A stretch of 64,000 nt of DNA from Treponema sp. CETP13 (GTDB lineage: Bacteria > Spirochaetota > Spirochaetia > Treponematales > Treponemataceae). The stretch is taken from the NCBI GenBank assembly GCA_001885315.1, contig MLPZ01000005.1, forward strand, positions 62,001-126,000, in the 5' to 3' direction. A program made the translations under genes and the position numbers. A model generated the notes under the pieces. The model had not been told where the DNA came from, did not search any database, and saw only the letters and a list, made by a program, of their open reading frames with translations. Of the stretch, positions 1-64,000 are shown in pieces (position 1 is the first letter of the stretch; the number at the start of each line of letters is the position of its first letter).

Positions 1-2
1 TA

Positions 3-23
3 GAAACCATTGAAGAAATATAA
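3..23 (+). CDS. Possible 3' end of a gene entering from the left edge
   Basis: Read in the frame starting at base 3, the first bases give ETIEEI followed by TAA, ending one base before the stop codon of the convergent B6 kinase gene. Only six codons are visible, so this is an inference from tight convergent packing and no product can be named. Confidence 0.25.
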   Translation, partial: ETIEEI

Positions 24-935
24 TTAGAGTTCTTCATAACTAGAAATTTGCCAAGGTTCACGCAATAAATACAGCTCTCTCTCGAGTAAAATGCCATTTC
101 TGCGAGGATAATCATACCCTCGGCTAGCATTTATACATTGTGATATAAAATGAACAGAACGATCTATCGATACAGGTAAACTTTCCCCTTTTAACAATGA
201 ACCTATCATAACGCTTGCAAAGGTATCTCCTGTTCCTGGATACGAACCAGGAAGTCGATTTGCAGATATTTTCCAATAACTATCTGTATCACGTTGATAT
301 GCTGCAGTACATAAGAAATCAGAATTATGTGCATCGGGTAAACTTGTAATTACAACAGTATTTGGTCCCATATCTGAAAGTGATTTTAAGAAAAACTTCA
401 TATCTTCATTATGAAAAGCATGTGGTATTTTTTTATCTAAAAGCAAAGAAGCCTCGGTAACATTAGGCACAATGATATCTGCTTTTGCAATAAGATGTCG
501 CATTTGCGGAACCATTGCAGGATCTATTGACTGATATAAACTACCATCATCTCCCATCACAGGATCTACCACAACAAGGGTATCAGAAAGTCCTGTAACC
601 ACTTTCCCATTTTGCTTTCCTTTTTTAATCGCAAATTCATCAATAATATTTAATACTATATCTGCTTGTTTAGGAGACCCTAAAAAGCCAGAATAAATTG
701 CATCAAAGGTTAATCCTAATTTCTTCCAATGAGCTACATATTCTAACATGGTATCTGTTAGATCATGGAATGAATAATTAGAAAAACCACCAGAATGTGT
801 CGATAAAATAGCTGTCGGAATAGGACATACTTGTACACCCATACTCGATAAAGTAGGAATAATTGCGGTTAATGAAGCACGACCAAAACCTGATAAATCA
901 TGAATTGCTGCTACTTTCTTTACATTAGGTTGCAT
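24..935 (-). CDS. Pyridoxamine/pyridoxal kinase (PfkB fold)
   Basis: A 303-residue cytoplasmic vitamin B6 kinase that would phosphorylate pyridoxal or pyridoxamine with ATP in PLP salvage. Visible motifs are the N-terminal HDLSGFGRASL substrate region (residues 12-22), DPVMGDDG (124-131) and the ribokinase/PdxK-type GTGDTF signature (234-239), whose Asp is the expected catalytic base. The start has AGAGG five bases upstream. It is the last gene of a minus-strand run (thioesterase, PilZ-like, radical SAM, kinase) and lies nine bases after the radical SAM gene. It resembles the clostridial/spirochaete pyridoxamine kinases more than E. coli PdxY. Substrate preference among B6 vitamers cannot be judged from sequence. 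Confidence 0.88.
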   Translation of the reverse strand: MQPNVKKVAAIHDLSGFGRASLTAIIPTLSSMGVQVCPIPTAILSTHSGGFSNYSFHDLTDTMLEYVAHWKKLGLTFDAIYSGFLGSPKQADIVLNIIDEFAIKKGKQNGKVVTGLSDTLVVVDPVMGDDGSLYQSIDPAMVPQMRHLIAKADIIVPNVTEASLLLDKKIPHAFHNEDMKFFLKSLSDMGPNTVVITSLPDAHNSDFLCTAAYQRDTDSYWKISANRLPGSYPGTGDTFASVMIGSLLKGESLPVSIDRSVHFISQCINASRGYDYPRRNGILLERELYLLREPWQISSYEEL

Positions 936-943
936 AATACCTC

Positions 944-1876
944 TTAATTTGCTCTATATGTTATAATTCCTTTATATTCTGTTGCTGTGACAGTTTTGTC
1001 GGAATTAAGTTGAGTAAAAACTATTGCTTTTTTTTTGCCTGAAACGTTGCGCGTATCAAGGAAATTTTCAACTTCAAATTTATTCATTGGATGACGCAAA
1101 ATTATACTATGTAAGGCTTCGAAATCATCTACAATATCACTCGCAAATCCAGTCGAAACAAGTGCATCAATAGCAGTTCCTCCTAGAGCTTCTGCAAATT
1201 TTGCAACAACAGCATGTGAAGTAGGTTCAACAAAAGATTCTGCAGGAGGTCTCACCGGAGTATTCACATAGAGACGGTTGTGTTTTATATTTGATATAAT
1301 ACTCGAAAAAGCAGACAAGGCCTCATCTGAATCGTTTTGGCCATGTACTAGCATAATTTCAATCCAGTGTTGTCCTTTGTATTCTTGTCCAAATTTAATA
1401 AGACCATCTAATACTGTATCAAAAGCTAACCTCCCATAGGGACGATCAATAGATTTCCAGCTTTTTTTATTATAGCCATCTAATGACGGCAACACAATAT
1501 CTGCCTTAGCGCTTTCTTTTCTTACCTGGTCATCATAAAAAAGGGCTGCATTTGTAATAAGTGCAACAGGTTTATCTGTAAAAGTTTTTATTAAATCTAT
1601 TAATTCACCTAATCCAGCATAAAGAGTAGGCTCGCCCTCCCCGACAATGCTTACAACATCAATCGCTTTATTTTTTTCTAAGGCTTTTTTTACTTGATCT
1701 GCTATTTCTTTTACCGGATAGAACAGTTCCCGTTTATTAGTCATGCAGTTTGTCCGACCCAACTGACAATATGTACAACTATAATTACAAGTTTTTTCAG
1801 GAATGGGACTTACTCCTAAAGATAATCCCAGTCTTCTAGATGGCACTGGTCCAAAAACATGTGTGTTATTACTCAT
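944..1876 (-). CDS. Radical SAM protein, COG0731-like
   Basis: A 310-residue cytoplasmic radical SAM enzyme. The CNYSCTYC motif (Cys30, Cys34, Cys37) is the CX3CX2C that ligates a [4Fe-4S] cluster and binds SAM; VGEGEPTLY near residue 80 is the GGE-like strand. The GPVPSRRLGLSLG opening is typical of a widespread family of short stand-alone Fe-S oxidoreductases distantly related to the wybutosine enzyme TYW1. The reaction is unknown. An SD-like AAGGAA sits nine bases before the ATG. It lies between the PilZ-like gene and the B6 kinase with short gaps, so probably one operon. No accessory SPASM cysteine cluster is visible in the C-terminal half. Confidence 0.82.
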   Translation of the reverse strand: MSNNTHVFGPVPSRRLGLSLGVSPIPEKTCNYSCTYCQLGRTNCMTNKRELFYPVKEIADQVKKALEKNKAIDVVSIVGEGEPTLYAGLGELIDLIKTFTDKPVALITNAALFYDDQVRKESAKADIVLPSLDGYNKKSWKSIDRPYGRLAFDTVLDGLIKFGQEYKGQHWIEIMLVHGQNDSDEALSAFSSIISNIKHNRLYVNTPVRPPAESFVEPTSHAVVAKFAEALGGTAIDALVSTGFASDIVDDFEALHSIILRHPMNKFEVENFLDTRNVSGKKKAIVFTQLNSDKTVTATEYKGIITYRAN

Positions 1877-1904
1877 AAACTGAACTTCCTTAGCTTTATA
1901 TACT

Positions 1905-2780
1905 TTACGTATTATCTTTATTTTTTAATCTCATACGAATAGTTAAAAACAATTGATCTAAAAGTTTTTTTGTGTTTTCAGTTGTAATAGAATATAAAAT
2001 AGATTGCATTTTTTTTTGCATATCTGTATTTAACCCCTTACGATCATATATATTTCTAAAAACAAAAACACTAATAGTATCAGATTCCAACTTTCGTCGT
2101 AACATGTGCACGGCATCCACTGTTAGATGTTGTCCTTTTATGACTAAATTAATTTGTTCAATTTTTTCATAAATAGGAATCTCAAAGGGCTCTCGGTCAA
2201 AGACACATGAAAAATGTGTTATACTTACATCACGCAAATCACCTGTAAAAGTTTCATTGTTATACGCAAAACGAACCGAACACCCACTATCACAAATGGC
2301 ACGAATATTCTTTCGTCGTCCATTAGCTTGATTAGCATAGAGAACTTTACGTATAAGTAAAAAATTATGTGTTTTTTGATACTCAAGAGGAATACACCCA
2401 CAAACAAGTTGAGCATCCCACAAATACTGATATTCTAATTCCCTACAATTTTGAGAAGAAGTTCTCTTTGTGTATAAAACACCAATGCGAACCTTGCCTT
2501 TATATTTAGCATTTAACTCTTTAATATATTGAGGCCAATAAATGCCTTGTATCTTTCTGTCTATAAAAAAGAATAAAATAATCTCATTAAAAGTTGCAAT
2601 AAGACCCGCTATTTTTGCTTTTAAAGAACAATATGGATCATCATCAATTGCATAGCATTCATATCCCAATGCAAAATATTCTTCGAGATATTCCTCGGGA
2701 AGAAGGGTAAAATCAGGTGCTATAAAAAAAGTTTTTAAACCTTCTCTTACAAGTTGGAGTTTATCTTCAGGAATTTCCAT
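1905..2780 (-). CDS. PilZ-like domain protein with degenerate c-di-GMP motif
   Basis: About 291 residues from the ATG at 2780; a TTG six codons earlier (2798) is an alternative start, and neither has a strong SD. The N-terminal half is unassigned. The C-terminal half has RRKNIR (about 155-160) followed 24 residues later by DVSITH (184-189), which matches the spacing of the PilZ RxxxR...(D/N)xSxxG motifs, but the final Gly is missing. It may therefore bind cyclic di-GMP weakly or not at all. No signal peptide or membrane helix is obvious. The gene overlaps the end of the upstream thioesterase gene by 14 bases, suggesting translational coupling. The PilZ assignment is an inference from motif spacing. 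Confidence 0.6.
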   Translation of the reverse strand: MEIPEDKLQLVREGLKTFFIAPDFTLLPEEYLEEYFALGYECYAIDDDPYCSLKAKIAGLIATFNEIILFFFIDRKIQGIYWPQYIKELNAKYKGKVRIGVLYTKRTSSQNCRELEYQYLWDAQLVCGCIPLEYQKTHNFLLIRKVLYANQANGRRKNIRAICDSGCSVRFAYNNETFTGDLRDVSITHFSCVFDREPFEIPIYEKIEQINLVIKGQHLTVDAVHMLRRKLESDTISVFVFRNIYDRKGLNTDMQKKMQSILYSITTENTKKLLDQLFLTIRMRLKNKDNT

Positions 2781-3534
2781 AAAATAACTCGCTTTCAAAG
2801 CACGTTACATCATCATGTTTTCCTGTAATAGTAATTTTTTTTGATTCAGCATCAATTTCACCATACATAGATATAACATCACCTCTTCCTGCTTCATGAG
2901 CATAATTTATCCGGAAATCTGTAAAGTTATAATCTTGATACTCAGGTGGTAAACTATCAATAATATAGGCTCCGTATCGAGCATTATTCATATGGCCATT
3001 TGCATCTAAATCTGAATAACGAATTTTGCGTTTGTCAAATAAAACAGCTTTTTCTGTACTTTTAATTTTTCCACATTCAAGACTATCTACAAGCTTTTCA
3101 GAAGAAGGTATATCTCTCATACTAAAATCTTTAGGTCGAATAATACGTTTTGTTGAAGGATTAACTATAAGCCAAGAACTCCTACCAGAAACAAGTAATT
3201 CTTTTGTATTTGTGTCAAACACTTCATAATCGCGAAAAACTTGCATTCCTTTTATTCCTCGTTCCCACGTTTTTATAGTTAAAAACTCATTAGCACAAGG
3301 GATTCTATGAAAACGCATTGCAACTCGAGAAACAAGAAAAGCGTAATTTTTTTCTTGTAACTTATCAAATGTTATTCCACGTTGATGATAATCTTCTACC
3401 CCAGTATCAGCTGTTAATTGGAGCAAATTTACCAAATGTATTTTTTTATTTCTATCACAATCAGCAAAATATAATTTCACTTCTCTTGTGAAAATACGAT
3501 CAGTTTCTTTATCGTGCCATTCCTCAAAATTCAT
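2767..3534 (-). CDS. Acyl-ACP thioesterase
   Basis: Double hot-dog-fold thioesterase of about 255 residues, releasing free fatty acids from acyl-ACP in the cytoplasm. The second hot-dog domain carries DLDANGHMNNARY, in which Asp177, Asn179, His181 and Asn183 match the conserved D-x-N-x-H-x-N pattern of bacterial and plant FatA/FatB enzymes; the first domain has the corresponding TREVKLYFADCDRN strand. The start was moved to the ATG at 3534 because GGAG lies six bases upstream; an upstream start at 3579 would extend into the rplS terminator. It is the first gene of the minus-strand group ending with the B6 kinase. Chain-length specificity is not predictable. Confidence 0.85.
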   Translation of the reverse strand: MNFEEWHDKETDRIFTREVKLYFADCDRNKKIHLVNLLQLTADTGVEDYHQRGITFDKLQEKNYAFLVSRVAMRFHRIPCANEFLTIKTWERGIKGMQVFRDYEVFDTNTKELLVSGRSSWLIVNPSTKRIIRPKDFSMRDIPSSEKLVDSLECGKIKSTEKAVLFDKRKIRYSDLDANGHMNNARYGAYIIDSLPPEYQDYNFTDFRINYAHEAGRGDVISMYGEIDAESKKITITGKHDDVTCFESELFYGNS

Positions 3535-3559
3535 GTGCTCTCCAAGATGTATGATATTT

Positions 3560-3565
3560 ATTATA
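3560..3565 (-). promoter_or_regulatory. -10 box for the thioesterase group
   Basis: A perfect TATAAT on the minus strand, 25 bases before the ATG at 3534. The matching -35 position (TTCTCT) is poor and lies inside the rplS terminator stem, so this is a tentative promoter squeezed between two transcription units. Confidence 0.4.
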
Positions 3566-3577
3566 CCTTTAAAACGC

Positions 3578-3607
3578 AAAAAAGAGAAGTCTTACGACTT
3601 CTCTTTT
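3578..3607 (-). terminator. Rho-independent terminator after rplS
   Basis: A 12-bp perfect stem (arms 3580-3591 and 3596-3607, loop TTAC/GTAA) followed on the minus strand by a U-run. It ends the rpsP-khpA-rimM-trmD-rplS operon. The flanking A and T tracts make it potentially bidirectional. Confidence 0.9.
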
Positions 3608-3635
3608 CATGTACTTTATAAGGATTTAAATTTTT

Positions 3636-3995
3636 TTAGTGTTTTTTGACAATAAGCTCTTTAATTTTAGCAGCCTTACCAACTTTATCACGAATATAAT
3701 AAAGTTTAGAACGACGTACTTTACCTGGACGTACAACTTCTATTTTTTCAATTCGCGGTGAATTTACAGGGAATACACGTTCAACTCCCACACCATAAGA
3801 ATTTTTACGTACTGTAAAAGTTTTACCAATACCAGAGTTTTTAATACAAAGCACTAAACCTTCATAAACCTGAACACGTTCACGTTTACCTTCAATAATT
3901 TTAAAGAATACTTTAACAGTATCGCCTACTTTAAAATTATTTACATCATCACGTTTTTGTGATTCTTCAATAGTTCTAATCAAATCTGTAGCCAT
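3636..3995 (-). CDS. rplS: 50S ribosomal protein bL19
   Basis: A 119-residue large-subunit protein at the 30S-50S interface. The sequence has the family features [28 protein letters not shown] and the C-terminal [29 protein letters not shown], and full normal length. AGGAG lies six bases before the ATG. It is the last gene of the ribosomal/tRNA-modification operon, nine bases after trmD and directly before a strong terminator, the usual bacterial arrangement. Confidence 0.98.
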
Positions 3996-4004
3996 AGGAT
4001 TCTC

Positions 4005-4796
4005 CTATTTCATTGTTATTTTCTCAATCATATTTTCGGCTTCACTACTTAGCTGATTATTTTTACGTGCTTCTGCAATCATTTCAGGTCGCATTCGTAA
4101 CGTTTTTTTTAGCCGTTCGTTTAACCGCCACTTTCGGATATTCTCATGATGTCCTGAAATTAACACCTCAGGCACCTTCATACCATTAAAAATTTCTGGT
4201 CTGGTATATTGTGGATACTCCAAAAGTCCATCAGAATAACTCTCTTCTGTTAGGCTATCAGCTGAAATAACACCGTCTATTAATCGATATACAGCATCAA
4301 TAATTACTGTTGCCGCAACCTCTCCAGATGACATTACATAATCTCCAATAGAGATTTCATCTTCAACCCAAGTATCTATAATACGCTGATCAATACCTTC
4401 GTACCGACCGCATATAAACACAAGTTCGTCTTCCTGACTTAATTCCTGCACTAATTTTTGTGTAAGTGGCTTTCCAGAAGGTGTTACATAAATAACACGC
4501 TTACGAGTTTCACCTTTTTTAAGCCTAAACTTTTTTTTCTTTGAGTCAGGTTGCAACTTTTGCGGCCTGCCCATCACACTTTTTAGTGCAGCATGAAGTG
4601 GTTCGGTTTTCATTAACATACCAGCACCACCACCATACGGATTGTCATCACAGGTTTTGTGTTTATCATGGGCAAAATCCCTAATATTCACAAGTTCGTA
4701 GGCAATAATTCCTTTTTCTACCGCTTTAGCCATGATTGAGTTTTCAAAAAAAGCTCGCGGTATTTCGGGAAATAAGGTCAGCACATGAAAATTCAT
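4005..4796 (-). CDS. trmD: tRNA (guanine-N1)-methyltransferase
   Basis: SPOUT-class enzyme that methylates G37 of tRNAs with SAM to prevent +1 frameshifting. Recognised by FHVLTLFPEIPRAF at the N-terminus, YGGGAGM (54-60), ICGRYEGIDQRII (128-140) and SIGDYVMSSGE (149-159), the knot region. At 263 residues it is slightly longer than many TrmDs because of a basic, lysine-rich insertion at about 79-100 before the VIYVTPSGKPL strand. Two bases separate it from the rimM stop, so translation is probably coupled. Confidence 0.97.
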   Translation of the reverse strand: MNFHVLTLFPEIPRAFFENSIMAKAVEKGIIAYELVNIRDFAHDKHKTCDDNPYGGGAGMLMKTEPLHAALKSVMGRPQKLQPDSKKKKFRLKKGETRKRVIYVTPSGKPLTQKLVQELSQEDELVFICGRYEGIDQRIIDTWVEDEISIGDYVMSSGEVAATVIIDAVYRLIDGVISADSLTEESYSDGLLEYPQYTRPEIFNGMKVPEVLISGHHENIRKWRLNERLKKTLRMRPEMIAEARKNNQLSSEAENMIEKITMK

Positions 4797-4798
4797 GG

Positions 4799-5353
4799 TT
4801 ATTTCTCCAGAATCCAGAGGTGCATCAGGTAAACCTCTTTGTTTTTTAAATCTATATCTCCAATAAATTCCTTTCTGAATGGTATTAGAACAGATCTTTT
4901 TTCAAAAGGTTCAACGCTCTCGGATACGTCAACTTCTAATAAGTCGCCAGCTCCGCCTTCCACTACGCCTGTAATTGTTCCTACATTTCTTTTTGTAGAA
5001 TCAGTCATTGCTGTCAATTCGTCTTTGTTCTCTGCATATATCAGAGAACAACCTTCTAAATCGTTAACATAAAACTCGTTTTCATTTAAAAAACAAGCCT
5101 TTTCTCGTGGAACTAGAATTTCTGCTCCAGAAAAAGCTTTTGCTTCTTCTAGTGAATTAATCCCACAAAGTTTCATGATAAGGTTATTTTTAAAACCTTT
5201 TACCTCTTCAACTTTAAAAAGAGTCTCTGTTTTATTTCGCCTTACAACAACTTCTGTCAAATCGAAAAAGTGCTCGACTTCACCCGAAGTGCTTTGTACT
5301 TTAAATGTACCCGTTAACCCATGTGGAGCACGGATAATTCCAATAACTAGCAC
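4799..5353 (-). CDS. rimM: Ribosome maturation factor RimM
   Basis: A 184-residue 30S assembly factor that binds uS19 and helps 16S 3' domain maturation. It opens with IGIIRAPHGLTGTFKVQ (RimM N-terminal beta-barrel), with GCSLIYAENKDE to the C-terminal end forming the PRC-barrel domain (VGTITGVVEGGAGDLLEVD, VLIPF). It lies three bases after khpA and two before trmD, the canonical order. The ATG is preceded by the end of khpA, so translation is probably coupled. Confidence 0.95.
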   Translation of the reverse strand: MLVIGIIRAPHGLTGTFKVQSTSGEVEHFFDLTEVVVRRNKTETLFKVEEVKGFKNNLIMKLCGINSLEEAKAFSGAEILVPREKACFLNENEFYVNDLEGCSLIYAENKDELTAMTDSTKRNVGTITGVVEGGAGDLLEVDVSESVEPFEKRSVLIPFRKEFIGDIDLKNKEVYLMHLWILEK

Positions 5354-5356
5354 GAA

Positions 5357-5590
5357 TTAATCCAAAATGTCGAGCGAATAACGCTGTCCATTTTTTCCAG
5401 CTGAAGCACTTAATACTGTGCGCATAGCTTTAGCAATTCTTCCGTACTTGCCGATAACTTTACCAATGTCGTTTTGAGCAACTTTAAGTTCGATTACCGG
5501 ACCTCGTTCCCCTTCGACTTCCTGTACTTCGACAGCACTGGGATCGTCGACCAATGATTTTGCAATGTATTCAATCAGGTCTTTTTCCAT
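5357..5590 (-). CDS. khpA: KH-domain RNA-binding protein KhpA
   Basis: A 77-residue single KH-domain protein with the GxxG-type loop IGKYGR (residues 47-52) and the usual beginning MEKDLIEYIAKSLVDDPSAVEV. KhpA proteins bind RNA and, in Gram-positive bacteria, partner KhpB/Jag in cell elongation and sRNA regulation; the role in spirochaetes is not established. It sits between rpsP and rimM, its standard position, 12 bases after rpsP. Confidence 0.95.
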   Translation of the reverse strand: MEKDLIEYIAKSLVDDPSAVEVQEVEGERGPVIELKVAQNDIGKVIGKYGRIAKAMRTVLSASAGKNGQRYSLDILD

Positions 5591-5602
5591 TCAGTACCAG
5601 TC

Positions 5603-5851
5603 CTAGTTCAGCGAAAGTTTTTCTCTATTTAAGAGTTTTTTTACTGTGTCTGATGGTTGTGCACCATTATTAATCCAGTATTTGATTCTATTAGCATCTA
5701 AAGAAACCTGTTTGTCTTCAGCATCGATAGGATGATAATAACCAACTTCTTCAATAGTAGTACCGTTTCGTGGTTTTCTAGAATCCTGCACTACAACGCG
5801 GTAGTAAGGACGTTTTTTGGTACCCATTCTCATGAGTCTGATTCTTACCAA
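5603..5851 (-). CDS. rpsP: 30S ribosomal protein bS16 (TTG start)
   Basis: An 82-residue small-subunit assembly protein, recognised by [41 protein letters not shown]. The start codon is TTG at 5851, fixed by homology and by GGAGG at 5858-5862 seven bases upstream. It is the first gene of the operon, with a clear promoter about 45-75 bases upstream. A weak start codon on an operon-leading ribosomal gene may limit its translation; that is inference. Confidence 0.97.
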
Positions 5852-5895
5852 GGTAAGCCTCCATATAGTAATTTACACGTGTCACGTGAATATAT

Positions 5896-5925
5896 TTTAT
5901 ATCACAAAAAGCGACCATGGGTCAA
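5896..5925 (-). promoter_or_regulatory. Promoter of the rpsP-rplS operon
   Basis: On the minus strand, TTGACC (5920-5925), an 18-base spacer and TATAAA (5896-5901). Downstream of the -10, around the start site, is the imperfect palindrome TTCACGTGACACGTGTAA with two CACGTG cores. Confidence 0.75.
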
Positions 5926-5974
5926 GATACACTGTCATTCTTTGTGAGTAAAATAATGAGTTTATTGTTTTAAT

Positions 5975-6466
5975 TTATTTTATAAGATCTATCTTTGAAA
6001 AATCTATAGAATCATTTTTATTAAGAAAATCTGCAGGAGCATGAACTTTTTCGACTTTACCAATAAACATTTCATGACTACCTGTCATAATTGAATCCAC
6101 CACAGTACACTCAATATTTACTGGACAATCAGAAAGTAATGGAGCATTAACAACATCTCCGTTTTCTGTTTTTATATTTTTTACCTTAAGTTTATCTTCA
6201 TCACGTCGACTGACTTTTCCAAGATAATCATATTCTGCTTTAAAATCTTTTCCAGGAAGATTTACAACAAAACAACCACTTTCTTTTATCATATGATAAG
6301 AGTAACGACTTGGAACTATTCCTACCATAACCATAGGAGGTGCAAAACTACAATTTCCACAATATGCAACAACTAGAGCATCTTCTTCCTCTCCTAGACG
6401 GCTCGAAACAATTACCTTTGGGCAAGGTTGTAATGCCCCTTTTTTGATTGCTTCTTTTTTTTCCAT
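5975..6466 (-). CDS. Flavin reductase-like (flavoredoxin family) protein
   Basis: A 163-residue FMN-binding split-barrel protein. CPKVIVSSR, ALVVAYCGNCSFAPPMVMVGI, the YSYHMIKESGCFVVNLPG segment and HEMFIGKVEKV are typical of the flavin reductase/flavoredoxin family, which reduces flavins or passes electrons with bound FMN. AGAGG precedes the ATG. It has its own promoter and follows the MinD/NifX-like operon. The electron donor is unknown. Confidence 0.85.
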   Translation of the reverse strand: MEKKEAIKKGALQPCPKVIVSSRLGEEEDALVVAYCGNCSFAPPMVMVGIVPSRYSYHMIKESGCFVVNLPGKDFKAEYDYLGKVSRRDEDKLKVKNIKTENGDVVNAPLLSDCPVNIECTVVDSIMTGSHEMFIGKVEKVHAPADFLNKNDSIDFSKIDLIK

Positions 6467-6497
6467 ATCAAAACCTCTTATTTTTATAATCTATATT

Positions 6498-6527
6498 ACT
6501 ATACCATAAATAAAAGGCTTATGCCAA
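6498..6527 (-). promoter_or_regulatory. Promoter of the flavin reductase gene
   Basis: Minus strand TTGGCA (6522-6527), 18-base spacer, TATAGT (6498-6503) with a TG one base upstream of the -10 (extended -10). It lies within the stem-loop that may also end the upstream NifX-like operon. Confidence 0.6.
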
Positions 6528-6562
6528 TTAATAAATAGTATATCAATTAGTATAAACCTTTT
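6508..6562 (-). terminator. Long stem-loop after the NifX-like gene
   Basis: AATAAAAGG on one side and CCTTTTATT on the other, with further partial pairing inside, lie downstream of the last gene of the operon. The loop is long and no clean U-run follows, so termination here is uncertain. Confidence 0.35.
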
Positions 6563-6577
6563 ATTAAATTAGGGTAT

Positions 6578-6934
6578 TTATGCACCACACTCATCTGCAT
6601 GTTCATGTTCATGACAAACAGAACCTGTTGTTTTTAATTCACCACGAAGATAGGCTTCTACTGCAGTTTTTGCGTCTCCTGATGCACCAACAATAACTTC
6701 TACGTCACGTTCATTAAAGATGTCTACTGCACCGCCTCCCATTCCGCCAGAAATGATAACTTTTGCGCCTTTATCTGCCAAAAAATTAGGTAAAAAACCT
6801 GGCTTATGTCCAGGATTAGGAATTGTTTCCTGATTTGTAATTTTACCATCTTTGGTTGTAAACAGTAAAAACACTGGGCAATGTCCAAAATGTTGTGTTA
6901 CATTTGTTCCTTCACTTGCTACTGCTATAATCAT
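6578..6934 (-). CDS. NifX/NifB-type dinitrogenase cofactor-domain protein
   Basis: A 118-residue single-domain protein of the NifX/NafY/IssA-like Fe-S cluster-binding fold. IIAVASEGTNVTQHFGHCPVFLLF and GGMGGGAVDIFNERDVEVIVGASGDAKTAVEAYLRGEL are characteristic. The C-terminus SVCHEHEHADECGA is rich in His and Cys and may bind metal. It ends the operon whose other members are two ferredoxin-fused MinD ATPases and another NifX-like protein. Such clusters are common in anaerobes without nitrogenase and are thought to handle Fe-S or metal clusters; the target is unknown. AGGAG precedes the ATG. Confidence 0.88.
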   Translation of the reverse strand: MIIAVASEGTNVTQHFGHCPVFLLFTTKDGKITNQETIPNPGHKPGFLPNFLADKGAKVIISGGMGGGAVDIFNERDVEVIVGASGDAKTAVEAYLRGELKTTGSVCHEHEHADECGA

Positions 6935-6957
6935 AATAATCTCCTATACATGTTGCC

Positions 6958-7881
6958 TTAGCAACTCTTTAAAATAGTTAACGTATTTTTATAAACTTTT
7001 TTTATTGCATTTGCTGCACTACAATCTAAATCTACTACAGTTTTCCCCATATTAATAGCCTTACCCGCTTGCGTATCAAAAGGTATGTTCCCTACAAGTG
7101 GAATCCCTTTATTTTGACAATATGTTTCTATATTAGCAGATTTTACTTTATTTGTATCAAATTTATTTATGCAGACGGCTGTCTTTGTACCAAATTTTTG
7201 CGCTATTTGTAGAATACGCTCCATATCACTAATTCCAGAAACAGAAGGTTCAGTGACAATAAGAACCATATCAACTCCAGAAAGAGAAGCTATAACTGGA
7301 CAACCAATTCCTGGAGATCCGTCAATAATTGCCACGGTTTCTGCTGGCAAATTCATTTTGTCTGTTGCTTCTTTTAATTGGCTTTTTACACCACTAACAA
7401 GTTTTCCACTCGCACCACTTCCCATTCGAAGCTGAGCCGTCGAAAAAACAATGTTATCTTTTTTATAGAGTTTTAAGTCTCCAGTTAGACTAGGAGTCAT
7501 AGTAATTGCCTCTGCTGGACAAACCAACTGACAAACACTACAACCTTCACAGCCAAACTCAGAAACTTCATATGTATATTGAGTTTTTTCTTTTTTATTT
7601 GCACTATCTATTGGAGTTCGCTCAATTGCGTTAAATCTGCAATTATCATAACACAAGCCACAATGCTTACACTTATCTTGATTTATATGAGAAATAGAAA
7701 GTCCTTCAAACGGAGTAAGAGTTGGATCTCCCACATCGTGTAACACAAGGTGCATATTAGGAGCATCTACATCACAATCAGCAAAAACAGGTGTTTTAGA
7801 AAGTTTAACAAATGAGCTCGAAACAGTAGTCTTACCTGTTCCACCTTTTCCACTTAACACTAAAAGTTGTTTAATGCTCAT
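6958..7881 (-). CDS. MinD-superfamily P-loop ATPase with ferredoxin insert
   Basis: A 307-residue cytoplasmic protein of the COG1149 type: a deviant Walker A (SGKGGTGKTT, about 10-19) of the MinD/Mrp/NifH class, interrupted by two [4Fe-4S] ferredoxin motifs (CKHCGLCYDNC and CEGCSVCQLVC), then the VAIIDGSPGIGCPVIASL switch region. By analogy with Mrp/NBP35 it may carry or transfer Fe-S clusters or couple ATP use to electron transfer; function is not established. It overlaps the upstream paralogue by four bases (ATGA). Confidence 0.92.
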   Translation of the reverse strand: MSIKQLLVLSGKGGTGKTTVSSSFVKLSKTPVFADCDVDAPNMHLVLHDVGDPTLTPFEGLSISHINQDKCKHCGLCYDNCRFNAIERTPIDSANKKEKTQYTYEVSEFGCEGCSVCQLVCPAEAITMTPSLTGDLKLYKKDNIVFSTAQLRMGSGASGKLVSGVKSQLKEATDKMNLPAETVAIIDGSPGIGCPVIASLSGVDMVLIVTEPSVSGISDMERILQIAQKFGTKTAVCINKFDTNKVKSANIETYCQNKGIPLVGNIPFDTQAGKAINMGKTVVDLDCSAANAIKKVYKNTLTILKSC

Positions 7882-8852
7882 TTTATGCCTCCTGCAACCA
7901 GTGCCGTATATTGTTTTTCGATTTGATTATATAAACCTTTAAAAAGCAAAGCATATTCGTCTTTTTCATGAACAATAATTTTACCATTTGAATTTAGTTC
8001 ACCTAAATCGTGCGAAAAAGGAATCTCGGCCAAAATAGGTATTGCATATTTTGAGCAATAGTCTTTAGATGGATTTTCTCCATCTACACCATCATCATTT
8101 CCGTCTGCCCGTGGGGCTTTATTAAGTACTGCACCAAAAGGTTTTTTAAAAAGTTTTACAAGTTCATGTACCATAGCAAAATTATGAGTCCCAAAAACTG
8201 TAGGCTCTGCAACAAGTACACAAAAATCTGCCTCTTTTATTGCATCCATTGCAAGACATGCACTCCCTGGTGGACAGTCAACAACAACCATACTATCAGA
8301 TTTATCTTTTGTAATAGCATCGATTTCTTTGTAGATTTCACCAATAATCGGTGTTCCTGAAGTCTCTCCTGGATTCATAGTACCTGTAAGAACAGAAACT
8401 GTACCTTTTGCACTGCTGTTTTGAGCCCCGCAAATAGTTTGTGGAACAGAAATCCCATATTTTACATTTCCTACATTTTTTGCGACTTCGGTAATAGCAC
8501 CAGTTGGACAAACTTTTGCACAACCACCACAAGCATGACAAATTTCTGGGAAAAGCAATGGTTTTTTTATCATTGCCAATGCATTAAATTTACAAAAATC
8601 AACACAAGCACGACAACTCGTGCACTTTTCATTGTCAAATTTTGGAACTTTTACTTTTACTGGTGTTTTAACTTTCTCTTCTGGATTAAAAAACAAATGC
8701 CCATTAGGCTCTTCTACATCACAATCTGCATAAATAACAGTTTGCAATTTATGCGTAGAAAAATCACTTTTTAGCCCAATATATGAAGCAAGATTAACAG
8801 AAACCAAAGTTTTACCAGTTCCACCTTTACCACTTAATACTGCAATTTTCAT
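7878..8852 (-). CDS. MinD-superfamily P-loop ATPase with ferredoxin insert (paralogue)
   Basis: A 324-residue paralogue of the downstream gene with the same build: N-terminal LSGKGGTGKTL, two 4Fe-4S clusters (CTSCRACVDFC and CHACGGCAKVC) and VVVDCPPGSACLAMDAI. Tandem ferredoxin-MinD genes usually act as a pair, probably as a heterodimer; that is inference. It carries a longer linker in the last third (PRADGNDDGVDGENPSKDYC) than its paralogue. It is the second gene of the operon, 35 bases after the first NifX-like gene. Confidence 0.92.
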   Translation of the reverse strand: MKIAVLSGKGGTGKTLVSVNLASYIGLKSDFSTHKLQTVIYADCDVEEPNGHLFFNPEEKVKTPVKVKVPKFDNEKCTSCRACVDFCKFNALAMIKKPLLFPEICHACGGCAKVCPTGAITEVAKNVGNVKYGISVPQTICGAQNSSAKGTVSVLTGTMNPGETSGTPIIGEIYKEIDAITKDKSDSMVVVDCPPGSACLAMDAIKEADFCVLVAEPTVFGTHNFAMVHELVKLFKKPFGAVLNKAPRADGNDDGVDGENPSKDYCSKYAIPILAEIPFSHDLGELNSNGKIIVHEKDEYALLFKGLYNQIEKQYTALVAGGIK

Positions 8853-8887
8853 TATATACGTAAGTCCTTTATAGGTTGCAAATTAAT

Positions 8888-9247
8888 CTAGCCACCATGT
8901 CCGTGGAATCCTGGATGAACATCATTAAGAGCAACTAAAGTCCCTGCTTTATACGCTGCAATCATTTCTTCTAATGAATTGCTAGTCGTCTTAAACATAG
9001 AAATATTACCAGCTTTTAATACATCAGCTGCATTCTGTCCACATCGAGGAGTAAGAACAACTTCTACACCAGCATCTACAAGTGCTTGAGAAGCTTTAAT
9101 ACCGGCTCCTCCAGGAGCATCTGCTGCGGTATTTTCAATAAAACTCATTTCGCCTGAATCTGAATCTGCGATGGCATAAAGTGGACAACGTCCAAATGAC
9201 ATTGATACTGATTTTTTGTCTTCATCTGCTGGAATAGCAATTTTCAT
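8888..9247 (-). CDS. NifX/NifB-type dinitrogenase cofactor-domain protein
   Basis: A 119-residue homologue of the protein at 6578-6934, with MKIAIPADEDKKSVSMSFGRCPLYAIADSD and AGVEVVLTPRCGQNAADVLKAGNI. It has a shorter, glycine/histidine tail (HPGFHGHGG). It is the first gene of the four-gene operon behind the twin-palindrome promoter; AGGAG is eight bases before the ATG. No nitrogenase gene is in the window, so a general Fe-S or metal-cluster carrier role is likelier than nitrogenase maturation. Confidence 0.88.
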   Translation of the reverse strand: MKIAIPADEDKKSVSMSFGRCPLYAIADSDSGEMSFIENTAADAPGGAGIKASQALVDAGVEVVLTPRCGQNAADVLKAGNISMFKTTSNSLEEMIAAYKAGTLVALNDVHPGFHGHGG

Positions 9248-9265
9248 AATATATCTCCTATCTTA

Positions 9266-9285
9266 TTATTGACATATGTCAATAA
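9266..9285. promoter_or_regulatory. Perfect 20-bp palindromic operator, downstream copy
   Basis: TTATTGACATATGTCAATAA is an exact palindrome. It lies between the transcription start and the SD of the NifX/MinD-like operon. The same core TTGACATATGTCA recurs 45 bases upstream. The TTGAC-N4-GTCAA shape resembles CRP/FNR-superfamily sites, but the binding protein is unknown. Confidence 0.75.
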
Positions 9286-9298
9286 CTATCTATAAAGA

Positions 9299-9327
9299 AA
9301 TATATACCCATAAATGACATATGTCAA
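9299..9327 (-). promoter_or_regulatory. Promoter of the NifX/MinD-like operon
   Basis: Minus strand TTGACA (9322-9327), exactly 17 bases, TATATT (9299-9304). The -35 hexamer is itself half of the upstream palindrome, so binding there should block RNA polymerase. Confidence 0.85.
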
Positions 9328-9328
9328 T
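9315..9328. promoter_or_regulatory. Palindromic operator, upstream copy over the -35
   Basis: TGACATATGTCA (9315-9326) is an exact 12-bp palindrome extended by AT on one side; its centre is 45 bases from the centre of the downstream copy, about four helical turns. It overlaps the -35 box. Confidence 0.75.
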
Positions 9329-9354
9329 AACATACATAAAATACATTTACTATT

Positions 9355-9930
9355 TTATACGTGCCACAAGTCTTCACGAGTAGTTGAGACAGCATCAGCT
9401 CCAGCATTTAGAGCTGCAAGTATGTCTTTTTTAGATGAAAGCAACCCTCCTGCAACAAGAGGGATTGTGGTAATTTTTCTGATTTTAGTTATTTCATCAA
9501 AGATGGTGCCTGGCATTATTTCTAAAAAGGTTGGTTTAAAATTTTGAATTTGTTTTGTAATAGTTTTAACAGCCATAGAATCGACAAGAAAGGTGCGCTG
9601 TCCACCATACAAACCAACTTCAAGAGCACGTTTTACTAGATTTTGTCGAGTACTAATAATACCGTCCGCAACCGTATGTTCATTTATAAAATCGACAGCT
9701 TCGTTTTTTGAGGCAAGTCCATTAATTAAATCTATATGAACAATAGGAATTTTATGAGCGTCTTTTACAGTTTTGCAAATGGTAGCAATGTTACACACCG
9801 TCCCAAATAGTATAACAATAACATTTGCTTCGGTTTTAATTGCCTTTTCAAGATGAATATGATCTTTAACTGCCGCTATAACTGGGGCATCAGCAAACAA
9901 GCTCGCTATATTACGTTTCATTTTACTCAT
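9355..9930 (-). CDS. glpP: Glycerol-3-phosphate-responsive antiterminator GlpP
   Basis: A 191-residue cytoplasmic RNA-binding antiterminator of TIM-barrel-like fold. Matching family blocks are PVIAAVKDHIHLEKAI, KIPIVHIDLINGLASKNEAVDFI, ADGIISTRQNLVKRA, FLEIMPGTIFDEI and IPLVAGGLLSSKKDI...AGADAVSTT. In Bacillus subtilis GlpP with glycerol-3-phosphate stabilises leader RNA of glp genes past a terminator. A matching leader terminator lies before the glycerol-3-phosphate dehydrogenase operon at 13.8 kb. No SD is visible; the promoter TTGTCA-N17-TATGCT ends six bases before the ATG, so the transcript is probably leaderless. Confidence 0.93.
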   Translation of the reverse strand: MSKMKRNIASLFADAPVIAAVKDHIHLEKAIKTEANVIVILFGTVCNIATICKTVKDAHKIPIVHIDLINGLASKNEAVDFINEHTVADGIISTRQNLVKRALEVGLYGGQRTFLVDSMAVKTITKQIQNFKPTFLEIMPGTIFDEITKIRKITTIPLVAGGLLSSKKDILAALNAGADAVSTTREDLWHV

Positions 9931-9936
9931 GTCTAT

Positions 9937-9965
9937 AGCATAGATTTTTTTTTATAACTTGACAA
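9937..9965 (-). promoter_or_regulatory. Promoter of glpP, leaderless type
   Basis: Minus strand TTGTCA (9960-9965), 17 bases, TATGCT (9937-9942), then six bases to the ATG at 9930. With a start site about seven bases after the -10, the mRNA would begin at or next to the start codon. Confidence 0.65.
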
Positions 9966-10023
9966 GAATTCTATTAACAAACTAGGAATTATATATAATT
10001 TTATAAAATAAACCATTTTTTAA

Positions 10024-10052
10024 TTGAATATTAGCAACTACTGCGTTATATT
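10024..10052 (+). promoter_or_regulatory. Promoter of the HD-domain gene, leaderless type
   Basis: TTGAAT (10024-10029), 17 bases, TATATT (10047-10052), then six bases to the ATG at 10059. No SD is present. It is divergent from the glpP promoter. Confidence 0.7.
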
Positions 10053-10058
10053 CCATGT

Positions 10059-10514
10059 ATGAGCATACGTTCTATTTTATTATCATCGCGCATAGCACGA
10101 GATGTAGATACATTGGCAAAATCCACACGAATTAATGAATCAAAAAATTATATTCAGCACGGAAAAACTTCTGTATATGAGCACAGTTTAAATGTAACAA
10201 AAATGAGTTGTGCAATTGCACGCTTTACTGGTTTGCATGTCGATGTATCTTCTTTAGTCAGAGGAGCTTTACTTCATGATTATTTTTTGTACGATTGGCA
10301 TATTCCATCCCCTGCTCATAAATGGCACGGTTTTAGACACCCAGCATTTGCTTTCGCAAACGCAAATAGAGACTGCAAGTTAACATACATAGAAAGTGAT
10401 ATCATCAGACATCATATGTTTCCACTTACATTACAACCACCCAAAACACGAGAAGGCCTTATAGTTTGTATTGCAGATAAAATATGTGCAATACATGAAA
10501 TGTTTTCTAAATAA
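10059..10514 (+). CDS. HD-domain phosphohydrolase family protein
   Basis: A 151-residue small metal-dependent HD-domain protein. The metal-binding pattern is YEHSLNV (His), LLHDYFLYDW (HD doublet), HGFRHPAFAFAN and later CIADKICA (Asp), as in short HDIG/YqeK-type phosphohydrolases acting on nucleotides or signalling molecules. The substrate is unknown. It is a single gene, divergent from glpP and convergent with the DUF1667 gene, which begins two bases after its stop. The start fits a leaderless transcript. Confidence 0.82.
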   Translation: MSIRSILLSSRIARDVDTLAKSTRINESKNYIQHGKTSVYEHSLNVTKMSCAIARFTGLHVDVSSLVRGALLHDYFLYDWHIPSPAHKWHGFRHPAFAFANANRDCKLTYIESDIIRHHMFPLTLQPPKTREGLIVCIADKICAIHEMFSK

Positions 10515-10515
10515 T

Positions 10516-10908
10516 TTAGCATTTTTCGACATTTCGAGTTGCAACAATATCGACACCAGTATCTGCAACATCATGAATAAGTACGTCCCCAATTTTAACG
10601 GGAGCTGTTGCTTTTGTAGCCAAAATTTCTTTCATTATCGGAAATATTTTCCCTTTGGGAATATCATGGGCTGTTTTTAAAGAAGCCATTGCATAACACC
10701 CTCCTTCTACAGGAATACTCGAAGTTACAATACGTGTTGGAGCTACAATTTCTTTTTTACCATACGCTAAACCACGTGGACAGGTATTGCCTTGAACATC
10801 GACATCATCAAGTGTAAGAGTATTTGTTGCTAATTTATTTTCATCATACGTGACAGTTAGCTGGCAGCCAAGTGGACAGTTTATGCAGGTAAGTTCTTTC
10901 TTTGTCAT
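10516..10908 (-). CDS. DUF1667 Cys-rich subunit of glycerol-3-phosphate oxidation operon
   Basis: A 130-residue protein with an N-terminal CINCPLGCQLTV (CX2CX3C) and CPRGLAYGKKEI, four cysteines suited to an Fe-S cluster or metal, followed by RIVTSSIPVEGGCYAMASLKTAHDIPKGKIF. The C-terminal stretch PVKIGDVLIHDVADTGVDIVATRNV is typical of DUF1667. In many anaerobes (for example Thermotoga) it is the third gene after a GlpA-like dehydrogenase and an FAD/NAD oxidoreductase, as here. It is probably an electron-transfer or maturation subunit of that complex. AAGGAG precedes the ATG. Confidence 0.88.
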   Translation of the reverse strand: MTKKELTCINCPLGCQLTVTYDENKLATNTLTLDDVDVQGNTCPRGLAYGKKEIVAPTRIVTSSIPVEGGCYAMASLKTAHDIPKGKIFPIMKEILATKATAPVKIGDVLIHDVADTGVDIVATRNVEKC

Positions 10909-10945
10909 AACATTCTCCTTATATGACTTTTTGGATTTTCAATGC

Positions 10946-12259
10946 TTATTCGGTCTCAGTGCAAATAGTAATGTTTTTTGGGGCATTACCTTCGAAAGTT
11001 GATTTTAGCAATACAACCTGCTCCATTTCGCCTGGAGCCAAAACCTTCTTTTTTTTGTGTTGAACTCTCTTATCATCATAATACACACTTATAAAGCGAT
11101 TTTTGTACACATCTGCTACACGAAATCGCACAATGAGTGTATCTTCCATTCCATCAAAGTCGATTGTTTGAGGAACCGTGTAGCGAACACCATCTTTTGG
11201 AAGTACTTGAATTGGATTATTTTGGGTTGATGTAGCTGTATAGGACTTGAGCCCCTCCAGAATCTTCTGTTTGCTAACAAATTTAGCAGCTGATTTGCCT
11301 GCCAAAGAAGCTTCTTCTGAAACAAAATCTACTAAATCATGAACATGTAGTACATTCCCACAAGCAAATACACCAGGTAAATTTGTTTCTAGATGGTCAT
11401 TTACGTTTGGGCCATTCGTAATGCTGTTTAGCGAAATACCTGCATTTTGTGTCAGCTCGTTTTCGGGAATGAGACCTACAGAAAGTAAAAGTGTATCACA
11501 ACTGTAGTATTTTTCACTGCCTGCAATAGGTTTACGATCCGTCCCAACCTGAGCCAGTGTAACACCAGTAACACGTTCTTTACCTTCAATGTTCACGACA
11601 GTGTGACTTAGTTTTAATGGTATATCATAATCGTCCAAACATTGAACAATATTTCGTTTTAAGCCTCCGGAATATGGCATAAGCTCAGCAACAACCTTAA
11701 CTTTTGCACCTTCTAAGGTCATACGTCGGGCCATAATTAATCCGATATCACCAGAACCAAGAATTACCACTTCACGTCCAACGCACTCACCTTCAATGTT
11801 TATTAAGCGCTGAGCCGTCCCTGCAGAAAAAATACCAGCAGGTCTGTAGCCAGGAATATTAAGTGAACCACGAGCTCGCTCTCGACATCCCATAGCAAGA
11901 ATGACTGTTTTTGTAACAATTTGCTGCAAGCCATCTTCTTTATTGATATACGTAACAAGCTTATCGCTTGTATCTCTTACTTTCGAGATATCAATTACCA
12001 TAGAATTTAATTTATACGAAATGTTTTGTTGCACTACCATATCAATATATCGAGTAGCATATTCAGGACCTGTGAGTTCTTCTTTAAAAGTATGCAGTCC
12101 AAACCCATTATGAATGCATTGATTTAATATTCCACCAAGTTCGGCTGCTCGCTCTAAAATAAGAATATCATTTTCGCCATTTTGGCGAGCACTAACAGCA
12201 GCAGCAAGCCCCGCAGGACCTCCACCAATAATTACAATATTATGTGTTATGTTTTGCAT
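10946..12259 (-). CDS. FAD/NAD(P)-dependent oxidoreductase of glp operon
   Basis: A 437-residue flavoprotein with two Rossmann dinucleotide motifs: VIIGGGPAGLAAAVSA (FAD, about 9-24) and VVILGSGDIGLIMARR (NAD(P), near 165). ATGRERARG-like MGCRERARGS and GVFACGNVLHVHDLVDFVSEEA are features of the TrxR/NirB-like subfamily found beside GlpA-like proteins. It likely passes electrons from glycerol-3-phosphate oxidation to NAD(P) or another carrier. It starts three bases after the dehydrogenase gene with AAGGAG upstream. The C-terminal 100 residues resemble a small beta-domain, not a known ferredoxin. Confidence 0.9.
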   Translation of the reverse strand: MQNITHNIVIIGGGPAGLAAAVSARQNGENDILILERAAELGGILNQCIHNGFGLHTFKEELTGPEYATRYIDMVVQQNISYKLNSMVIDISKVRDTSDKLVTYINKEDGLQQIVTKTVILAMGCRERARGSLNIPGYRPAGIFSAGTAQRLINIEGECVGREVVILGSGDIGLIMARRMTLEGAKVKVVAELMPYSGGLKRNIVQCLDDYDIPLKLSHTVVNIEGKERVTGVTLAQVGTDRKPIAGSEKYYSCDTLLLSVGLIPENELTQNAGISLNSITNGPNVNDHLETNLPGVFACGNVLHVHDLVDFVSEEASLAGKSAAKFVSKQKILEGLKSYTATSTQNNPIQVLPKDGVRYTVPQTIDFDGMEDTLIVRFRVADVYKNRFISVYYDDKRVQHKKKKVLAPGEMEQVVLLKSTFEGNAPKNITICTETE

Positions 12260-12262
12260 CTG

Positions 12263-13777
12263 CTACTCCTTACCGGCTGTTTTTTTAAGCAAAATATTTG
12301 AACCAAGTTCGTTTTTGCATACAAGTTCTTTAGGAATATGGCACTCACGAGCAACAATTTCTATTTGTCGAGGAGCACAAAAGCCACTTTGACAACGTCC
12401 CATACCAGCTCGTACACGCCGCTTTACACCATCTAAACTTGTTGCTCCAAGAGTGCGATTACACGCCTCAACAATTTCACCCTCTGAAATACCTTCACAA
12501 CGACATACTATTGTTCCATATAAAGGATTCTTTTTTACAAGTTTAGCCCGTTCAGCAAAGCTTAAGTTTGCAACTTGCGGAATATCTTTTCTTGTTGCTA
12601 TAAAATCTGTTTTTTTTGTCGCATTCGCGTTTTTATCAGACTGAGCTTTTGCAACAATCATTTTAGCAACATACGGGCCAATAGCGGGAGCACAACTCAA
12701 ACCTGGAGACTCAATTCCTGCAGCATCAAAAAAGCCAGGAGCATCTTCACATTCTCCTATTATAAAATCGCCACCAAGTTCATGAGCACGAAGACCAGAA
12801 AATGCAGTAATAACTTGTCGATAATTAATGTTTTTTACACTTTTTTTTGAAGATTCTAATGCATAAGACAACTCCTCAGCTGTCGTCGCCGTCATTTCTT
12901 TGTCATCTACATCAGTTGCAGAAGGCCCTACAAGTAAATTCCCATGCACTGTAGGTGTAACAAGAACCCCTTTACCCATTTTAGTAGGTAGTTGAAAAAT
13001 CGTCATACTTACAATGTCACCCATCGCTTTATCGAACAAGCAGTAATCACCTTTTCTTGCTTGAATGCTAATTTTTTTCTTGCTTACCATATTGTGAAAT
13101 TCATCTGCATATACACCTGCTGCATTTACAATATATTTTGCATGGATTAAACCATCTGCTGGAGCCTCAGTCGATTTTGGCGCTTTTGCAGGGAACGGCA
13201 CAGTCTTTGTTTGCAAACACCAGGCATCCCCTTCTTTTACAATATGCTTTACCGCTGTATTTAAAATAAAATCGACCCCGTTATCACAAGCATTTTCTGC
13301 TAAAGCTACGGTTAAAATAAAAGGATCTATAATTCCACTTGTTGGAATGTATAATGCTGCAACAATTTCGTCACCCAAATTAGGCTGCATTTTACGAGCC
13401 TCATCTCCACTTATGATACGTAAATCTGGAACACCGTTTTGTTGTCCTCTATCATACAATTCTGAAAGTCCATCTTTTAGATTTTCGTCAAAACAACATA
13501 CCATAGCCCCATTGCGTATAAACTCAATATCAAGATCTTTACTTAACTGATCCATAAGTAAATTACCTTCGACATTAAGTTTTGCCTTTAGAGTACCTGG
13601 GACAGCATCATGACCACCATGAATAATGCCACTATTTGCTTTAGAAGTGCCAGAACAAACATCTTCACATTTTTCTATAACACAAGTCTTTAACTTATAC
13701 TGCGAAAGGGATCTTGCTATAGAAGAGCCTGTAACTCCAGCCCCTATAATCGCAACATCATATTCATAATTATTCAT
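12263..13777 (-). CDS. GlpA-like glycerol-3-phosphate dehydrogenase with BFD [2Fe-2S] domain
   Basis: A 504-residue FAD protein oxidising glycerol-3-phosphate to dihydroxyacetone phosphate. DVAIIGAGVTGSSIARSLSQY is the FAD-binding motif; SGTSKANSGIIHGGHDAVPGTLKAKL is the DAO-type substrate region. The C-terminus has CRCEGISEGEIVEACNR...GVKRRVRAGMGRCQSGFC, a BFD-like [2Fe-2S] domain with CxC and CX4C. It heads a three-gene operon with a consensus promoter and a long leader holding a terminator-like stem. No glycerol kinase or facilitator gene lies nearby, so glycerophosphodiesters or imported glycerol-3-phosphate may be the source. GGAGA precedes the ATG. Confidence 0.92.
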   Translation of the reverse strand: MNNYEYDVAIIGAGVTGSSIARSLSQYKLKTCVIEKCEDVCSGTSKANSGIIHGGHDAVPGTLKAKLNVEGNLLMDQLSKDLDIEFIRNGAMVCCFDENLKDGLSELYDRGQQNGVPDLRIISGDEARKMQPNLGDEIVAALYIPTSGIIDPFILTVALAENACDNGVDFILNTAVKHIVKEGDAWCLQTKTVPFPAKAPKSTEAPADGLIHAKYIVNAAGVYADEFHNMVSKKKISIQARKGDYCLFDKAMGDIVSMTIFQLPTKMGKGVLVTPTVHGNLLVGPSATDVDDKEMTATTAEELSYALESSKKSVKNINYRQVITAFSGLRAHELGGDFIIGECEDAPGFFDAAGIESPGLSCAPAIGPYVAKMIVAKAQSDKNANATKKTDFIATRKDIPQVANLSFAERAKLVKKNPLYGTIVCRCEGISEGEIVEACNRTLGATSLDGVKRRVRAGMGRCQSGFCAPRQIEIVARECHIPKELVCKNELGSNILLKKTAGKE

Positions 13778-13809
13778 ATTCTCTCCATTGCCATCTAGGC
13801 ATTTAAAAC

Positions 13810-13902
13810 AAAAAAAGAGCAGGTATAATCATTGTTTTGTACTGCCAAGCACAATACACAAAAACTCATTTTTGAATCTTTGTAAATGATTACCTTACTC
13901 TT
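13810..13902 (-). promoter_or_regulatory. Leader terminator/antiterminator, likely GlpP target
   Basis: On the minus strand AAGAGTAAGGTAATCATT (13885-13902) pairs with AATGATTATACCTGCTCTT (13815-13833) with one bulge, and seven U residues follow (13810-13816). The loop of about 50 bases holds a second small hairpin (CAAAAA-TGAG-TTTTTG). This is the layout of a conditional intrinsic terminator about 35 bases before the GlpA-like start codon. With glpP close by, glycerol-3-phosphate-dependent antitermination is the natural reading. Confidence 0.7.
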
Positions 13903-13993
13903 AATCTCTAAAGGTATCGAAATTTTTAGCCTCATCAACTAAAAACTTCATATATAAAGTCCAATTGCTTGGAACTTATCTGTCAATAAATTG

Positions 13994-14022
13994 AATATAC
14001 CACTGATTGCAGTCTCTGTCAA
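13994..14022 (-). promoter_or_regulatory. Promoter of the glycerol-3-phosphate operon
   Basis: Minus strand TTGACA (14017-14022), 17 bases, TATATT (13994-13999), a near-consensus promoter. The start site near 13987 gives a leader of about 210 bases. The rest of this 380-base intergenic region (13778-14157) holds the leader terminator and the divergent lipoprotein promoter; I see no other gene in it. Confidence 0.8.
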
Positions 14023-14123
14023 ATTATGAAACAGAAAACTAGTAAAAAATGCTTAATAAACAGAGTAGTTCTTTCTTTTTTACTCCATTGATTATTTATA
14101 AACCTGTTTTTGTATGTCCACTA

Positions 14124-14132
14124 TGTTATACT
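14124..14132 (+). promoter_or_regulatory. Extended -10 promoter of the lipoprotein gene
   Basis: TGTTATACT, an extended -10 box with TG one base before TATACT (14127-14132), 25 bases before the ATG at 14158. No good -35 is visible, as is common with extended -10 promoters. Confidence 0.5.
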
Positions 14133-14157
14133 AAAATTTGTATTAAAAGGGGAAAAA

Positions 14158-15351
14158 ATGATTAATAACAAAAGAGTCTTATCTATACCTATTCTTATAG
14201 TATCAATACTAGGCATGTCTTCCTGTCCTATTTTACATGACGGATTTTTCTTTGGCGAATCAAGTGAATATACCAATACTGCGTGTATAGCAACTCTTTC
14301 ACCTGATGGCACAGTAACACATAAGACTGTCTATATATGTCCGAAATCTGATATTCGACAAGAACTAGTTACCAGCGTAAAATTTATTAAACTCGAGGAT
14401 GACATACTATTAATTACTGAACTTACCAACTATGATTTTGAAGAGGATGATACTGATTATATTACATTAAATGATTCTAGATTTCTATATAGCAAATATT
14501 CTGATAAATTCAATACCACAGCTGACTGGCCAGACAATTATAATATGTACAATTCTCTTCTTATAAATGGACAATTATGGCTCTATAACGATTATGACCA
14601 ATCATATTTTTCTGTAGATGATACATTAGAAATCAAAGAAACCCATGAAAATCCATTTTCAGAGTCAGATGGTTATTTATATGATACCGCTATTGTAGGC
14701 AATCATATTTATTGGCTGTTTAAGAAGGAGTATATAGGGCCATATCTGAAAATAACCGACACAGATTTTAAACCAGAAAAGGATCCAGAATATTTCATAG
14801 ATTTAGATAGCTATAAAAATATTAGCAATATCATAGCAGGAACAGATTCAATATCTGTTATTACTTGTAAAAAAATTAAGGAAGGAAGTTATACAAAAAT
14901 TGTTACAATAGAAAACATCTTGAATGGAGAAGAACTAGAACAAAAAGAAATCAATGTTGATTTATCAGGAAGATTCTCAGCCTTCTATTCTCAAAAAAAA
15001 GAAATTATTTTATTTCAAACCTCAGATACTTTTTATTCCTATAATTCATCAACAAGTTGTATTTATTCTTTACCAAAGAATGAAATAAGTACTCAAAAAT
15101 TAGCTATAAATAATACATCTATTAGTCTTGATAACAGCAATAATATAATAGTAATTATTCCACAATACGAAGATAGTAATGATAACTACTACTATGACGC
15201 AAAAACAATAGAAGTTAGAACATACGATCAAGAATTTAAATTACAAAATACACAAACGGTAGAACCAACAGGAACAGACAATAGAGAACTTCTGTCTACC
15301 TATATTTGTAATGATAATACTATTTTACTAAGTTATACTACAAGTTATTAG
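14158..15351 (+). CDS. Uncharacterised lipoprotein
   Basis: I do not recognise this 397-residue protein. The N-terminus MINNKRVLSIPILIVSILGMSSC has a basic start, a hydrophobic stretch and a lipobox-like LGMSSC, so it is probably exported and lipid-anchored at Cys23. The remainder is acidic and rich in Asp, Tyr, Asn and Ser, with repeated short beta-strand-like segments (for example DSISVITCKKI, LSGRFSAFYSQKKEIILFQTSD), suggesting a beta-propeller-like or beta-sandwich fold. The start at 14158 is chosen because AGGGG lies six bases upstream; the frame is open further upstream. It is divergent from the glp operon and upstream of nrd. Confidence 0.75.
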   Translation: MINNKRVLSIPILIVSILGMSSCPILHDGFFFGESSEYTNTACIATLSPDGTVTHKTVYICPKSDIRQELVTSVKFIKLEDDILLITELTNYDFEEDDTDYITLNDSRFLYSKYSDKFNTTADWPDNYNMYNSLLINGQLWLYNDYDQSYFSVDDTLEIKETHENPFSESDGYLYDTAIVGNHIYWLFKKEYIGPYLKITDTDFKPEKDPEYFIDLDSYKNISNIIAGTDSISVITCKKIKEGSYTKIVTIENILNGEELEQKEINVDLSGRFSAFYSQKKEIILFQTSDTFYSYNSSTSCIYSLPKNEISTQKLAINNTSISLDNSNNIIVIIPQYEDSNDNYYYDAKTIEVRTYDQEFKLQNTQTVEPTGTDNRELLSTYICNDNTILLSYTTSY

Positions 15352-15432
15352 CATTTACATTTTGGTTTTAGAAATCCAAATAATCTCATAGTGTCAAAGT
15401 CACATAAAAAAGCAAAAATAACGCTATATATA

Positions 15433-15461
15433 TTGCTATGTTTATTATTATGTGTTATCAT
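15433..15461 (+). promoter_or_regulatory. Promoter of nrdAB
   Basis: TTGCTA (15433-15438), 17 bases, TATCAT (15456-15461) with TG at -14/-15 (extended -10). No NrdR-box-like repeat pair was found around it. Confidence 0.5.
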
Positions 15462-15512
15462 AATCTAACAATATGTAATACGAAAATGATAATAAACTAT
15501 AGGAGCAAGCAA

Positions 15513-17780
15513 GTGGAATCCCAAACACAAAAAATAGATGCCATTACATTTCTTAGTAAAGATTTGGATTTAGAAAATTTAAAAACCGTTTTAAACGATA
15601 TTCAATCGGATTTTAGTGCCCCGCAATATGGTTTAGATTTTCTCTATACAAAATACCAAGCTTTTACAAAACCACAGATGAGTCAAGCAGATAAATTAGC
15701 GGCATTACTAAAAGCGAGTACCGAACTCACAACTGTAAAAGCACCGGATTGGGAATTTATTGCTGCTCGATTACTCTATGTACAATTTGAAAATCAATTG
15801 AAAACAAATATGGCTCAATTTGGCGTAAGCACCTTATATGAAAAGATTTTATTTTTAACACAGCATAAACTTTATGGAACATACATTTTAGAAAACTATT
15901 CTAAAAAAGAAATTGAAGAGGCCCAAACTTTTATTGATACTAGCCGAAACAAACTCTTTACCATTAGTGGTCTAGACTTACTGTTAAAACGTTATGTTAT
16001 TAAAACACATGATTATAAATATATAGAAACACCACAAGAGTTGTTTTTAGGCATAGCCTTACACTTAGCCATGAAAGAAAAAAACAATAGATTATCTTGG
16101 GTTAAAAAGTTTTACGATATGTTAAGCTTACAAAAAGTTTCTATGGCCACCCCTACAATGGCGAATGCTAGAAAACCATACCATCAACTTTCATCGTGCT
16201 TTATTGACACTGTACCAGATTCTTTAGATGGCATTTTTAGATCTATAGATAACTTTGCAAAGGTTAGCAAATTTGGTGGTGGCATGGGATTGTACTTTGG
16301 CAAAGTTAGAGCAGTCGGTTCTGCAATTAGAGATTTTAAAGGTGTAGCCGGGGGTGTTATTAGGTGGATTAAATTAGCAAATGATACAGCAGTTGCTGTA
16401 GATCAGCTTGGTGTTAGACAAGGAGCTGTTGCAGTATATCTTGACGTCTGGCATAAAGATATACCTGAGTTTTTACAACTGCGCACTAATAATGGCGACG
16501 ATAGAATGAAAGCCCACGATGTTTTCCCAGCCGTCTGCTACCCTAACCTTTTTTGGGAAATGGTAGAAAAAGACATAAATGGCACATGGTATCTTATGTG
16601 CCCGTATGAAATTTATAAAGCAAAGGGATATCATTTAGAAGACTATTATGGCACCGAATGGGAAGAAAAATACAAAGAATGTGTTGCTGATCCTAAAATC
16701 GATAAACGTACAATTGTTGTAAAAGACTTAATTAGACTAATTTTAAAGTCAGCAATAGAAACGGGAACCCCATTTACCTTTAACAGAGATATTGTTAACA
16801 AGGCAAACCCTAATAAACACCAAGGTATAATTTATTGCTCTAATTTATGCACTGAGATTGCGCAAAACATGAAAGAGATAGAATTAGTAAGCAACGAGAT
16901 AACAACGGAAGATGGAGATACCGTTGTCGTAGAAAAAACAAAACCAGGTGATTTTGTAGTCTGCAATTTAGCCTCGTTAGTACTTGGCAATATTGATACA
17001 GATAATGAACAAGATATAGAAGAAACCGTAAGCTCTGTAGTAAGGGCTTTAGACAATGTTATCGACTTAAATATGTATCCATTGCCATATGCACAAGTTA
17101 CAAATCAAAAATACCGATCCATAGGGCTTGGCATGAGTGGCTATCATCACATGTTGGCAAAACATCACATAAAATGGGAAAGCAAAGAACATTTAGAGTA
17201 TGCAGATACAGTATTTGAAAGCATTAACTACAGTGCTATAAAAGCAAGCATGAATCTAAGTAAAGAAAAAGGATCATATACCTACTTTAAAAACAGCGAA
17301 TGGGAAACTGGCAAGTATTTTGAAAGAAGAGGCTATACAAGCGATAAATGGCAAGCGCTAAAAGAGCAAGTTCGCATTAACGGAATACGAAACGCATATC
17401 TTATGGCAGTTGCACCAACAAGTAGCACCAGTATTATCACTGGCACAACAGCAGGTTTAGATCCAATTATGGATAAGTTTTTTTTAGAAGAAAAGAAAAG
17501 TATGATTATTCCGCGAGTTGCTCCAGGACTAAGCCAAGACACCTTTTGGTATTACAAAAGCGCCCACACAATTGATCAAAACTGGAGCATTAAAGCTTGT
17601 GGAATTAGACAGCGACATATTGATCAAGCTATGAGTATGAACTTGTATATAACAAATGATATGACTTTTAGAACAATTTTAGATTTATATATTGCAGCGT
17701 ATAAAAATAACATTAAAACAATCTACTACTTACGCTCTAAATCTTTAGAAGTAGAAGAATGTGCATCATGCAGTGCATAA
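15513..17780 (+). CDS. nrdA: Class Ia ribonucleoside-diphosphate reductase, alpha subunit
   Basis: A 755-residue catalytic subunit reducing NDPs to dNDPs with NrdB. Seen: SSCFIDTVPDS (first redox Cys), SNLCTEIAQN with the thiyl-radical Cys and catalytic Asn and Glu, VVCNLASLVLG (second redox Cys), TIYYLRS (radical-relay tyrosines) and the C-terminal CASC shuttle. The GTG start at 15513 is chosen because TAGGAG lies seven bases upstream; the ATG further upstream lacks an SD. The N-terminal region lacks the KRDG part of an ATP-cone, so dATP feedback through that domain may be absent. nrdB follows 17 bases later. Confidence 0.95.
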   Translation: MESQTQKIDAITFLSKDLDLENLKTVLNDIQSDFSAPQYGLDFLYTKYQAFTKPQMSQADKLAALLKASTELTTVKAPDWEFIAARLLYVQFENQLKTNMAQFGVSTLYEKILFLTQHKLYGTYILENYSKKEIEEAQTFIDTSRNKLFTISGLDLLLKRYVIKTHDYKYIETPQELFLGIALHLAMKEKNNRLSWVKKFYDMLSLQKVSMATPTMANARKPYHQLSSCFIDTVPDSLDGIFRSIDNFAKVSKFGGGMGLYFGKVRAVGSAIRDFKGVAGGVIRWIKLANDTAVAVDQLGVRQGAVAVYLDVWHKDIPEFLQLRTNNGDDRMKAHDVFPAVCYPNLFWEMVEKDINGTWYLMCPYEIYKAKGYHLEDYYGTEWEEKYKECVADPKIDKRTIVVKDLIRLILKSAIETGTPFTFNRDIVNKANPNKHQGIIYCSNLCTEIAQNMKEIELVSNEITTEDGDTVVVEKTKPGDFVVCNLASLVLGNIDTDNEQDIEETVSSVVRALDNVIDLNMYPLPYAQVTNQKYRSIGLGMSGYHHMLAKHHIKWESKEHLEYADTVFESINYSAIKASMNLSKEKGSYTYFKNSEWETGKYFERRGYTSDKWQALKEQVRINGIRNAYLMAVAPTSSTSIITGTTAGLDPIMDKFFLEEKKSMIIPRVAPGLSQDTFWYYKSAHTIDQNWSIKACGIRQRHIDQAMSMNLYITNDMTFRTILDLYIAAYKNNIKTIYYLRSKSLEVEECASCSA

Positions 17781-17797
17781 AATAGAGGAGAAAGACT

Positions 17798-18847
17798 ATG
17801 GACACTAATAAAATTACAAGAAGACCATTATTTAATGAATTTGGCGATATTTCTTTAGACAAAAGACGAATGGTTGGCGGAAACACCACAAACTTAAACG
17901 ACTTTAACAACATTAAATACAGTTGGGTAAGCGATTGGTACAGACAAGCTATGAATAACTTTTGGGTACCAGAAGAAATTAATATGAATACTGATATTCA
18001 AGACTACAGAAAATTAGATAAATACGAAAAAGAAGCCTATGACAAGGTTTTAAGTTTTTTAATATTTTTAGATAGCGTACAATCGGCAAATGTACCTAAT
18101 GTGAGTCAATTTATTACAGCAAATGAAGTTAATTTATGCCTTACCATTCAAGCATTTCAAGAAGCCGTTCACTCACAAAGCTATGGATACATGCTCGATA
18201 CTATTTGCGCACCAGAAGAGCGAACAAAAGTATTATACCAGTGGAAAGACGACGCTCACCTACTTGAGCGAAACAAATATATTGGTAATTTATATAATGA
18301 ATTTCAGGAAAATCCAAACATTACAACTCTTGTTAGATCTATGGTTGCTAACTATGTACTTGAAGGTGTTTATTTTTATTCTGGTTTTATGTTTTTTTAT
18401 AATCTTGGTAGAAACAATAAAATGCCTGGATCTGTACAAGAAATTAGATATATTAACCGAGATGAGAACACCCACTTATGGTTATTCAGATCTATTCTTT
18501 TAGCAATGAAAGAAGAAGAGCCTCAAATGTTTACCCCAGAATTAGTAGATTCATATCGAGAAATGATTAATACTGGTTGTGAAATGGAAATTAAATGGGG
18601 TCATTATGTCATTGGTGATACTATTGCAGGATTAAATAAACAAATGATTACCGATTACATCCAATACTTAGGGAATCTTCGGTGTACACAGCTTGGATTT
18701 GCCAAATTATATGACGGACACGATACAGAACCTGAGTCACTACAATGGGTGAGCCAGTATGCAAATGCAAACGTTATTAAGACAGATTTTTTTGAAGCTA
18801 AAAGCACCGCATATGCAAAAAGTTCAGCTTTAGTTGATGACCTCTAA
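17798..18847 (+). CDS. nrdB: Class Ia ribonucleoside-diphosphate reductase, beta subunit
   Basis: A 349-residue radical-generating subunit with a di-metal site and tyrosyl radical. The ligand set reads Asp92 (FLDS), Glu122 and His125 (EAVHSQSY), the Glu of NYVLEGVYF and Glu/His of RDENTHLW; Tyr129 occupies the radical Tyr122 position of the E. coli enzyme. The spacing matches canonical NrdB, so it should be an oxygen-dependent enzyme, notable in an apparently anaerobic organism. AGAGGAG precedes the ATG. No NrdI or thioredoxin gene is adjacent. Confidence 0.95.
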   Translation: MDTNKITRRPLFNEFGDISLDKRRMVGGNTTNLNDFNNIKYSWVSDWYRQAMNNFWVPEEINMNTDIQDYRKLDKYEKEAYDKVLSFLIFLDSVQSANVPNVSQFITANEVNLCLTIQAFQEAVHSQSYGYMLDTICAPEERTKVLYQWKDDAHLLERNKYIGNLYNEFQENPNITTLVRSMVANYVLEGVYFYSGFMFFYNLGRNNKMPGSVQEIRYINRDENTHLWLFRSILLAMKEEEPQMFTPELVDSYREMINTGCEMEIKWGHYVIGDTIAGLNKQMITDYIQYLGNLRCTQLGFAKLYDGHDTEPESLQWVSQYANANVIKTDFFEAKSTAYAKSSALVDDL

Positions 18848-18864
18848 AAATAGTATTACTTTAG

Positions 18865-18888
18865 TGGTATACTATTATTTAAATAGTA
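18865..18888 (+). promoter_or_regulatory. Extended -10 and inverted repeat before the alcohol dehydrogenase
   Basis: TGGTATACT (18865-18873) is an extended -10. It runs into TACTATT-ATTTA-AATAGTA (18870-18888), a perfect 7-bp inverted repeat over the transcription start, placed like a repressor site. Confidence 0.5.
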
Positions 18889-18909
18889 CGTTTTATAAGG
18901 AGCAATAAA

Positions 18910-20073
18910 ATGAATATTAATTTTGACTACAGAATACCTACCAGATTAATTTTTGGTGCTGGAAAACTAGAAGAATTAAAAAACATAAAATTACCCGGTA
19001 AAAAAGCATTAATTGTTATTTCATCTGGTACCTCTATGAAAAAATATGGATATCTCGAGCGTGTGCAAAAACTACTTAGCCAAAATGGTGCAGAATCGGT
19101 TGTTTTTGACAAAATTTTACCTAACCCTATTAGAAGCCATGTTATGGAAGGAGCTGCAATGGCAAACGCCCAAAACTGTGACTTTGTAATTGGTCTTGGT
19201 GGTGGTAGCAGTATAGATTCTGCAAAAAGCATTGCTATTATGGCTAAAAACCCTGGAGATTACTGGGATTATATTAATGGTGGAACAGGAAAAGGAAAAC
19301 CTGTTACACAAGGAGTTCTTCCAATTGTAGCTATTACAACAACAGCAGGAACAGGAACAGAAGCTGACCCGTGGACAGTAATTAGCCACGAAGAAAAAGA
19401 AGAAAAAATTGGATTTGGTACAGATGAGACTTTCCCGACCGTTTCTATTATTGATCCAGAACTTATGCTATCTATCCCACCACATTTAACAGCTTATCAA
19501 GGCTTTGACGCTTTTTTTCACGCAGCAGAAGGCTATATTGCTAACATTGCAACCCCTCTTAGCGATGCCTATGCTCTAAAAAGCATTGAACTTATTAGTC
19601 ATTCATTAGCAATCGCTGTAAAAGACGGTAAAAATATAGAAGCACGAACCGATATTGCTTTAGCAAACACCCTTTCAGGATTGGTAGAATCAACTTCTTC
19701 ATGTACATCAGAGCATTCTATGGAACACGCAATGAGTGCATTCCATCATGCTCTACCACATGGAGCAGGCCTTATAATGCTTAGTGAAGCATACTTTACC
19801 TACTTTAAGAGCATTTGCCCTGATCGCCTTGCAACTATGGCTAAAATAATGGGACAAGAAGAAAGTGCAGACGGATTTGTTAAAGGCTTATTAAAAATGC
19901 AAAAAGACTGTAATGTTCAAAATCTAAAAATGTCAGATTTTGGCATAAAAGAAGAAGAGCTACCAAGTTTGGCAAAAAACAGTCATGAAACTATGAAAGG
20001 CCTTTACGGAATGGATCGAAAAACACTTTCTGTAGAAGATACGCTTTCTATTATGAAAAAAGCATATAAGTAA
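18910..20073 (+). CDS. Iron-containing alcohol dehydrogenase
   Basis: A 387-residue type III (Fe) alcohol dehydrogenase, cytoplasmic, probably interconverting an aldehyde and a primary alcohol with NAD(P)H. VIGLGGGSSIDSAK is the dinucleotide-binding loop; TTAGTGTEADPWTVI and the metal-ligand region FDAFFHAAEGYI, SEHSMEHAMSAFHHALPHGAG supply the Asp and His ligands expected in the family. It resembles butanol-dehydrogenase-like members. AAGGAG precedes the ATG. A flavodoxin gene follows 16 bases later, a plausible redox operon. Confidence 0.9.
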   Translation: MNINFDYRIPTRLIFGAGKLEELKNIKLPGKKALIVISSGTSMKKYGYLERVQKLLSQNGAESVVFDKILPNPIRSHVMEGAAMANAQNCDFVIGLGGGSSIDSAKSIAIMAKNPGDYWDYINGGTGKGKPVTQGVLPIVAITTTAGTGTEADPWTVISHEEKEEKIGFGTDETFPTVSIIDPELMLSIPPHLTAYQGFDAFFHAAEGYIANIATPLSDAYALKSIELISHSLAIAVKDGKNIEARTDIALANTLSGLVESTSSCTSEHSMEHAMSAFHHALPHGAGLIMLSEAYFTYFKSICPDRLATMAKIMGQEESADGFVKGLLKMQKDCNVQNLKMSDFGIKEEELPSLAKNSHETMKGLYGMDRKTLSVEDTLSIMKKAYK

Positions 20074-20089
20074 AAAGGAATTAAAAAAT

Positions 20090-20557
20090 ATGAAGACTCT
20101 TATTGTATATTACACTAAAACAGGTCATACCCTCGAAGCTACAAAAGCCACCGCAAAGGGTATAAAAGACGCCGGGTCAGAGGTAGATATTCTTGAGATT
20201 ACAAAATTTGAGCCAGCTCTTTTAAAAAATTATGATAGCTTTATAGTTGCCGCACCTTGTTGGGATGGAGGAATCACAGATAACGGAGTACCTAAATATG
20301 TTACTCGCGTTCTAGAATCTCTTCCCGAATATTCTTTACATGATATGCGCTGTGGTGGTATTTCTGTTCATGCTTCAAAGGGAGGAGATACTACGGTAAA
20401 AACAATAGGAGATCTTCTAAATGAAAAAGGTGCAACAGATTACAGAGAAGGTCCCGTTGCAATTGCTGGAACACCACTTAGCGTTGATAAAGGTCAATCT
20501 GTAAGTTCTGAAGATTTAGAACGCTACAAAATCTTTGGAAGTCGATTTGTTGAATAA
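20090..20557 (+). CDS. Flavodoxin family protein
   Basis: A 155-residue flavodoxin-fold protein. The phosphate-binding loop is YYTKTGHTLEATKATAKGI (about 7-25) and VAAPCWDGG resembles the 60s FMN loop. It is a little longer than small flavodoxins and lacks the acidic surface seen in many electron carriers, so it could be a carrier or an NAD(P)H:quinone-type flavoprotein. AAGGAA precedes the start. It is co-directional with the alcohol dehydrogenase and convergent with the HAD gene ten bases away. Confidence 0.85.
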   Translation: MKTLIVYYTKTGHTLEATKATAKGIKDAGSEVDILEITKFEPALLKNYDSFIVAAPCWDGGITDNGVPKYVTRVLESLPEYSLHDMRCGGISVHASKGGDTTVKTIGDLLNEKGATDYREGPVAIAGTPLSVDKGQSVSSEDLERYKIFGSRFVE

Positions 20558-20567
20558 TTCTATTCTT

Positions 20568-21326
20568 CTAGATTAACTTCAGCCGTTTTAGAGCATTGTA
20601 GACGCCATCTTTTTCGATATCATCGGTAACGTATGTTGCAGACTCTTTTACAAACTCTTTTGCATTACCCATCGCAATTGAGTTTGGAACATACTTAAGC
20701 ATGCTAACATCGTTACCACCATCTCCAATTGCAACAGCATTTTCTAAATCAAGACCATAGATTTCGAGGACATGTTTAATCCCAATATCTTTGCCACCTT
20801 CAATAGGATATACATCAGCAAAACCATCAATCCATCTAACAATCTGACAATCACTAAACCTTTTTTTTAAGTTTTTATCATTATTAAGATCATTAAAAAT
20901 ATTTATGAGCAAGATATCCTTTTTTTGCAACTCAGATGTAGAAATAGGAATTACAGGATGCCATCCTCTCCTTTTAATATCTTTAAGCACATATCTGTTT
21001 TTATCATCGACGAACTCAACAAGCTCATTTTCTTGCATGGCATAACTAATAAAATCATTAACAGATTTATGAGAAATAGTATTTTTAAATAAAACTTTTT
21101 GTGTTTTATCTACACAATATTGCCCGTTGCAACAAAGATATCCATCAAAATCAAAATAATCGTCCATAAAATTTGCATACCAATAGGCTCGACCTGTAGC
21201 AATAAAAACAAGTATTCCGTTTTTGCGCAGTAAATTTAGAGCCTTTTTAGTTGATTCAGGCATTATCTTTTCTGGAGAAGTAATAAGTGTTCCATCTATA
21301 TCAAAAAAAACAATTTTGTTATTCAT
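20568..21326 (-). CDS. Cof-type HAD-superfamily phosphatase
   Basis: A 252-residue cytoplasmic phosphatase. Motif I is FFDIDGTLI (Asp nucleophile and acid/base), motif II FIATGR, and motif IV AIGDGGNDVSML; the central C2-type cap region spans about 80-190. Cof/YbiV-type HADs dephosphorylate sugar phosphates or FMN and are promiscuous. GAGGA precedes the ATG. It heads no obvious operon, lying between the flavodoxin and the MGMT gene. Confidence 0.9.
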   Translation of the reverse strand: MNNKIVFFDIDGTLITSPEKIMPESTKKALNLLRKNGILVFIATGRAYWYANFMDDYFDFDGYLCCNGQYCVDKTQKVLFKNTISHKSVNDFISYAMQENELVEFVDDKNRYVLKDIKRRGWHPVIPISTSELQKKDILLINIFNDLNNDKNLKKRFSDCQIVRWIDGFADVYPIEGGKDIGIKHVLEIYGLDLENAVAIGDGGNDVSMLKYVPNSIAMGNAKEFVKESATYVTDDIEKDGVYNALKRLKLI

Positions 21327-21363
21327 CTGTTCCTCTTACTTTTTATTTTATAATAATTACGTT

Positions 21364-21828
21364 TTAATTAAAACCGTTTTCAATAGCTAAAAGCTGCTGT
21401 TTTATTTTAATTCCGCTCGCATAACCACCCAAAGAACCATCACTGCCTATAACACGATGACAAGGAACAACAATTTGTATTGGATTTTTATTATTTGCCA
21501 TACCTACAGCTCTTGCAGCGTTTGGATTGCCAATTGCTTTTGCAATAGTTTTATAGCTTACAGTTTTACCATACGGAATTGTACACAAAGCACGCCATAC
21601 TTTTTTTTGAAAATCAGTTCCTTCAAGTGAAAGTGGCAAATCAAATTGAGTGCGTTTGTAATCCAAATACTCATGTATTTGGATTATTGCTCTGTCACAT
21701 AATTCACATGATTTTGAGTTTTTTGCCTTGGTAGCATCAGATAAAAATTTTATATAGGTAATATGTTTTTCTGTGCAATGTATTTCTATTGCACCAATTT
21801 TTGTATTATATACAGATTTTTTTAACAT
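21364..21828 (-). CDS. ogt: Methylated-DNA--protein-cysteine S-methyltransferase
   Basis: About 154 residues; a suicidal DNA-repair protein that removes methyl groups from O6-methylguanine. The active site IVVPCHRVIG (Cys acceptor) is followed by GSLGGYASGIKIKQQLLAIE, and the helix-turn-helix region is IPYGKTVSYKTIAKAIGNPNAARAVGMANNKNP. The start is taken at the ATG at 21828 because AAGGA is eight bases upstream; an in-frame ATG nine bases earlier is possible. It lacks an Ada N-terminal domain. It follows the YkgJ-family gene closely. Confidence 0.93.
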   Translation of the reverse strand: MLKKSVYNTKIGAIEIHCTEKHITYIKFLSDATKAKNSKSCELCDRAIIQIHEYLDYKRTQFDLPLSLEGTDFQKKVWRALCTIPYGKTVSYKTIAKAIGNPNAARAVGMANNKNPIQIVVPCHRVIGSDGSLGGYASGIKIKQQLLAIENGFN

Positions 21829-21852
21829 AAAACTCATCCTTTATTAAGAAAA

Positions 21853-22539
21853 TTATGCTACTGTTGGTAAGGTCGGATTAGGATTAATAGGTTCAGGCGG
21901 TTGTATAAAACTAAGAATCATAAAAATCTTTTTTGCAGCATGAGGAAGCGCTTCTCTCAATAAAGTTGTCTGATTATTGTCTGGGAAAATCCCCAAAGTT
22001 TCTGTAGTAAAAGAACTCATATCAGGTGGCAAAACACCGTATTTTTCAGAAAGCTCTTTGGCACAATATTGTCGATGTTCTAATCCATTCATACAGCTAT
22101 CTGGCATAAAACGACACGGCCGCCAACGCCGTTCAGCATTTTTATCGTGATCTCCACAGTACCCAAACAACCTACAAATCAGCATACGTCCATCATATAT
22201 TTGACAATGGGCTTCCTTCTGGGGATCGTAAAAAACACAGCCTTTTGGATGTAATGCAAAATCAGATCTCATTGGACTTATGACATCATAATTTAACAAC
22301 ACATCGAACACTTCTCGTCGGTTAAAATACAACCATGCAGCTGTATACAAAGCCTCAGCCTCTAAAATATCTGGCTCAAAATCTAAACAACATGTACCAC
22401 ACCCAGTTGGACATACTGAAGCACCAACATCACGCCAAGGCTTTTGCGCAACAGTAATATCTTTATATATTCTATCAACAGTAATCAGAGCATCGTACAC
22501 AGCCGTGCCCTGAAAAATATCTATTTGATTTTGGTTCAT
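21853..22539 (-). CDS. YkgJ-family cysteine-cluster protein
   Basis: About 228 residues. A CX3CX2CC-type cluster (CPTGCGTCCLDFEPDI) and further cysteines (GCVFYDPQKEAHCQIYDGRMLICRLFGYC, RPCRFMPDSC) mark the YkgJ/UPF0153 family, thought to bind zinc or an Fe-S cluster. A link to flagellin lysine methylation (FliB-like) is known for relatives, but the function here is open. Start set at the ATG at 22539 with AGGA seven bases upstream. It precedes MGMT on the same strand and follows the NUDIX gene. Confidence 0.82.
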   Translation of the reverse strand: MNQNQIDIFQGTAVYDALITVDRIYKDITVAQKPWRDVGASVCPTGCGTCCLDFEPDILEAEALYTAAWLYFNRREVFDVLLNYDVISPMRSDFALHPKGCVFYDPQKEAHCQIYDGRMLICRLFGYCGDHDKNAERRWRPCRFMPDSCMNGLEHRQYCAKELSEKYGVLPPDMSSFTTETLGIFPDNNQTTLLREALPHAAKKIFMILSFIQPPEPINPNPTLPTVA

Positions 22540-22592
22540 GAAATATCCTATATTAACTATTATGTTTTCTTGAAAATATCTCATTTACCTTT

Positions 22593-22982
22593 TTATTTCA
22601 ATAGATTTTTTAAGGCATCTACAACTAATTTATCAGCTGGTAACCATTTTACAGTATTAAGATCTTTTGCCGATAGAAATTTTGAATTAGAATGCTCTAA
22701 TAATGTTAAATTACCCGAAATAATACTACATAAATAACAATCCATCGTTAAATGAAATGTAGGATAATCATACTCTACAGTTTCTACAAAATTATTTACA
22801 GCAATTTCTGTATCTAATTCTTCATCTATTTCTCGCCTTAGTGCATCTTCTTTTTTTTCACCAGGCTCTACTTTACCACCAGGTAATTCATAAAACCCTT
22901 TATATTCTCCATGTGCTCTTTGGGCTACAAAAACCTTACCTGATTTTATAATAATAGCAGCGACTACTTGTATTCGTTTCAT
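22593..22982 (-). CDS. NUDIX hydrolase, MutT-like
   Basis: About 129 residues with a full NUDIX box GGKVEPGEKKEDALRREIDEEL and the opening IQVVAAIIIKSGKVFVAQRA, as in MutT/8-oxo-dGTP diphosphatases and CTP pyrophosphohydrolases. It would cleanse oxidised nucleotides in the cytoplasm. The ATG at 22982 is preferred (AAGGA seven bases upstream) over an upstream in-frame start. Its position next to MGMT suggests a small nucleotide/DNA-maintenance group. Confidence 0.88.
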   Translation of the reverse strand: MKRIQVVAAIIIKSGKVFVAQRAHGEYKGFYELPGGKVEPGEKKEDALRREIDEELDTEIAVNNFVETVEYDYPTFHLTMDCYLCSIISGNLTLLEHSNSKFLSAKDLNTVKWLPADKLVVDALKNLLK

Positions 22983-23117
22983 TTTAAATCCTTCGATAAA
23001 TATCAAACAGTAGTATAGCATTTCCAAGACTATTTAGATAGGCTATTGCAGCTTGTTCTTATCGAGCAACTTAGAATATAATAAAATAAAAAGTACAATT
23101 TTAAAATTGGAGAGTTA

Positions 23118-23792
23118 ATGCGAAAAATAAAAAAAGTTATTGTTTTCTCGATTCTTATATATTCACTTGTTACAGCCATTACTTCCTGTACTTCAACCAC
23201 CTTATATCCAGAAAATAGTATTAGAGTCGCTTGCATAGGAGATAGCATAACCGAAGGTTCTTTTATGCTAAACAAAAAGAAATACAATTATCCAACACAG
23301 CTAAATAAATTGCTTGACGAGAGATTCCTCGTTGAAAATTTTGGGGTGAATGGAGCCTGTGCAACAGAGAATTCTAATAAGCCTTATACTAGTCTTTCTG
23401 AGTATCATAAATCGATAGCTTTTTCTCCAGATATCGTTTTGTTCATGTTAGGAACTAATGACTCGAAAACATACAATTGGAATAAAGAGGCTTTTTTTAT
23501 CGATTATAAATCTCTTGTTAGCACCTATCTAAATCTTCCATCTAAACCACGTGTCATTATTATGACATCAATTCCAGCATATTCTAATACATATAAGATA
23601 CAGGCGGCTATTATTCAAAATGAAATAGTTCCAAGCGTCAAAGCTTTTTGTGAAGAAAATAATCTTGAAATGATTGATTTAAATAAAGACTTTACCAATA
23701 AAAAAGAACTTTATATTATTGACGGAATCCACCTTAATCAAGCCGGCGGTCAATACATGGCAAAAACTGTTTTTAAATCGATTGACTGGTAA
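23118..23792 (+). CDS. SGNH/GDSL-family lipoprotein esterase
   Basis: A 224-residue exported hydrolase. The signal ends in SLVTAITSC, a relaxed lipobox (Cys24). Block I is CIGDSITEG (Ser nucleophile), block II FGVNGACA, block III MLGTNDSKTY and block V DGIHLNQAG (Asp-His). It probably deacylates or cleaves an ester in the periplasm or on a lipid-facing surface, for example a carbohydrate acetyl ester; the substrate is not known. GGAGA precedes the ATG. A single gene between the NUDIX and MFS genes. Confidence 0.88.
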   Translation: MRKIKKVIVFSILIYSLVTAITSCTSTTLYPENSIRVACIGDSITEGSFMLNKKKYNYPTQLNKLLDERFLVENFGVNGACATENSNKPYTSLSEYHKSIAFSPDIVLFMLGTNDSKTYNWNKEAFFIDYKSLVSTYLNLPSKPRVIIMTSIPAYSNTYKIQAAIIQNEIVPSVKAFCEENNLEMIDLNKDFTNKKELYIIDGIHLNQAGGQYMAKTVFKSIDW

Positions 23793-23938
23793 GACCTGAC
23801 AACTAGATATGAGATAAAAACGCTTGCTATAGAATATTAGTTACAGTAGAATGATTAACATTTAATACACAAACTTATCTAAATAAATAGAACCAAGTAT
23901 TTATAATTTGTTCTCTTATAAAGATACAAGGGATTAAT

Positions 23939-25156
23939 ATGTCTAAAAAATTAAGCATCAGTGAAGTATTTAATAAAAATTACAGAGTAATGCCGTTTCT
24001 ACTGTCTGTTACATTATTTGGCATTACAAACAGTATCGCGAAAGGTATTATGAATAATTATCTTGCCGAAATACTCAAAATTACAAAAATAGATTTAGGT
24101 ATTGTAGAGTTTTTTAGAGAACTTCCAGGGTTATTTTTAATTTTTATTTTAGCATGGCTTTATAAGCATAGTGCTAGAAGAAATTACATGACTGCGATAT
24201 TAATTTCAATTGTAGGTTTTATTGGCTTATCGTTTATTGGTAGTTCTAAATGGTTAGTAATAGCTTTTCTTGTTATGAACAGTCTCGGTGAGCATATAAG
24301 TATGCAAGTAAGGCAGAGTTTATCTATAGAAATGGCAAACCCCAATTTAAGTGGTAATTCTCTTGGCATAATGCAAGGCTTTAGATCTACTGGACAAATT
24401 GCAGGATTCTTATTAGTACCTGTGTTTTTTTTAATTTTAAGCCATTTTGGAATTGGTAGATCAGATGCAATTAGTTATAAAAGTATTTATTTTATTGCAA
24501 TGCTTGTAGGTATTATGGCTTATATCTTTGCATCGAGAATTACAGAAATAAAACCAGAAAATAAAGCTGGCCCCAAAATATATTTTCATAAAAAATATAC
24601 TAAATATTATGTATTAAGTTTTTTTTATGGTGCTAGAAAACAAATATTTATTACTTTTACCCCTTTTGTTCTTGTATTAAACTATGGAGCAAGTGCTTCT
24701 GTTTTAGCAATTTTATTTGCAATTACCGCAGGTGTTTCTATTATTTTTAGTCCAATTATAGGTCGATTAATTGATAAGGTTGGATATAAAAAAGTAATGA
24801 TAGCAGATACATTGCTTTTGATTATAGTGTGTTTTTTTTATGGGTTTTCTCATTTACTATTTTCGCATGAAGTTGCATATAGAGTAGTGTGTGTAAACTA
24901 TATTCTTGATTCTATTTTATCCCTTTGCAGTATGGCTTCTCTTGTGTACTGTAAAGACCTATCTTCATCGCAAGAAGAGGTAAGTAAGACAATAACAACA
25001 GGGATTTCGTTTAATCATTTAATTAGTATTATTATAGCACTTCTTGGAGGCCTTATTTGGCAAAAAACAGGAATAGAAGTTTTATTCTCTATTTCTGCAT
25101 TATTAGGTCTTTGCAATAGCATCTTTGCGGCAACTATAAAAAAGAGTAAAGGTTAA
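23939..25156 (+). CDS. MFS transporter
   Basis: A 405-residue inner-membrane protein with about 12 hydrophobic segments. The GIMQGFRSTGQIAGF segment and GRLIDKVGYKKVMI after the middle resemble the conserved MFS loop in the second half. The closing AATIKKSKG is basic and cytoplasmic. No substrate can be assigned. It has no signature of the sugar or drug subfamilies that I can name. CAAGGGA precedes the ATG. It stands alone, convergent with the ABC transporter operon. Confidence 0.8.
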   Translation: MSKKLSISEVFNKNYRVMPFLLSVTLFGITNSIAKGIMNNYLAEILKITKIDLGIVEFFRELPGLFLIFILAWLYKHSARRNYMTAILISIVGFIGLSFIGSSKWLVIAFLVMNSLGEHISMQVRQSLSIEMANPNLSGNSLGIMQGFRSTGQIAGFLLVPVFFLILSHFGIGRSDAISYKSIYFIAMLVGIMAYIFASRITEIKPENKAGPKIYFHKKYTKYYVLSFFYGARKQIFITFTPFVLVLNYGASASVLAILFAITAGVSIIFSPIIGRLIDKVGYKKVMIADTLLLIIVCFFYGFSHLLFSHEVAYRVVCVNYILDSILSLCSMASLVYCKDLSSSQEEVSKTITTGISFNHLISIIIALLGGLIWQKTGIEVLFSISALLGLCNSIFAATIKKSKG

Positions 25157-25225
25157 AGACTCAAAACATTTTAACGCTGTCGTAGTAAATTTAAATTGAA
25201 TAGATTCAATCTACATACAAAATTA

Positions 25226-26134
25226 TTATTTATTTGATGATAAAGCATAACCACTCATAAAGGCTTTATACAAAAGAACAAATACTATTAAAGATGGAAT
25301 TATAGTTACAAGAGCTCCTGTCATTACAAGATTCCATTCTATTGAATCTCCCGCACTCATTATTGCATTCAGTCCAACCTGAATAACCTGTGCACTGTTA
25401 TGCTGTATAATAATGCGTGGCCATATATATTGATCCCATACATATACAAACTGAATAAGAGTTAATGCTCCTATAGTGTTTGCGCTCATTGGAATAAGAA
25501 TTTTTACCAAAAACTGAAAGGAGTTTGTTCCATCCATTTTTGCTGCATCACAAATAGATACAGGAATTGAAAGAAAATGCTGGCGAAATAAAAAGACCCC
25601 TGTAGCAGATGCCAAAAAAGGAAATACAACAGCCGCTTTAGTATCTCCCATTCCAAAACCAAAAGCAACTGGAGAAGTAAACATTTGAACTGGATTTAGA
25701 AACCATTTAAAAAATGCAACAGCATTTGAAGCCGGAGCATTACTAACTACTGAAAAAAGCCCTAATATTAAGATTTCTACAGGAAACATAAGTGTTATAA
25801 TAATAAATCCAAAAACTATTTTTTTACCTTTAAATTTGAAAAAAACAAGTGCATTAGCTGCAAACAATGATAAAATAATTTTACCACTGGCTATAACTAT
25901 TGCATAGAATAAAGAATTTATCATATAGGTATGCATATGATATTCATTCCATATAGTTGCTAAATTACTACCAAAAGAGGAACCTATTCTAAGAGAAGGT
26001 GTTGTCACCTGCACCAGCGATTGAGTTGATTTCACTACAGTAAAAAAGAGTGGAAACGTTATAAAAAACACAGCTGTCAGTAATATTACATGAATCCAAA
26101 TTGGATCCTGTTTTGTTTTTAACTTAGAAATCAT
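25226..26134 (-). CDS. Carbohydrate ABC transporter permease, UgpE/MalG-type
   Basis: A 302-residue inner-membrane permease with six hydrophobic segments. The cytoplasmic EAA-loop reads CDAAKMDGTNSFQFLVKILIPMS. CUT1-family partner of the preceding permease, importing an oligosaccharide or glycerol-3-phosphate-like solute. It overlaps the upstream permease by 11 bases. No ATPase gene follows, so a shared MsmX/UgpC-type ATPase elsewhere is presumed. Confidence 0.92.
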   Translation of the reverse strand: MISKLKTKQDPIWIHVILLTAVFFITFPLFFTVVKSTQSLVQVTTPSLRIGSSFGSNLATIWNEYHMHTYMINSLFYAIVIASGKIILSLFAANALVFFKFKGKKIVFGFIIITLMFPVEILILGLFSVVSNAPASNAVAFFKWFLNPVQMFTSPVAFGFGMGDTKAAVVFPFLASATGVFLFRQHFLSIPVSICDAAKMDGTNSFQFLVKILIPMSANTIGALTLIQFVYVWDQYIWPRIIIQHNSAQVIQVGLNAIMSAGDSIEWNLVMTGALVTIIPSLIVFVLLYKAFMSGYALSSNK

Positions 26135-27056
26135 AATTAACCTTTTTCCCTAAAATTCCAAACTGCAATAATGTAAATACTGCTACAATAATCATAAGAA
26201 TAATCGTTTCTGCAGCTGCAAAGCCCATATTTGCAGATCCACCAAACCCATCAAGAAAAATCTTATACATAAGTGTTGTTGTTATCCCTACATTACCAAT
26301 AGGAGACTGCCCCATTGGGCCTCCTCTGGTGAGAACATCTATAATTGCAAAACTATCAAAAAGTGAATAAGTGATATTAGTAAAAAGCAAAAAGAAAGAA
26401 GTAGGTGTAAGAAGAGGAAATATTACATGAACAAACGTCTGTAATTCATTTGCTCCATCAATCTTAGAAGCCTCGATAGAATCTTTTGGTATATTTTGTA
26501 ATGCAGCAAGATAAAATACAATATTAAAACCAAGATTTTTCCAAACAGCTGCGAATACCGCTACAACGAAGGCTAGAATTGGGTTAGTCAACCATCCTGG
26601 TTGCACATTAAATAAAAACCTTAAAGTAGTATTTATTATTCCAACTTCAGGATTATATATATATGCAAAAATAGTTCCGGCAACTGCAGGTGATAATGCA
26701 AATGGCCAAATGAGTAACATCCTATAAATTTTAGCTCCTCTTATTTTATGATTTGCAAGAACCGACAAAATCATAGAAATCATGAGAGTTAGTGATACAC
26801 ACAAAACACTAAATATAACTGTCTGTATACAAGTCTGAATAAATCCTGGAGCAAAGGGGCCATTAAAAAGATTATGAAAATTCTCCCACCCAATAAATTG
26901 ATGTGTGCCTAGATAAAAATTCTGGCGGTAGAACGCCATGGCAAACGTTCTTAAAGCTGGATAAAAAATAAAAACAGCTAGTACAAATATTGTTGGAAGG
27001 AGATACAACCAAGCAGTTACACTTGATCTATATATGGTATTTTTATCTTGATTCAT
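26124..27056 (-). CDS. Carbohydrate ABC transporter permease, UgpA/MalF-type
   Basis: A 310-residue inner-membrane protein, CUT1 family, with six helices and the EAA-loop IEASKIDGANELQTFVHVIFPLL. It pairs with the UgpE-type permease. AGGGA is six bases before the ATG. A strong stem-loop with a U-run separates it from the binding-protein gene, so it is likely made in lower amount than the binding protein. Confidence 0.92.
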   Translation of the reverse strand: MNQDKNTIYRSSVTAWLYLLPTIFVLAVFIFYPALRTFAMAFYRQNFYLGTHQFIGWENFHNLFNGPFAPGFIQTCIQTVIFSVLCVSLTLMISMILSVLANHKIRGAKIYRMLLIWPFALSPAVAGTIFAYIYNPEVGIINTTLRFLFNVQPGWLTNPILAFVVAVFAAVWKNLGFNIVFYLAALQNIPKDSIEASKIDGANELQTFVHVIFPLLTPTSFFLLFTNITYSLFDSFAIIDVLTRGGPMGQSPIGNVGITTTLMYKIFLDGFGGSANMGFAAAETIILMIIVAVFTLLQFGILGKKVNYDF

Positions 27057-27069
27057 GTACTAATCCCTA

Positions 27070-27103
27070 AAAAACTGCTGGAAATAAAAAACTTCCAGCA
27101 GTT
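27070..27103 (-). terminator. Intercistronic terminator-like hairpin between binding protein and permease
   Basis: Arms AACTGCTGGAA (27073-27083) and TTCCAGCAGTT (27093-27103) form an 11-bp perfect stem with a nine-base loop; on the minus strand six U residues follow. Placement between the binding-protein gene and the permeases suggests partial termination or 3'-end protection of the first message. Confidence 0.8.
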
Positions 27104-27117
27104 AAGTTGTATTTTTT

Positions 27118-28458
27118 TTATTTGAAATTAGCGTTATATTCTTTTAGTTTAGCGTTGCTTAAGACTCTAGCCTCATTCATTGCCGATTGAACATCTGTAC
27201 CACCAATAATTTTTACTAGTGCTTGTTCAATATAGGTTCTATTATCGTAGACAGTTCCGCCAAGTCCACCAGCTGTTGCAGAATTTGGAATAGTATTCAT
27301 AAGCTGATTAAATGCTACTGTCTGTAAAGAGCCGCCATCAAACCACCCCTCTTTTTCTAGTTCTTTTACACTACTAATTCTAACTGGGTAATATCCTGAC
27401 AGTTTATGCCAACTAACCATATTCTTTGTATTAGTCATATAAAGAATAAAGTCTCTTGCTCCTTCCATTTCTTCTTGACTGTGCCCTTTAGTTAGCCATA
27501 TAGAACCACCACCAATTACTGTACCATTACGTTTTGAGCCATCAGGAATTGGTAACATCCCAACATTAAGATTAAAACCAGCTGCTTTAGCTCCTTCACT
27601 AATTACATTTATATCTCCCGTACTAGTAATATGGTACATAGCCTTTTTATTTGTAAAAATGTTATCACTACCTGACCAATCTTCTAATTTACCAGTCCAT
27701 GCATATAAACCATTATCAGCAAGCTCTTTATAAAACTTTGCAACCTTTATTCCTTCTTCTCCACCAAGAAGCGCTTCTGTTGCACGTCCCTTTCTACCAT
27801 TCTCGTTGTTGTACATCAGACCACCCTGTTCTGCAGTCATTTCCTCAAAAAACCATGCGTGCATACAATCAGTGTATTTAGCATTTTCTACACCTGCAGC
27901 CTTGGCTTTTTTTAATGATTCAATAAGGTCGCTATAAGTATTAGGAGTCCAACTTCTGTCATATCCGGCTTGAACTAGCATATCTGTATTAATGTATAAA
28001 ACAGGAGAACTACTATTAAATGGAATAGAATTAACTTTCCCATTGATAGTATAATAGTTTAAAACTGGTTCAATATAATCTGAAGTATCAAAATTACCTA
28101 CATTGCTGACAGGCATAAAAATATTTGAATCATAAGCTTGTTGGGAACCTGCTTCTGCAATATGAACTAGTGTTGGAGCAGACCCTTGACGGTATGCAAG
28201 TGTTGCAGCCTGTAAAGTATCTCTGTAACTGCCCTTATTTTCCTGTGTTACATGATATTTACTCTGAGAAGCATTAAATTCATCAACTCGATCTTGAATC
28301 CACTGACCTCTAGCATCACCAAAAATGTGCCAAAAACTTATTTCCACGGGAGTAGTACTTTTTACAGACGAACTACTTGAACTCTCTCTTGAGCCCTTTG
28401 CAAACAATGCTCCACTAATCATAGTAGTTAGTAATATTGCAACTAAAATCTTTTTCAT
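27118..28458 (-). CDS. ABC transporter extracellular solute-binding protein, UgpB-like
   Basis: A 446-residue periplasmic family-1 sugar-binding protein. The signal peptide MKKILVAILLTTMISGALFAKGSRES ends near LFA-KG; the FAKGSRE start of the mature region is common in treponemal binding proteins. FWHIFGDARGQWIQDRVDEFNASQ and YRQGSAPTLVHIAEAGSQQAYDSNIFMPVS are UgpB-like. It is the first gene of the transporter operon. AAGGAG precedes the ATG. It may bind glycerol-3-phosphate-type compounds or a sugar; ligand specificity cannot be read. Confidence 0.92.
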   Translation of the reverse strand: MKKILVAILLTTMISGALFAKGSRESSSSSSVKSTTPVEISFWHIFGDARGQWIQDRVDEFNASQSKYHVTQENKGSYRDTLQAATLAYRQGSAPTLVHIAEAGSQQAYDSNIFMPVSNVGNFDTSDYIEPVLNYYTINGKVNSIPFNSSSPVLYINTDMLVQAGYDRSWTPNTYSDLIESLKKAKAAGVENAKYTDCMHAWFFEEMTAEQGGLMYNNENGRKGRATEALLGGEEGIKVAKFYKELADNGLYAWTGKLEDWSGSDNIFTNKKAMYHITSTGDINVISEGAKAAGFNLNVGMLPIPDGSKRNGTVIGGGSIWLTKGHSQEEMEGARDFILYMTNTKNMVSWHKLSGYYPVRISSVKELEKEGWFDGGSLQTVAFNQLMNTIPNSATAGGLGGTVYDNRTYIEQALVKIIGGTDVQSAMNEARVLSNAKLKEYNANFK

Positions 28459-28474
28459 AAAATCTCCTTTCTAA

Positions 28475-28486
28475 TTGGTAAACCAA
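28475..28486. promoter_or_regulatory. Small palindrome before the ABC operon
   Basis: TTGGT-AA-ACCAA, a 12-base inverted repeat in the leader just upstream of the SD of the binding-protein gene. It could be a regulator site; no regulator gene is adjacent. Confidence 0.3.
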
Positions 28487-28552
28487 AACTACAAGAGATA
28501 TGTAAAAAAACTATTAAGGCTTTATGAGAATTACATTAAATTGATACAAGCA

Positions 28553-28561
28553 ATTATAGCA
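28553..28561 (-). promoter_or_regulatory. Extended -10 promoter of the ABC operon
   Basis: Minus strand TGCTATAAT, consensus TATAAT with the extended TG; no good -35. The leader would be about 90 bases. Confidence 0.55.
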
Positions 28562-28623
28562 AAGATAAGTTAAAGCTCTGTATAAAGTGGTATAATGTCT
28601 ATTTTTTTTCTGATAAGTATATA

Positions 28624-28652
28624 TTGACAGAACTACTATATATTTATATAGT
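28624..28652 (+). promoter_or_regulatory. Promoter of umuD'-umuC
   Basis: TTGACA (28624-28629), 17 bases, TATAGT (28647-28652); the ATG follows ten bases later with no SD. The spacer and -10 are covered by a 26-base inverted repeat. Confidence 0.8.
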
Positions 28653-28656
28653 AGTT
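28631..28656. promoter_or_regulatory. 26-base inverted repeat, LexA-box-like operator
   Basis: Arms AACTACTATATA (28631-28642) and TATATAGTAGTT (28645-28656), each 12 bases, around a TT centre, placed exactly between and over the -35 and -10 boxes. The inner TACT-N12-AGTA matches the E. coli LexA box apart from the G/C of the CTGT and ACAG cores. A repressor site is inferred. Confidence 0.7.
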
Positions 28657-28662
28657 ATTACT

Positions 28663-29028
28663 ATGAATACGACTGGATTCCCTTCTCCTGCACAAGGATA
28701 TGAAGAAAAAACATTTGATTTTAACGATATTATCGTAAAGCATCCTGCTGCAACTTTTACAATGCGCTATAAAGGGTCTGACCTTAAACGCTATAATATT
28801 TTGTATGGAGATATGATTATTGTTGACTGTGCTATCTCCCCTGCTGTAGGTAAACTTGCTGTTATAAAAAAAGATAGTAAATTTATTTGTCGTGAACTCA
28901 TAGATGTTAAAATAATTAATAACAAAAAAGTGTATACCTATATAAATGAACACAACAATACCGACACATGCACTGAAATCTTTGGCTGTGTAAGTTCTTT
29001 GGTGAGGACGTATGATTTTTCACGTTGA
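28663..29028 (+). CDS. UmuD'-like Pol V accessory protein lacking the protease dyad
   Basis: A 121-residue homologue of UmuD. It begins MNTTGFPSPAQGYEEK, so it starts four residues before the glycine that begins processed E. coli UmuD' (GFPSPAADY). A gapless alignment recalled from E. coli UmuD places Asp40 at the Ser60 nucleophile (GSDLK against GDSMI) and Arg77 at Lys97 (FICREL against FTVKKL). Both catalytic residues of the S24 self-cleavage reaction are thus lost, and the cleavable N-terminal arm is missing. It would act as ready-made UmuD' with UmuC in translesion synthesis. The ATG at 28663 is used because an upstream start would precede the promoter -10. It overlaps umuC by 17 bases. 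Confidence 0.85.
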   Translation: MNTTGFPSPAQGYEEKTFDFNDIIVKHPAATFTMRYKGSDLKRYNILYGDMIIVDCAISPAVGKLAVIKKDSKFICRELIDVKIINNKKVYTYINEHNNTDTCTEIFGCVSSLVRTYDFSR

Positions 29029-30301
29029 TGGCAACGGATTCTATGCTGCCTGTGAAGCCCTTTTTAGACCAGATTTAACTGATAAACCTATAGCTGTACT
29101 TTCAAACAATGACGGCATTACGATTGCCTTAAATCAAAGCTGTAAAGACTTAGGATTTAAGCGTGGAGACAGATACTTCGAGATGAAATATCTATATCAA
29201 AAAAAAGGGGTAACAGTTTTTAGTTCAAACTACACACTATATGCAGATATGTGTACTCGAATAAACATGATTTATAACAGTTTTTGTCCTGATGTAGAAA
29301 TGTATTCAATAGATGAGAGCTTTTTATTCTTTCCTAATTGGACAAATGTAAACTGGAATGAGTTAGGTCATACGCTTAGAAACGAAGTTGCCAAACAATT
29401 ACATTTACCAGTCTCTGTTGGCATTGCCCCGACAAAAACACTTGCCAAAATGTGTAACAAACTTGCCAAACATAGAGGTGGCGTTTGTTATTGGAGAGAT
29501 CTTAATACTGATGAAGAATTAAAAAAGTATGCAGTGAAGGATATCTGGGGAATTGGTCGCTCAAAAACTCTTTTATTAGCGAGACTAAACATTAAAACCG
29601 CGTATGATTTAAAGCATTTTCCACTTCATAAAGCTAAAAAACAATTAACTATTCAAGGATTTAAGACCGTACAAGAATTAAACGAAATTTGTGCAATAGA
29701 TAAGATACAGGATCCTACAAGAAAAAATATTACTTGCTCAAAAAGCTTTGCCCACGGAGTAAGTTCTTTAATAGAATTAGAAACTGCTCTTGCTGAATAT
29801 GTGCAACTAGCAGTAACTCGTATGAGAGAAGAAGGCTCAGCTTGTAAATTTGTCATGGTCTATATAATGACAGCTCGTTCTTACGATGAAGATAAAAAAG
29901 ATAAAGAGTATTTTAATGGAGCAACGACACAACTTCCCTTTTCTACTAGCTATGTAACAATTATTCTTAAAACGGCAACTTCCTTATTACATTCTTTATA
30001 CCGACCACAATATACATATCGAAAAGTAATGATAAACTTACTTGGCCTTGAAAAAGACATAACAATACAACCCGATTTATTTGAAACTGAAACAAAAGAA
30101 CAACGAGAAAAGCATAAAGCAATTATGGCAGCTTGCGAACATATAAACACAAAATATGGCCGTGGCTGCTTGCATACCGGTACAAGAAATCAAATTAAAG
30201 ATACACAAGCTAATGGCAAAAAAGCAGATTGGATTATGCAACGAAACCTTCTCTCTCCAAAATATACCACAAATTTATCTGATATTCCTGTAGTCTACTA
30301 A
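29012..30301 (+). CDS. umuC: Y-family DNA polymerase V catalytic subunit UmuC
   Basis: A 429-residue error-prone translesion polymerase. The catalytic acidic residues lie in IFHVDGNGFYAACEALFRPDL (first Asp) and YSIDESFLFFP (Asp-Glu), with the SNNDG and KTLAKMCNKLAKH elements and the helix-hairpin-helix VKDIWGIGRSKTLLLARLNIKTAYDL. A UmuC-type C-terminal region follows, ending in the conserved NLSPKYTTNLSDIPVV-like stretch. It starts inside the UmuD'-like gene (17-base overlap), so the two are translationally coupled. No phage or integron context is seen. Confidence 0.93.
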   Translation: MIFHVDGNGFYAACEALFRPDLTDKPIAVLSNNDGITIALNQSCKDLGFKRGDRYFEMKYLYQKKGVTVFSSNYTLYADMCTRINMIYNSFCPDVEMYSIDESFLFFPNWTNVNWNELGHTLRNEVAKQLHLPVSVGIAPTKTLAKMCNKLAKHRGGVCYWRDLNTDEELKKYAVKDIWGIGRSKTLLLARLNIKTAYDLKHFPLHKAKKQLTIQGFKTVQELNEICAIDKIQDPTRKNITCSKSFAHGVSSLIELETALAEYVQLAVTRMREEGSACKFVMVYIMTARSYDEDKKDKEYFNGATTQLPFSTSYVTIILKTATSLLHSLYRPQYTYRKVMINLLGLEKDITIQPDLFETETKEQREKHKAIMAACEHINTKYGRGCLHTGTRNQIKDTQANGKKADWIMQRNLLSPKYTTNLSDIPVVY

Positions 30302-30337
30302 TCTGGACTTTTATCCAAGAATATCAATGATAGTTTT

Positions 30338-30571
30338 TTAATTAGCTTTAGAATTTATTTTGTTGAGGATTCCCTCAACTCGATAGTTTTGAGAAGGAAA
30401 AAGATCATCTGGAACATTTTGAGCACCAACTTTTTCGAAAACTTGGTGCCTAGCACATTTAGAATTATCATCCAGACAATAAGTTTCTTTCATTAGATTT
30501 GCCATTGCGGGTTTTTCCGACATCATGTCATTAAAAAACGGACATTTGGGTAAACATTCACATTTCGCCAT
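30338..30571 (-). CDS. Small cysteine-rich protein of unknown function
   Basis: A 77-residue protein with five cysteines: MAKCECLPKCPFF (CxCX3C) and CLDDNSKC (CX6C) before ARHQVFEKVGAQNVPDDLFPSQ. I have the impression of a small conserved family in anaerobes with this CLPKCPFFND...YCLGDNSxCAR pattern, perhaps binding zinc or an Fe-S cluster, but no function is known to me. AGGAG is seven bases before the ATG, so it is very likely translated. It stands alone between umuC and the nitroreductase gene. Confidence 0.75.
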   Translation of the reverse strand: MAKCECLPKCPFFNDMMSEKPAMANLMKETYCLDDNSKCARHQVFEKVGAQNVPDDLFPSQNYRVEGILNKINSKAN

Positions 30572-30652
30572 AGTACTCTCCTCTTAGTCTTAAAAAATAA
30601 CTTCTTAATAAGGTGTATTATAATTCAAGAAATAGAAAAAACACGTTTTATC

Positions 30653-30661
30653 TGATATACT
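30653..30661 (+). promoter_or_regulatory. Extended -10 promoter of the nitroreductase gene
   Basis: TGATATACT, an extended -10 with no clear -35, about 20 bases before the ATG. Confidence 0.5.
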
Positions 30662-30680
30662 TAAAATTAAGGAGTATATT

Positions 30681-31250
30681 ATGTTTTCAGAACTAGTAAG
30701 AAAAAATAGATCTATACGATTTTATGATGATAAAAATGTTCCATTTTCGAAACTTCGATCCCTGATTGATGATGCGCGTTTGTCCTCTTCAACACTTAAT
30801 AAACAGTCTTTTCGCTATATATTAATTACCGACACACAACTTACAGAAAAGATTTTTAACATGACAAATTTACCAACAAAAGCAAAAGTTCCACTTCAAA
30901 ATAGACCAAAAGCTTTTATTGTAATGATTACCAATAAAGATTTGCAACTTTCAGAAAAATTTTTATACTATAATATTGGAATAGCAACACAAAACCTGAC
31001 ATTGTCTGCAACAGAAAAAGGGCTCGGATGCATAGTTCTTCACAGCATTAATTTTGATAATCTTGATAAAGTGCTAAAACTCGATTCACAAAAAAAATCT
31101 GTTTCTCTTATTGGTATTGGCAACCCTATACAAAAGGTTGAAATAGCAAACATCGACAATGAGACAGAAGATCTCACATACTACGAAAAAGATGGTATTC
31201 ATGTGGTACCAAAACTCTCGACAAAAGCGCTTATTTATCGCGAGATATAA
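30681..31250 (+). CDS. Nitroreductase family protein
   Basis: A 189-residue FMN-dependent NAD(P)H oxidoreductase. It opens FSELVRKNRSIRFYDDKNVPFSKLRSLIDDARLSSSTLNKQSFRYILI, the FMN-binding RxSxR-type start, and has IGIATQNLTLSATEKGLGCIVLHS and LIGIGNPIQ, all typical of the NfsA/NfnB-fold family. Natural substrate unknown. AAGGAG precedes the ATG. It is convergent with the Memo-like gene. Confidence 0.9.
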   Translation: MFSELVRKNRSIRFYDDKNVPFSKLRSLIDDARLSSSTLNKQSFRYILITDTQLTEKIFNMTNLPTKAKVPLQNRPKAFIVMITNKDLQLSEKFLYYNIGIATQNLTLSATEKGLGCIVLHSINFDNLDKVLKLDSQKKSVSLIGIGNPIQKVEIANIDNETEDLTYYEKDGIHVVPKLSTKALIYREI

Positions 31251-31266
31251 GTACATTAAATTGTTT

Positions 31267-32124
31267 TTATGAGTACACAAGCAAACTAACATAATCTACT
31301 ACTGAATCTTGTTCAATGCCTCTAAAATAAGGAGCTTCTCCAGAATGCCCTCTCTTTAATATTTTTACCTTTGGTAAAGAAGCTACCTTTTTAGCATATT
31401 CCAAAAGAACCATAATAGGTCCATGCCCGCAAATTGAAATTTTTCTTTCACAAATTCGCCTGTAAAATTCTTTTGAATCAAAATTTAACAAGGCCTCTAA
31501 AGCAAAATTATCTAATTCTCTTCCACGCTGCGGAGTTTCAAAATGTGTAAAATCAGAAGAAGCAATAATAAGCGGTGATTTTCCCGTTTTAAGATGCATC
31601 TGGTACAGTTTTTCTGCAACAAAACAAGCTGCATGGTAAGACGAATCACCCATACACACTGGCAATAGTGAAAAATCTTTTAGAAAATACGTTAACAAAG
31701 GCAAAAATACTTCTGCAGAATGTTCTTTTTTTTGGGCTTCAATTTCATGCGTAATAGTAAAAAGATCATTCGGTTCTTTTTTTAAACCTTTACTATCTAT
31801 TTTTACTTTTCCCAAAGGAGACTCCCATTGCTCATGAGTATCTACAGAAAGGGAAGCTCCAAATCCAGTATGATTTGGATTAAGCAAAACAACTTGATCC
31901 CAGTTTTGCTTAGAAAGTTGTAATATTCTAAATAAGTGTACAGCTTCAGGTAAGCTGAAAATGTATCCTGCATGTGGCGAAATTCCACCTATAATGTTTT
32001 TTTTTGCTAATTCTTTATTTATTGAATCTTCTTGGTTATTTACTGTAGTTTTAATTGTATTTAAAATCTCATTTTTAGTAGCAGGATAAAATTGCCCTGC
32101 AACTGCCATTGGTCTAACTGTCAT
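31267..32124 (-). CDS. amrB: AmmeMemoRadiSam system protein B (Memo-like)
   Basis: A 285-residue member of the MEMO1/extradiol-dioxygenase-like family. VRPMAVAGQFYPA, GISPHAGYIFSLPEAV, VVLLNPNHTGFG, IIASSDFTHFETP and GHGPIMVLLEYAKK hold the conserved His/Asp residues; MEMO1 binds metal ions there. With the next two genes it forms the named AmmeMemoRadiSam set (Memo, radical SAM, AMMECR1), whose biochemical job was not established to my knowledge. AGGAGG lies upstream. It is the third gene of the operon. Confidence 0.93.
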   Translation of the reverse strand: MTVRPMAVAGQFYPATKNEILNTIKTTVNNQEDSINKELAKKNIIGGISPHAGYIFSLPEAVHLFRILQLSKQNWDQVVLLNPNHTGFGASLSVDTHEQWESPLGKVKIDSKGLKKEPNDLFTITHEIEAQKKEHSAEVFLPLLTYFLKDFSLLPVCMGDSSYHAACFVAEKLYQMHLKTGKSPLIIASSDFTHFETPQRGRELDNFALEALLNFDSKEFYRRICERKISICGHGPIMVLLEYAKKVASLPKVKILKRGHSGEAPYFRGIEQDSVVDYVSLLVYS

Positions 32125-32148
32125 AATGTATTTACCTCCTGTCTCTTG

Positions 32149-33045
32149 TTACACATTCCCAACATGTACATAATCTAAAACTGCACTGGCCTGATCTGCT
32201 AACTTTTCTAGCGTTTCTATCGGTGTGGGTGGTAGGTGCATCTTGTATTGTGGAAAATAGCGGTTTACATGAAGTGGGACTTGCCGCCCTAAATGAGTAA
32301 CATACCAGTTAAGCATGTTATTAAATTCCTTAACATCATCATTTAAACCAGGAATAACAAGATATTCAATTTCTAAATGTTTGTCTGAATGAGCAATTAG
32401 TTCTAGAGTATCTAATACCGGTTGTAAATGTCCTCCGGAAACTTGTGTATAAAAATCATCACTAAAAGCTTTTAAATCAATGCTAAAAGCATCTATAAGT
32501 GGAAATAATTGTTGCAATGGATCTTTGTTAATATAGCCGTTAGAAACCATAACATTTAGTTTGCCTTTTTTGTGAACCAATGCAGCACAATCACACATAT
32601 ATTCGTACCAGACAATTGGTTCATTATAAGTGTATGCAATGCCAAGTGATGTATTGAACTGAGGTTCATCAAGCTTGTTTACAAGTTTTTCTGGTAAAAC
32701 AAAATTCGAAGCATCTAAGAATTGCTGAGTTGTATCTTTTTTTTCTATCTGTCCTAACCAAGAGAAATCACCTTGAGCTATTGTATGATTTTGACAATGT
32801 TTACAGGTTAAATTGCACCCAAAACTACCAATAGAAAGAATTTGAGTTCCCGGATGGAAATGATACAGTGGTTTTTTTTCTATGGGATCCATATTTATTG
32901 CAGAAATATGCCCATAATCAAGTGAAACAACTTTTCCATCAATGTTTTTGCGCACCCCACAAAAACCAGTTTTACCCAATTTGAGCTGACAGAGATGAGG
33001 GCAAAGACCACATACAATTGTCGAACTTTTTTGCAAACTAATCAT
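32149..33045 (-). CDS. amrS: AmmeMemoRadiSam system radical SAM enzyme
   Basis: A 298-residue radical SAM enzyme of the PflA-like AmmeMemoRadiSam class. The cluster motif is CNLTCKHCQN (CX3CX2C); CGLCPHLCQLKLGKTGFCGVRKN at the N-terminus adds further cysteines and SIGSFGCN is the lead-in. The N-terminal CxxCxxxC set could ligate an additional cluster. It directly follows the AMMECR1-like gene (stop and start adjoin) and probably modifies a partner of that system. Confidence 0.93.
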   Translation of the reverse strand: MISLQKSSTIVCGLCPHLCQLKLGKTGFCGVRKNIDGKVVSLDYGHISAINMDPIEKKPLYHFHPGTQILSIGSFGCNLTCKHCQNHTIAQGDFSWLGQIEKKDTTQQFLDASNFVLPEKLVNKLDEPQFNTSLGIAYTYNEPIVWYEYMCDCAALVHKKGKLNVMVSNGYINKDPLQQLFPLIDAFSIDLKAFSDDFYTQVSGGHLQPVLDTLELIAHSDKHLEIEYLVIPGLNDDVKEFNNMLNWYVTHLGRQVPLHVNRYFPQYKMHLPPTPIETLEKLADQASAVLDYVHVGNV

Positions 33046-33579
33046 TTAATAGTACCTGACAACTTTAAAACGATACAATGTAATTTCTTCATCTGAACTA
33101 ATTCCAGCTTTACGACATGCAATCGAAATCTGTGTATCTACGTCATCTACCCCATCCAAATCAGGAAGTAAAACTCCTCGGCGAGTTCCGTTTTGAACAA
33201 TAACACCATAGATCTTAGGATCTAATTGCTTTTTAGATTCAATATGTTCAAAAGGAGCGAGGACATCGACAGAAATTGTCAAATTTTCAAGTTCATTCTT
33301 TTGTAATGGCAAAAATCTTGGATCATGAAAGGCTGCAGATCTGGCATTGTCACAAATCTCATCAAATAGCGAATCTGTAACAGGAGAAAGCGTTCCAATG
33401 CAGCCACGTAACTGTTTATCTCCATTTTTATCTATGTGTAGAGAAACAAAACAAGCTGCTTTTAGATTTTTAAGTTTGTCAAACTCATATGATTTATCAG
33501 CAAAAGGATAATTTACAGATAAGGACTCCATGATTGTCTTTAGTGCCAATTTTGGTTGTAGTGATTGAGGATAATGCAT
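33046..33579 (-). CDS. amrA: AmmeMemoRadiSam system protein A (AMMECR1-like)
   Basis: A 177-residue AMMECR1-domain protein with the signature LRGCIGTL (about residues 60-67), DNARSAAFHDPRF and LTISVDVLAPFE. The conserved LRGCIG hexapeptide and its Cys are thought to be functional, but no activity is proven. First gene of the operon, with AGGAGG before the ATG and an extended -10 promoter; divergent from arsR. Confidence 0.93.
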   Translation of the reverse strand: MHYPQSLQPKLALKTIMESLSVNYPFADKSYEFDKLKNLKAACFVSLHIDKNGDKQLRGCIGTLSPVTDSLFDEICDNARSAAFHDPRFLPLQKNELENLTISVDVLAPFEHIESKKQLDPKIYGVIVQNGTRRGVLLPDLDGVDDVDTQISIACRKAGISSDEEITLYRFKVVRYY

Positions 33580-33627
33580 AATTAAACCTCCTAAAAATAC
33601 TAACTATGATTTCTAAAACCATCTTGT

Positions 33628-33655
33628 AGTATATCACATTTTATAAAACATACAA
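33628..33655 (-). promoter_or_regulatory. Promoter of the AmmeMemoRadiSam operon
   Basis: Minus strand TTGTAT (33650-33655), 16 bases, TATACT (33628-33633), preceded by TGA (extended -10). Confidence 0.6.
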
Positions 33656-33671
33656 TCTTTAATATAATTAC

Positions 33672-33700
33672 TTGACACTTATTGGCTAAGTTTGTATATT
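33672..33700 (+). promoter_or_regulatory. Promoter of the ars operon
   Basis: TTGACA (33672-33677), exactly 17 bases, TATATT (33695-33700). The start site near 33707 coincides with the ArsR-type operator. Confidence 0.85.
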
Positions 33701-33706
33701 TGTCGT

Positions 33707-33722
33707 ATCAAAACTTTTTGAT
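33707..33722. promoter_or_regulatory. ArsR-type operator, first copy
   Basis: ATCAAAA-CT-TTTTGAT, a perfect 7-bp inverted repeat at the transcription start of arsR. The same half-sites recur before the permease gene. Confidence 0.75.
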
Positions 33723-33736
33723 GTGAGGTTTATAAC

Positions 33737-34042
33737 ATGACACAAGACCCGTTAGTAGTTTTTAAAGCACTCTGCGATGATAAAAGACTTAGAATACTTG
33801 AGCTTTTACGAAATGGAGAAAAATGTGCCTGTCATATAACCGATGAGTTAGATATTGCGCAATCTTGTTTATCATATCACATGAAAGTATTGTGTGAGTC
33901 TGGATTAATAAAAAGCCGTCACGACGGTAAATGGACTTACTATAAAATAGATTTAGAAGGGAGTAAAAATGCTCAAGACCTTCTAAAAGAAATTACAACA
34001 ATTAAACCTGGACGCGAACATATCCGTTGTGTTTGTGATTAG
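33737..34042 (+). CDS. arsR: ArsR/SmtB-family metalloregulator
   Basis: A 101-residue winged-helix repressor. KCACHITDELDIAQSCLSYHMKVLCESGLIKSRHDGKWTYYKI is the HTH with the metal-sensing Cys30 and Cys32 in the first HTH helix; a third pair (CVC, 98-100) lies at the C-terminus. As(III)/Sb(III) binding would release DNA. It is the first gene of an ars operon, and two copies of the same operator suggest autorepression. GAGG precedes the ATG. Confidence 0.93.
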   Translation: MTQDPLVVFKALCDDKRLRILELLRNGEKCACHITDELDIAQSCLSYHMKVLCESGLIKSRHDGKWTYYKIDLEGSKNAQDLLKEITTIKPGREHIRCVCD

Positions 34043-34083
34043 TTAATAAGGCTATCATACTAGATAGTTTATTTTTTTATTCT

Positions 34084-34107
34084 ATACATCAAAATGTTTT
34101 GATGTAT
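34084..34107. promoter_or_regulatory. ArsR-type operator, second copy
   Basis: ATACATCAAAA-TG-TTTTGATGTAT, an 11-bp perfect inverted repeat, between arsR and the permease gene. The core ATCAAAA-N2-TTTTGAT is identical to the first operator. It could repress an internal promoter or act as a roadblock. Confidence 0.8.
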
Positions 34108-34122
34108 TATGTAGGAGCTAGA

Positions 34123-35139
34123 ATGAATATCTTAAAAATAATATGGGATTTTTTTCAGTACCAAGTATTAGGAATGGCTTGGCTTAATACTATTATTGGT
34201 AAAATTCTTACCTCTTTTGGTTTAGATATTTCGGGAAATCTCGGTGGTAGTGTACAATTTTTTCTGTATGATGTAATAAAAATTACTATTTTGCTATGTG
34301 TGTTAATTTTTCTTATATCATATATTCAAAGTTATTTTCCACCAGAGAGAAGTAAAAAAATCTTAGGTCGCTTTCATGGAATTTGGGCAAACACCGTTGC
34401 AGCCTTACTCGGCACAGTAACTCCATTTTGTTCATGCTCATCTATCCCAATTTTTATGGGCTTTTCTAGCGCAGGGCTCCCTTTAGGAGTAACATTTTCA
34501 TTTTTAATTTCGTCCCCTATGGTAGACCTTGGTAGTCTTGTACTCTTAATGAGTATTTTTGGTGGTAAAATTGCTATTGTTTACGTAATTGTAGGCCTAA
34601 TTGTAGCAGTTATTGGTGGCACTATAATCGAAAAATTGCACATGGAAAAATATGTCGAAGATTTTATTACAAATGCTAATAGCACAATCGACATTGAGTC
34701 TCCAAGTCTTACAAAAAGAGACCGAGCTCTTTTTGCAAAAAACCAAGTAATAGACACTTTTAAGAAAGTTTTTCCATACATCTTAGTTGGTGTAGGTATT
34801 GGAGCTATTATCCATAACTGGATTCCAGAATCTTGGGTCGAAAAAGTACTGGGAAGCAACAATCCTTTTAGCGTTATTTTGGCAACTATTGTTGGAATTC
34901 CAATGTATGCTGACATTTTTGGCACAATTCCAATTGCAGAAGCCCTACTCTTTAAAGGTGCTCAACTTGGAACCATTTTATCGTTTATGATGGCTGTAAC
35001 AACATTAAGTTTGCCGTCTCTTATTATGCTACGAAAAGCAGTAAAACCAAAATTGCTTGGTTTATTTATTGTATACTGTACTATCGGAATTGTTTTGGTC
35101 GGCTACTTATTTAACGCTTTTCAATTTTTGTTTGTATAG
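34123..35139 (+). CDS. ArsP-like permease (COG0701)
   Basis: About 338 residues, eight or so membrane helices in two repeats. The first repeat carries TPFCSCSSIPIFMGFSSAGLPLGVTFSFLISSPMVD, the cysteine motif and helix break of the permease/ArsP family, and the second VGIPMYADIFGTIPIAEALL. Relatives export trivalent organoarsenicals or arsenite. The ars context supports arsenic efflux. The ATG at 34123 is chosen for GGAG seven bases upstream; the frame is open back into the operator. Confidence 0.88.
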   Translation: MNILKIIWDFFQYQVLGMAWLNTIIGKILTSFGLDISGNLGGSVQFFLYDVIKITILLCVLIFLISYIQSYFPPERSKKILGRFHGIWANTVAALLGTVTPFCSCSSIPIFMGFSSAGLPLGVTFSFLISSPMVDLGSLVLLMSIFGGKIAIVYVIVGLIVAVIGGTIIEKLHMEKYVEDFITNANSTIDIESPSLTKRDRALFAKNQVIDTFKKVFPYILVGVGIGAIIHNWIPESWVEKVLGSNNPFSVILATIVGIPMYADIFGTIPIAEALLFKGAQLGTILSFMMAVTTLSLPSLIMLRKAVKPKLLGLFIVYCTIGIVLVGYLFNAFQFLFV

Positions 35140-35181
35140 GTACTGTAATTTTGAAATATATTTTAGTAAGGAGAAATAATT

Positions 35182-35559
35182 ATGTCATTTTTTAGAAAAA
35201 AAGAATCAAAGGAAGCTGAATCTGCCTCTGCTTGTTCGTGTGGTGGAGCTTGCTGCGGAGCAGCTCCTACAGCAGAAGAAACTAGCGCAACTATTAAAAG
35301 CGCAACTTCTACAGAAGCCTCTGTTAAAGTTCTTGGTTCTGGTTGTGCAAAATGCAATGCGCTCGAAGCCGCTACAAAAGAAGCTCTCGAAGAACTTGGT
35401 ATGGACACAACTATCGATCATGTGACAGACTTTACACAAATTGCTCAATATGGCGTAATGTCAACACCAGCATTAGTGATTGACAATAAAGTTGTCTCAA
35501 TGGGCAAAGTCTTAAAAAAAGATGACGTCGTGTCACTTTTACATAAAATCAGAGATTAG
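35182..35559 (+). CDS. Thioredoxin-like protein with Cys-rich N-terminal tail
   Basis: A 125-residue protein. Residues about 47-125 are a small thioredoxin/glutaredoxin-like domain (TM0996/MTH895 type) with the CAKC active site (Cys55, Cys58) and cis-Pro in MSTPALVI. The N-terminal tail SACSCGGACCGAA adds four cysteines (18, 20, 24, 25) which could bind As(III) or a metal. It lies between the permease and arsC in the ars operon, so it may reduce ArsC or chaperone arsenite. AAGGAG precedes the ATG. Confidence 0.88.
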   Translation: MSFFRKKESKEAESASACSCGGACCGAAPTAEETSATIKSATSTEASVKVLGSGCAKCNALEAATKEALEELGMDTTIDHVTDFTQIAQYGVMSTPALVIDNKVVSMGKVLKKDDVVSLLHKIRD

Positions 35560-35579
35560 TTATAAAAGGAGATATCATT

Positions 35580-35993
35580 ATGGGTAATCCAAAAGTAGCT
35601 TTTGTATGTGTTCATAATTCGTGTCGAAGTCAAATGGCAGAAGCATTGAGTAAACTTTATGCTGCAGATGTTTTTGACTCTTTTTCTGGGGGCACAGAAA
35701 CCAAGCCTCAAATAAATAGAGATGCTGTTAGAACTATAAAAGAATTGTACGATGTCGATATGGATAAAACGCAAAGCTCAAAATTACTTACAGAGCTACC
35801 CAAAATTGATATTCTAATAACAATGGGTTGCAATGTTCAGTGTCCATCTCTCCCTTGTAAATATAGAGAAGATTGGGGCCTCGATGATCCTACAGGAAAA
35901 TCTGATGAAGAGTTTATAAAAACGGCAAAACTCATTCATAAAAAAGTCTTAGACTTGAAAGATCGCATTACAAAAAATAAATTACCGTTATAA
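35580..35993 (+). CDS. arsC: Arsenate reductase, low-molecular-weight phosphatase type
   Basis: A 137-residue thioredoxin-coupled arsenate reductase. The P-loop CVHNSCRSQ (Cys10-X5-Arg16) and the conserved Asp in GLDDPTG match the LMW-PTP fold; Cys84, Cys88 and Cys93 in TMGCNVQCPSLPC would form the redox relay. Reduces As(V) to As(III) for export by the upstream permease. AAGGAG precedes the ATG. It ends the ars operon. Confidence 0.94.
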   Translation: MGNPKVAFVCVHNSCRSQMAEALSKLYAADVFDSFSGGTETKPQINRDAVRTIKELYDVDMDKTQSSKLLTELPKIDILITMGCNVQCPSLPCKYREDWGLDDPTGKSDEEFIKTAKLIHKKVLDLKDRITKNKLPL

Positions 35994-36014
35994 CTAATTA
36001 ATTAATTATCAAGC

Positions 36015-36043
36015 GAGAGGCAATTTACTAAAATTTGCCTCTC
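36015..36043. terminator. Stem-loop between convergent arsC and VOC genes
   Basis: GAGAGGCAA (36015-36023) pairs with TTGCCTCTC (36035-36043) across an 11-base loop. No U-run follows on either strand, so it may be an RNA-stabilising or processing stem. Confidence 0.5.
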
Positions 36044-36451
36044 CTATTGATAAAATCTAAACCTATACCCATCTGGATCTCTAGCAATAAATTGTTGATG
36101 TGTAATAGTTGCTCCGTTCTGCTCAAAAGATTTATTCTCTATTTTTGAACACAGAGACTTTGCAGATAATGTTTTAATTCGATAATATAAATCTTTTATA
36201 TCATCTACTTCACACGAAAAATCAATATCTGAGCTAAAAAATTTTTTTAGTTTTATCGTATTTTTATGAATATCAGAAGGCAAAGGTTCCTCGAGAATAA
36301 ATTCCATTTTACCCAAATTAAATCGCGCCACACTTTGTTCTTCATTCTCATCTTTCATATTAAAGCCAAAAACTTTTATATAAAACATTTTTGTAACACT
36401 AAAATTTGAACAATACACTTCCGGAACTAAATTAGACACTACAGCCTCCAT
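36044..36451 (-). CDS. VOC-family (glyoxalase/bleomycin-resistance fold) protein
   Basis: About 135 residues. VPEVYCSNFSVTKMFYIKVFGFNMKDENEE and the C-terminal FIARDPDGYRFRFYQ are the two beta-alpha-beta-beta-beta modules of the VOC superfamily, which use a metal to act on or bind small molecules. Substrate unknown. The ATG at 36451 is used; no strong SD is visible. It is downstream of, and the same strand as, the MFS gene. Confidence 0.78.
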   Translation of the reverse strand: MEAVVSNLVPEVYCSNFSVTKMFYIKVFGFNMKDENEEQSVARFNLGKMEFILEEPLPSDIHKNTIKLKKFFSSDIDFSCEVDDIKDLYYRIKTLSAKSLCSKIENKSFEQNGATITHQQFIARDPDGYRFRFYQ

Positions 36452-36517
36452 AAAGCACAAACTATTTATTACATTTCAATCTCTAAATATATACATTATT
36501 CTTTTATCAAGCAAATT

Positions 36518-37720
36518 TTATCCACGAGTTCTTCTAATCTGGGAATTTACTAGTACAGTTGAGACATACTCAATAATTAGAAAACCTAATAATACTATTG
36601 GCATTATGATAAAGCTGGTTTTACTTGCAACAAGGCCAAAGAGAGGTGGCATAAGAGTGTTTCCAATATAAGCAGTAGCCATTTGAATCCCCATAACACC
36701 CTGTGACAAACCTTTACCAAAACGCACGGGTGTTTCATGTAACATAGCCGGAAAAACAGGAGCATTACCTAATCCGAGTAAAATAAAACCTACAAGTTGA
36801 AAAAGTACTGCCCCAGGAATAAACAAAAAAATCACACCTACAATACTTACAATTTGACCAAAGCGAATAAGTTGATTGTTATTCATTTTTATTGCTAAAA
36901 ATCCTGATAAAATACGACCAACAGTTATTCCAAGATAATACAAACCAACCCATCGAGCAGCGACTTCTGCAGTAATTTTTTTTACATTTACAAGATAGGT
37001 AGCACCCCACATCCCTGCTATAAGTTCAACAGTGCAGTAACAAAAAAAAGCTACAAGAGCAGGTTTTGCTCCAGGCAAAGCAAGCAATTGTCCAATACGA
37101 TTTTTTTTATCTTGGATATCATTATTTACTTCAAAAGATGTTTCCTCTGTCGAATTTAGGGTATCTGAACTATTTTTTGTTCTATTCCACAAAGGAAGAG
37201 TTAAAAATAAAACAATAACAAGTATAATTTGAAATAACGCTATAATTCCATAACCAACTCGCCAACCATTATTTTGCAAAATAAATAATGACATGAGCAG
37301 AGGGCCAGCAGTAGCTCCAATACCCCAAAAAGCATGAAGCCAATTCATATGCCTAGATTTATAATGAATAGCAACAAAATTATTAAGCGCTGTGTCGACA
37401 GAACCCGCACCTAGCCCTAACGGAATTGCAAAAAAACACATAAGAATAAAATTTGAAGAAACTGTAAAACCGGCTAGAGCACAAGCAGTAAATAAAACGC
37501 TTAAAACAGTTACTTTCCCTGTTCCAAACTTTATAATAAAACGTTCGCTCATTAAACTAGAAACAACAGTACCTGCTGAAACAATCATAGAAATAATACC
37601 GGCATAACCAACACTTATTCCTAAATCTAAATGGAGCTCTGGCCATGCGGAACCTAATATGGCATCAGGTAAACCTAAACTAATAAAAGAGATGTAAATA
37701 ATAACTAAAAGAGCACTCAT
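36518..37720 (-). CDS. MFS transporter
   Basis: A 400-residue inner-membrane protein, 12 predicted helices with a charged middle loop (DTLNSTEETSFEVNNDIQDKKNRIG). GLPDAILGSAWPEL at the first helix, SVDTALNNFVA and WLHAFWGIGATAGPL are typical of the MFS subgroup that includes bacterial fucose/glucose-type permeases. Substrate unknown. It overlaps the upstream membrane-protein gene by four bases, so the two are coupled. Confidence 0.85.
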   Translation of the reverse strand: MSALLVIIYISFISLGLPDAILGSAWPELHLDLGISVGYAGIISMIVSAGTVVSSLMSERFIIKFGTGKVTVLSVLFTACALAGFTVSSNFILMCFFAIPLGLGAGSVDTALNNFVAIHYKSRHMNWLHAFWGIGATAGPLLMSLFILQNNGWRVGYGIIALFQIILVIVLFLTLPLWNRTKNSSDTLNSTEETSFEVNNDIQDKKNRIGQLLALPGAKPALVAFFCYCTVELIAGMWGATYLVNVKKITAEVAARWVGLYYLGITVGRILSGFLAIKMNNNQLIRFGQIVSIVGVIFLFIPGAVLFQLVGFILLGLGNAPVFPAMLHETPVRFGKGLSQGVMGIQMATAYIGNTLMPPLFGLVASKTSFIIMPIVLLGFLIIEYVSTVLVNSQIRRTRG

Positions 37721-38379
37721 GTATTCTTCACATTGTCTAGATCATCGCTAGTTTCCGTTATTTTTCCATATAATAATGGTTTTGCAAGATGAATTATAAA
37801 AAACTGAGTAAAAGGCCCCATAAAAAAAGCTGTAATTACAGTACCAATCCCAATAACAGCTCCTGTTGAAAAACCAATAATAACGCAAATTATATCTGTA
37901 AACATACGGCAAAAGCGATACTGTCCCCACTTCTTGCCTTCGAGCTTTTCGGCTAAAATAAGACTCAGTGCATCATACGAAGAAACTCCTAAATTACCAA
38001 CAATATAAAGTGCTGATGCAATACATAAAATAACCAAAGCAATAAAAAGTGTCACAATTTGTATCCATATATTAGACGCATCATATAATAAGTTTAAGCC
38101 TTTTAGCGTTATATCTGCAACAGGACCAATAATAACTAAATTAAGAATTGTAGCAATTCCAATAAAATGTTTATCTATAAAAAATACTGCTATCAAAAAA
38201 ATTCCAGTAAGAATAGGAAACATAATTCCATATGTTGTATTAAAGATATTCCCAACCCCAACGACAAAAGACGTAAAAGGATCTACTCCTAAATTTGCTT
38301 TTCTAAGAAGGGCTACAACTACACCTAATATAGACATGCCAAACACAGACATAATAATTCTTTTTGTTTTAATGTTCAT
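37717..38379 (-). CDS. YczE/YitT-like membrane protein
   Basis: About 220 residues with five hydrophobic segments. RKANLGVDPFTSFVVGVGNIF and NLGVSSYDALSLILAEKLEGKKWGQYRFCRMFTDIICVIIGF are the repeated motifs of the YczE/DUF6198 family, proposed transporters of unknown substrate. The ATG at 38379 is preferred: the promoter GTGACA-N17-TATATT ends seven bases upstream and there is no SD, implying a leaderless message. It starts the operon with the MFS gene. Confidence 0.82.
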   Translation of the reverse strand: MNIKTKRIIMSVFGMSILGVVVALLRKANLGVDPFTSFVVGVGNIFNTTYGIMFPILTGIFLIAVFFIDKHFIGIATILNLVIIGPVADITLKGLNLLYDASNIWIQIVTLFIALVILCIASALYIVGNLGVSSYDALSLILAEKLEGKKWGQYRFCRMFTDIICVIIGFSTGAVIGIGTVITAFFMGPFTQFFIIHLAKPLLYGKITETSDDLDNVKNT

Positions 38380-38386
38380 AGAAGCG

Positions 38387-38415
38387 AATATACCATATAA
38401 AAAGCTTCCTGTCAC
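38387..38415 (-). promoter_or_regulatory. Promoter of the YczE-like gene, leaderless type
   Basis: Minus strand GTGACA (38410-38415), 17 bases, TATATT (38387-38392), then seven bases to the ATG at 38379. Confidence 0.65.
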
Positions 38416-38447
38416 CAAGCCTTATTGGAGTAATAATTTTTATGACA

Positions 38448-39050
38448 TTAAAAAACCGAAAATACCAGTTGCATAGCTGTTAGCACCAATAACAAAGAAA
38501 GAACAAGATTAACAACTCGTTTTATTTTTTTGTTTCTCATTAGATTGCGAATTATAGACCCACCAAGAGCCCAAATCGAAACAGATAAAAAAGTTACTGC
38601 AACAGAGAATATAGCTGAAATAAATAAATAGTTTATATGTCCATGAAGTCCTGCAAGCACCGTTGAATAAAGAGTTAAACAATAAACAATTGCTTTAGGA
38701 TTCATAATTTGCAAAAAAATACCATTTATAAAGTTCAAAGGTTTAGTTATATTTTTTTCATTAAATGAATAATCAGATCTAAAAGTTTTCCATGCTAAGT
38801 ATAAAATATAAAGAGCCCCGGCTATACAAAGTACCTTTTCTATGCTTGGGAAAATCGTTAATACAAAGCTTGAAGCAAAAGCCCCAAATAAAAGAAGACA
38901 AAACACACCGCTTATGATCCCGAACAAATAAGGCAACGATTGTTTATATCCAATAGAAAGTCCTGTTTGAGCACTTGAAATATTATTAGGTCCAGGAGTT
39001 ATGTTTGTTACAAGTATAAAAGCAAGCACTTGAGGGATACTTATTAGCAT
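38448..39050 (-). CDS. LysE-family translocator
   Basis: A 200-residue membrane exporter with six helices. FILVTNITPGPNNISSAQTGLSIGYKQSLPYLFGIISGVF and KTFRSDYSFNEKNITKPLNFINGIFLQIMNPKAIVYCLTLYSTVL carry the LysE/RhtB signature. Export of amino acids is the usual role. AGGA precedes the ATG. Probably a two-gene unit with the upstream small membrane protein. Confidence 0.88.
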   Translation of the reverse strand: MLISIPQVLAFILVTNITPGPNNISSAQTGLSIGYKQSLPYLFGIISGVFCLLLFGAFASSFVLTIFPSIEKVLCIAGALYILYLAWKTFRSDYSFNEKNITKPLNFINGIFLQIMNPKAIVYCLTLYSTVLAGLHGHINYLFISAIFSVAVTFLSVSIWALGGSIIRNLMRNKKIKRVVNLVLSLLLVLTAMQLVFSVF

Positions 39051-39069
39051 ATTTTATCCTATATTTAAA

Positions 39070-39345
39070 TTATTTTTTGTTTTTCGTATTTAATAAACCC
39101 ATCATAATAAACAAAAGAAGTGTTATAAGTACTACATATAATAAAGCAAAGACATCGGTAAGTTTAGGGAAAATTGCAATCACAATTCCAGAAACTACAG
39201 TAAGTCCACCAACCGCTAATGCAAAAAAACCACTTACCTTTCCTATTTGATTATCAAGTATTTTGCCAGATTTAAAGAGCGTTCCAACAATACAAAACAC
39301 AATACCAACTACGATAAAAAGAATCGACAGTATAATTGACTTCAA
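39070..39345 (-). CDS. Small membrane protein, TTG start
   Basis: About 91 residues, three hydrophobic segments (SIILSILFIVVGIVFCIVGTLF, VSGFFALAVGGLTVVSGIVIAIF and FALLYVVLITLLLFIMMGLL), basic C-terminal end. The family is not recognised. A start at TTG 39345 is favoured by GGAG about six bases upstream; another TTG at 39357 has no SD. It lies 19 bases before the LysE-type gene and after the argG terminator. Confidence 0.65.
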   Translation of the reverse strand: MKSIILSILFIVVGIVFCIVGTLFKSGKILDNQIGKVSGFFALAVGGLTVVSGIVIAIFPKLTDVFALLYVVLITLLLFIMMGLLNTKNKK

Positions 39346-39402
39346 AACACACTCCAATATAACTAGATTATTTTATAAAAATAAAGACAAAAATGCTACC
39401 AT

Positions 39403-39437
39403 AAAAAAACCCTCATATAGTATATATGAGGGTTTTT
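39403..39437 (-). terminator. Terminator after argG
   Basis: A 15-bp perfect stem (arms 39405-39419 and 39423-39437, three-base loop) with an A/T tract on each side, so it can stop argG transcripts and probably also readthrough from the other strand. Confidence 0.9.
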
Positions 39438-39441
39438 AACA

Positions 39442-40707
39442 TTAATTTGTCGGTCTTTGTTTTAACGATTTACTATCAATACAAGCTTGTCCTTCACCAA
39501 CACTTTGTTGCATCATAGCCCGAACTTTTATTGGTAAACCAAACAAAGCTATATAGCCTTCTGCATCATGATGATCATATAAATCACCAGTCTTAAATGA
39601 CGCAATACTTTCATTATATAGCGAATATTTAGAAGTAGTTCCTGCTACAGTGATTGAACCTTTGTACAGCTTTAGTTTTACAGATCCAGTACAAGTTTCT
39701 TCTGCTTTGTCCATAAAAGCTATGATAGATTCCATACATTGTGTAAACCAACGGCCATTATAAATAAGTTCACTCATTTTTAAGCTGACTTCTTGTTTAT
39801 ATGCATACATATCACGATCAAGACAAAGATGATCAATCTGTTCATGAGCAAAATACATAATTGCTCCACCTGGAGTTTCATACACCCCACGACTTTTCAT
39901 GCCAACAGAACGATTTTCTACAATATCTACAAGACCAACACCGTTACGTCCGCCAATTTTGTTTAATTCTTCCATTAATTCAATTGGAGAAAGTTTTTTA
40001 CCATTTACAGAAACAGGAACTCCTTTTTCAAAGTCCATAGTTACATACTCCGGTTTATCAGGAGCATTTTCGGGAGTAACCGTTAATTTTAGCATTGTAT
40101 CATAATGTGGCTCATTAGCAGGGTCTTCGAGCTCGAGGCCTTCATGTGAAATATGCCAGATATTTTCATCGCGACTATAAGAGTCTTTCTTTTTCATAGG
40201 AACAGGAATCTTTCTCTCTTCCAAATATGCAATCTCTGCTTCTCGACTATCCATATCCCACTTATCACTACGCCATGCAGCAATGACTTTAAGGTCAGGA
40301 GCAAAAGCTTTTATAGCTAACTCAAAACGTACTTGATCGTTTCCTTTTCCTGTTGCCCCATGACAGATAGCAACTGCACCTTCTTGACGTGCATATTCAA
40401 CAAGAATTTTACCAATAAGAGGCCGTGCTGTAGAAGTTCCTAAAAGATATTGATCCTCATAAACAGCATTTGCTTTTACTGCAGGATATATATAATCAGT
40501 AATGTACTCTTCTCGAGCATCTACTACATAGCATGCAGTAGCACCAGTATCAAGTGCACGTTTTTTAATTACAGGCCAATCATCTTTTTGTCCTACATTA
40601 ATACAAACAGCTATAACATCATAGTTATAGTTTTCCTTTAACCAAGGAATAATAACTGTAGTATCCAGCCCACCTGAATACGCTAAAATAACTTTATCTT
40701 TAGCCAT
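39442..40707 (-). CDS. argG: Argininosuccinate synthase
   Basis: A 421-residue enzyme joining citrulline and aspartate with ATP in arginine synthesis. KVILAYSGGLDTTVIIPWL is the PP-loop ATP motif; CHGATGKGNDQVRFEL, EDPANEPHYD and the RGVYETPGG region are typical. The ATG at 40707 with AAGGAA six bases upstream is preferred over an earlier in-frame start. It is a single gene without argH beside it. The promoter carries two ARG-box-like sites. Confidence 0.97.
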   Translation of the reverse strand: MAKDKVILAYSGGLDTTVIIPWLKENYNYDVIAVCINVGQKDDWPVIKKRALDTGATACYVVDAREEYITDYIYPAVKANAVYEDQYLLGTSTARPLIGKILVEYARQEGAVAICHGATGKGNDQVRFELAIKAFAPDLKVIAAWRSDKWDMDSREAEIAYLEERKIPVPMKKKDSYSRDENIWHISHEGLELEDPANEPHYDTMLKLTVTPENAPDKPEYVTMDFEKGVPVSVNGKKLSPIELMEELNKIGGRNGVGLVDIVENRSVGMKSRGVYETPGGAIMYFAHEQIDHLCLDRDMYAYKQEVSLKMSELIYNGRWFTQCMESIIAFMDKAEETCTGSVKLKLYKGSITVAGTTSKYSLYNESIASFKTGDLYDHHDAEGYIALFGLPIKVRAMMQQSVGEGQACIDSKSLKQRPTN

Positions 40708-40722
40708 AAAAACTTCCTTAAG

Positions 40723-40736
40723 TGAATATTTATGCA
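40723..40736. promoter_or_regulatory. ARG-box-like operator, start-site copy
   Basis: TGAATATTTATGCA fits the ArgR/AhrC consensus TG(A/C)AT-N4-AT(G/T)CA. It overlaps the transcription start. Its twelve inner bases are repeated in inverted orientation at 40753-40764. Confidence 0.65.
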
Positions 40737-40739
40737 CAA

Positions 40740-40768
40740 AGTATACAAAAGTTGCATAAATATTGCAA
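40740..40768 (-). promoter_or_regulatory. Promoter of argG
   Basis: Minus strand TTGCAA (40763-40768), 17 bases, TATACT (40740-40745). Both boxes are flanked or overlapped by ARG-box-like sites. Confidence 0.75.
40753..40767. promoter_or_regulatory. ARG-box-like operator, -35 copy
   Basis: TGCATAAATATTGCA, overlapping the -35 box. With the copy 16 bases away it forms a 12-bp perfect inverted repeat. Confidence 0.55.
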
Positions 40769-40776
40769 GTAGTTAT

Positions 40777-40826
40777 AAAAAAAAGTCAGTTATATGTAGC
40801 ATAATAAAATACAAATAACTGACTTT
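40777..40826 (-). terminator. Terminator after the HtrA protease gene
   Basis: AAAGTCAGTTAT (40782-40793) and ATAACTGACTTT (40815-40826) form a 12-bp perfect stem with a 21-base loop; eight A on the plus strand give the U-run of the minus transcript. Confidence 0.85.
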
Positions 40827-40855
40827 GTTAATAAAATGTCTATATTAAATCTTCA

Positions 40856-42340
40856 CTACTTAAGTGAAAATTTTTGTGTTTTGACGGTATTCCCATTCGT
40901 ATATACATCAAACCATATATAATCATTATCGGCGGTATCAAGAGCATTAAAAAATTCAGAAAGATTCTTTATTTTTTTATCGTTAACAGCAGTAATAACA
41001 TCTCCACTTTGTAATCGCAAAGAAGCTGCTGGCGATTTTTCTTGAACGTTAGATACAACTATACCTTTAATCTTATCATCGACTTTAATCTTGCTACGAA
41101 CATCATCACTCAATGGAACGGCAACAAATCCAGGCCATAATTTTGAACTATCATTTACAACCGCATCATCTCGGTTACCAATTTTAATATCGAGTGTTAT
41201 TTCTTTTCCACCCCGAATTACTGTAAAACTAGCACTTTCACCAGCTCGTAACGAACCAACATCACGTACTAAGGCATCAACACTTTTTACTTTTTTATCA
41301 TTTAAAGCAATAATATAATCGCCTGCCTGCATTCCATATTCCGCTGCTGGAGATCCCAAGAAAATTTGCGAAACAAGTGCCCCATTCTTATCACTAGCAT
41401 TAAGTTCTTTTAAGTAATCATCTGTCACAGAAACTAGAGAAACTCCCATCCAACCATAAGAGATTTTCCCATCTGTAATAAAATCATCAATAGAATCTTT
41501 TACATTGTTTATAGGAATAGAAAAACCTAATCCATTAGATCCACCAGATTCAGAAGCTATCCAAGTATTTATTCCAATCACTTCACCATAAATATTTATT
41601 AGAGGGCCACCCGAATTACCTTTGTTAATAGCAGCATCTGTCTGAATAAAATCACTAATTGAACCAATTCCACTTCCACTTCTTCCTGTAGCACTAACAA
41701 TTCCTTGTGTAACAGAAGCAAAATAACCAAGAGGAGTTCCCATTGCAAGACAGATATCACCTGTTTTAACATTATCAGAGTCACCCATTTTTGCAACGGT
41801 TATATTATCATCGTCTGTTTCAAATTTGATTAATGCAATATCAATTCGTTCATCTGCACCTACTAATTCTGCATCAAATTCTCGTCCATCAGAAAGTTTA
41901 ACCGAAATAGAATCGGCAGACCCGGCAACATGATTATTTGTTAATACATACACATTCTTTCCTGTATGTCTCACAATGACACCTGAGCCCAAACCATCTT
42001 GCTCATACTCTTGAGGTTCAGAATCTTGATTCTGTGGTTGCCCAAAAAAGAAGAAAGGTAATTGATCCATTGGATTTGTAGCTTTTACCTTCTCTGTAAT
42101 ATCAATTTCTACTACAGCTGGAAGTACCGTATCTGAAATACTTCGAAAAGTCGACTGTAAAGCTTCTGTTACAGCTAATCCCTCTTTAGGAAGTGTTACT
42201 GCAGGACTTTCATCTGCAAAAACTGTTTGACCAGAACCCATATCATTTGATATAGCTTTGTTACATGAAAAAGAAAAAACTGAAAAAGTTAACACAGCAA
42301 CAGCTGTTATACCAATAAGTTTTTTTGAATTAAGTTTCAT
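40856..42340 (-). CDS. degP: HtrA/DegP-like periplasmic serine protease
   Basis: A 494-residue trypsin-like protease with two PDZ domains. The N-terminus MKLNSKKLIGITAVAVLTFSVFSFSC is a signal with a relaxed lipobox at Cys26. The triad is His137 (TNNHVAG), Asp167 (ERIDIAL) and Ser243 (GNSGGPL). PDZ1 begins about residue 280 and PDZ2 about 395 (AVNDKKIKN). It degrades or holds misfolded exported proteins. GGAGG precedes the ATG. A single gene with its own terminator. Confidence 0.95.
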   Translation of the reverse strand: MKLNSKKLIGITAVAVLTFSVFSFSCNKAISNDMGSGQTVFADESPAVTLPKEGLAVTEALQSTFRSISDTVLPAVVEIDITEKVKATNPMDQLPFFFFGQPQNQDSEPQEYEQDGLGSGVIVRHTGKNVYVLTNNHVAGSADSISVKLSDGREFDAELVGADERIDIALIKFETDDDNITVAKMGDSDNVKTGDICLAMGTPLGYFASVTQGIVSATGRSGSGIGSISDFIQTDAAINKGNSGGPLINIYGEVIGINTWIASESGGSNGLGFSIPINNVKDSIDDFITDGKISYGWMGVSLVSVTDDYLKELNASDKNGALVSQIFLGSPAAEYGMQAGDYIIALNDKKVKSVDALVRDVGSLRAGESASFTVIRGGKEITLDIKIGNRDDAVVNDSSKLWPGFVAVPLSDDVRSKIKVDDKIKGIVVSNVQEKSPAASLRLQSGDVITAVNDKKIKNLSEFFNALDTADNDYIWFDVYTNGNTVKTQKFSLK

Positions 42341-42507
42341 AGGATACCCTCCAAAACAATATTTTATACAAATAATATAGTAAATATAACTTAAAATATT
42401 CTTAATCTATTATTATTTATTATAAACATGCTTAAAATTTAATAATTTTACATTTATAATAAATATAACAACTAATTTTATTATAAATTACAAAATAGCT
42501 ATCGTTT

Positions 42508-43254
42508 TTATAAAATCGTAAGTATTTCTGTATGATCTTCAAAAACAGCTACAGTATTTTCTTGATGAGCAGAAATCTTGCCATCTGCGGTAACTACTGT
42601 CCACCCATCATCACAATTTTCTATATCTGCTGTTCCTAGATTTATCATTGGTTCAATAGCAAGGACCATTCCAGGCCTAATTCTAGGATTAGGACCACGA
42701 CTTGGAACATTAGGAATTGAAGGATCCTCATGAACTTGAAGTCCGACCCCATGTCCACAATATTCATAAACGACTCCATAGCCTTCTTTATCAGCTACAT
42801 CATAAACCGCTTTTGAAATATCTTTTATGCGATTACCAACCTTACAAGCTTTTATTCCTGCAGCTAGGCACTCTTTTGTTACTTTAATAAGTTTTTTTGC
42901 TTCAGCACTTCCTTCGCCAATAATTATTGAACGAGCTGCATCACTATAATACCCATTTAAATCTATTCCAATATCAAGAGAGACAAGATCGCCATCTTTT
43001 ACAAAAACATCTTTTCTAGGAATACCATGAATAACTTCATCATTAATTGAAATACAAGCCGCTCCATCAAAATCTTGACTATACCAAGCAGGAACTCCAC
43101 CATTAGCTTTTATGAAATCTACACAGATGTCATCTATATCTCTAGTACTCATACCTGCTTTGATTTGAGGAGTAAGTTCTTTAAATAATTGAGCAAGTAA
43201 CTTACAACTGGTGCGAATACCATTGATTTCTTCTTCGTTTTTTAACATTATCAT
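42508..43254 (-). CDS. map: Methionine aminopeptidase, type I
   Basis: A 248-residue dimetal enzyme that removes initiator methionine. Metal ligands Asp and Asp are in SLDIGIDLNGYYSDAAR, His in GHGVGLQVHEDP, Glu in VLAIEPMINLG and Glu in HQENTVAV. AAGGAAA lies seven bases before the ATG. It follows the DnaJ-like gene by about 39 bases and may share its transcript. Confidence 0.95.
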   Translation of the reverse strand: MIMLKNEEEINGIRTSCKLLAQLFKELTPQIKAGMSTRDIDDICVDFIKANGGVPAWYSQDFDGAACISINDEVIHGIPRKDVFVKDGDLVSLDIGIDLNGYYSDAARSIIIGEGSAEAKKLIKVTKECLAAGIKACKVGNRIKDISKAVYDVADKEGYGVVYEYCGHGVGLQVHEDPSIPNVPSRGPNPRIRPGMVLAIEPMINLGTADIENCDDGWTVVTADGKISAHQENTVAVFEDHTEILTIL

Positions 43255-43293
43255 TATAAATTTCCTTTGTAAAAAAGATTTCTTTTTTACTAA

Positions 43294-44133
43294 TTAATTA
43301 CATACATATTTTTTTAACAATTTTGGAATAAAAATTTTTGGATCAAAATTTATTGACTCCTGAACACAAATACGTGCTGTATCCGTATCTCCCATTCTAT
43401 CATACACAGCTCCCATTTTAAGCAAAAATTGAGCATCAACCTTTTTTCCAAACTTAAAATCAAGAGCTCGTTCCCAACAGTCTATTGCTAACTCATCAGG
43501 CACATACCCCCCGATTCGATGCAATAATATATCCTTCATAAGAGAAGTAACTTCTGGGAAAAAATGTTTAAAGTATGAAAAGCTATATTCCATTAAAATA
43601 ATTTGCTCTAAAAGTAACACAGCATCATAGTATTCTGCACGAAAAACTAATTCTTCGGCTAAAATAAAACCATAATCCATAAAATCTTCACGAGTAAACC
43701 ACTTACTTAAACGAAAACCTGCTATTTCAGTGTTCATTTTTTTAAATGCTTTGACAGCTTCATCTTCGTAATTATGCATTAAATCCCAAAAAACAAGTTT
43801 ACATTTACTTTCCTCATCCGATCTTTGCAATAGCCATTCTCGATAATTAAATGAATATTCACTTTGACTACCTTTTTCATAACGAGATTGCATACCAAAT
43901 GATGAATCAAACATAGAACGCTGGTGAGCATTAGAAAGAACTTCATATGCTATAACAACTTTTCTAAAATCTTTGCTTGAATCTTGAGTGTTAGCGGAAT
44001 TATTATTATTTATATTAGATGCAAAACTTAAATCTGGATGAAACTCTTTAACTTTCCGCCGATAAGCACGTTTAATTTCGGCTGCTGTTGCTGTAGAAGA
44101 TACACCAAGAATTTTGTAGTAATTTTCTACCAC
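43294..44133 (-). CDS. DnaJ-domain protein without zinc finger
   Basis: A 279-residue protein with an N-terminal J domain (YYKILGVSSTATAAEIKRAYRRKVKEFHPDLSF, HPD near residue 32-34), followed by 200 residues with no Cys-rich zinc finger and no G/F region. The C-terminal part looks helical and repeat-like, perhaps TPR-type (LLKMGAVYDRMGDTDTARICVQESINFDP). It may bring DnaK to a specific client. Start is GTG at 44133, with AGGA upstream. Immediately downstream of the flavodoxin-like gene (6 bases). Confidence 0.8.
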   Translation of the reverse strand: MVENYYKILGVSSTATAAEIKRAYRRKVKEFHPDLSFASNINNNNSANTQDSSKDFRKVVIAYEVLSNAHQRSMFDSSFGMQSRYEKGSQSEYSFNYREWLLQRSDEESKCKLVFWDLMHNYEDEAVKAFKKMNTEIAGFRLSKWFTREDFMDYGFILAEELVFRAEYYDAVLLLEQIILMEYSFSYFKHFFPEVTSLMKDILLHRIGGYVPDELAIDCWERALDFKFGKKVDAQFLLKMGAVYDRMGDTDTARICVQESINFDPKIFIPKLLKKYVCN

Positions 44134-44139
44134 CTATCT

Positions 44140-44547
44140 TTATCCTATTTTTTTACCTATAGATTTAGCATGTTCTGGGCTTTCAATAACTTGAGAATAA
44201 TCTATAAAAATACCTTCTTTTTCCATTGCTTTCATTACAAGGGTGTTCATTTTATCAGATGAAAAGCCACCTTTTACGACAAGAGAGCAACCTTTTTTCC
44301 CTGATAATGTCCCATGTTTATTGAGTATCTCTCCCATCTGTGATGGTAATTTAGCACCAAACAATTTTGCTGACTTAGTTACAATACATACATATTCATA
44401 CATAGGAAATTGCAAGTTTCCAACATCTTTTGCATTCATAAGAGTCACTTGATGACCATTATTTTCTGATGCAGCTTGTAAATTTCGTAGAATAGTTATA
44501 TTTTTTGCATTTCGTGTATCTAAAAAATGTAGAATAAGAACACGCAT
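44140..44547 (-). CDS. Uncharacterised flavodoxin-like-fold protein
   Basis: A 135-residue protein, MRVLILHFLDTRNAKNITILRNLQAASENNGHQVTLMNAKDV, with an alternating strand-helix pattern; KKGCSLVVKGGFSSDKMNTLVMKAMEKEG follows. The fold resembles flavodoxin, but the phosphate-binding loop (LDTRNAKN) is not typical, so FMN binding is uncertain. Function unknown. AAGGAG precedes the ATG. It lies between the UspA-like and DnaJ-like genes. Confidence 0.65.
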   Translation of the reverse strand: MRVLILHFLDTRNAKNITILRNLQAASENNGHQVTLMNAKDVGNLQFPMYEYVCIVTKSAKLFGAKLPSQMGEILNKHGTLSGKKGCSLVVKGGFSSDKMNTLVMKAMEKEGIFIDYSQVIESPEHAKSIGKKIG

Positions 44548-44621
44548 TAAAAAACTCCTTTTACAGCATAGCTACTAAGTATTTGTATTTTTCTATGTTT
44601 TACACTGTAAAAATACTACAT

Positions 44622-45110
44622 TTACACTTGTTTGTATAGTTTTTCAATGTGTTTATTACGAACCATAAGAATTGAACAATGTGCATTCTTCATAATTTCA
44701 TGATAAGCCATTGTTGCAGCCGCATGTATTTCACCTCTATCTTTCTCAAATCCACCAAGTAAGATAAGATCAGCATTCATTTGGTCTGCTACAGAAACAG
44801 TTTCTCCCCAAACAGAACCACTTTTAAGTTCTGTCTCAATTTTTATACCTTTTGCTTTTCCTATTTCTTCAGCATATTGAAGATATTTAGCCCCATCATT
44901 TTTTAAGCTATTTTCATAGTCCAAACTTTCTTCTTCTACAAAAAACTTATTTAAAGTCAGCTGCTTTAGTGTTGCTGTATCGACAACATATAAGGCTTTT
45001 ACATTACATCTACAAGTCTTCGCTAAGATAACACTATACCGAACAGCCTCTATTGCTGCCTCAGAACCATTTACTAATACAAGAACATTTTGAAAAAGTG
45101 AATATCCCAT
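44622..45110 (-). CDS. Universal stress protein, UspA family
   Basis: A 162-residue cytoplasmic protein: NVLVLVNGSEAAIEAVRYSVILAKTCRCNVKALYVVD at the start and DLILLGGFEKDRGEIHAAATMAYHEIMKNAHCSILMVR at the end, the USP fold. The C-terminal Gly-X2-Gly-X9-Gly(S/T) ATP-binding motif is not clear, so it may be of the non-ATP-binding type. It starts three bases after the V-ATPase subunit D gene and is probably co-transcribed with the ATPase operon, which is noteworthy. Confidence 0.85.
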   Translation of the reverse strand: MGYSLFQNVLVLVNGSEAAIEAVRYSVILAKTCRCNVKALYVVDTATLKQLTLNKFFVEEESLDYENSLKNDGAKYLQYAEEIGKAKGIKIETELKSGSVWGETVSVADQMNADLILLGGFEKDRGEIHAAATMAYHEIMKNAHCSILMVRNKHIEKLYKQV

Positions 45111-45113
45111 AAT

Positions 45114-45737
45114 TTACCCTTCCTGTTTTTTTGCTTTTAAGGCTTTTAAAACAAACACGTTATCTCTATCTCGCTCTTCTAGAACACCTTCTATATACGT
45201 TTTTGTTTCACGAGTTTGTGGAATTACCATTTTATCTAGTGCATTTACACGTCGCTGAGTTTTTTTTACTTCTGTAGCTAAACGCCACACCATTGTACGA
45301 ATCGACGCCATTTCAGTAAGCAATTTTAGCAACTCGAAAAAATCGACCATAACTTTATCGGAGTCTGCAAAAGAATCCATAAAAGAATAAAATAATTCTC
45401 GTTTAGGAAGCTCCACACTAATAGAAGAAAAACTCATCCCTGCAGCAGTTACCGGTTTTTCAGTTATCTTAAAATCATACCGTACTGTCTTAGATATACG
45501 CTCTACCCTGTCACCACCAACAGTCATAAGCATATTTTTTAGAGCAGGGTATGCAGAATCGAGCACTTTATCTATGTTACGCTCAAGTAACTTAACATGT
45601 TCAACCATACGCATTAATTCCATTACCAGAATTTCACGCTTTTGTTCAAGTAAGTCATAGCCTTCTTCTGATATTTCTAGCTGCTGTTTAACCGTGAGAA
45701 GATTTGATTTTGTTGGCGCTATATTAAGCCGTGCCAT
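45114..45737 (-). CDS. atpD: V/A-type ATPase subunit D (central stalk)
   Basis: A 207-residue mostly coiled-coil central rotor-stalk subunit. It begins MARLNIAPTKSNLLTVKQQLEISEEGYDLLEQKREILVMELM and ends with the typical long helix region RVNALDKMVIPQTRETKTYIEGVLEERDRDNVFVLKALK. With subunit F it couples A3B3 catalysis to c-ring rotation. The last ATPase gene; its start overlaps the end of atpB. Confidence 0.95.
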   Translation of the reverse strand: MARLNIAPTKSNLLTVKQQLEISEEGYDLLEQKREILVMELMRMVEHVKLLERNIDKVLDSAYPALKNMLMTVGGDRVERISKTVRYDFKITEKPVTAAGMSFSSISVELPKRELFYSFMDSFADSDKVMVDFFELLKLLTEMASIRTMVWRLATEVKKTQRRVNALDKMVIPQTRETKTYIEGVLEERDRDNVFVLKALKAKKQEG

Positions 45738-47120
45738 TTATTCTTCCTTATTATCCATATATTTCTCAATAAATTCTGGACTGATACGATATAATTCTTC
45801 TTTTGGAAGCTCCTTCATAAGCTCCCAACCAATAGAAAGAGTTTTCTCGATAGAACGATTTTCGTATTCTCCTTGCCCAATAAACTCATTCTCGAATCGT
45901 TCCCCAAATTTTAGATACTTTTTATCAGTTTCAGAAAGTTCTTCTTCTCCAATAATAGAGGCAAGATTTCGAATCGATTTAACTTTTGAATAAGCTGCAA
46001 AAAGTTGGCTCGAAACTTCTTTATGGTCCTCTCGGGTCATGCCTTTTCCAATACCATCTTTCATAAGACGACTAAGGCTTGGAAGTCCTGCTACTGGTGG
46101 GTATAAACCACGTTGTGACATTTCACGATCAAGTACAATTTGACCTTCTGTAATATAACCTGTAAGGTCCGGAATAGGGTTTGTAATATCATCATTTGGC
46201 ATACTCAAAATAGGAATTTGTGTTATCGATCCTTTACTTCCTTTTATCTTACCCGCTCGCTCATAGAGTTCCGCAAGATCTGAATACATATAACCAGGAT
46301 ATCCTTTACGCCCAGGTACTTCCCCTCGAGTTGTAGATATCTCACGCAAAGCTTCACAATAGTTTGTCATATCAGTTAACACTACAAGAACATGCATTCC
46401 TTTTTCATAAGCCAAATATTCTGCAGCAGTAAGAGCACACCGAGGAGTAATAATACGTTCGATACTTGGAGCATCAGCCAATGACTGAAACATAACAACT
46501 TTAGAAAGAACACCAGAAGCTTCGAATGTGTTAATAAAAAATTGTGCTACATCATATTTTATACCCATTCCAGCAAAAACCATAACAAATTCTTCGTCAG
46601 AATTCAAAATTTTTGCTTGCCGTATAATCTGTGCTGCTAATTTATTATGTGGTAATCCATTTCCAGAAAAAATAGGTAGTTTTTGGCCACGAATTAACGT
46701 ATTAACTCCATCTATAGCTGAAATACCAGTTTGAATAAAATCACGAGGATATTCTCGAGCATAAGGATTTATTGGACATCCATTAACATCAACTTTTGTA
46801 CTTGATGTAATTGGTTTAAATCCATCTATAGGTTCTCCTAGACCGTTAAAAACACGCCCTAAAAGTCCATCTCCTACTCTCAACTCCATAGGAGTTTCTA
46901 AAAACTCGACCGAAATTTCATCCAAATCAAGTCCATTCGTAGAACCAAAAACCTGAACAACTGCAATTTCTTTATTTAAATCTATAATACGACCGGTACG
47001 GATATCACCATTCCTATCACGAACACGAACAATTTCATTATAAGAAACATTTTCACTTCGCTTAACAACAATAATCGGCCCTTCAATTCGCTCTGCACCT
47101 CTATATTCTACACCTCTCAT
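45738..47120 (-). CDS. atpB: V/A-type ATPase subunit B (non-catalytic)
   Basis: A 460-residue peripheral-sector subunit alternating with A in the A3B3 hexamer. [33 protein letters not shown] at the degenerate P-loop position (no GKT), and [30 protein letters not shown] are characteristic. The absence of a Walker A lysine is normal for B subunits. It begins within four bases of atpA's end. Confidence 0.97.
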
Positions 47121-48883
47121 ACTGCGCCCACCTTGTTGTATAATCTTTCAACTTCTAACATTTGTTGATTTAGATGTGTTCGAACAGTTTGAATCTGTTC
47201 CAATTTATCATTAGGAACAGATGTCTTTAGGCGTACTATTTCTTCTCTAACAGGAAGCGAAATTATCTTAAGTAAAGGAGCTCCTTCACTAATAACCTCC
47301 AAGGCACGTTTATAAAAATCCATCATAAGAACTAAAATCTGTATCTGTTTATCAGGAACAGAATATACATCTATTTCATCAAATGCATTTTGTTGTAAAA
47401 ATCCATTTTTAATCATTTCAGCAACAGTAAGAATCAATCGTTGACCATCAGGTAAAGCGTCTGGTCCAATTAAACGAACTATTTGTTCTAGACGTTGTTC
47501 TTTTTTAAGCAAATCTAATGCTTCCTGTCGAACAGTTGCCCAACGTGCATCAAGTTTATCCCACCAATTTTTAACTTCATCTGCATATTCAGAATATGAT
47601 TCTATCCAACCAATAGCAGGATAATGTCTTGCATTTGCAAGATCTCTATCAAGTGCCCAAAAACAACGAATAAACCGTTTTGTGTGTTGGGTAACAGGTT
47701 CTGAAAAATCCCCCCCTGCAGGAGATACTGCCCCAATTACAGAAACAGATCCCGTTCCATTGCATAAAGATTTAACAAGACCGGCTCGTTCATAAAACTC
47801 AGCCAATCTGGTTGCTAAATATGCTGGGAACCCTTCTTCTGCAGGCATTTCTTCCATACGTCCTGACAACTCTCTAAGAGCTTCTGCCCAACGACTTGTA
47901 GAATCTGCCATAATTGCTACATGCATTCCCATGTCGCGATAATACTCCGCTAGAGTAATCCCTGCATAAAGAGATACCTCACGTGCCGCTACTGGCATAT
48001 TAGAAGTATTTGCAATCAATATGGTTCGTTCCATTAGAGATCTACCAGTTCGTGGATCAATTAATGACGGAAATTCGGTAAGAACATCTGTCATCTCATT
48101 TCCTCGTTCTCCACAACCAATATATACAATTAAATCTGCGTCACACCATTTTGCAATAGCATGCTGCGTCATAGTTTTTCCAGTCCCAAATCCACCTGGG
48201 ATAGCTGCTGTTCCACCTTTACTCAAAGGGAAAAAAACATCGATTACTCGCTGTCCAGTTATCAAAGGTTCTGTAACCATCATTTTTTGTTTATATGGAC
48301 GAGGAATACGCACTGGCCAATATTGACTCATTGTAATTTCTTCATCAAGTTCGGTTACCGCAATTACATCATTAATGGTATATTCACCTTTTTTAGCAAT
48401 AGATTTTACAAATCGACCACTAAGTGAAGGTGGAACCATAATTTTATGATTAATAGAAGCTGTCTCTTGAACAGTTCCAAGAACAAATCCTGGGCCAACA
48501 GAATCACCTTCTTTAACCACAGGAGTAAACTCCCATTTTTTTTCTTCATCAAGAGGCTCTGTCACTTGTCCTGGTTTTAAGAATGCCCCTTCTTTTTCAT
48601 ACATTGATTTTAGAGGTCGTTGAATACCATCATAAATAGTTCCAACAAGCCCTGGCCCTAATCGCAATGAAAGAGGTCTCTCGGTACAAATAATTTTTTC
48701 ACCAATATGCATACCAGTATCATCTTCGTATACTTGTATAGTTGCTAGACCTTCTTTTTGTCGAATTATTTCACCCATGATGCTTTTTCCACCAACCCGT
48801 ACAACATCGTACAGACCAGCTCCATCAAGGCCTTCTGCATAAACAATAGGTCCTGAAATTCTGCTTATTTTTCCTTCAATCAT
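47117..48883 (-). CDS. atpA: V/A-type ATPase catalytic subunit A
   Basis: A 588-residue catalytic ATPase subunit. The Walker A is [14 protein letters not shown] (about 230-243), and the non-homologous bulge region around 110-190 distinguishes it from F-type beta. [44 protein letters not shown] is the catalytic Walker B/switch. It overlaps subunit E by four bases (ATGA). Confidence 0.98.
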
Positions 48884-49518
48884 TCAGGCAATCTCCCGCC
48901 AAACAGAGTGCTTGTTAGCTCATAACTATATTTATCTGAAATCTCATTAATTAATTCTCCAATAACAGCTCGGCACTCTACTGAGCGATCATCAGTTTCA
49001 ATAACCGCACCTTTTGTATTTCCCAATTCAATACTAAGAGCTTTTTCATCGGCTTTAGCCATTTTCTTACATGACAAAACAGACCCCGCTCCCAAAACTG
49101 TATTTATAAGATTTTCCATCTCGGGAACTTCAAAACCGCTAACAGTTACATGAACTTTCTTAGTATTTAACACGTTTTTATATCTTAAAAGTAGTTTCCT
49201 AACTATTGCAATTTGATCTTCTTTTTTTAAAGAATCAATATAAGAGTAAATTGCTTTTGAAACAGCTTCATCCTCAAAAGATACTAAAAACCTTTGTTTT
49301 TTTAAAGGGAGTGAAGCCTCAAGCTCTTCCTTAAAATGTTTTATTTTATTTTCATATAAATCATTTTTTTCTTTCTTAATTGCTTCGAGACGGACAGAAA
49401 CACCTTCCAATACTTTTTGAGCATCCTTTTCTGACTTGACAAGCACTCTTTCGGATTTTTTACGAGCATCCTCAAGAATTTCTCTATCAAGTATCTCTGT
49501 AGAACGAAGTTCTTCCAT
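48880..49518 (-). CDS. atpE: V/A-type ATPase subunit E (peripheral stalk)
   Basis: About 212 residues. A long N-terminal helix ([39 protein letters not shown]) and a globular C-terminal half ([23 protein letters not shown]-like) match the E subunit, which forms the peripheral stalk with subunit G. The ATG at 49518 is preferred (AGGTG upstream); a GTG at 49527 is possible. Sequence is divergent, so identity rests mainly on position and shape. Confidence 0.85.
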
Positions 49519-49531
49519 ATATTTCACCTAC

Positions 49532-49870
49532 CTAAACATGAACTCCAATAGCCTCACGTATTGCATCTGTCATAGTCTTTCGACCTTCAAGGTGCCCATT
49601 CAGCCCTGGTATTTCGACGATAAGAGGATAATCCCCTTTCTTTTGCCACTCCAAAACTTCATCTTGGAGCATATCCGCGACTTCTTCTGTTAAAATCAAC
49701 ACTTTTGATCGTGCCTCTACTGACGGAACACCAGTCGCAATTGAACCACGACCAGTGTGCCGCATAAATGAGTCAAGAGCTTCTGTTCGGTTTACGGCAA
49801 TATCGCCCTGTACCCCGACTAATCCAAAAGCCAAAACAAGTTCACGTTCACCTATAACAAAATATTGCAC
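49532..49870 (-). CDS. atpF: V/A-type ATPase subunit F (central stalk)
   Basis: A 112-residue Rossmann-like subunit, MQYFVIGERELVLAFGLVGVQGDIAVNRTEALDSFMR with VKVLILTEEVADMLQDEVLEWQKKGDYPLIVEIPGLNGHLEGRKTM, close to archaeal AtpF. It binds D at the rotor. GTG start with AAGGTT upstream. Here it lies between K and E, as in other spirochaete operons. Confidence 0.92.
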   Translation of the reverse strand: MQYFVIGERELVLAFGLVGVQGDIAVNRTEALDSFMRHTGRGSIATGVPSVEARSKVLILTEEVADMLQDEVLEWQKKGDYPLIVEIPGLNGHLEGRKTMTDAIREAIGVHV

Positions 49871-49896
49871 GGTTTATTAACCTTAATAAATATATA

Positions 49897-50205
49897 TTAT
49901 AAAAGGATGATAAGTAGAGAAACAAGAAATCCCCACAAACAAATACCTTCAGCTAGACCTACATAAGGAAGAGCTTTACCTGAAAGGTCTGGGTTTTCAC
50001 TCATTGCTCCCATTGCTGCAGCACCAATTTTACCAACAGCCATACCTCCAGCAATACAAGCTAATCCAACAGCCAAAGCAGAAGCTATGTATTTTGCAAC
50101 ACCTATCATACTTTCAGCAGCTGCAGCATCAGCTTCCTGAGCAAAAACACTTGCTACACAAGCAATTAGTAACACTACTGTTACAACTAATTTTCTGCGA
50201 TTCAT
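49897..50205 (-). CDS. atpK: V/A-type ATPase c-ring subunit K, with signal peptide
   Basis: A 102-residue single-hairpin membrane rotor subunit. The N-terminus MNRRKLVVTVVLLIACVASVFA looks like a cleavable signal peptide (cleavage near FA-Q, residue 22), followed by a short acidic tract (EADAAAAESM). Helix 1 spans about 35-65 and helix 2 about 77-102; the ion-binding carboxylate is Glu86 (VGLAEGICLWGF). No Gln is present in either helix, a residue used by characterised Na+-binding rings, so H+ coupling is likelier. AGGAG precedes the ATG. Confidence 0.93.
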   Translation of the reverse strand: MNRRKLVVTVVLLIACVASVFAQEADAAAAESMIGVAKYIASALAVGLACIAGGMAVGKIGAAAMGAMSENPDLSGKALPYVGLAEGICLWGFLVSLLIILL

Positions 50206-50221
50206 AAAAATCTCCTATCTT

Positions 50222-50236
50222 GGGGAATTAATCCCC
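50222..50236. repeat. Hairpin before the c-subunit gene
   Basis: GGGGA-ATTAA-TCCCC, a short stem-loop between the I and K genes, next to the tandem repeat. It could mark an mRNA processing site that raises K expression. Confidence 0.45.
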
Positions 50237-50241
50237 TCATT

Positions 50242-50269
50242 TTTTAGTCTTTATATTTTAGTCTTTATA
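50242..50269. repeat. 14-base tandem duplication spanning the atpI stop codon
   Basis: TTTTAGTCTTTATA occurs twice in immediate succession. The upstream-lying copy on the minus strand encodes the last codons and stop of subunit I; the other is its non-coding duplicate. Confidence 0.85.
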
Positions 50270-52258
50270 TTTGAACTTAAGAGGCTTAAACTCTTTACCA
50301 GATTCTGTAAAGAATTTAGAGAAGAACTCATAATACTCCAATCGCAGTACCTGAATTGCAACTATCATACCCTCAAGAACAAGAATTACAACATTACCTA
50401 TAATCGATATAGAAACGCCCCCAATTCCACCTGATAAATTCTGAAGCGTAAACACTATAAAACCTAATACAGCATGAGCAATAGCAAATGCCCCTACACG
50501 AAGAAAACTAACAGAATTAGATAAATATCCCGACAAAGTTTCTATAATTTGTACAAAACCAGATATTAAACCTACCCCTACACCATCAACAAAAACAGGC
50601 CGTTTAGAATCAACAAGTCGACCTAAAGGTTCAGAAGCAAAAACACCAAACAAAGTTACACCAATAACAATCCAATCATAAAAATGCATGCCACTGTCTG
50701 CAGTTCCTTTTGTGAGCATTAACCGAATAGCCATTGCAACTACATACCAAAAGAAAATAGCTCCCGAAAGTCCATTCTTACCAAACAACGCTTCTCCTTT
50801 TCGATTAAGAATTAAATTATTAACAATATTAATTATTAAACCAATAGAATTAATTATAAATCCAACCGCAATGGTAAAGCCAAAAAACAAAAACATTTTA
50901 TCAAAAGTATCAGAACTCGGCATCGTTTCAAGTATATACTCCCGAGGAGTTCCAAACAAACCTGTAACCCAACGCCCCCAAGGAATTAAGAGTTTATTAT
51001 TGCAAAAGAACTCTCCTGTTAATAATCCCATAATAGAACTTGAAATACCTATCACACAAAAAATCGGACCAAACCCATTTCCAAGTACAGGAAAATTTTT
51101 AATAACTTTTTTAATCATTAATATTCCTAATAATATGAAAACAAGTCCTTGACCTAAATCTCCAAACATTAAACCAAAAAGTAAAGTATAAAAAAATGCT
51201 ACAAAAGGCGTAGGATCAATTGTACCATAAAGGGGAGCCCCATAACTAAAAACCATTCGCTCAAAATTTGCAACTAAGACACCATGTTTTAATTTAACCG
51301 GAACTTGTTCCCGTCCATCTCTAACAGAAGGAACTTCTTTTGGTAAAAATTCGCGTAAAGCAATACGACCTTTTGTCAAATTATCCAAAGCGTTCATAAC
51401 TTCGGTCGCTTCAAACTCAGGAACCCAACCTGTTATACGATATACTAGTTGAGTTGACTCAAGAGAGCTTTGAAACTCAAAAACTTGAGAACCAAGTGAA
51501 TATGTTTGTAACAAATGCAAGAGTATTTTTTGGTGAGTTTCAGCAAAATTATGTCTTTCTTCAATCAATAAATCTAGCTTTTTTTGAACATTTATAGTTT
51601 CTTGCTTAAGGCCTTCTAATAAATCGTCTGGGATTCCTTTAAAATCACGCGGGATTTCAAGGGGAACAAATCCATATTTCTTTAATTCGCTATCAAGAGC
51701 AAAACGTCCTTTTTTCGAAGAAGCTGCTAAAACTCGCGTTTTATCTTCACCTAAAGGTATTATTACAGCACGTCCAGCAACAGAAAACAATAAATCATCA
51801 ATAACTTTAGGATCTATTCGCCCAATTCGCAAAGACAAAAAAGATAAATGTTCAAGTTCACTATATGGCACTTTTAGATTAGAAAATGCCAAAGCCTCAG
51901 AATAGGCTTCTGTAGCGCGTTTTTTTGCCTCTTGAACTTCATTTTCACGATCTCGTAATTCATCAACATTAGACAATAATTTACTAGCAGAAAGGAAATC
52001 TTCTTCTGTCGGAATAGAAACTGTTTCATCAAAAGTATTAACATCTTCTATTTCTAAATACGAACGAGTAGCTTCAAGTTTTTCGAATAACTCTTTTGCA
52101 CTATTATTGCCAGGTTTCACTTCAGCAGCCGAAGTATCAAACTGAACTTTTGATTGCGTTTCGAAGTTTCCATGCTTACCAAGATATTCAATTACTTTTG
52201 CAACATCGCCTTTTAGTACCATTAATTCTAAAAGTCTCATCGCTGCAGTCTTTGCCAT
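50258..52258 (-). CDS. atpI: V/A-type ATPase subunit I (membrane stator)
   Basis: A 666-residue protein. The N-terminal half is cytoplasmic and coiled coil; the C-terminal half has about seven or eight membrane helices (from YTLLFGLMFGDLGQGLVFILLGIL near 355). The conserved GDLGQG and the Arg/His-bearing ALPFLRVGAFAIAHAVLGF (here SFLRVGAFAIAHAV) form the proton half-channel. Equivalent to F-type subunit a. GGAGG precedes the ATG. Confidence 0.96.
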   Translation of the reverse strand: MAKTAAMRLLELMVLKGDVAKVIEYLGKHGNFETQSKVQFDTSAAEVKPGNNSAKELFEKLEATRSYLEIEDVNTFDETVSIPTEEDFLSASKLLSNVDELRDRENEVQEAKKRATEAYSEALAFSNLKVPYSELEHLSFLSLRIGRIDPKVIDDLLFSVAGRAVIIPLGEDKTRVLAASSKKGRFALDSELKKYGFVPLEIPRDFKGIPDDLLEGLKQETINVQKKLDLLIEERHNFAETHQKILLHLLQTYSLGSQVFEFQSSLESTQLVYRITGWVPEFEATEVMNALDNLTKGRIALREFLPKEVPSVRDGREQVPVKLKHGVLVANFERMVFSYGAPLYGTIDPTPFVAFFYTLLFGLMFGDLGQGLVFILLGILMIKKVIKNFPVLGNGFGPIFCVIGISSSIMGLLTGEFFCNNKLLIPWGRWVTGLFGTPREYILETMPSSDTFDKMFLFFGFTIAVGFIINSIGLIINIVNNLILNRKGEALFGKNGLSGAIFFWYVVAMAIRLMLTKGTADSGMHFYDWIVIGVTLFGVFASEPLGRLVDSKRPVFVDGVGVGLISGFVQIIETLSGYLSNSVSFLRVGAFAIAHAVLGFIVFTLQNLSGGIGGVSISIIGNVVILVLEGMIVAIQVLRLEYYEFFSKFFTESGKEFKPLKFKYKD

Positions 52259-52284
52259 ATTTCCTCCGTTAAAACGTGCTCTAT

Positions 52285-53289
52285 TTAAATACCCACAAAA
52301 CTCTTTAAATCAGAATCTGATACATTTAATCGTAACCCTTCAGCTGCAGTTCGTATCATATTCAATTCATTTTGTTTCATCTTAAACCAACTTATCAAAA
52401 CCAAAGTTGAAAAAGGTTGCTCATGAAATTTAGTGCAAGCAATCTTATTTATCTTTAAATTAACAGCTTGTTCAAACCATCTAGGATCAAGTTTCCATTC
52501 TGCGTCAGTAGGGGGATTAAGTAACGAAACATACTTCCAATCACTCCATGCACTAAAATCATCTAAAGGATAATCTATAGTTCGAATAGCCTGTCCTGCC
52601 AGAAGATCATTTTTAAGCGGTTTTTTTTTATCACATGCCAACCAAGAAATAATCTCATCTCGCTTCATATTATAATAATCACGTAATCTAAAAGCCCATA
52701 CACAATTTTGCAATTCAATTTGTTGTTGTATAAAATTAACTGTAACGCTTCTCTCTGAAGAAGGTAATTTTTTTGCAGAATTCCACAAATCTTTTGTATA
52801 TTGAATGTCTAATTTTTGATCTAAATCTTTTTGGTTTTCCCATGAAGGAATCTGATCGTACCAGCTAATGACAGAGTGTCTAGTGATTTTTTTTAAATTG
52901 GGCCAAGCAGAATAATTTAACATGGAAAAATCACCGATATCCGATATCTCTGGGATTTGCGTTTCACCTGCACAAAGAGAGGCTCCAAGAGTCTTTATAT
53001 TACGATAATCATAAGAACGTAACAATTGAATTAAAATATCAGCCGGCTTATCATAACAACTAACGAGCATTTTATAATCTGCAATGAATTGTTTTTCAGC
53101 AGTTTGTTCAATCTGCCTTGCCAGCATTACTTCTGGAACTAGTGGAACTTCATCCTTAAAAACTAATTGCCATAATCCTTGTAGATTTTTTACTTCGAAT
53201 AGTTTATGTGCTCTACTTCCTGTATATGAACGAGCTATCATTCCACTTGCTTTTGCATATACATAAACAGATGCTGCAGATTGATCCAT
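52285..53289 (-). CDS. atpC: V/A-type ATPase subunit C (rotor-ring adaptor)
   Basis: A 334-residue, Trp- and Lys-rich soluble subunit of the C/d family that seats the central stalk on the c-ring. DQSAASVYVYAKASGMIARSYTGSRAHKLFEVKNLQGLWQLVF and LIQLLRSYDYRNIKTLGASLCAGE match spirochaete C subunits. AGGGG lies upstream of the ATG. Assignment is helped by operon position. Confidence 0.88.
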   Translation of the reverse strand: MDQSAASVYVYAKASGMIARSYTGSRAHKLFEVKNLQGLWQLVFKDEVPLVPEVMLARQIEQTAEKQFIADYKMLVSCYDKPADILIQLLRSYDYRNIKTLGASLCAGETQIPEISDIGDFSMLNYSAWPNLKKITRHSVISWYDQIPSWENQKDLDQKLDIQYTKDLWNSAKKLPSSERSVTVNFIQQQIELQNCVWAFRLRDYYNMKRDEIISWLACDKKKPLKNDLLAGQAIRTIDYPLDDFSAWSDWKYVSLLNPPTDAEWKLDPRWFEQAVNLKINKIACTKFHEQPFSTLVLISWFKMKQNELNMIRTAAEGLRLNVSDSDLKSFVGI

Positions 53290-53292
53290 ACC

Positions 53293-53595
53293 TTAAGCCC
53301 CTAATAATAATTTATCTAATAAATTATTAAAAGCCTTTCGATCCTGTCCCAGGGCTCCGATTTTTTCTTTATATGCCTGAATTGTATCTTGATGGATTTT
53401 AGTTAAAGAATTAGTTTTTAAAACATACTCTCTCTCTAACTCTTCTATTACTTTTTTATACTCTTCTAAATATTGTTTTTCAGCTTTAACTTTTGCTTTA
53501 TCAAGGCGAGTTTGAGCTTCTTTTTTTGCATTATCTACTAACGTTGAGGCTTTATGTTCAACATCAACTAGATGACCAATTATATCAGATTCCAT
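53293..53595 (-). CDS. V/A-type ATPase subunit G/H (peripheral stalk)
   Basis: A 100-residue, almost wholly helical coiled-coil protein (EHKASTLVDNAKKEAQTRLDKAKVKAEKQYLEEYKKVIEELE) that pairs with subunit E in the stator stalk. GGAGG precedes the ATG. It is the first gene of the operon, three bases before atpC. Low sequence conservation, so the call rests on size, coil and position. Confidence 0.85.
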   Translation of the reverse strand: MESDIIGHLVDVEHKASTLVDNAKKEAQTRLDKAKVKAEKQYLEEYKKVIEELEREYVLKTNSLTKIHQDTIQAYKEKIGALGQDRKAFNNLLDKLLLGA

Positions 53596-53644
53596 AGTTC
53601 GCTACCTCCAAGCTGTAAAATACAGATAAACGAAAGTCTGTTGT

Positions 53645-53669
53645 AATAGTTTAGTACTAACAAACTATT
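53645..53669. promoter_or_regulatory. Inverted repeat inside the V-ATPase promoter
   Basis: AATAGTTT (53645-53652) and AAACTATT (53662-53669) flank TTAGTACTAA (53651-53660), itself a perfect 10-bp palindrome. It fills the promoter spacer and overlaps the -10, the position of a repressor operator. Confidence 0.55.
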
Positions 53670-53676
53670 ATGTCAA
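53648..53676 (-). promoter_or_regulatory. Promoter of the V-ATPase operon
   Basis: Minus strand TTGACA (53671-53676), 17 bases, TAAACT (53648-53653). About 50 bases upstream of the first start codon. Confidence 0.7.
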
Positions 53677-53765
53677 ACCAAAATTACGGTACATTACAAC
53701 ATAGATCTACGAAATTATAAATTGTAGTGAGAAATTTATTTTAAAGGGAATAAAAAAAATAGTAT

Positions 53766-54239
53766 TTAAAAATTAATCGTATGTTCTTCTTCAAAAGAAC
53801 AAATTGTATCATAAACCTCTTCAGGAGTTTTCGAAGACATCAACTTTCTAAAAAATCTAGGATCTTCTAGTATTTTTGCAAGAACTTTTAATACCTGTAA
53901 ATGCTCTTCTCTATTTTCAATAGGAGACACTAGCATAAACACAGCATGAACAGGTTTTTGATCAAGTGCATCATAATCAATACCATCAGATGATAAACCA
54001 ATCGCACCTTTTATTCCATTAAACGCGGAAGACTTCCCATGAGGCACTGCAATACCAGGCATTATACCTGTAGTCATTTTATCTTCACGCTCTTGAACTG
54101 AATTTAGAAGTTCTGTTCGATCAAGATCAGGTTGTAAATAAACAAACTCCTCAATCATCTCTTCAAAAACTTCATCTTTATCTTCACTTACAAGATTAAC
54201 ATTAATAGCTTTAGGAGTAAAAACCTGCCCTAATATCAT
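53766..54239 (-). CDS. ptsN: PTS system EIIA domain protein (fructose/nitrogen type)
   Basis: About 157 residues, a stand-alone EIIA of the fructose/mannitol/PtsN class. The phosphorylated His is in MPGIAVPHGKSSAF, and ENREEHLQVLKVLAKILEDPRFFRKL is typical. Such EIIA proteins act mainly in signalling (nitrogen PTS) when no transporter subunits are near, as here. The ATG at 54239 is chosen with AGGA six bases upstream. Located after secG. Confidence 0.85.
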   Translation of the reverse strand: MILGQVFTPKAINVNLVSEDKDEVFEEMIEEFVYLQPDLDRTELLNSVQEREDKMTTGIMPGIAVPHGKSSAFNGIKGAIGLSSDGIDYDALDQKPVHAVFMLVSPIENREEHLQVLKVLAKILEDPRFFRKLMSSKTPEEVYDTICSFEEEHTINF

Positions 54240-54291
54240 AAACAATCCTATATTTATTTTTTGATGCCAGATGTAAGTCTTTTTCGATAAC

Positions 54292-54322
54292 GAAGTATCA
54301 AATTAATACTATTTGATACTTC
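54292..54322. repeat. Stem-loop between secG and the EIIA gene
   Basis: GAAGTATCAAAT (54292-54303) and ATTTGATACTTC (54311-54322) pair perfectly with a seven-base loop. No U-run follows on the minus strand, so it may be a weak terminator or a processing stem. Confidence 0.6.
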
Positions 54323-54332
54323 ATCTGTCATT

Positions 54333-54749
54333 TTATTCTGTAGCACTTTCTTCTGGCATAGCTGCATCGGATTCTGATGATGTAGCTTCTGTACTGTTCG
54401 TTATTTCTTGAGAACTTGTTACATCCCCACTATCTTCTTCATCGAGCCAATACTGAGCATCAGAACCTTCTGAAGACTGAACTTGTTGCGCAGCAGCTTC
54501 TAAGTTTGCAACTTCTGGCGTTTTATTTGAAAGAGCAAGAGAAAAACTTACTACAAAGAAAAGAGTTACCAATACATAAGTTGTCTTTGTAATAACAGTC
54601 TGAGAACGAGAACCAAAGGTCGAAGATCCTGATCCACCAAAAAGACCACCCATTCCGCCACCTTCTTCATTTTGAATAAGAACAATACCTATCAGTAAGA
54701 CGCTGATGATAATAAAAACAACAAGAAGGATAATTCCAATAGTACCCAT
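54333..54749 (-). CDS. secG: Preprotein translocase subunit SecG with acidic tail
   Basis: A 138-residue membrane protein. TM1 is GIILLVVFIIISVLLIGIVLIQ, then the GGGMGGLFGGSGSSTFGSRSQTV loop and TM2 TTYVLVTLFFVVSFSLAL, the SecG pattern. Unlike many SecGs it carries a 60-residue Ser/Glu/Asp/Thr-rich C-terminal tail of low complexity. It assists SecYE protein export. GGAGA precedes the ATG. Confidence 0.93.
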   Translation of the reverse strand: MGTIGIILLVVFIIISVLLIGIVLIQNEEGGGMGGLFGGSGSSTFGSRSQTVITKTTYVLVTLFFVVSFSLALSNKTPEVANLEAAAQQVQSSEGSDAQYWLDEEDSGDVTSSQEITNSTEATSSESDAAMPEESATE

Positions 54750-54820
54750 TATAACTCTCCAAATAATTATTACAATTTTATGTAAATGTATGCATTTTTT
54801 AGTCGAAATGACACCGTATT

Positions 54821-54849
54821 AATATATAGAATATACTATAATTAATCAA
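54821..54849 (-). promoter_or_regulatory. Promoter of secG
   Basis: Minus strand TTGATT (54844-54849), 17 bases, TATATT (54821-54826). Confidence 0.65.
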
Positions 54850-54875
54850 TAGTATCAGGTTATTTCTTAATTTAA

Positions 54876-54923
54876 TACAAAAAAAGGCTTTTACAAAAAG
54901 ATATCGCCTTTTGCAAAAGCCTT
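54876..54923 (-). terminator. Terminator after tpiA
   Basis: AAGGCTTTTACAAAAAG pairs with CTTTTGCAAAAGCCTT (a near-perfect 16-bp stem, small bulge) around a seven-base loop, followed on the minus strand by a long U-run. Confidence 0.9.
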
Positions 54924-54949
54924 CTAATAATATTTCCAAATTTAATTAA

Positions 54950-55702
54950 TTAGTAAGTTTTACAAATAGGTTCAAAAGTTTCAACTTTAAGACCTGCACC
55001 ACCAATTAAACCACCATCAATATCTTTTTGGTTAAGAAGTTCTTGACAATTGGCTGGTTTCATCGATCCACCATATTGGATGATTACAGCATCTGCTGTT
55101 GCTTGATCATACATATCAGCTATAACTTTTCGAACTGCAGCATGAACGGCTTGTGCATCTTCAGGAGTTGCAGTTTTACCTGTTCCAATAGCCCAAACAG
55201 GCTCATATGCTAATGTAACTTTAGCCATGTCTGCTTTCGAAACACCAGCTAAGCCTTTACGTGTTTGTTCTTCACATACTGCATCAGCTTTTCCGGCTTC
55301 TCTTTCTTCTAAAGTTTCTCCAATACAAAGATCTACTTCAAGACCTTCTGCAAGAGCAAGTTTAACTTTTTTATTAATCATTTCATTATCTTCACCATAA
55401 ATATGACGTCTCTCTGAATGACCAAGAATTACAACCTGTACTCCAAGATCTTTAAGCATATGAACAGAAACTTCACCAGTATATGCACCTTTTTCTTCTG
55501 TACACATATTCTGTGCTCCTAAAAGGATATTTGATCCTTTTATTACTTGAGCAACTGCATCAAGACTTGTAAATGAAGGGGCAATCATGTATTTATTTTT
55601 CCCATCTTTAAGGGCTTTTACTAGTCCTTGAGCGAGTTCTACAGATTCTCCTTTAAGCATATTCATCTTCCAGTTAGCAGCTATATAATACTGTCTTCCC
55701 AT
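54950..55702 (-). CDS. tpiA: Triosephosphate isomerase
   Basis: A 250-residue TIM-barrel enzyme interconverting dihydroxyacetone phosphate and glyceraldehyde-3-phosphate. Catalytic residues: Asn/Lys in AANWKMNM, His in ILGHSERR, Glu in VTLAYEPVWAIGTG; the phosphate loop IIQYGGSMKP and GGLIGGAGLK follow. It links glycolysis with the glycerol-3-phosphate operon in this window. AGGAG precedes the ATG. Confidence 0.98.
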   Translation of the reverse strand: MGRQYYIAANWKMNMLKGESVELAQGLVKALKDGKNKYMIAPSFTSLDAVAQVIKGSNILLGAQNMCTEEKGAYTGEVSVHMLKDLGVQVVILGHSERRHIYGEDNEMINKKVKLALAEGLEVDLCIGETLEEREAGKADAVCEEQTRKGLAGVSKADMAKVTLAYEPVWAIGTGKTATPEDAQAVHAAVRKVIADMYDQATADAVIIQYGGSMKPANCQELLNQKDIDGGLIGGAGLKVETFEPICKTY

Positions 55703-55761
55703 TGTAATTCTCCTATGGATATAAAATAAAGATACGTACTGATTGTTTTAACCCAAAACAG

Positions 55762-55800
55762 TAGTAAATTTACTATATAGCATTTTACTATTTCATTCAA
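55762..55800 (-). promoter_or_regulatory. Promoter of tpiA with overlapping palindrome
   Basis: Minus strand TTGAAT (55795-55800), 17 bases, TATAGT (55772-55777). A 14-bp perfect palindrome TAGTAAATTTACTA (55762-55775) overlaps the -10. The promoter also overlaps that of the divergent phosphoesterase gene. Confidence 0.65.
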
Positions 55801-55812
55801 TATAGATATAAT
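55784..55812 (+). promoter_or_regulatory. Promoter of the metallophosphoesterase gene, leaderless type
   Basis: TTTACT (55784-55789), 17 bases, TATAAT (55807-55812), then five bases to the ATG at 55818. Confidence 0.55.
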
Positions 55813-55817
55813 TAGTT

Positions 55818-56687
55818 ATGAGCTATTCAACTACAAAAAAGGCAATTCTAAAATCACTTAAACACTGCTACACAATCGACGGCAATATACGAAAATTTGT
55901 TATTCTGTCAGATTTCCATATGGGGATTGCCACTCATTATGATAGTTTTCTTAACAATTCTAAATTAATCGCCTTTGCCTTAAAAAAATATATTCAAGAA
56001 GATTATACTATAATTATTAATGGAGATTTCCTTGAACTTTGGGTAAATAAGAACATTGAAACTATAAAATACATTCATCAAGATATATTTAAAATTCTAT
56101 ACAAAGCACATCAAAAAGGAAATTTAATATACATTGCAGGAAATCATGACAGCATGGTTTTTGTTCATCCAGAACGTATAGCAACACGTTTTTCTTTAAG
56201 TTTAAGAAAAAATATTACATGTCTGCCAGTTCCTGTTTATCTTAGCGCAAAAATCTTACGAGATAACAAACCGGATATACTTATATTTCATGGTCACCAA
56301 GCTTCTTTTTATAATTTTTATGCTATTCCTTTACTTAGATGTGGAATTAGATATATTTTTAGACCCTTAGAAATTATGGGTATGAAAGACACTACCAGAG
56401 AACGTTTAAGCCGCGTAGAATTTAAAAAAACTGACGAAAGATTTACTCGATATGCAAAAGAAAATAACTGTATAATTGTTGCCGGTCACACACATTCATC
56501 TGTATGTGAAAATACTGGGCATTACTATAATGACGGAACAGTTATTATGCCTCGTTGCTCTACTCTATTAGAACTTGAAAACAATCGTTTTTCACTTATT
56601 AGATGGGATATTCATATAAAAAAAAGTGGAACCTTAAAAGCCCGTAGAAAAGTTTTAATAGAAAGGAATGCAGATGTCAGTATTTAA
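55818..56687 (+). CDS. Metallophosphoesterase
   Basis: A 289-residue calcineurin-like dimetal phosphoesterase. The five blocks are SDFHMG (Asp, His), NGDFLELW (Asp), AGNHDSM (Asn-His-Asp), FHGHQAS and AGHTHSS (His). The overall layout resembles LpxH/UDP-2,3-diacylglucosamine pyrophosphatases and related cytoplasmic enzymes, but treponemes generally lack LPS, so another nucleotide or lipid substrate is likely. No SD and no alternative start is visible; the -10 box ends five bases before the ATG. It overlaps the radical SAM gene by 14 bases. Confidence 0.88.
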   Translation: MSYSTTKKAILKSLKHCYTIDGNIRKFVILSDFHMGIATHYDSFLNNSKLIAFALKKYIQEDYTIIINGDFLELWVNKNIETIKYIHQDIFKILYKAHQKGNLIYIAGNHDSMVFVHPERIATRFSLSLRKNITCLPVPVYLSAKILRDNKPDILIFHGHQASFYNFYAIPLLRCGIRYIFRPLEIMGMKDTTRERLSRVEFKKTDERFTRYAKENNCIIVAGHTHSSVCENTGHYYNDGTVIMPRCSTLLELENNRFSLIRWDIHIKKSGTLKARRKVLIERNADVSI

Positions 56688-57669
56688 TCCTAAAGAAATT
56701 ATGTTTGCTGCAACTACACAATGCAATCTTAACTGTGCACATTGCTTTGTTGAACGCAGAGATCAATACCTTAGTATACCAAAAGCAAAAAAACTAATTG
56801 AAAGTGCATCGTCAAAAATAGAACGCATTGGATTTACAGGCGGAGAACCCTTTTTATATATAGAATTTATAGAAGAAATTACAAAATGTGCTATTGATTA
56901 CAATCTCATGTTTGATCGCATCATGACTAATGGTGTTTGGTGGAACACTAAAAAACAATTATATACTACTCTTCAAAAAATATACGACGCAGGATATGAT
57001 GGAAAGTTTGGAATAAGTTTTGACAGTTTTCACAACCAAAACCTAGAAAAACTACTGTTTTTTTTTAATACCGTCTATAAGATATGGCAAGATAACACAG
57101 CAATTGAAATTCAATCTGTAATCTGTACTAACAATGCATGTAAACTATCTACTCCAAACAAAGAAAAAGAGGAATTAGCCGACAGTGCCTTCTTAACTAA
57201 ATTATCCAAATTTGCAAAAGCTTTAAACACCACCATAAGCTCGAATGTAGACAAAAATGGCATTGGATTAATTACCCTACAAAATGAAACTACTTTTATT
57301 CCTGTATATCGTTTTCCACAATCACGAACTTCTGATAACCCAGAGCATTGGGACTCAAAATCTTGGTTTAAAGAAGATTTCTGTACAGGCCCAGGTCATG
57401 TACTTTACGTGCATTCAAATGGGAACGTTGCTCCTTGTTGTGGCTTTGCAAATGAAAACACAGCTCTTTGTATAGGTACAATTGACAATAGTTTTTCTGA
57501 ATTAATCGAAAATAGTCATAATAATAAAATGGTACAAACTTGTTATAACACAGGATTAGAAGCAAAGCGCATAGAAATGCAAAATGCCGGGAAGTCTTTC
57601 CCCGGCATTACCAATGATATTTGTCTTTTTTGTGATTATCTATGCAAACATAACAATAAGATCAGCTAA
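56674..57669 (+). CDS. Radical SAM protein with SPASM-like C-terminal cysteines
   Basis: About 331 residues. CNLNCAHC (Cys17, Cys21, Cys24) binds the radical SAM [4Fe-4S] cluster, and ERIGFTGGEPFLY is the GGE strand. The C-terminal region has CTGPGHVLYVHSNGNVAPCCGFANENTALCIGTI and CLFCDYLC, an auxiliary-cluster (SPASM/twitch-like) pattern as in peptide-modifying enzymes. The ATG at 56674 is preferred (AGGA six bases upstream). It is coupled to the metallophosphoesterase and converges with the VanY gene, with four-base stop overlap. Substrate unknown. Confidence 0.87.
   Translation: MSVFNPKEIMFAATTQCNLNCAHCFVERRDQYLSIPKAKKLIESASSKIERIGFTGGEPFLYIEFIEEITKCAIDYNLMFDRIMTNGVWWNTKKQLYTTLQKIYDAGYDGKFGISFDSFHNQNLEKLLFFFNTVYKIWQDNTAIEIQSVICTNNACKLSTPNKEKEELADSAFLTKLSKFAKALNTTISSNVDKNGIGLITLQNETTFIPVYRFPQSRTSDNPEHWDSKSWFKEDFCTGPGHVLYVHSNGNVAPCCGFANENTALCIGTIDNSFSELIENSHNNKMVQTCYNTGLEAKRIEMQNAGKSFPGITNDICLFCDYLCKHNNKIS
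57583..57609 (+). repeat. GC-rich hairpin within the 3' end of the radical SAM gene
   Basis: AATGCCGGG (57583-57591) and CCCGGCATT (57601-57609) form a 9-bp stem inside the coding sequence about 60 bases before the stop, the most stable local stem I see in this region. It could affect mRNA stability. Confidence 0.55.
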
Positions 57670-58571
57670 GATTTCGCATTTTTCCAGCCATAAATAAATT
57701 CTATCATATATTGCTGTATATTTTTAAACCATTTTTGCTGGAACTTGACTGCTGGAACACCAAGATATCGATAATGCCAGCATTCCCATTGATACCCAGT
57801 AACATCTTCATACCCCTTTGGAAATGATAAACTCCATCCATACGTAGCAGCATTTTTAGCAAGCCACTGTCCAGCTTTGGTATTTGCATAGTCATCGGTA
57901 ATAGAACCGAAGTCTACTACTGTACCTAATTGATGCTGACTGGTACCTGGTTGTGCACTAACTCTATCAGCCGCTTCCTTACCCATTTCTGCAACATTTC
58001 GATTATATACAGTAATTTGATAATCATAAGAACGATATGTTGAGCTAGCAACAAGCCTAATACCTTCGATAGCAGCCGCAGTAGCCATTTTATTAAGTGC
58101 TATTTCTACAGGGATTCGTAAACTTAAATCATTTCGATATATATCATAATTTTTATCTGTATGTAACGATACTAAATCTTTAGGTATAAAATCTTTTGAT
58201 AAATGAGTATTTTTATCAGCCTTTACAAACAAGTCCTCTGTATCATTTAAAAGAACAGCATTTAAATCTTTGAGGAATTCTTGTTTATTAGCAAGAATTC
58301 TATCAGCTATTTCTGACGCTTCACCTTTTGCATCACTTATAATATAAGGCCGTATTGATAATAGAGAAATTAATTTTTTTTCATCTGCCGAATAAGTTTC
58401 TTCGTGAGAATTCTTAGAAGCGCGACTTACTGATGTTTTCTCTATTGCCTCCTTAGAATCTACAGAATCAAAGCGAGAAGCATCATTCATAACAGTAACC
58501 TTTTTTGAGCATGAAATAAAACAAACCCCAAAACAGGCAATGAGACAAAAAACAGTGAAATATCTTTTCAT
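57666..58571 (-). CDS. D-alanyl-D-alanine carboxypeptidase, VanY/M15B type (lipoprotein)
   Basis: A 301-residue exported zinc peptidase. The signal MKRYFTVFCLIACFGVCFISC has a lipobox (Cys21). Residues about 30-110 are Ser/Lys/Asp-rich and unassigned; the C-terminal domain has SQHQLGTVVDFG (His, Asp) and WECWHYRYLG (Glu, His), the M15 zinc site, with STYRSYDYQITVYNR. It trims D-Ala from cell-wall peptides. It is the last gene of the STAS/phosphatase run, four bases after the STAS gene. Confidence 0.92.
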   Translation of the reverse strand: MKRYFTVFCLIACFGVCFISCSKKVTVMNDASRFDSVDSKEAIEKTSVSRASKNSHEETYSADEKKLISLLSIRPYIISDAKGEASEIADRILANKQEFLKDLNAVLLNDTEDLFVKADKNTHLSKDFIPKDLVSLHTDKNYDIYRNDLSLRIPVEIALNKMATAAAIEGIRLVASSTYRSYDYQITVYNRNVAEMGKEAADRVSAQPGTSQHQLGTVVDFGSITDDYANTKAGQWLAKNAATYGWSLSFPKGYEDVTGYQWECWHYRYLGVPAVKFQQKWFKNIQQYMIEFIYGWKNAKS

Positions 58572-58575
58572 AAAA

Positions 58576-58902
58576 TTAGTCTACTTCCGTAACAGAATAA
58601 ATACGATTAAAAGACTCTAAAAAACCAGTAGATTCAAGAGCTTCTGCGACAGCTAGAGAAGGATGCATAATATACAACTTATTGCCTGTTTCTTCAGATT
58701 CATTAAAAACGCCTAAAATTACACCAAGCCCAGAAGAATCTATATCAAGTACATTGCCCATATCTAAAACAAGATTGGCTTTTTTTATATACTCATATGC
58801 TTTTTTTTGAAATTCACTAAACGTATACGAGTTTATTGTTCCACTTAAATTTAAAAGTATGTAGTTAGAACCTTCTTTTTCTTGAATACCTAGCTGTTCC
58901 AT
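58576..58902 (-). CDS. STAS-domain anti-sigma factor antagonist
   Basis: A 108-residue SpoIIAA/RsbV-like protein. LVLDMGNVLDIDSSGLGVILG has the phosphorylatable serine (Ser56 or Ser57). In known partner-switching systems a kinase phosphorylates it and a PP2C phosphatase removes the phosphate, freeing a sigma factor. Two PP2C genes lie directly upstream. No kinase or sigma gene is in the window. AAGGAG precedes the ATG. Confidence 0.92.
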   Translation of the reverse strand: MEQLGIQEKEGSNYILLNLSGTINSYTFSEFQKKAYEYIKKANLVLDMGNVLDIDSSGLGVILGVFNESEETGNKLYIMHPSLAVAEALESTGFLESFNRIYSVTEVD

Positions 58903-58917
58903 ATATTTCTCCTTGTA

Positions 58918-61059
58918 TTATACATCTTGTATTTTGATAACCATAGCGCTCACATCATCCTGTAATTCCTGAGAAGTAAAATCGAGTAACTCTTTGTATA
59001 CAAACTTACAAATTCTTTCAGAAGAAAATGACATATTATCGATAACAGCATGTTGAAAACGCTCTTTACCATATTTTTCATTGCGCAAAGATTTTTGTTC
59101 TATAAAGCCATCTGTACAAGTGAATAAAATATCCCCAGGCGTTAGCTCAACTTTTTTAACAGAAATAAGATTTAATATATTTTTAGCAAAACCTAAAATG
59201 CGCCCCTTACCTTGGATTTCAATAACATTATTATAAACATGATTATAAACAAACAAGCCTGGCGTTCCACAGTTTACATAATAAAAAATGTTTTTTTCTT
59301 CATCTAACAACCCGATGACACCAGCAAAGAAAGTTCCACGAGGTAGGTTATCTCTAATAAATAAATTCAGCTTTTGAACTAATTCTTTAAAATCAGGGGT
59401 TTCAGCAAGAAATGTTTTTAATACAGACTTCATAATAACAACAGACATACTTGCACTTAACCCTTTACCACTCATATCACCAAGAACAATCATATGTCGT
59501 GTAGGACTTAATCTTACAAAATCTATATATTCACTTCCAATATCATGTGCAGATTTTGAAAGGTACCCTATATCGAATTTTGGATTATTTATAATATCTA
59601 TATTTTCTTGAATAGATTTTATTACCTGTCCAGAAAACTGTATTTCTCTAGAAATGGTACCAACAACATCTTCGTTAACAATATTTTTTAAATAATAACC
59701 AGCAAGAAAGAAATAGGAATATAATTTATTTAATATCTTTAGATCATAATCATTATATAAGTTTCCTAATCGTTTATCCCCAAGCAGGATTACTCCAAAA
59801 ACATTTCCGCCCTCACGCAAAACAATAAGGACACGAGCTCCATTCATATCCATAAGATTTTTCAAGTCTTGTGCTATAGGAAAAAAAGCATGTGTACCAT
59901 TTATTTTATTCCGCAAAACAACATTAACATTTTCATTGACAAGATGATTAAATATCATATTATCCAAAAGAATTCCATCCATATGTATTTTATCTTCTGG
60001 ATCTATAGGTCTCATTATTCCATCACCACTATCAAGCAAGATTGAAACCGAATCAACATTTATATTGCGTTGCAAAGAATTAGTAAAAGTTGTTTTTATA
60101 TCTAAATCTGGCATAGTATAATCAATGTTAGCCAAATCCTTTTCTAACTGTTTGTCATAATGTGTAGAATTATTTGCCAATACTCTCTCAAACAATTTTG
60201 AGGTCTTTACTCTCAAAAAAACTATTAATGTAAAAGTCAAAACCATTAAAAATAAAAACAAACCAAAATTATTTGATAATTTTAAATAGAAAAAAGCAAA
60301 AGAAATACCTATCAAAATTGCAGTTAGTAAATAATTTAAAATAAAACGACCTATATCTGAAAAAATAATAGAAGCGTCTTTTAAAACAGTTCTCTGTGAT
60401 GATATATAAAATAGAAACAAAACAATAGCTTGTACAATTGGTATTAGTCCTATATATAAAAGTTCGGAGTTCTGTTTTGAAACTATCAGAATAAGCACCA
60501 ATAACAGCTCACCTAAAATAATATCAAAGACTAAATTTAGTATCTGCTGTCGAATTAATTGATTTTTGGCCCAAATTGCACCTATGATTCCACCTATTAG
60601 TCCCAAACAAGGAAACGCTATATAGTACAATAAAAAATACAATTTATACCAACTTAAACCAAGAATATCAATATTTTCTGAATTTATTAAAATTCCACTT
60701 TTTGAAGTAAAACTAATCTGAAATTTAAAAAACATAATATAAAAGGAAAATATCACAAAGACTAAGGAAAATAATTTCGAAAACACATTACTTTTTTTAT
60801 CTGGATATAAAAAAACATAATTAGTTATAAGGACAAACAAAAATGCAGTGCCAAATAAATATACGCGGCATAAAGCGATAGCAAATTCAGATTGGGAACC
60901 TATAATAAATAACCCAGTACCAATTAGACCATTAAACGCAACTAATAAAATCATATTTACAAGGGAACGAATTGACGATTCCCCAGTAGGCACCACTATT
61001 TTACTTGAAAACAAAAATAATAAAATTGCAAGCGCAAGATTGAGTACTACAAAAATCAC
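58918..61059 (-). CDS. Membrane-bound SpoIIE-type PP2C phosphatase
   Basis: A 713-residue protein, GTG start with GGGGG upstream. The first ~290 residues contain about eight hydrophobic segments; a GAF-like region (about 310-470) follows; the C-terminus is a PP2C/SpoIIE phosphatase with GDMSGKGLSASM, CTDGFIEQ and LQDDVSAMVI metal-binding aspartates. It presumably senses a signal and dephosphorylates the STAS protein next door, 15 bases downstream. The sensory domain is unassigned. Confidence 0.9.
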   Translation of the reverse strand: MIFVVLNLALAILLFLFSSKIVVPTGESSIRSLVNMILLVAFNGLIGTGLFIIGSQSEFAIALCRVYLFGTAFLFVLITNYVFLYPDKKSNVFSKLFSLVFVIFSFYIMFFKFQISFTSKSGILINSENIDILGLSWYKLYFLLYYIAFPCLGLIGGIIGAIWAKNQLIRQQILNLVFDIILGELLLVLILIVSKQNSELLYIGLIPIVQAIVLFLFYISSQRTVLKDASIIFSDIGRFILNYLLTAILIGISFAFFYLKLSNNFGLFLFLMVLTFTLIVFLRVKTSKLFERVLANNSTHYDKQLEKDLANIDYTMPDLDIKTTFTNSLQRNINVDSVSILLDSGDGIMRPIDPEDKIHMDGILLDNMIFNHLVNENVNVVLRNKINGTHAFFPIAQDLKNLMDMNGARVLIVLREGGNVFGVILLGDKRLGNLYNDYDLKILNKLYSYFFLAGYYLKNIVNEDVVGTISREIQFSGQVIKSIQENIDIINNPKFDIGYLSKSAHDIGSEYIDFVRLSPTRHMIVLGDMSGKGLSASMSVVIMKSVLKTFLAETPDFKELVQKLNLFIRDNLPRGTFFAGVIGLLDEEKNIFYYVNCGTPGLFVYNHVYNNVIEIQGKGRILGFAKNILNLISVKKVELTPGDILFTCTDGFIEQKSLRNEKYGKERFQHAVIDNMSFSSERICKFVYKELLDFTSQELQDDVSAMVIKIQDV

Positions 61060-61061
61060 AA

Positions 61062-62444
61062 TTAACCCCCGATTTTAACAACTAACATGGTAACATCATC
61101 TCGAAGTTTTTTACCACCACTATAAGACAATACTAAATCTGCTATATTTGAAACAAACTCTTTTGCTGTTTTTGATGCAGAATCCTGAACTGTATTTATA
61201 TACAAGTCTGTATCACCTAACTCTATACCATTATCATCCATTACTTCAGATACACCATCGGAAGCCATTAAAATAAGATCTTCTCTAAAGAGTCTTTTTT
61301 CTTCAACGATAATTTCAGGAAGATCAATAATTCCTATAACTGAACAATTTGAGGAAAGAGGTTTTATTCTAAATCCATCAGGAGATTTTGTAACTACAAT
61401 AGGATCAGACATAGAAGCATTTACATATCTAATACGCATCGATTCTGTATTAATAATACCAATAAACAATACTGTATATTTATCTTCCAAATGCATGCGT
61501 TTAATACCAATATCTATTGCACGCACGATTCCAGCAAGATCTTCTTTATTATCCATAATCTTAACTATATTCATAACTAAGCCCATAACTAGAGCTGCAG
61601 CCAAACCTTTACCTGAAACATCTCCAAGCATAACAAGTGTTTTTTTCTCATCTATTGGGAGAACTGTATAGTAGTCACCAGAAACATTAACCAAAGGCCT
61701 AAAATAAGCCGCAATATCAAGTTTATCTATTTCAGGCATAGTATGAGGTAAAAAAAACTTCTGCGTTTCTGCAAGCATTTCCCATTCAGCAGAAAGTTCA
61801 GCAATTTCACTCATTGACTCAATAGTTTTTGAACGATTTTGAAAACGAATAAATTCTTCAAAAATAACAGGAAAAACTTCAGGCTCAAAAAGATGTGTAT
61901 ATCGACAAAAGAAAAATAATTGAATAGTGCCATAAACAAGAAAAAAGCCTCTGGCTTTTTTTATATCGGAAACTAAACCAAGCTTACTATCAAAAAAATA
62001 ACATCCATTTTGCCAAGTGCCTGGAAAATGCAGCTCAAGAGTTTTGGTCGTATCGTCATAGGACGTAATTCTATCTGGGCTATTATATAACACATAATTA
62101 TTCTCACGATTTACGTATAAGATTCCCATATCACCTTGATCTTCACATGTTTTTTGCAAGGCTCCAACGAAATCGTCTGTAGAATAAGCAGTCCGTACTT
62201 TTTCTGAAAAGCGTAATAATAAAGAATTTTCAACCGAACAGAGAGCTTTCTGTTTAATTTTCTCGTTAACAGTATTAACTACACTATCTCTTCCTAAAAG
62301 AAGTATAATTAACACTATTACAGAAGTTATAAAACTAATAAGAAAAGATCCACCACTCACAATTGAAAAACTAATTCCAATAAAAATTACCCCAGTTAAA
62401 ATGTAAGAAGTATAAAAAATTATTTTACGTTTTGTTTTTAGCAT
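61062..62444 (-). CDS. SpoIIE-type PP2C phosphatase with membrane anchor
   Basis: About 460 residues. Two N-terminal hydrophobic segments (IIFYTSYILTGVIFIGISF and LISFITSVIVLIILLL), a GAF-like or linker region, then the phosphatase with LGDVSGKGLAAALVMGL, MASDGVSEVMDDNG and LRDDVTMLVVKI. A paralogue of the next protein in function. The ATG at 62444 is preferred because GAGGA lies five bases upstream. It lies 62 bases after dnaJ on the same strand. Confidence 0.9.
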   Translation of the reverse strand: MLKTKRKIIFYTSYILTGVIFIGISFSIVSGGSFLISFITSVIVLIILLLGRDSVVNTVNEKIKQKALCSVENSLLLRFSEKVRTAYSTDDFVGALQKTCEDQGDMGILYVNRENNYVLYNSPDRITSYDDTTKTLELHFPGTWQNGCYFFDSKLGLVSDIKKARGFFLVYGTIQLFFFCRYTHLFEPEVFPVIFEEFIRFQNRSKTIESMSEIAELSAEWEMLAETQKFFLPHTMPEIDKLDIAAYFRPLVNVSGDYYTVLPIDEKKTLVMLGDVSGKGLAAALVMGLVMNIVKIMDNKEDLAGIVRAIDIGIKRMHLEDKYTVLFIGIINTESMRIRYVNASMSDPIVVTKSPDGFRIKPLSSNCSVIGIIDLPEIIVEEKRLFREDLILMASDGVSEVMDDNGIELGDTDLYINTVQDSASKTAKEFVSNIADLVLSYSGGKKLRDDVTMLVVKIGG

Positions 62445-62506
62445 ATTTTCCTCATACAAATAGTATAGGAAATTATACCACAACATTTAAAAAAAATATA
62501 GAAATT

Positions 62507-63646
62507 TTATGACTTACGTAACTCAGAAAGTAAAACCGGTTTAGGGCTAGTGTTCTCGTCCATAAGAGAAGCATATTCTTGTAAAGCTTGCTTTGCCTTA
62601 CTACTTAAATGAGTAGGTATCTCTACTACGATTTTTATATAGAAATCACCCTTTCGAGCTCCTCCTGCGAAAGGTACACCCTCTCCTCTTATGCGTAAGA
62701 GTTTCTCGTTTTGGGTTCCTGCAGGTATTTTTAATTTAATTTTCTTATCGTTAAGAGTTGTTACAAAGATTTCAGCTCCAAGAGTAGCTTGAGAAATTGA
62801 AATGGGAACAGCACAATATAAATCTTGACCACTTCTTTCAAAATACTGATGCCCTTTTACATGTAAAAAAACAATCAAATCTCCAGCAGCTCCACCATTT
62901 TTACCACAATCACCTTGTCTTGGTATTGCAATCCGTTTCCCTTCATCTACTCCAGCCGGAATAGTAATTTTTATCTTTTTTCGTTTTTTTTGTAGACCAC
63001 TACCACCACAAACTTTACAAGGATTATCAATTACAGAGCCAGTACCTCCACACGTTGAACACGTCTGGGCAACACTAAAAAAACCAGCACTTCGTCTTAC
63101 TTGACCAGCTCCACCACAGGTAGGACACGTTTTCTTTTTCGATCCAGCTTGGCCACCAGTTCCATGACAACTATCACAAACTTCGTTATGTGCAAATGTG
63201 ATTTCAACTTTAGTACCGTAGACTGCATCCTTAAAAGGAATTTCAAGATCGTATCGTAAACTGGCTCCTTGATTGCTCGTTCTTTGTGATCGAGAACCAC
63301 CACCCATCGAAGCTCCACCAAATAAATCGCTAAAAATATCGCCAAAACCACTTCCACCAAAAATATCTTCAAAATCATGGAAGGCATGTGAATATCCACC
63401 GGAAGTAGCACCACCCATACCTTCTAGCCCATCAAATCCATATTGGTCATATATTTGTCTTTTCTTATCATCTGAAAGAACTTCATATGCTTCTGTAGCT
63501 TCTTTAAATTTTTCTTCGGCTTCTTTATTCCCAGGATTTTTATCTGGATGAAATTTTATAGCCACTTTTCTATAGCCCTTTTTAATTTCATCCTTTGTAG
63601 CACCCTTTTGAACGCCTAATACTTCGTAATAATCTCTTTTAGCCAT
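62507..63646 (-). CDS. dnaJ: Chaperone DnaJ
   Basis: A 379-residue Hsp40. N-terminal J domain ([37 protein letters not shown]), Gly/Phe-rich stretch ([34 protein letters not shown]), four CxxCxGxG-type zinc repeats ([33 protein letters not shown]) and C-terminal substrate domains. It delivers clients to DnaK. AAGGAT precedes the ATG. Confidence 0.98.
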
Positions 63647-63707
63647 ATATAAAATCCTTAAAATGTTTAAAAACTTTTAAATTCTAGAAATTTTTTTTCT
63701 ACCTATG

Positions 63708-63736
63708 AATATAATAAAAATAACAAACTTAGACAA
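63708..63736 (-). promoter_or_regulatory. Promoter of dnaJ
   Basis: Minus strand TTGTCT (63731-63736), 17 bases, TATATT (63708-63713), about 60 bases upstream of the start. No CIRCE-like inverted repeat was found here. Confidence 0.65.
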
Positions 63737-63788
63737 GAATAATTCATTAATAAATATTTTTAAAATAAATCACACTTTAATCAAAAAA

Positions 63789-63828
63789 AAAACTGTTACA
63801 AAAGTCTATTACCTTTGCAACAGTTTTT
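63789..63828 (-). terminator. Terminator after dnaK
   Basis: AAACTGTTACAAAAG and CTTTGCAACAGTTTT form a near-perfect 15-bp stem with a short loop; a long A-run on the plus strand gives the U-run of the minus transcript. dnaK and dnaJ are therefore probably separate units. Confidence 0.85.
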
Positions 63829-63858
63829 TAACAGTAAAGTTAATCTATAAGAATTGGA

Positions 63859-64000
63859 TTACTTGTCATCATCAACAACTTCGTAATCAACATCATCAGC
63901 AGAACCTTTATCTGGTCCTTTTTCTGCTGAAGCAGACTCAGCATTAGCATCTGATGTAGAAGCTTGAGGTCCAGCCCCTGCAGCCCCTTGTTGTGCGGCT
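63859..64000 (-). CDS. dnaK: Chaperone DnaK, C-terminal end (partial)
   Basis: The last 46 codons of an Hsp70 gene that runs past the right edge. The translation is rich in Ala, Gln, Gly, Ser and Asp and ends GSADDVDYEVVDDDK, the Asp/Glu-rich lid tail with the EVVDDD motif seen in bacterial DnaK. The position before dnaJ supports it. Nothing upstream is visible. Confidence 0.92.
   Translation of the reverse strand, partial: AAQQGAAGAGPQASTSDANAESASAEKGPDKGSADDVDYEVVDDDK

Follow-up and report, generated by a model that had tools for sequence, protein, structure and literature searches.

How is mutagenic DNA synthesis kept in check at a locus whose UmuD homologue appears to be made in its processed form from the outset? 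Self-cleavage of UmuD is slow in E. coli and is regarded as a timer by which mutagenic repair is postponed until accurate repair has been tried, and the intact protein is credited with a role in a damage checkpoint and with directing the degradation of UmuD'. The question is raised by a gene at positions 28663–29028 (forward strand) of the window, i.e., the whole stretch of 64,000 nucleotides from Treponema sp. CETP13 that was analyzed here. A preliminary description of this DNA had proposed that the gene product possesses neither a cleavable arm nor a catalytic dyad and that all control of Pol V had been shifted to transcription and to UmuC.

A UmuD Homologue of Processed Length

The open reading frame extends from an ATG at 28663 to a stop codon at 29026–29028 and encodes 121 amino acids, the length of a processed UmuD homologue. 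Homology to UmuD' is evident in both sequence and fold. The protein matches the Peptidase_S24 family (PF00717; E = 3.9e-8) and the UmuD model NF007621 (E = 2.3e-21), the latter with 76 bits, which lies under the curated cut-off of 110. An AlphaFold2 model (pLDDT 87.7, with a confident core) adopts the UmuD' fold, its top structural match being UmuD' in 1ay9_A (Z = 12.4, rmsd 2.8, 101 residues), and a further match is UmuD in 8gmt (Z = 11.8, rmsd 2.5, 91 residues). With the curated HumD model NF051876 a score of 50 bits was obtained, under the cut-off of 120; the protein would work like HumD, yet it is not filed as HumD.

A phmmer comparison with E. coli UmuD' (1umu_A; E = 1.8e-13) covers residues 5–81 without a gap and thus places Gly5 on Gly25, Asp40 on Ser60, and Arg77 on Lys97. 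This pairing was read from the sequence alignment, as the structure tools print no residue pairs, and it reproduces the gapless alignment from which the preliminary description had concluded that the protein begins four residues ahead of the Gly of UmuD' and carries Asp and Arg at the two catalytic positions. The GFPSPA motif, the N-terminal end of processed UmuD', occupies residues 5–10 (codons at 28675–28692, forward strand) and is near-invariant among relatives. Where a cleavable UmuD has a pro-segment of some 24 residues and a Cys-Gly or Ala-Gly bond, only four residues stand ahead of Gly5 here, the last of them being Thr. Likewise, the Ser60-Lys97 dyad is absent: the codon at the position of the nucleophile (28780–28782, forward strand) specifies Asp40 and the codon at the position of the general base (28891–28893, forward strand) specifies Arg77.

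Distribution Among Treponema Relatives and Other Bacteria

Judged from the aligned homologues, the armless, dyad-less state is common to Treponema and its relatives and not peculiar to the window protein, and the core of the preliminary description is borne out by these comparative data. Proteins of the window's family and of the named Treponema genomes, which include isolates (T. bryantii, strains JC4 and C6A8, and Breznakiella homolactica), start within a few residues of GFPSP, the exceptions being L015 and L016; the 24-residue pro-segment is absent in these relatives, isolates included. Position 60 is occupied by D, Q, E, G, A, R, H, N, K or T, with Ser kept in only a few cases (L015, L135, L060/L188, and L199), and position 97 by R, H, V, G, S or N, with Lys in L125 only. 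A “mini” subfamily of about 101–105 amino acids has lost the segment bearing position 97. In other spirochaete families, 11 to more than 30 residues precede an Ala-, Cys-, Ser- or Thr-Gly bond, and Ser plus either Lys or Arg is nearly always present. The UmuD proteins of Halomonas and of most cyanobacteria are armed with an intact dyad. Proteins of Calothrix, Rivularia, and Richelia start with MSA-GFPSPA and carry Ala at position 60, and a protein from Leptolyngbyaceae starts with MSGFPSPA and carries Leu there. Nostocales cyanobacteria have lost arm and dyad separately from Treponema.

The UmuD and UmuC tree comprised 92 rows, of which 90 non-redundant homologues were scored (L103 and L109 were left out); the arm coding was set by hand for L056 (GTG start), L016 (GFPSP lost), and L093 (nearest Met inside the arm). 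Fifty-three of the scored homologues are armless with a dead dyad, 33 are armed and intact, three are armless and intact, and one is armed and dead. Well-supported branches call for two or more separate changes of the armless-dead state, in Treponema and in cyanobacteria, and the best tree needs six. The association of arm loss with dyad loss is strong but rests on few independent events: an independent-pairs test on the tree yielded too few pairs for significance. Among the exceptions, HumD of the P1 group (L044/L045) is armless with Ser and Lys in place, L092 retains the dyad together with a stub of at most 11 residues, and in L135 Ser60 is paired with Arg at position 97. These exceptions suggest that arm loss may have come first and dyad decay after, and the P1-like HumD indicates that arm loss does not force dyad loss. 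The contigs of the relatives were searched with an alignment lacking L015 and L016, a single-protein query having given no matches; a second-look alignment was used for the UmuD' and LexA rows only, and families missing there may still exist.

Several members of the family depart from the common pattern. In L015 and L016 (genus g6 of the family) the GFPSPA arm itself is gone and the proteins start with MKENxTAG, yet dN/dS is 0.09, a sign of purifying selection. In family f50 (L064, L066, L070, and L072) the proteins are armed; L064 retains Lys97, whereas the other three have Arg there together with Ser60, and slow or pH-dependent cleavage, as an intermediate state, is possible for the Ser60-Arg97 proteins. 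L299, from the cyanobacterial genome G654, combines an apparent arm and an Ala-Gly bond with Ala in place of Ser60 and Arg in place of Lys97, and may be a non-cleavable pro-UmuD or have an unrecognized short start. Frameshifted or truncated umuD' copies occur in two relatives, G017 (L018/L022) and G352 (L108).

Hidden Start Codons, Shifted Catalytic Residues, and Gene Decay

An ordinary pro-UmuD with a cleavable arm might still be produced if translation began upstream of the annotated ATG, at TTG 28624 or at a non-standard codon. The reading frame is indeed open for 41 codons 5' of the ATG, and the TTG at 28624, the lone start codon in this region, is in frame. However, this triplet is the first of the −35 hexamer of the best promoter of the region, a ribosome site is absent before it, and the 13-residue product would be read from the palindrome described below and is without counterpart in relatives. 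Because the frame of many relatives is interrupted by a stop codon no more than 15 codons from the Gly, a hidden arm is contradicted by comparison as well, and any arm could not be removed by self-cleavage without a dyad; this reading is extremely improbable. Hardly any more credence can be given to a shifted or replaced center, formed by Ser39 or by the conserved Cys76 with Arg77, that cleaves something else, e.g., a repressor or LexA in trans. Ser39 adjoins Asp40, and many long-form proteins conserve the Cys and Arg of the CRE(L) motif. Yet the equivalent of position 39 (E. coli position 59) is S, D, G, T, N, K, V, E or A, no conserved Lys is found in the family, and the CRE(L) segment is wholly absent from the mini-form proteins. 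A working Ser39 nucleophile, already doubted in the preliminary description for want of a Lys, is not supported by these comparisons, nor is the use of another Lys. It is also very unlikely that the gene is a decaying remnant whose arm and dyad were lost as UmuD function was no longer needed, a view that can draw on the lost catalytic residues and on the damaged copies of a few relatives. Against it stand dN/dS values of 0.04–0.11 in close Treponema pairs (0.21 in a cyanobacterial pair), the retention of the gene by several tens of species, an intact overlapping umuC, and the GFPSPA motif, which is invariant among 27 aligned homologues. Residue 60 drifts within close pairs (S to G, Q to H, and S to N) despite this purifying selection. 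Models of Pol V place the N-terminal arm of UmuD' in the UmuC cleft, and UmuD' without this arm is inactive in mutagenesis (PMC11791011).

The umuC gene (29012–30301, forward strand) encodes 429 amino acids and overlaps umuD' by 17 nt. Its product shows IMS, IMS_C, and the C-terminal UmuC domain (DUF4113; E = 5.4e-14) at full coverage, and scores 286 bits with the UmuC model PRK03609, under the curated cut-off of 431. The acidic catalytic residues, the clamp motif QPDLF, and a C-terminal tail, RNLLSPKYTT, can be read from the translation, and we take this tail to resemble the UmuD'-binding tail of E. coli UmuC. As the clamp motif and the RecA/UmuD' tail are kept, activation of Pol V by RecA-ATP is presumably still in place. 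A separate DinB is also present in this genome.

Promoter, Palindrome, and Repressors

Upstream of umuD', a sigma-70-type promoter was identified at 28624–28652 (forward strand; 11 of 12 matches), consisting of the −35 hexamer TTGACA (28624–28629), a spacer of 17 bp, and the −10 hexamer TATAGT. The latter ends 10 nt before the ATG, a spacing common to several relatives, and from this position the mRNA is predicted to be leaderless or nearly so, with a leader of about 3–4 nt. Spacer and −10 hexamer are spanned by a perfect palindrome with 12-bp arms, AACTACTATATA-TT-TATATAGTAGTT (28631–28656), a candidate operator. No second exact copy of the palindrome exists in the genome; perfect palindromes of this type occur in the window, Breznakiella, L140, L144, and L193.

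In the related spirochaetes, a divergent HTH-S24 repressor of about 180–260 amino acids lies beside umuD' in 41 of 68 loci, typically 30–140 nt before the gene. The Ala-Gly bond, the GDSM motif with its Ser, and the Lys are kept in all 40 distinct neighbor repressors (40/40). Two sequence types can be distinguished: MDAExFWxKVK... beside the mini-forms and ...KKAFAESLGIHP... beside the long forms. Clade-specific palindromes, namely ATAAGCATTTTGCTTAT, AAATAACnnnnnGTTATTT, AATACTCATTTGAGTATT, and TGTAATCATTTGATTACA, are found at many of the promoters with such a neighbor. In T. bryantii B25 (L217, 1231–3267), a second S24 repressor forms an apparent operon with a different Y-family polymerase of 462 amino acids. 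No divergent S24 repressor was found beside umuD' in the window, and the only S24 proteins of this genome are UmuD' and LexA, the latter being canonical (Ala-Gly, GDSM, and Lys present) and encoded in an hprK-ptsH-lexA operon. The element TACTATA/TATAGTA occurs in 19 of 27 promoters without a neighbor repressor vs. none of 38 with one (Fisher p = 2e-10, with kinship of loci not corrected for), and the consensus of the aligned neighbor-less promoters is TACTATACATnTGTATAGTA. As TATAGT doubles as the −10 hexamer, conservation of the motif may in part reflect the promoter and not an operator.

LexA is the likeliest regulator of umuD'C in the window, acting at the candidate operator, and is put forward as a hypothesis, because neither recA nor a visible SOS set is preceded by a further copy of the tight palindrome. 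A strict LexA regulon with a tight 20-bp palindrome was considered and rejected: genome-wide matches are at chance level, the umuD' copy being the best. A dedicated regulator other than LexA could act at the palindrome, or expression could be constitutive, with the hard-wired UmuD' retained and DNA damage not the main signal. The uniqueness of the exact palindrome, the lack of a clear SOS regulon with the same tight motif, and the motif-less recA promoter would favor this possibility, which we consider rather unlikely. Both this genome and most of the relatives examined carry the half-site TGTATAGTA a few nucleotides ahead of hprK, and hence ahead of the lexA operon, with a fuller palindrome in G011 (L233), and the relatives that lack the motif have RecA-type cleavable repressors instead; these findings speak against this possibility.

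In its own genome, TRTATAGTA lies near the start codon of few real genes, namely umuD', hprK, a gene divergent from mraZ, and two others. A near-perfect palindrome of the umuD' type, TATTATACGTCTGTATAGTA, is located on contig C3 of G000 (L260/L026; site 1501–1520), between mraZ, which starts a division and cell-wall cluster, and a divergent gene of 270 amino acids, for which no Pfam match was found in the 150 residues searched. Damage-linked control of division genes via this site is possible.

A Model for the Control of Pol V

We consider it probable that UmuD' is constitutively processed at this locus and that RecA-triggered autoproteolysis acts only through repressors. The umuD' gene would yield UmuD' directly, for it lacks the N-terminal pro-segment by which ordinary UmuD conceals the end that binds UmuC. 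Once translated, the protein would dimerize, insert the GFPSPA arm into its UmuC partner, and assemble Pol V. It is proposed that the Ser-Lys dyad decayed because there was nothing left to cut. The RecA-nucleoprotein signal would be sensed at a single upstream step, by the self-cleaving S24 repressor that holds the operon off: in many relatives this would be the dedicated divergent neighbor, and in the present genome most likely LexA, bound at the palindrome over the umuD' promoter. Homology, the missing arm and dyad, their repeated joint loss across the clade, purifying selection, the intact UmuC, the cleavable neighbor repressors, and the palindromes over promoters are computational results; Pol V activity, the role of LexA, and RecA-driven derepression are what we infer. 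Control seems to have moved from UmuD self-cleavage to the promoter, as the preliminary description had held, a view supported by the promoter palindrome, the cleavable neighbor repressors, and the intact LexA. Its wording of “all control” was too strong, given the clamp motif and the RecA/UmuD' tail of UmuC.

On balance, we lean towards a broader interpretation in which Pol V control was rewired across the clade. The polymerase subunit would have shed RecA-stimulated autoproteolysis through the joint loss of arm and dyad, and repressors alone would have retained it, be it LexA or a recruited self-cleaving neighbor of at least two types among Treponema relatives. From the independent loss in Nostocales it would follow that SOS mutagenesis can do without its post-translational step and that this step was discarded more than once. 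An entire bacterial lineage lacking self-cleavage would constitute a natural experiment on the importance of the timer, and an operon of UmuD' and UmuC with a single transcriptional switch would offer a clean system for the study of Pol V. For such proteins, the label “autoproteolytic subunit” on the matching database model would be wrong.

Comparison With Known Systems

With E. coli UmuD and Pol V (UmuD'2C), the window protein shares the fold, the GFPSPA arm, the operon with UmuC, and a probable role as dimeric partner. It differs in that residues 1–24 of E. coli UmuD are removed by RecA-stimulated autocleavage through Ser60 and Lys97, neither feature being present here. A close likeness in form is HumD of phage P1 and of relatives such as RCS47, a UmuD homologue that begins at the processed end (M-GFPSPA) and that is referred to as an already activated UmuD, an exception, in a passage of PMC7092418 citing McLenigan (1999). 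However, HumD keeps both Ser and Lys, which the window protein has lost, and is a phage gene without an adjoining umuC, whereas the window gene is chromosomal and overlaps umuC.

The neighbor repressors of the Treponema relatives follow the same logic as FddR-dinB of Francisella, where a divergent phage-like S24 repressor controls a Y-family polymerase (PMC13148647). There, the partner is DinB or an unknown gene and not a UmuD' lacking its own switch, and LexA of Francisella is said to be highly diverged (PMC13148647), in contrast to the canonical LexA kept by the Treponema genomes examined. In Acinetobacter, UmuDAb is a UmuD turned self-cleaving repressor (PMC11332147; PMC8565304), and UmuD and repressor roles were likewise rewired around umuDC promoters; UmuD gained a repressor role in that case, whereas in Treponema it lost self-cleavage, which separate repressors keep. 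In the open-access literature, no description was found of a hard-wired UmuD' in spirochaetes or cyanobacteria, or of a chromosomal lineage in which UmuD' is fixed by loss of arm and dyad and the switch resides only in repressors. An armless UmuD' is known from phage P1 HumD, and it is the dead dyad, the clade-wide fixation, and the outsourced switch that look new.
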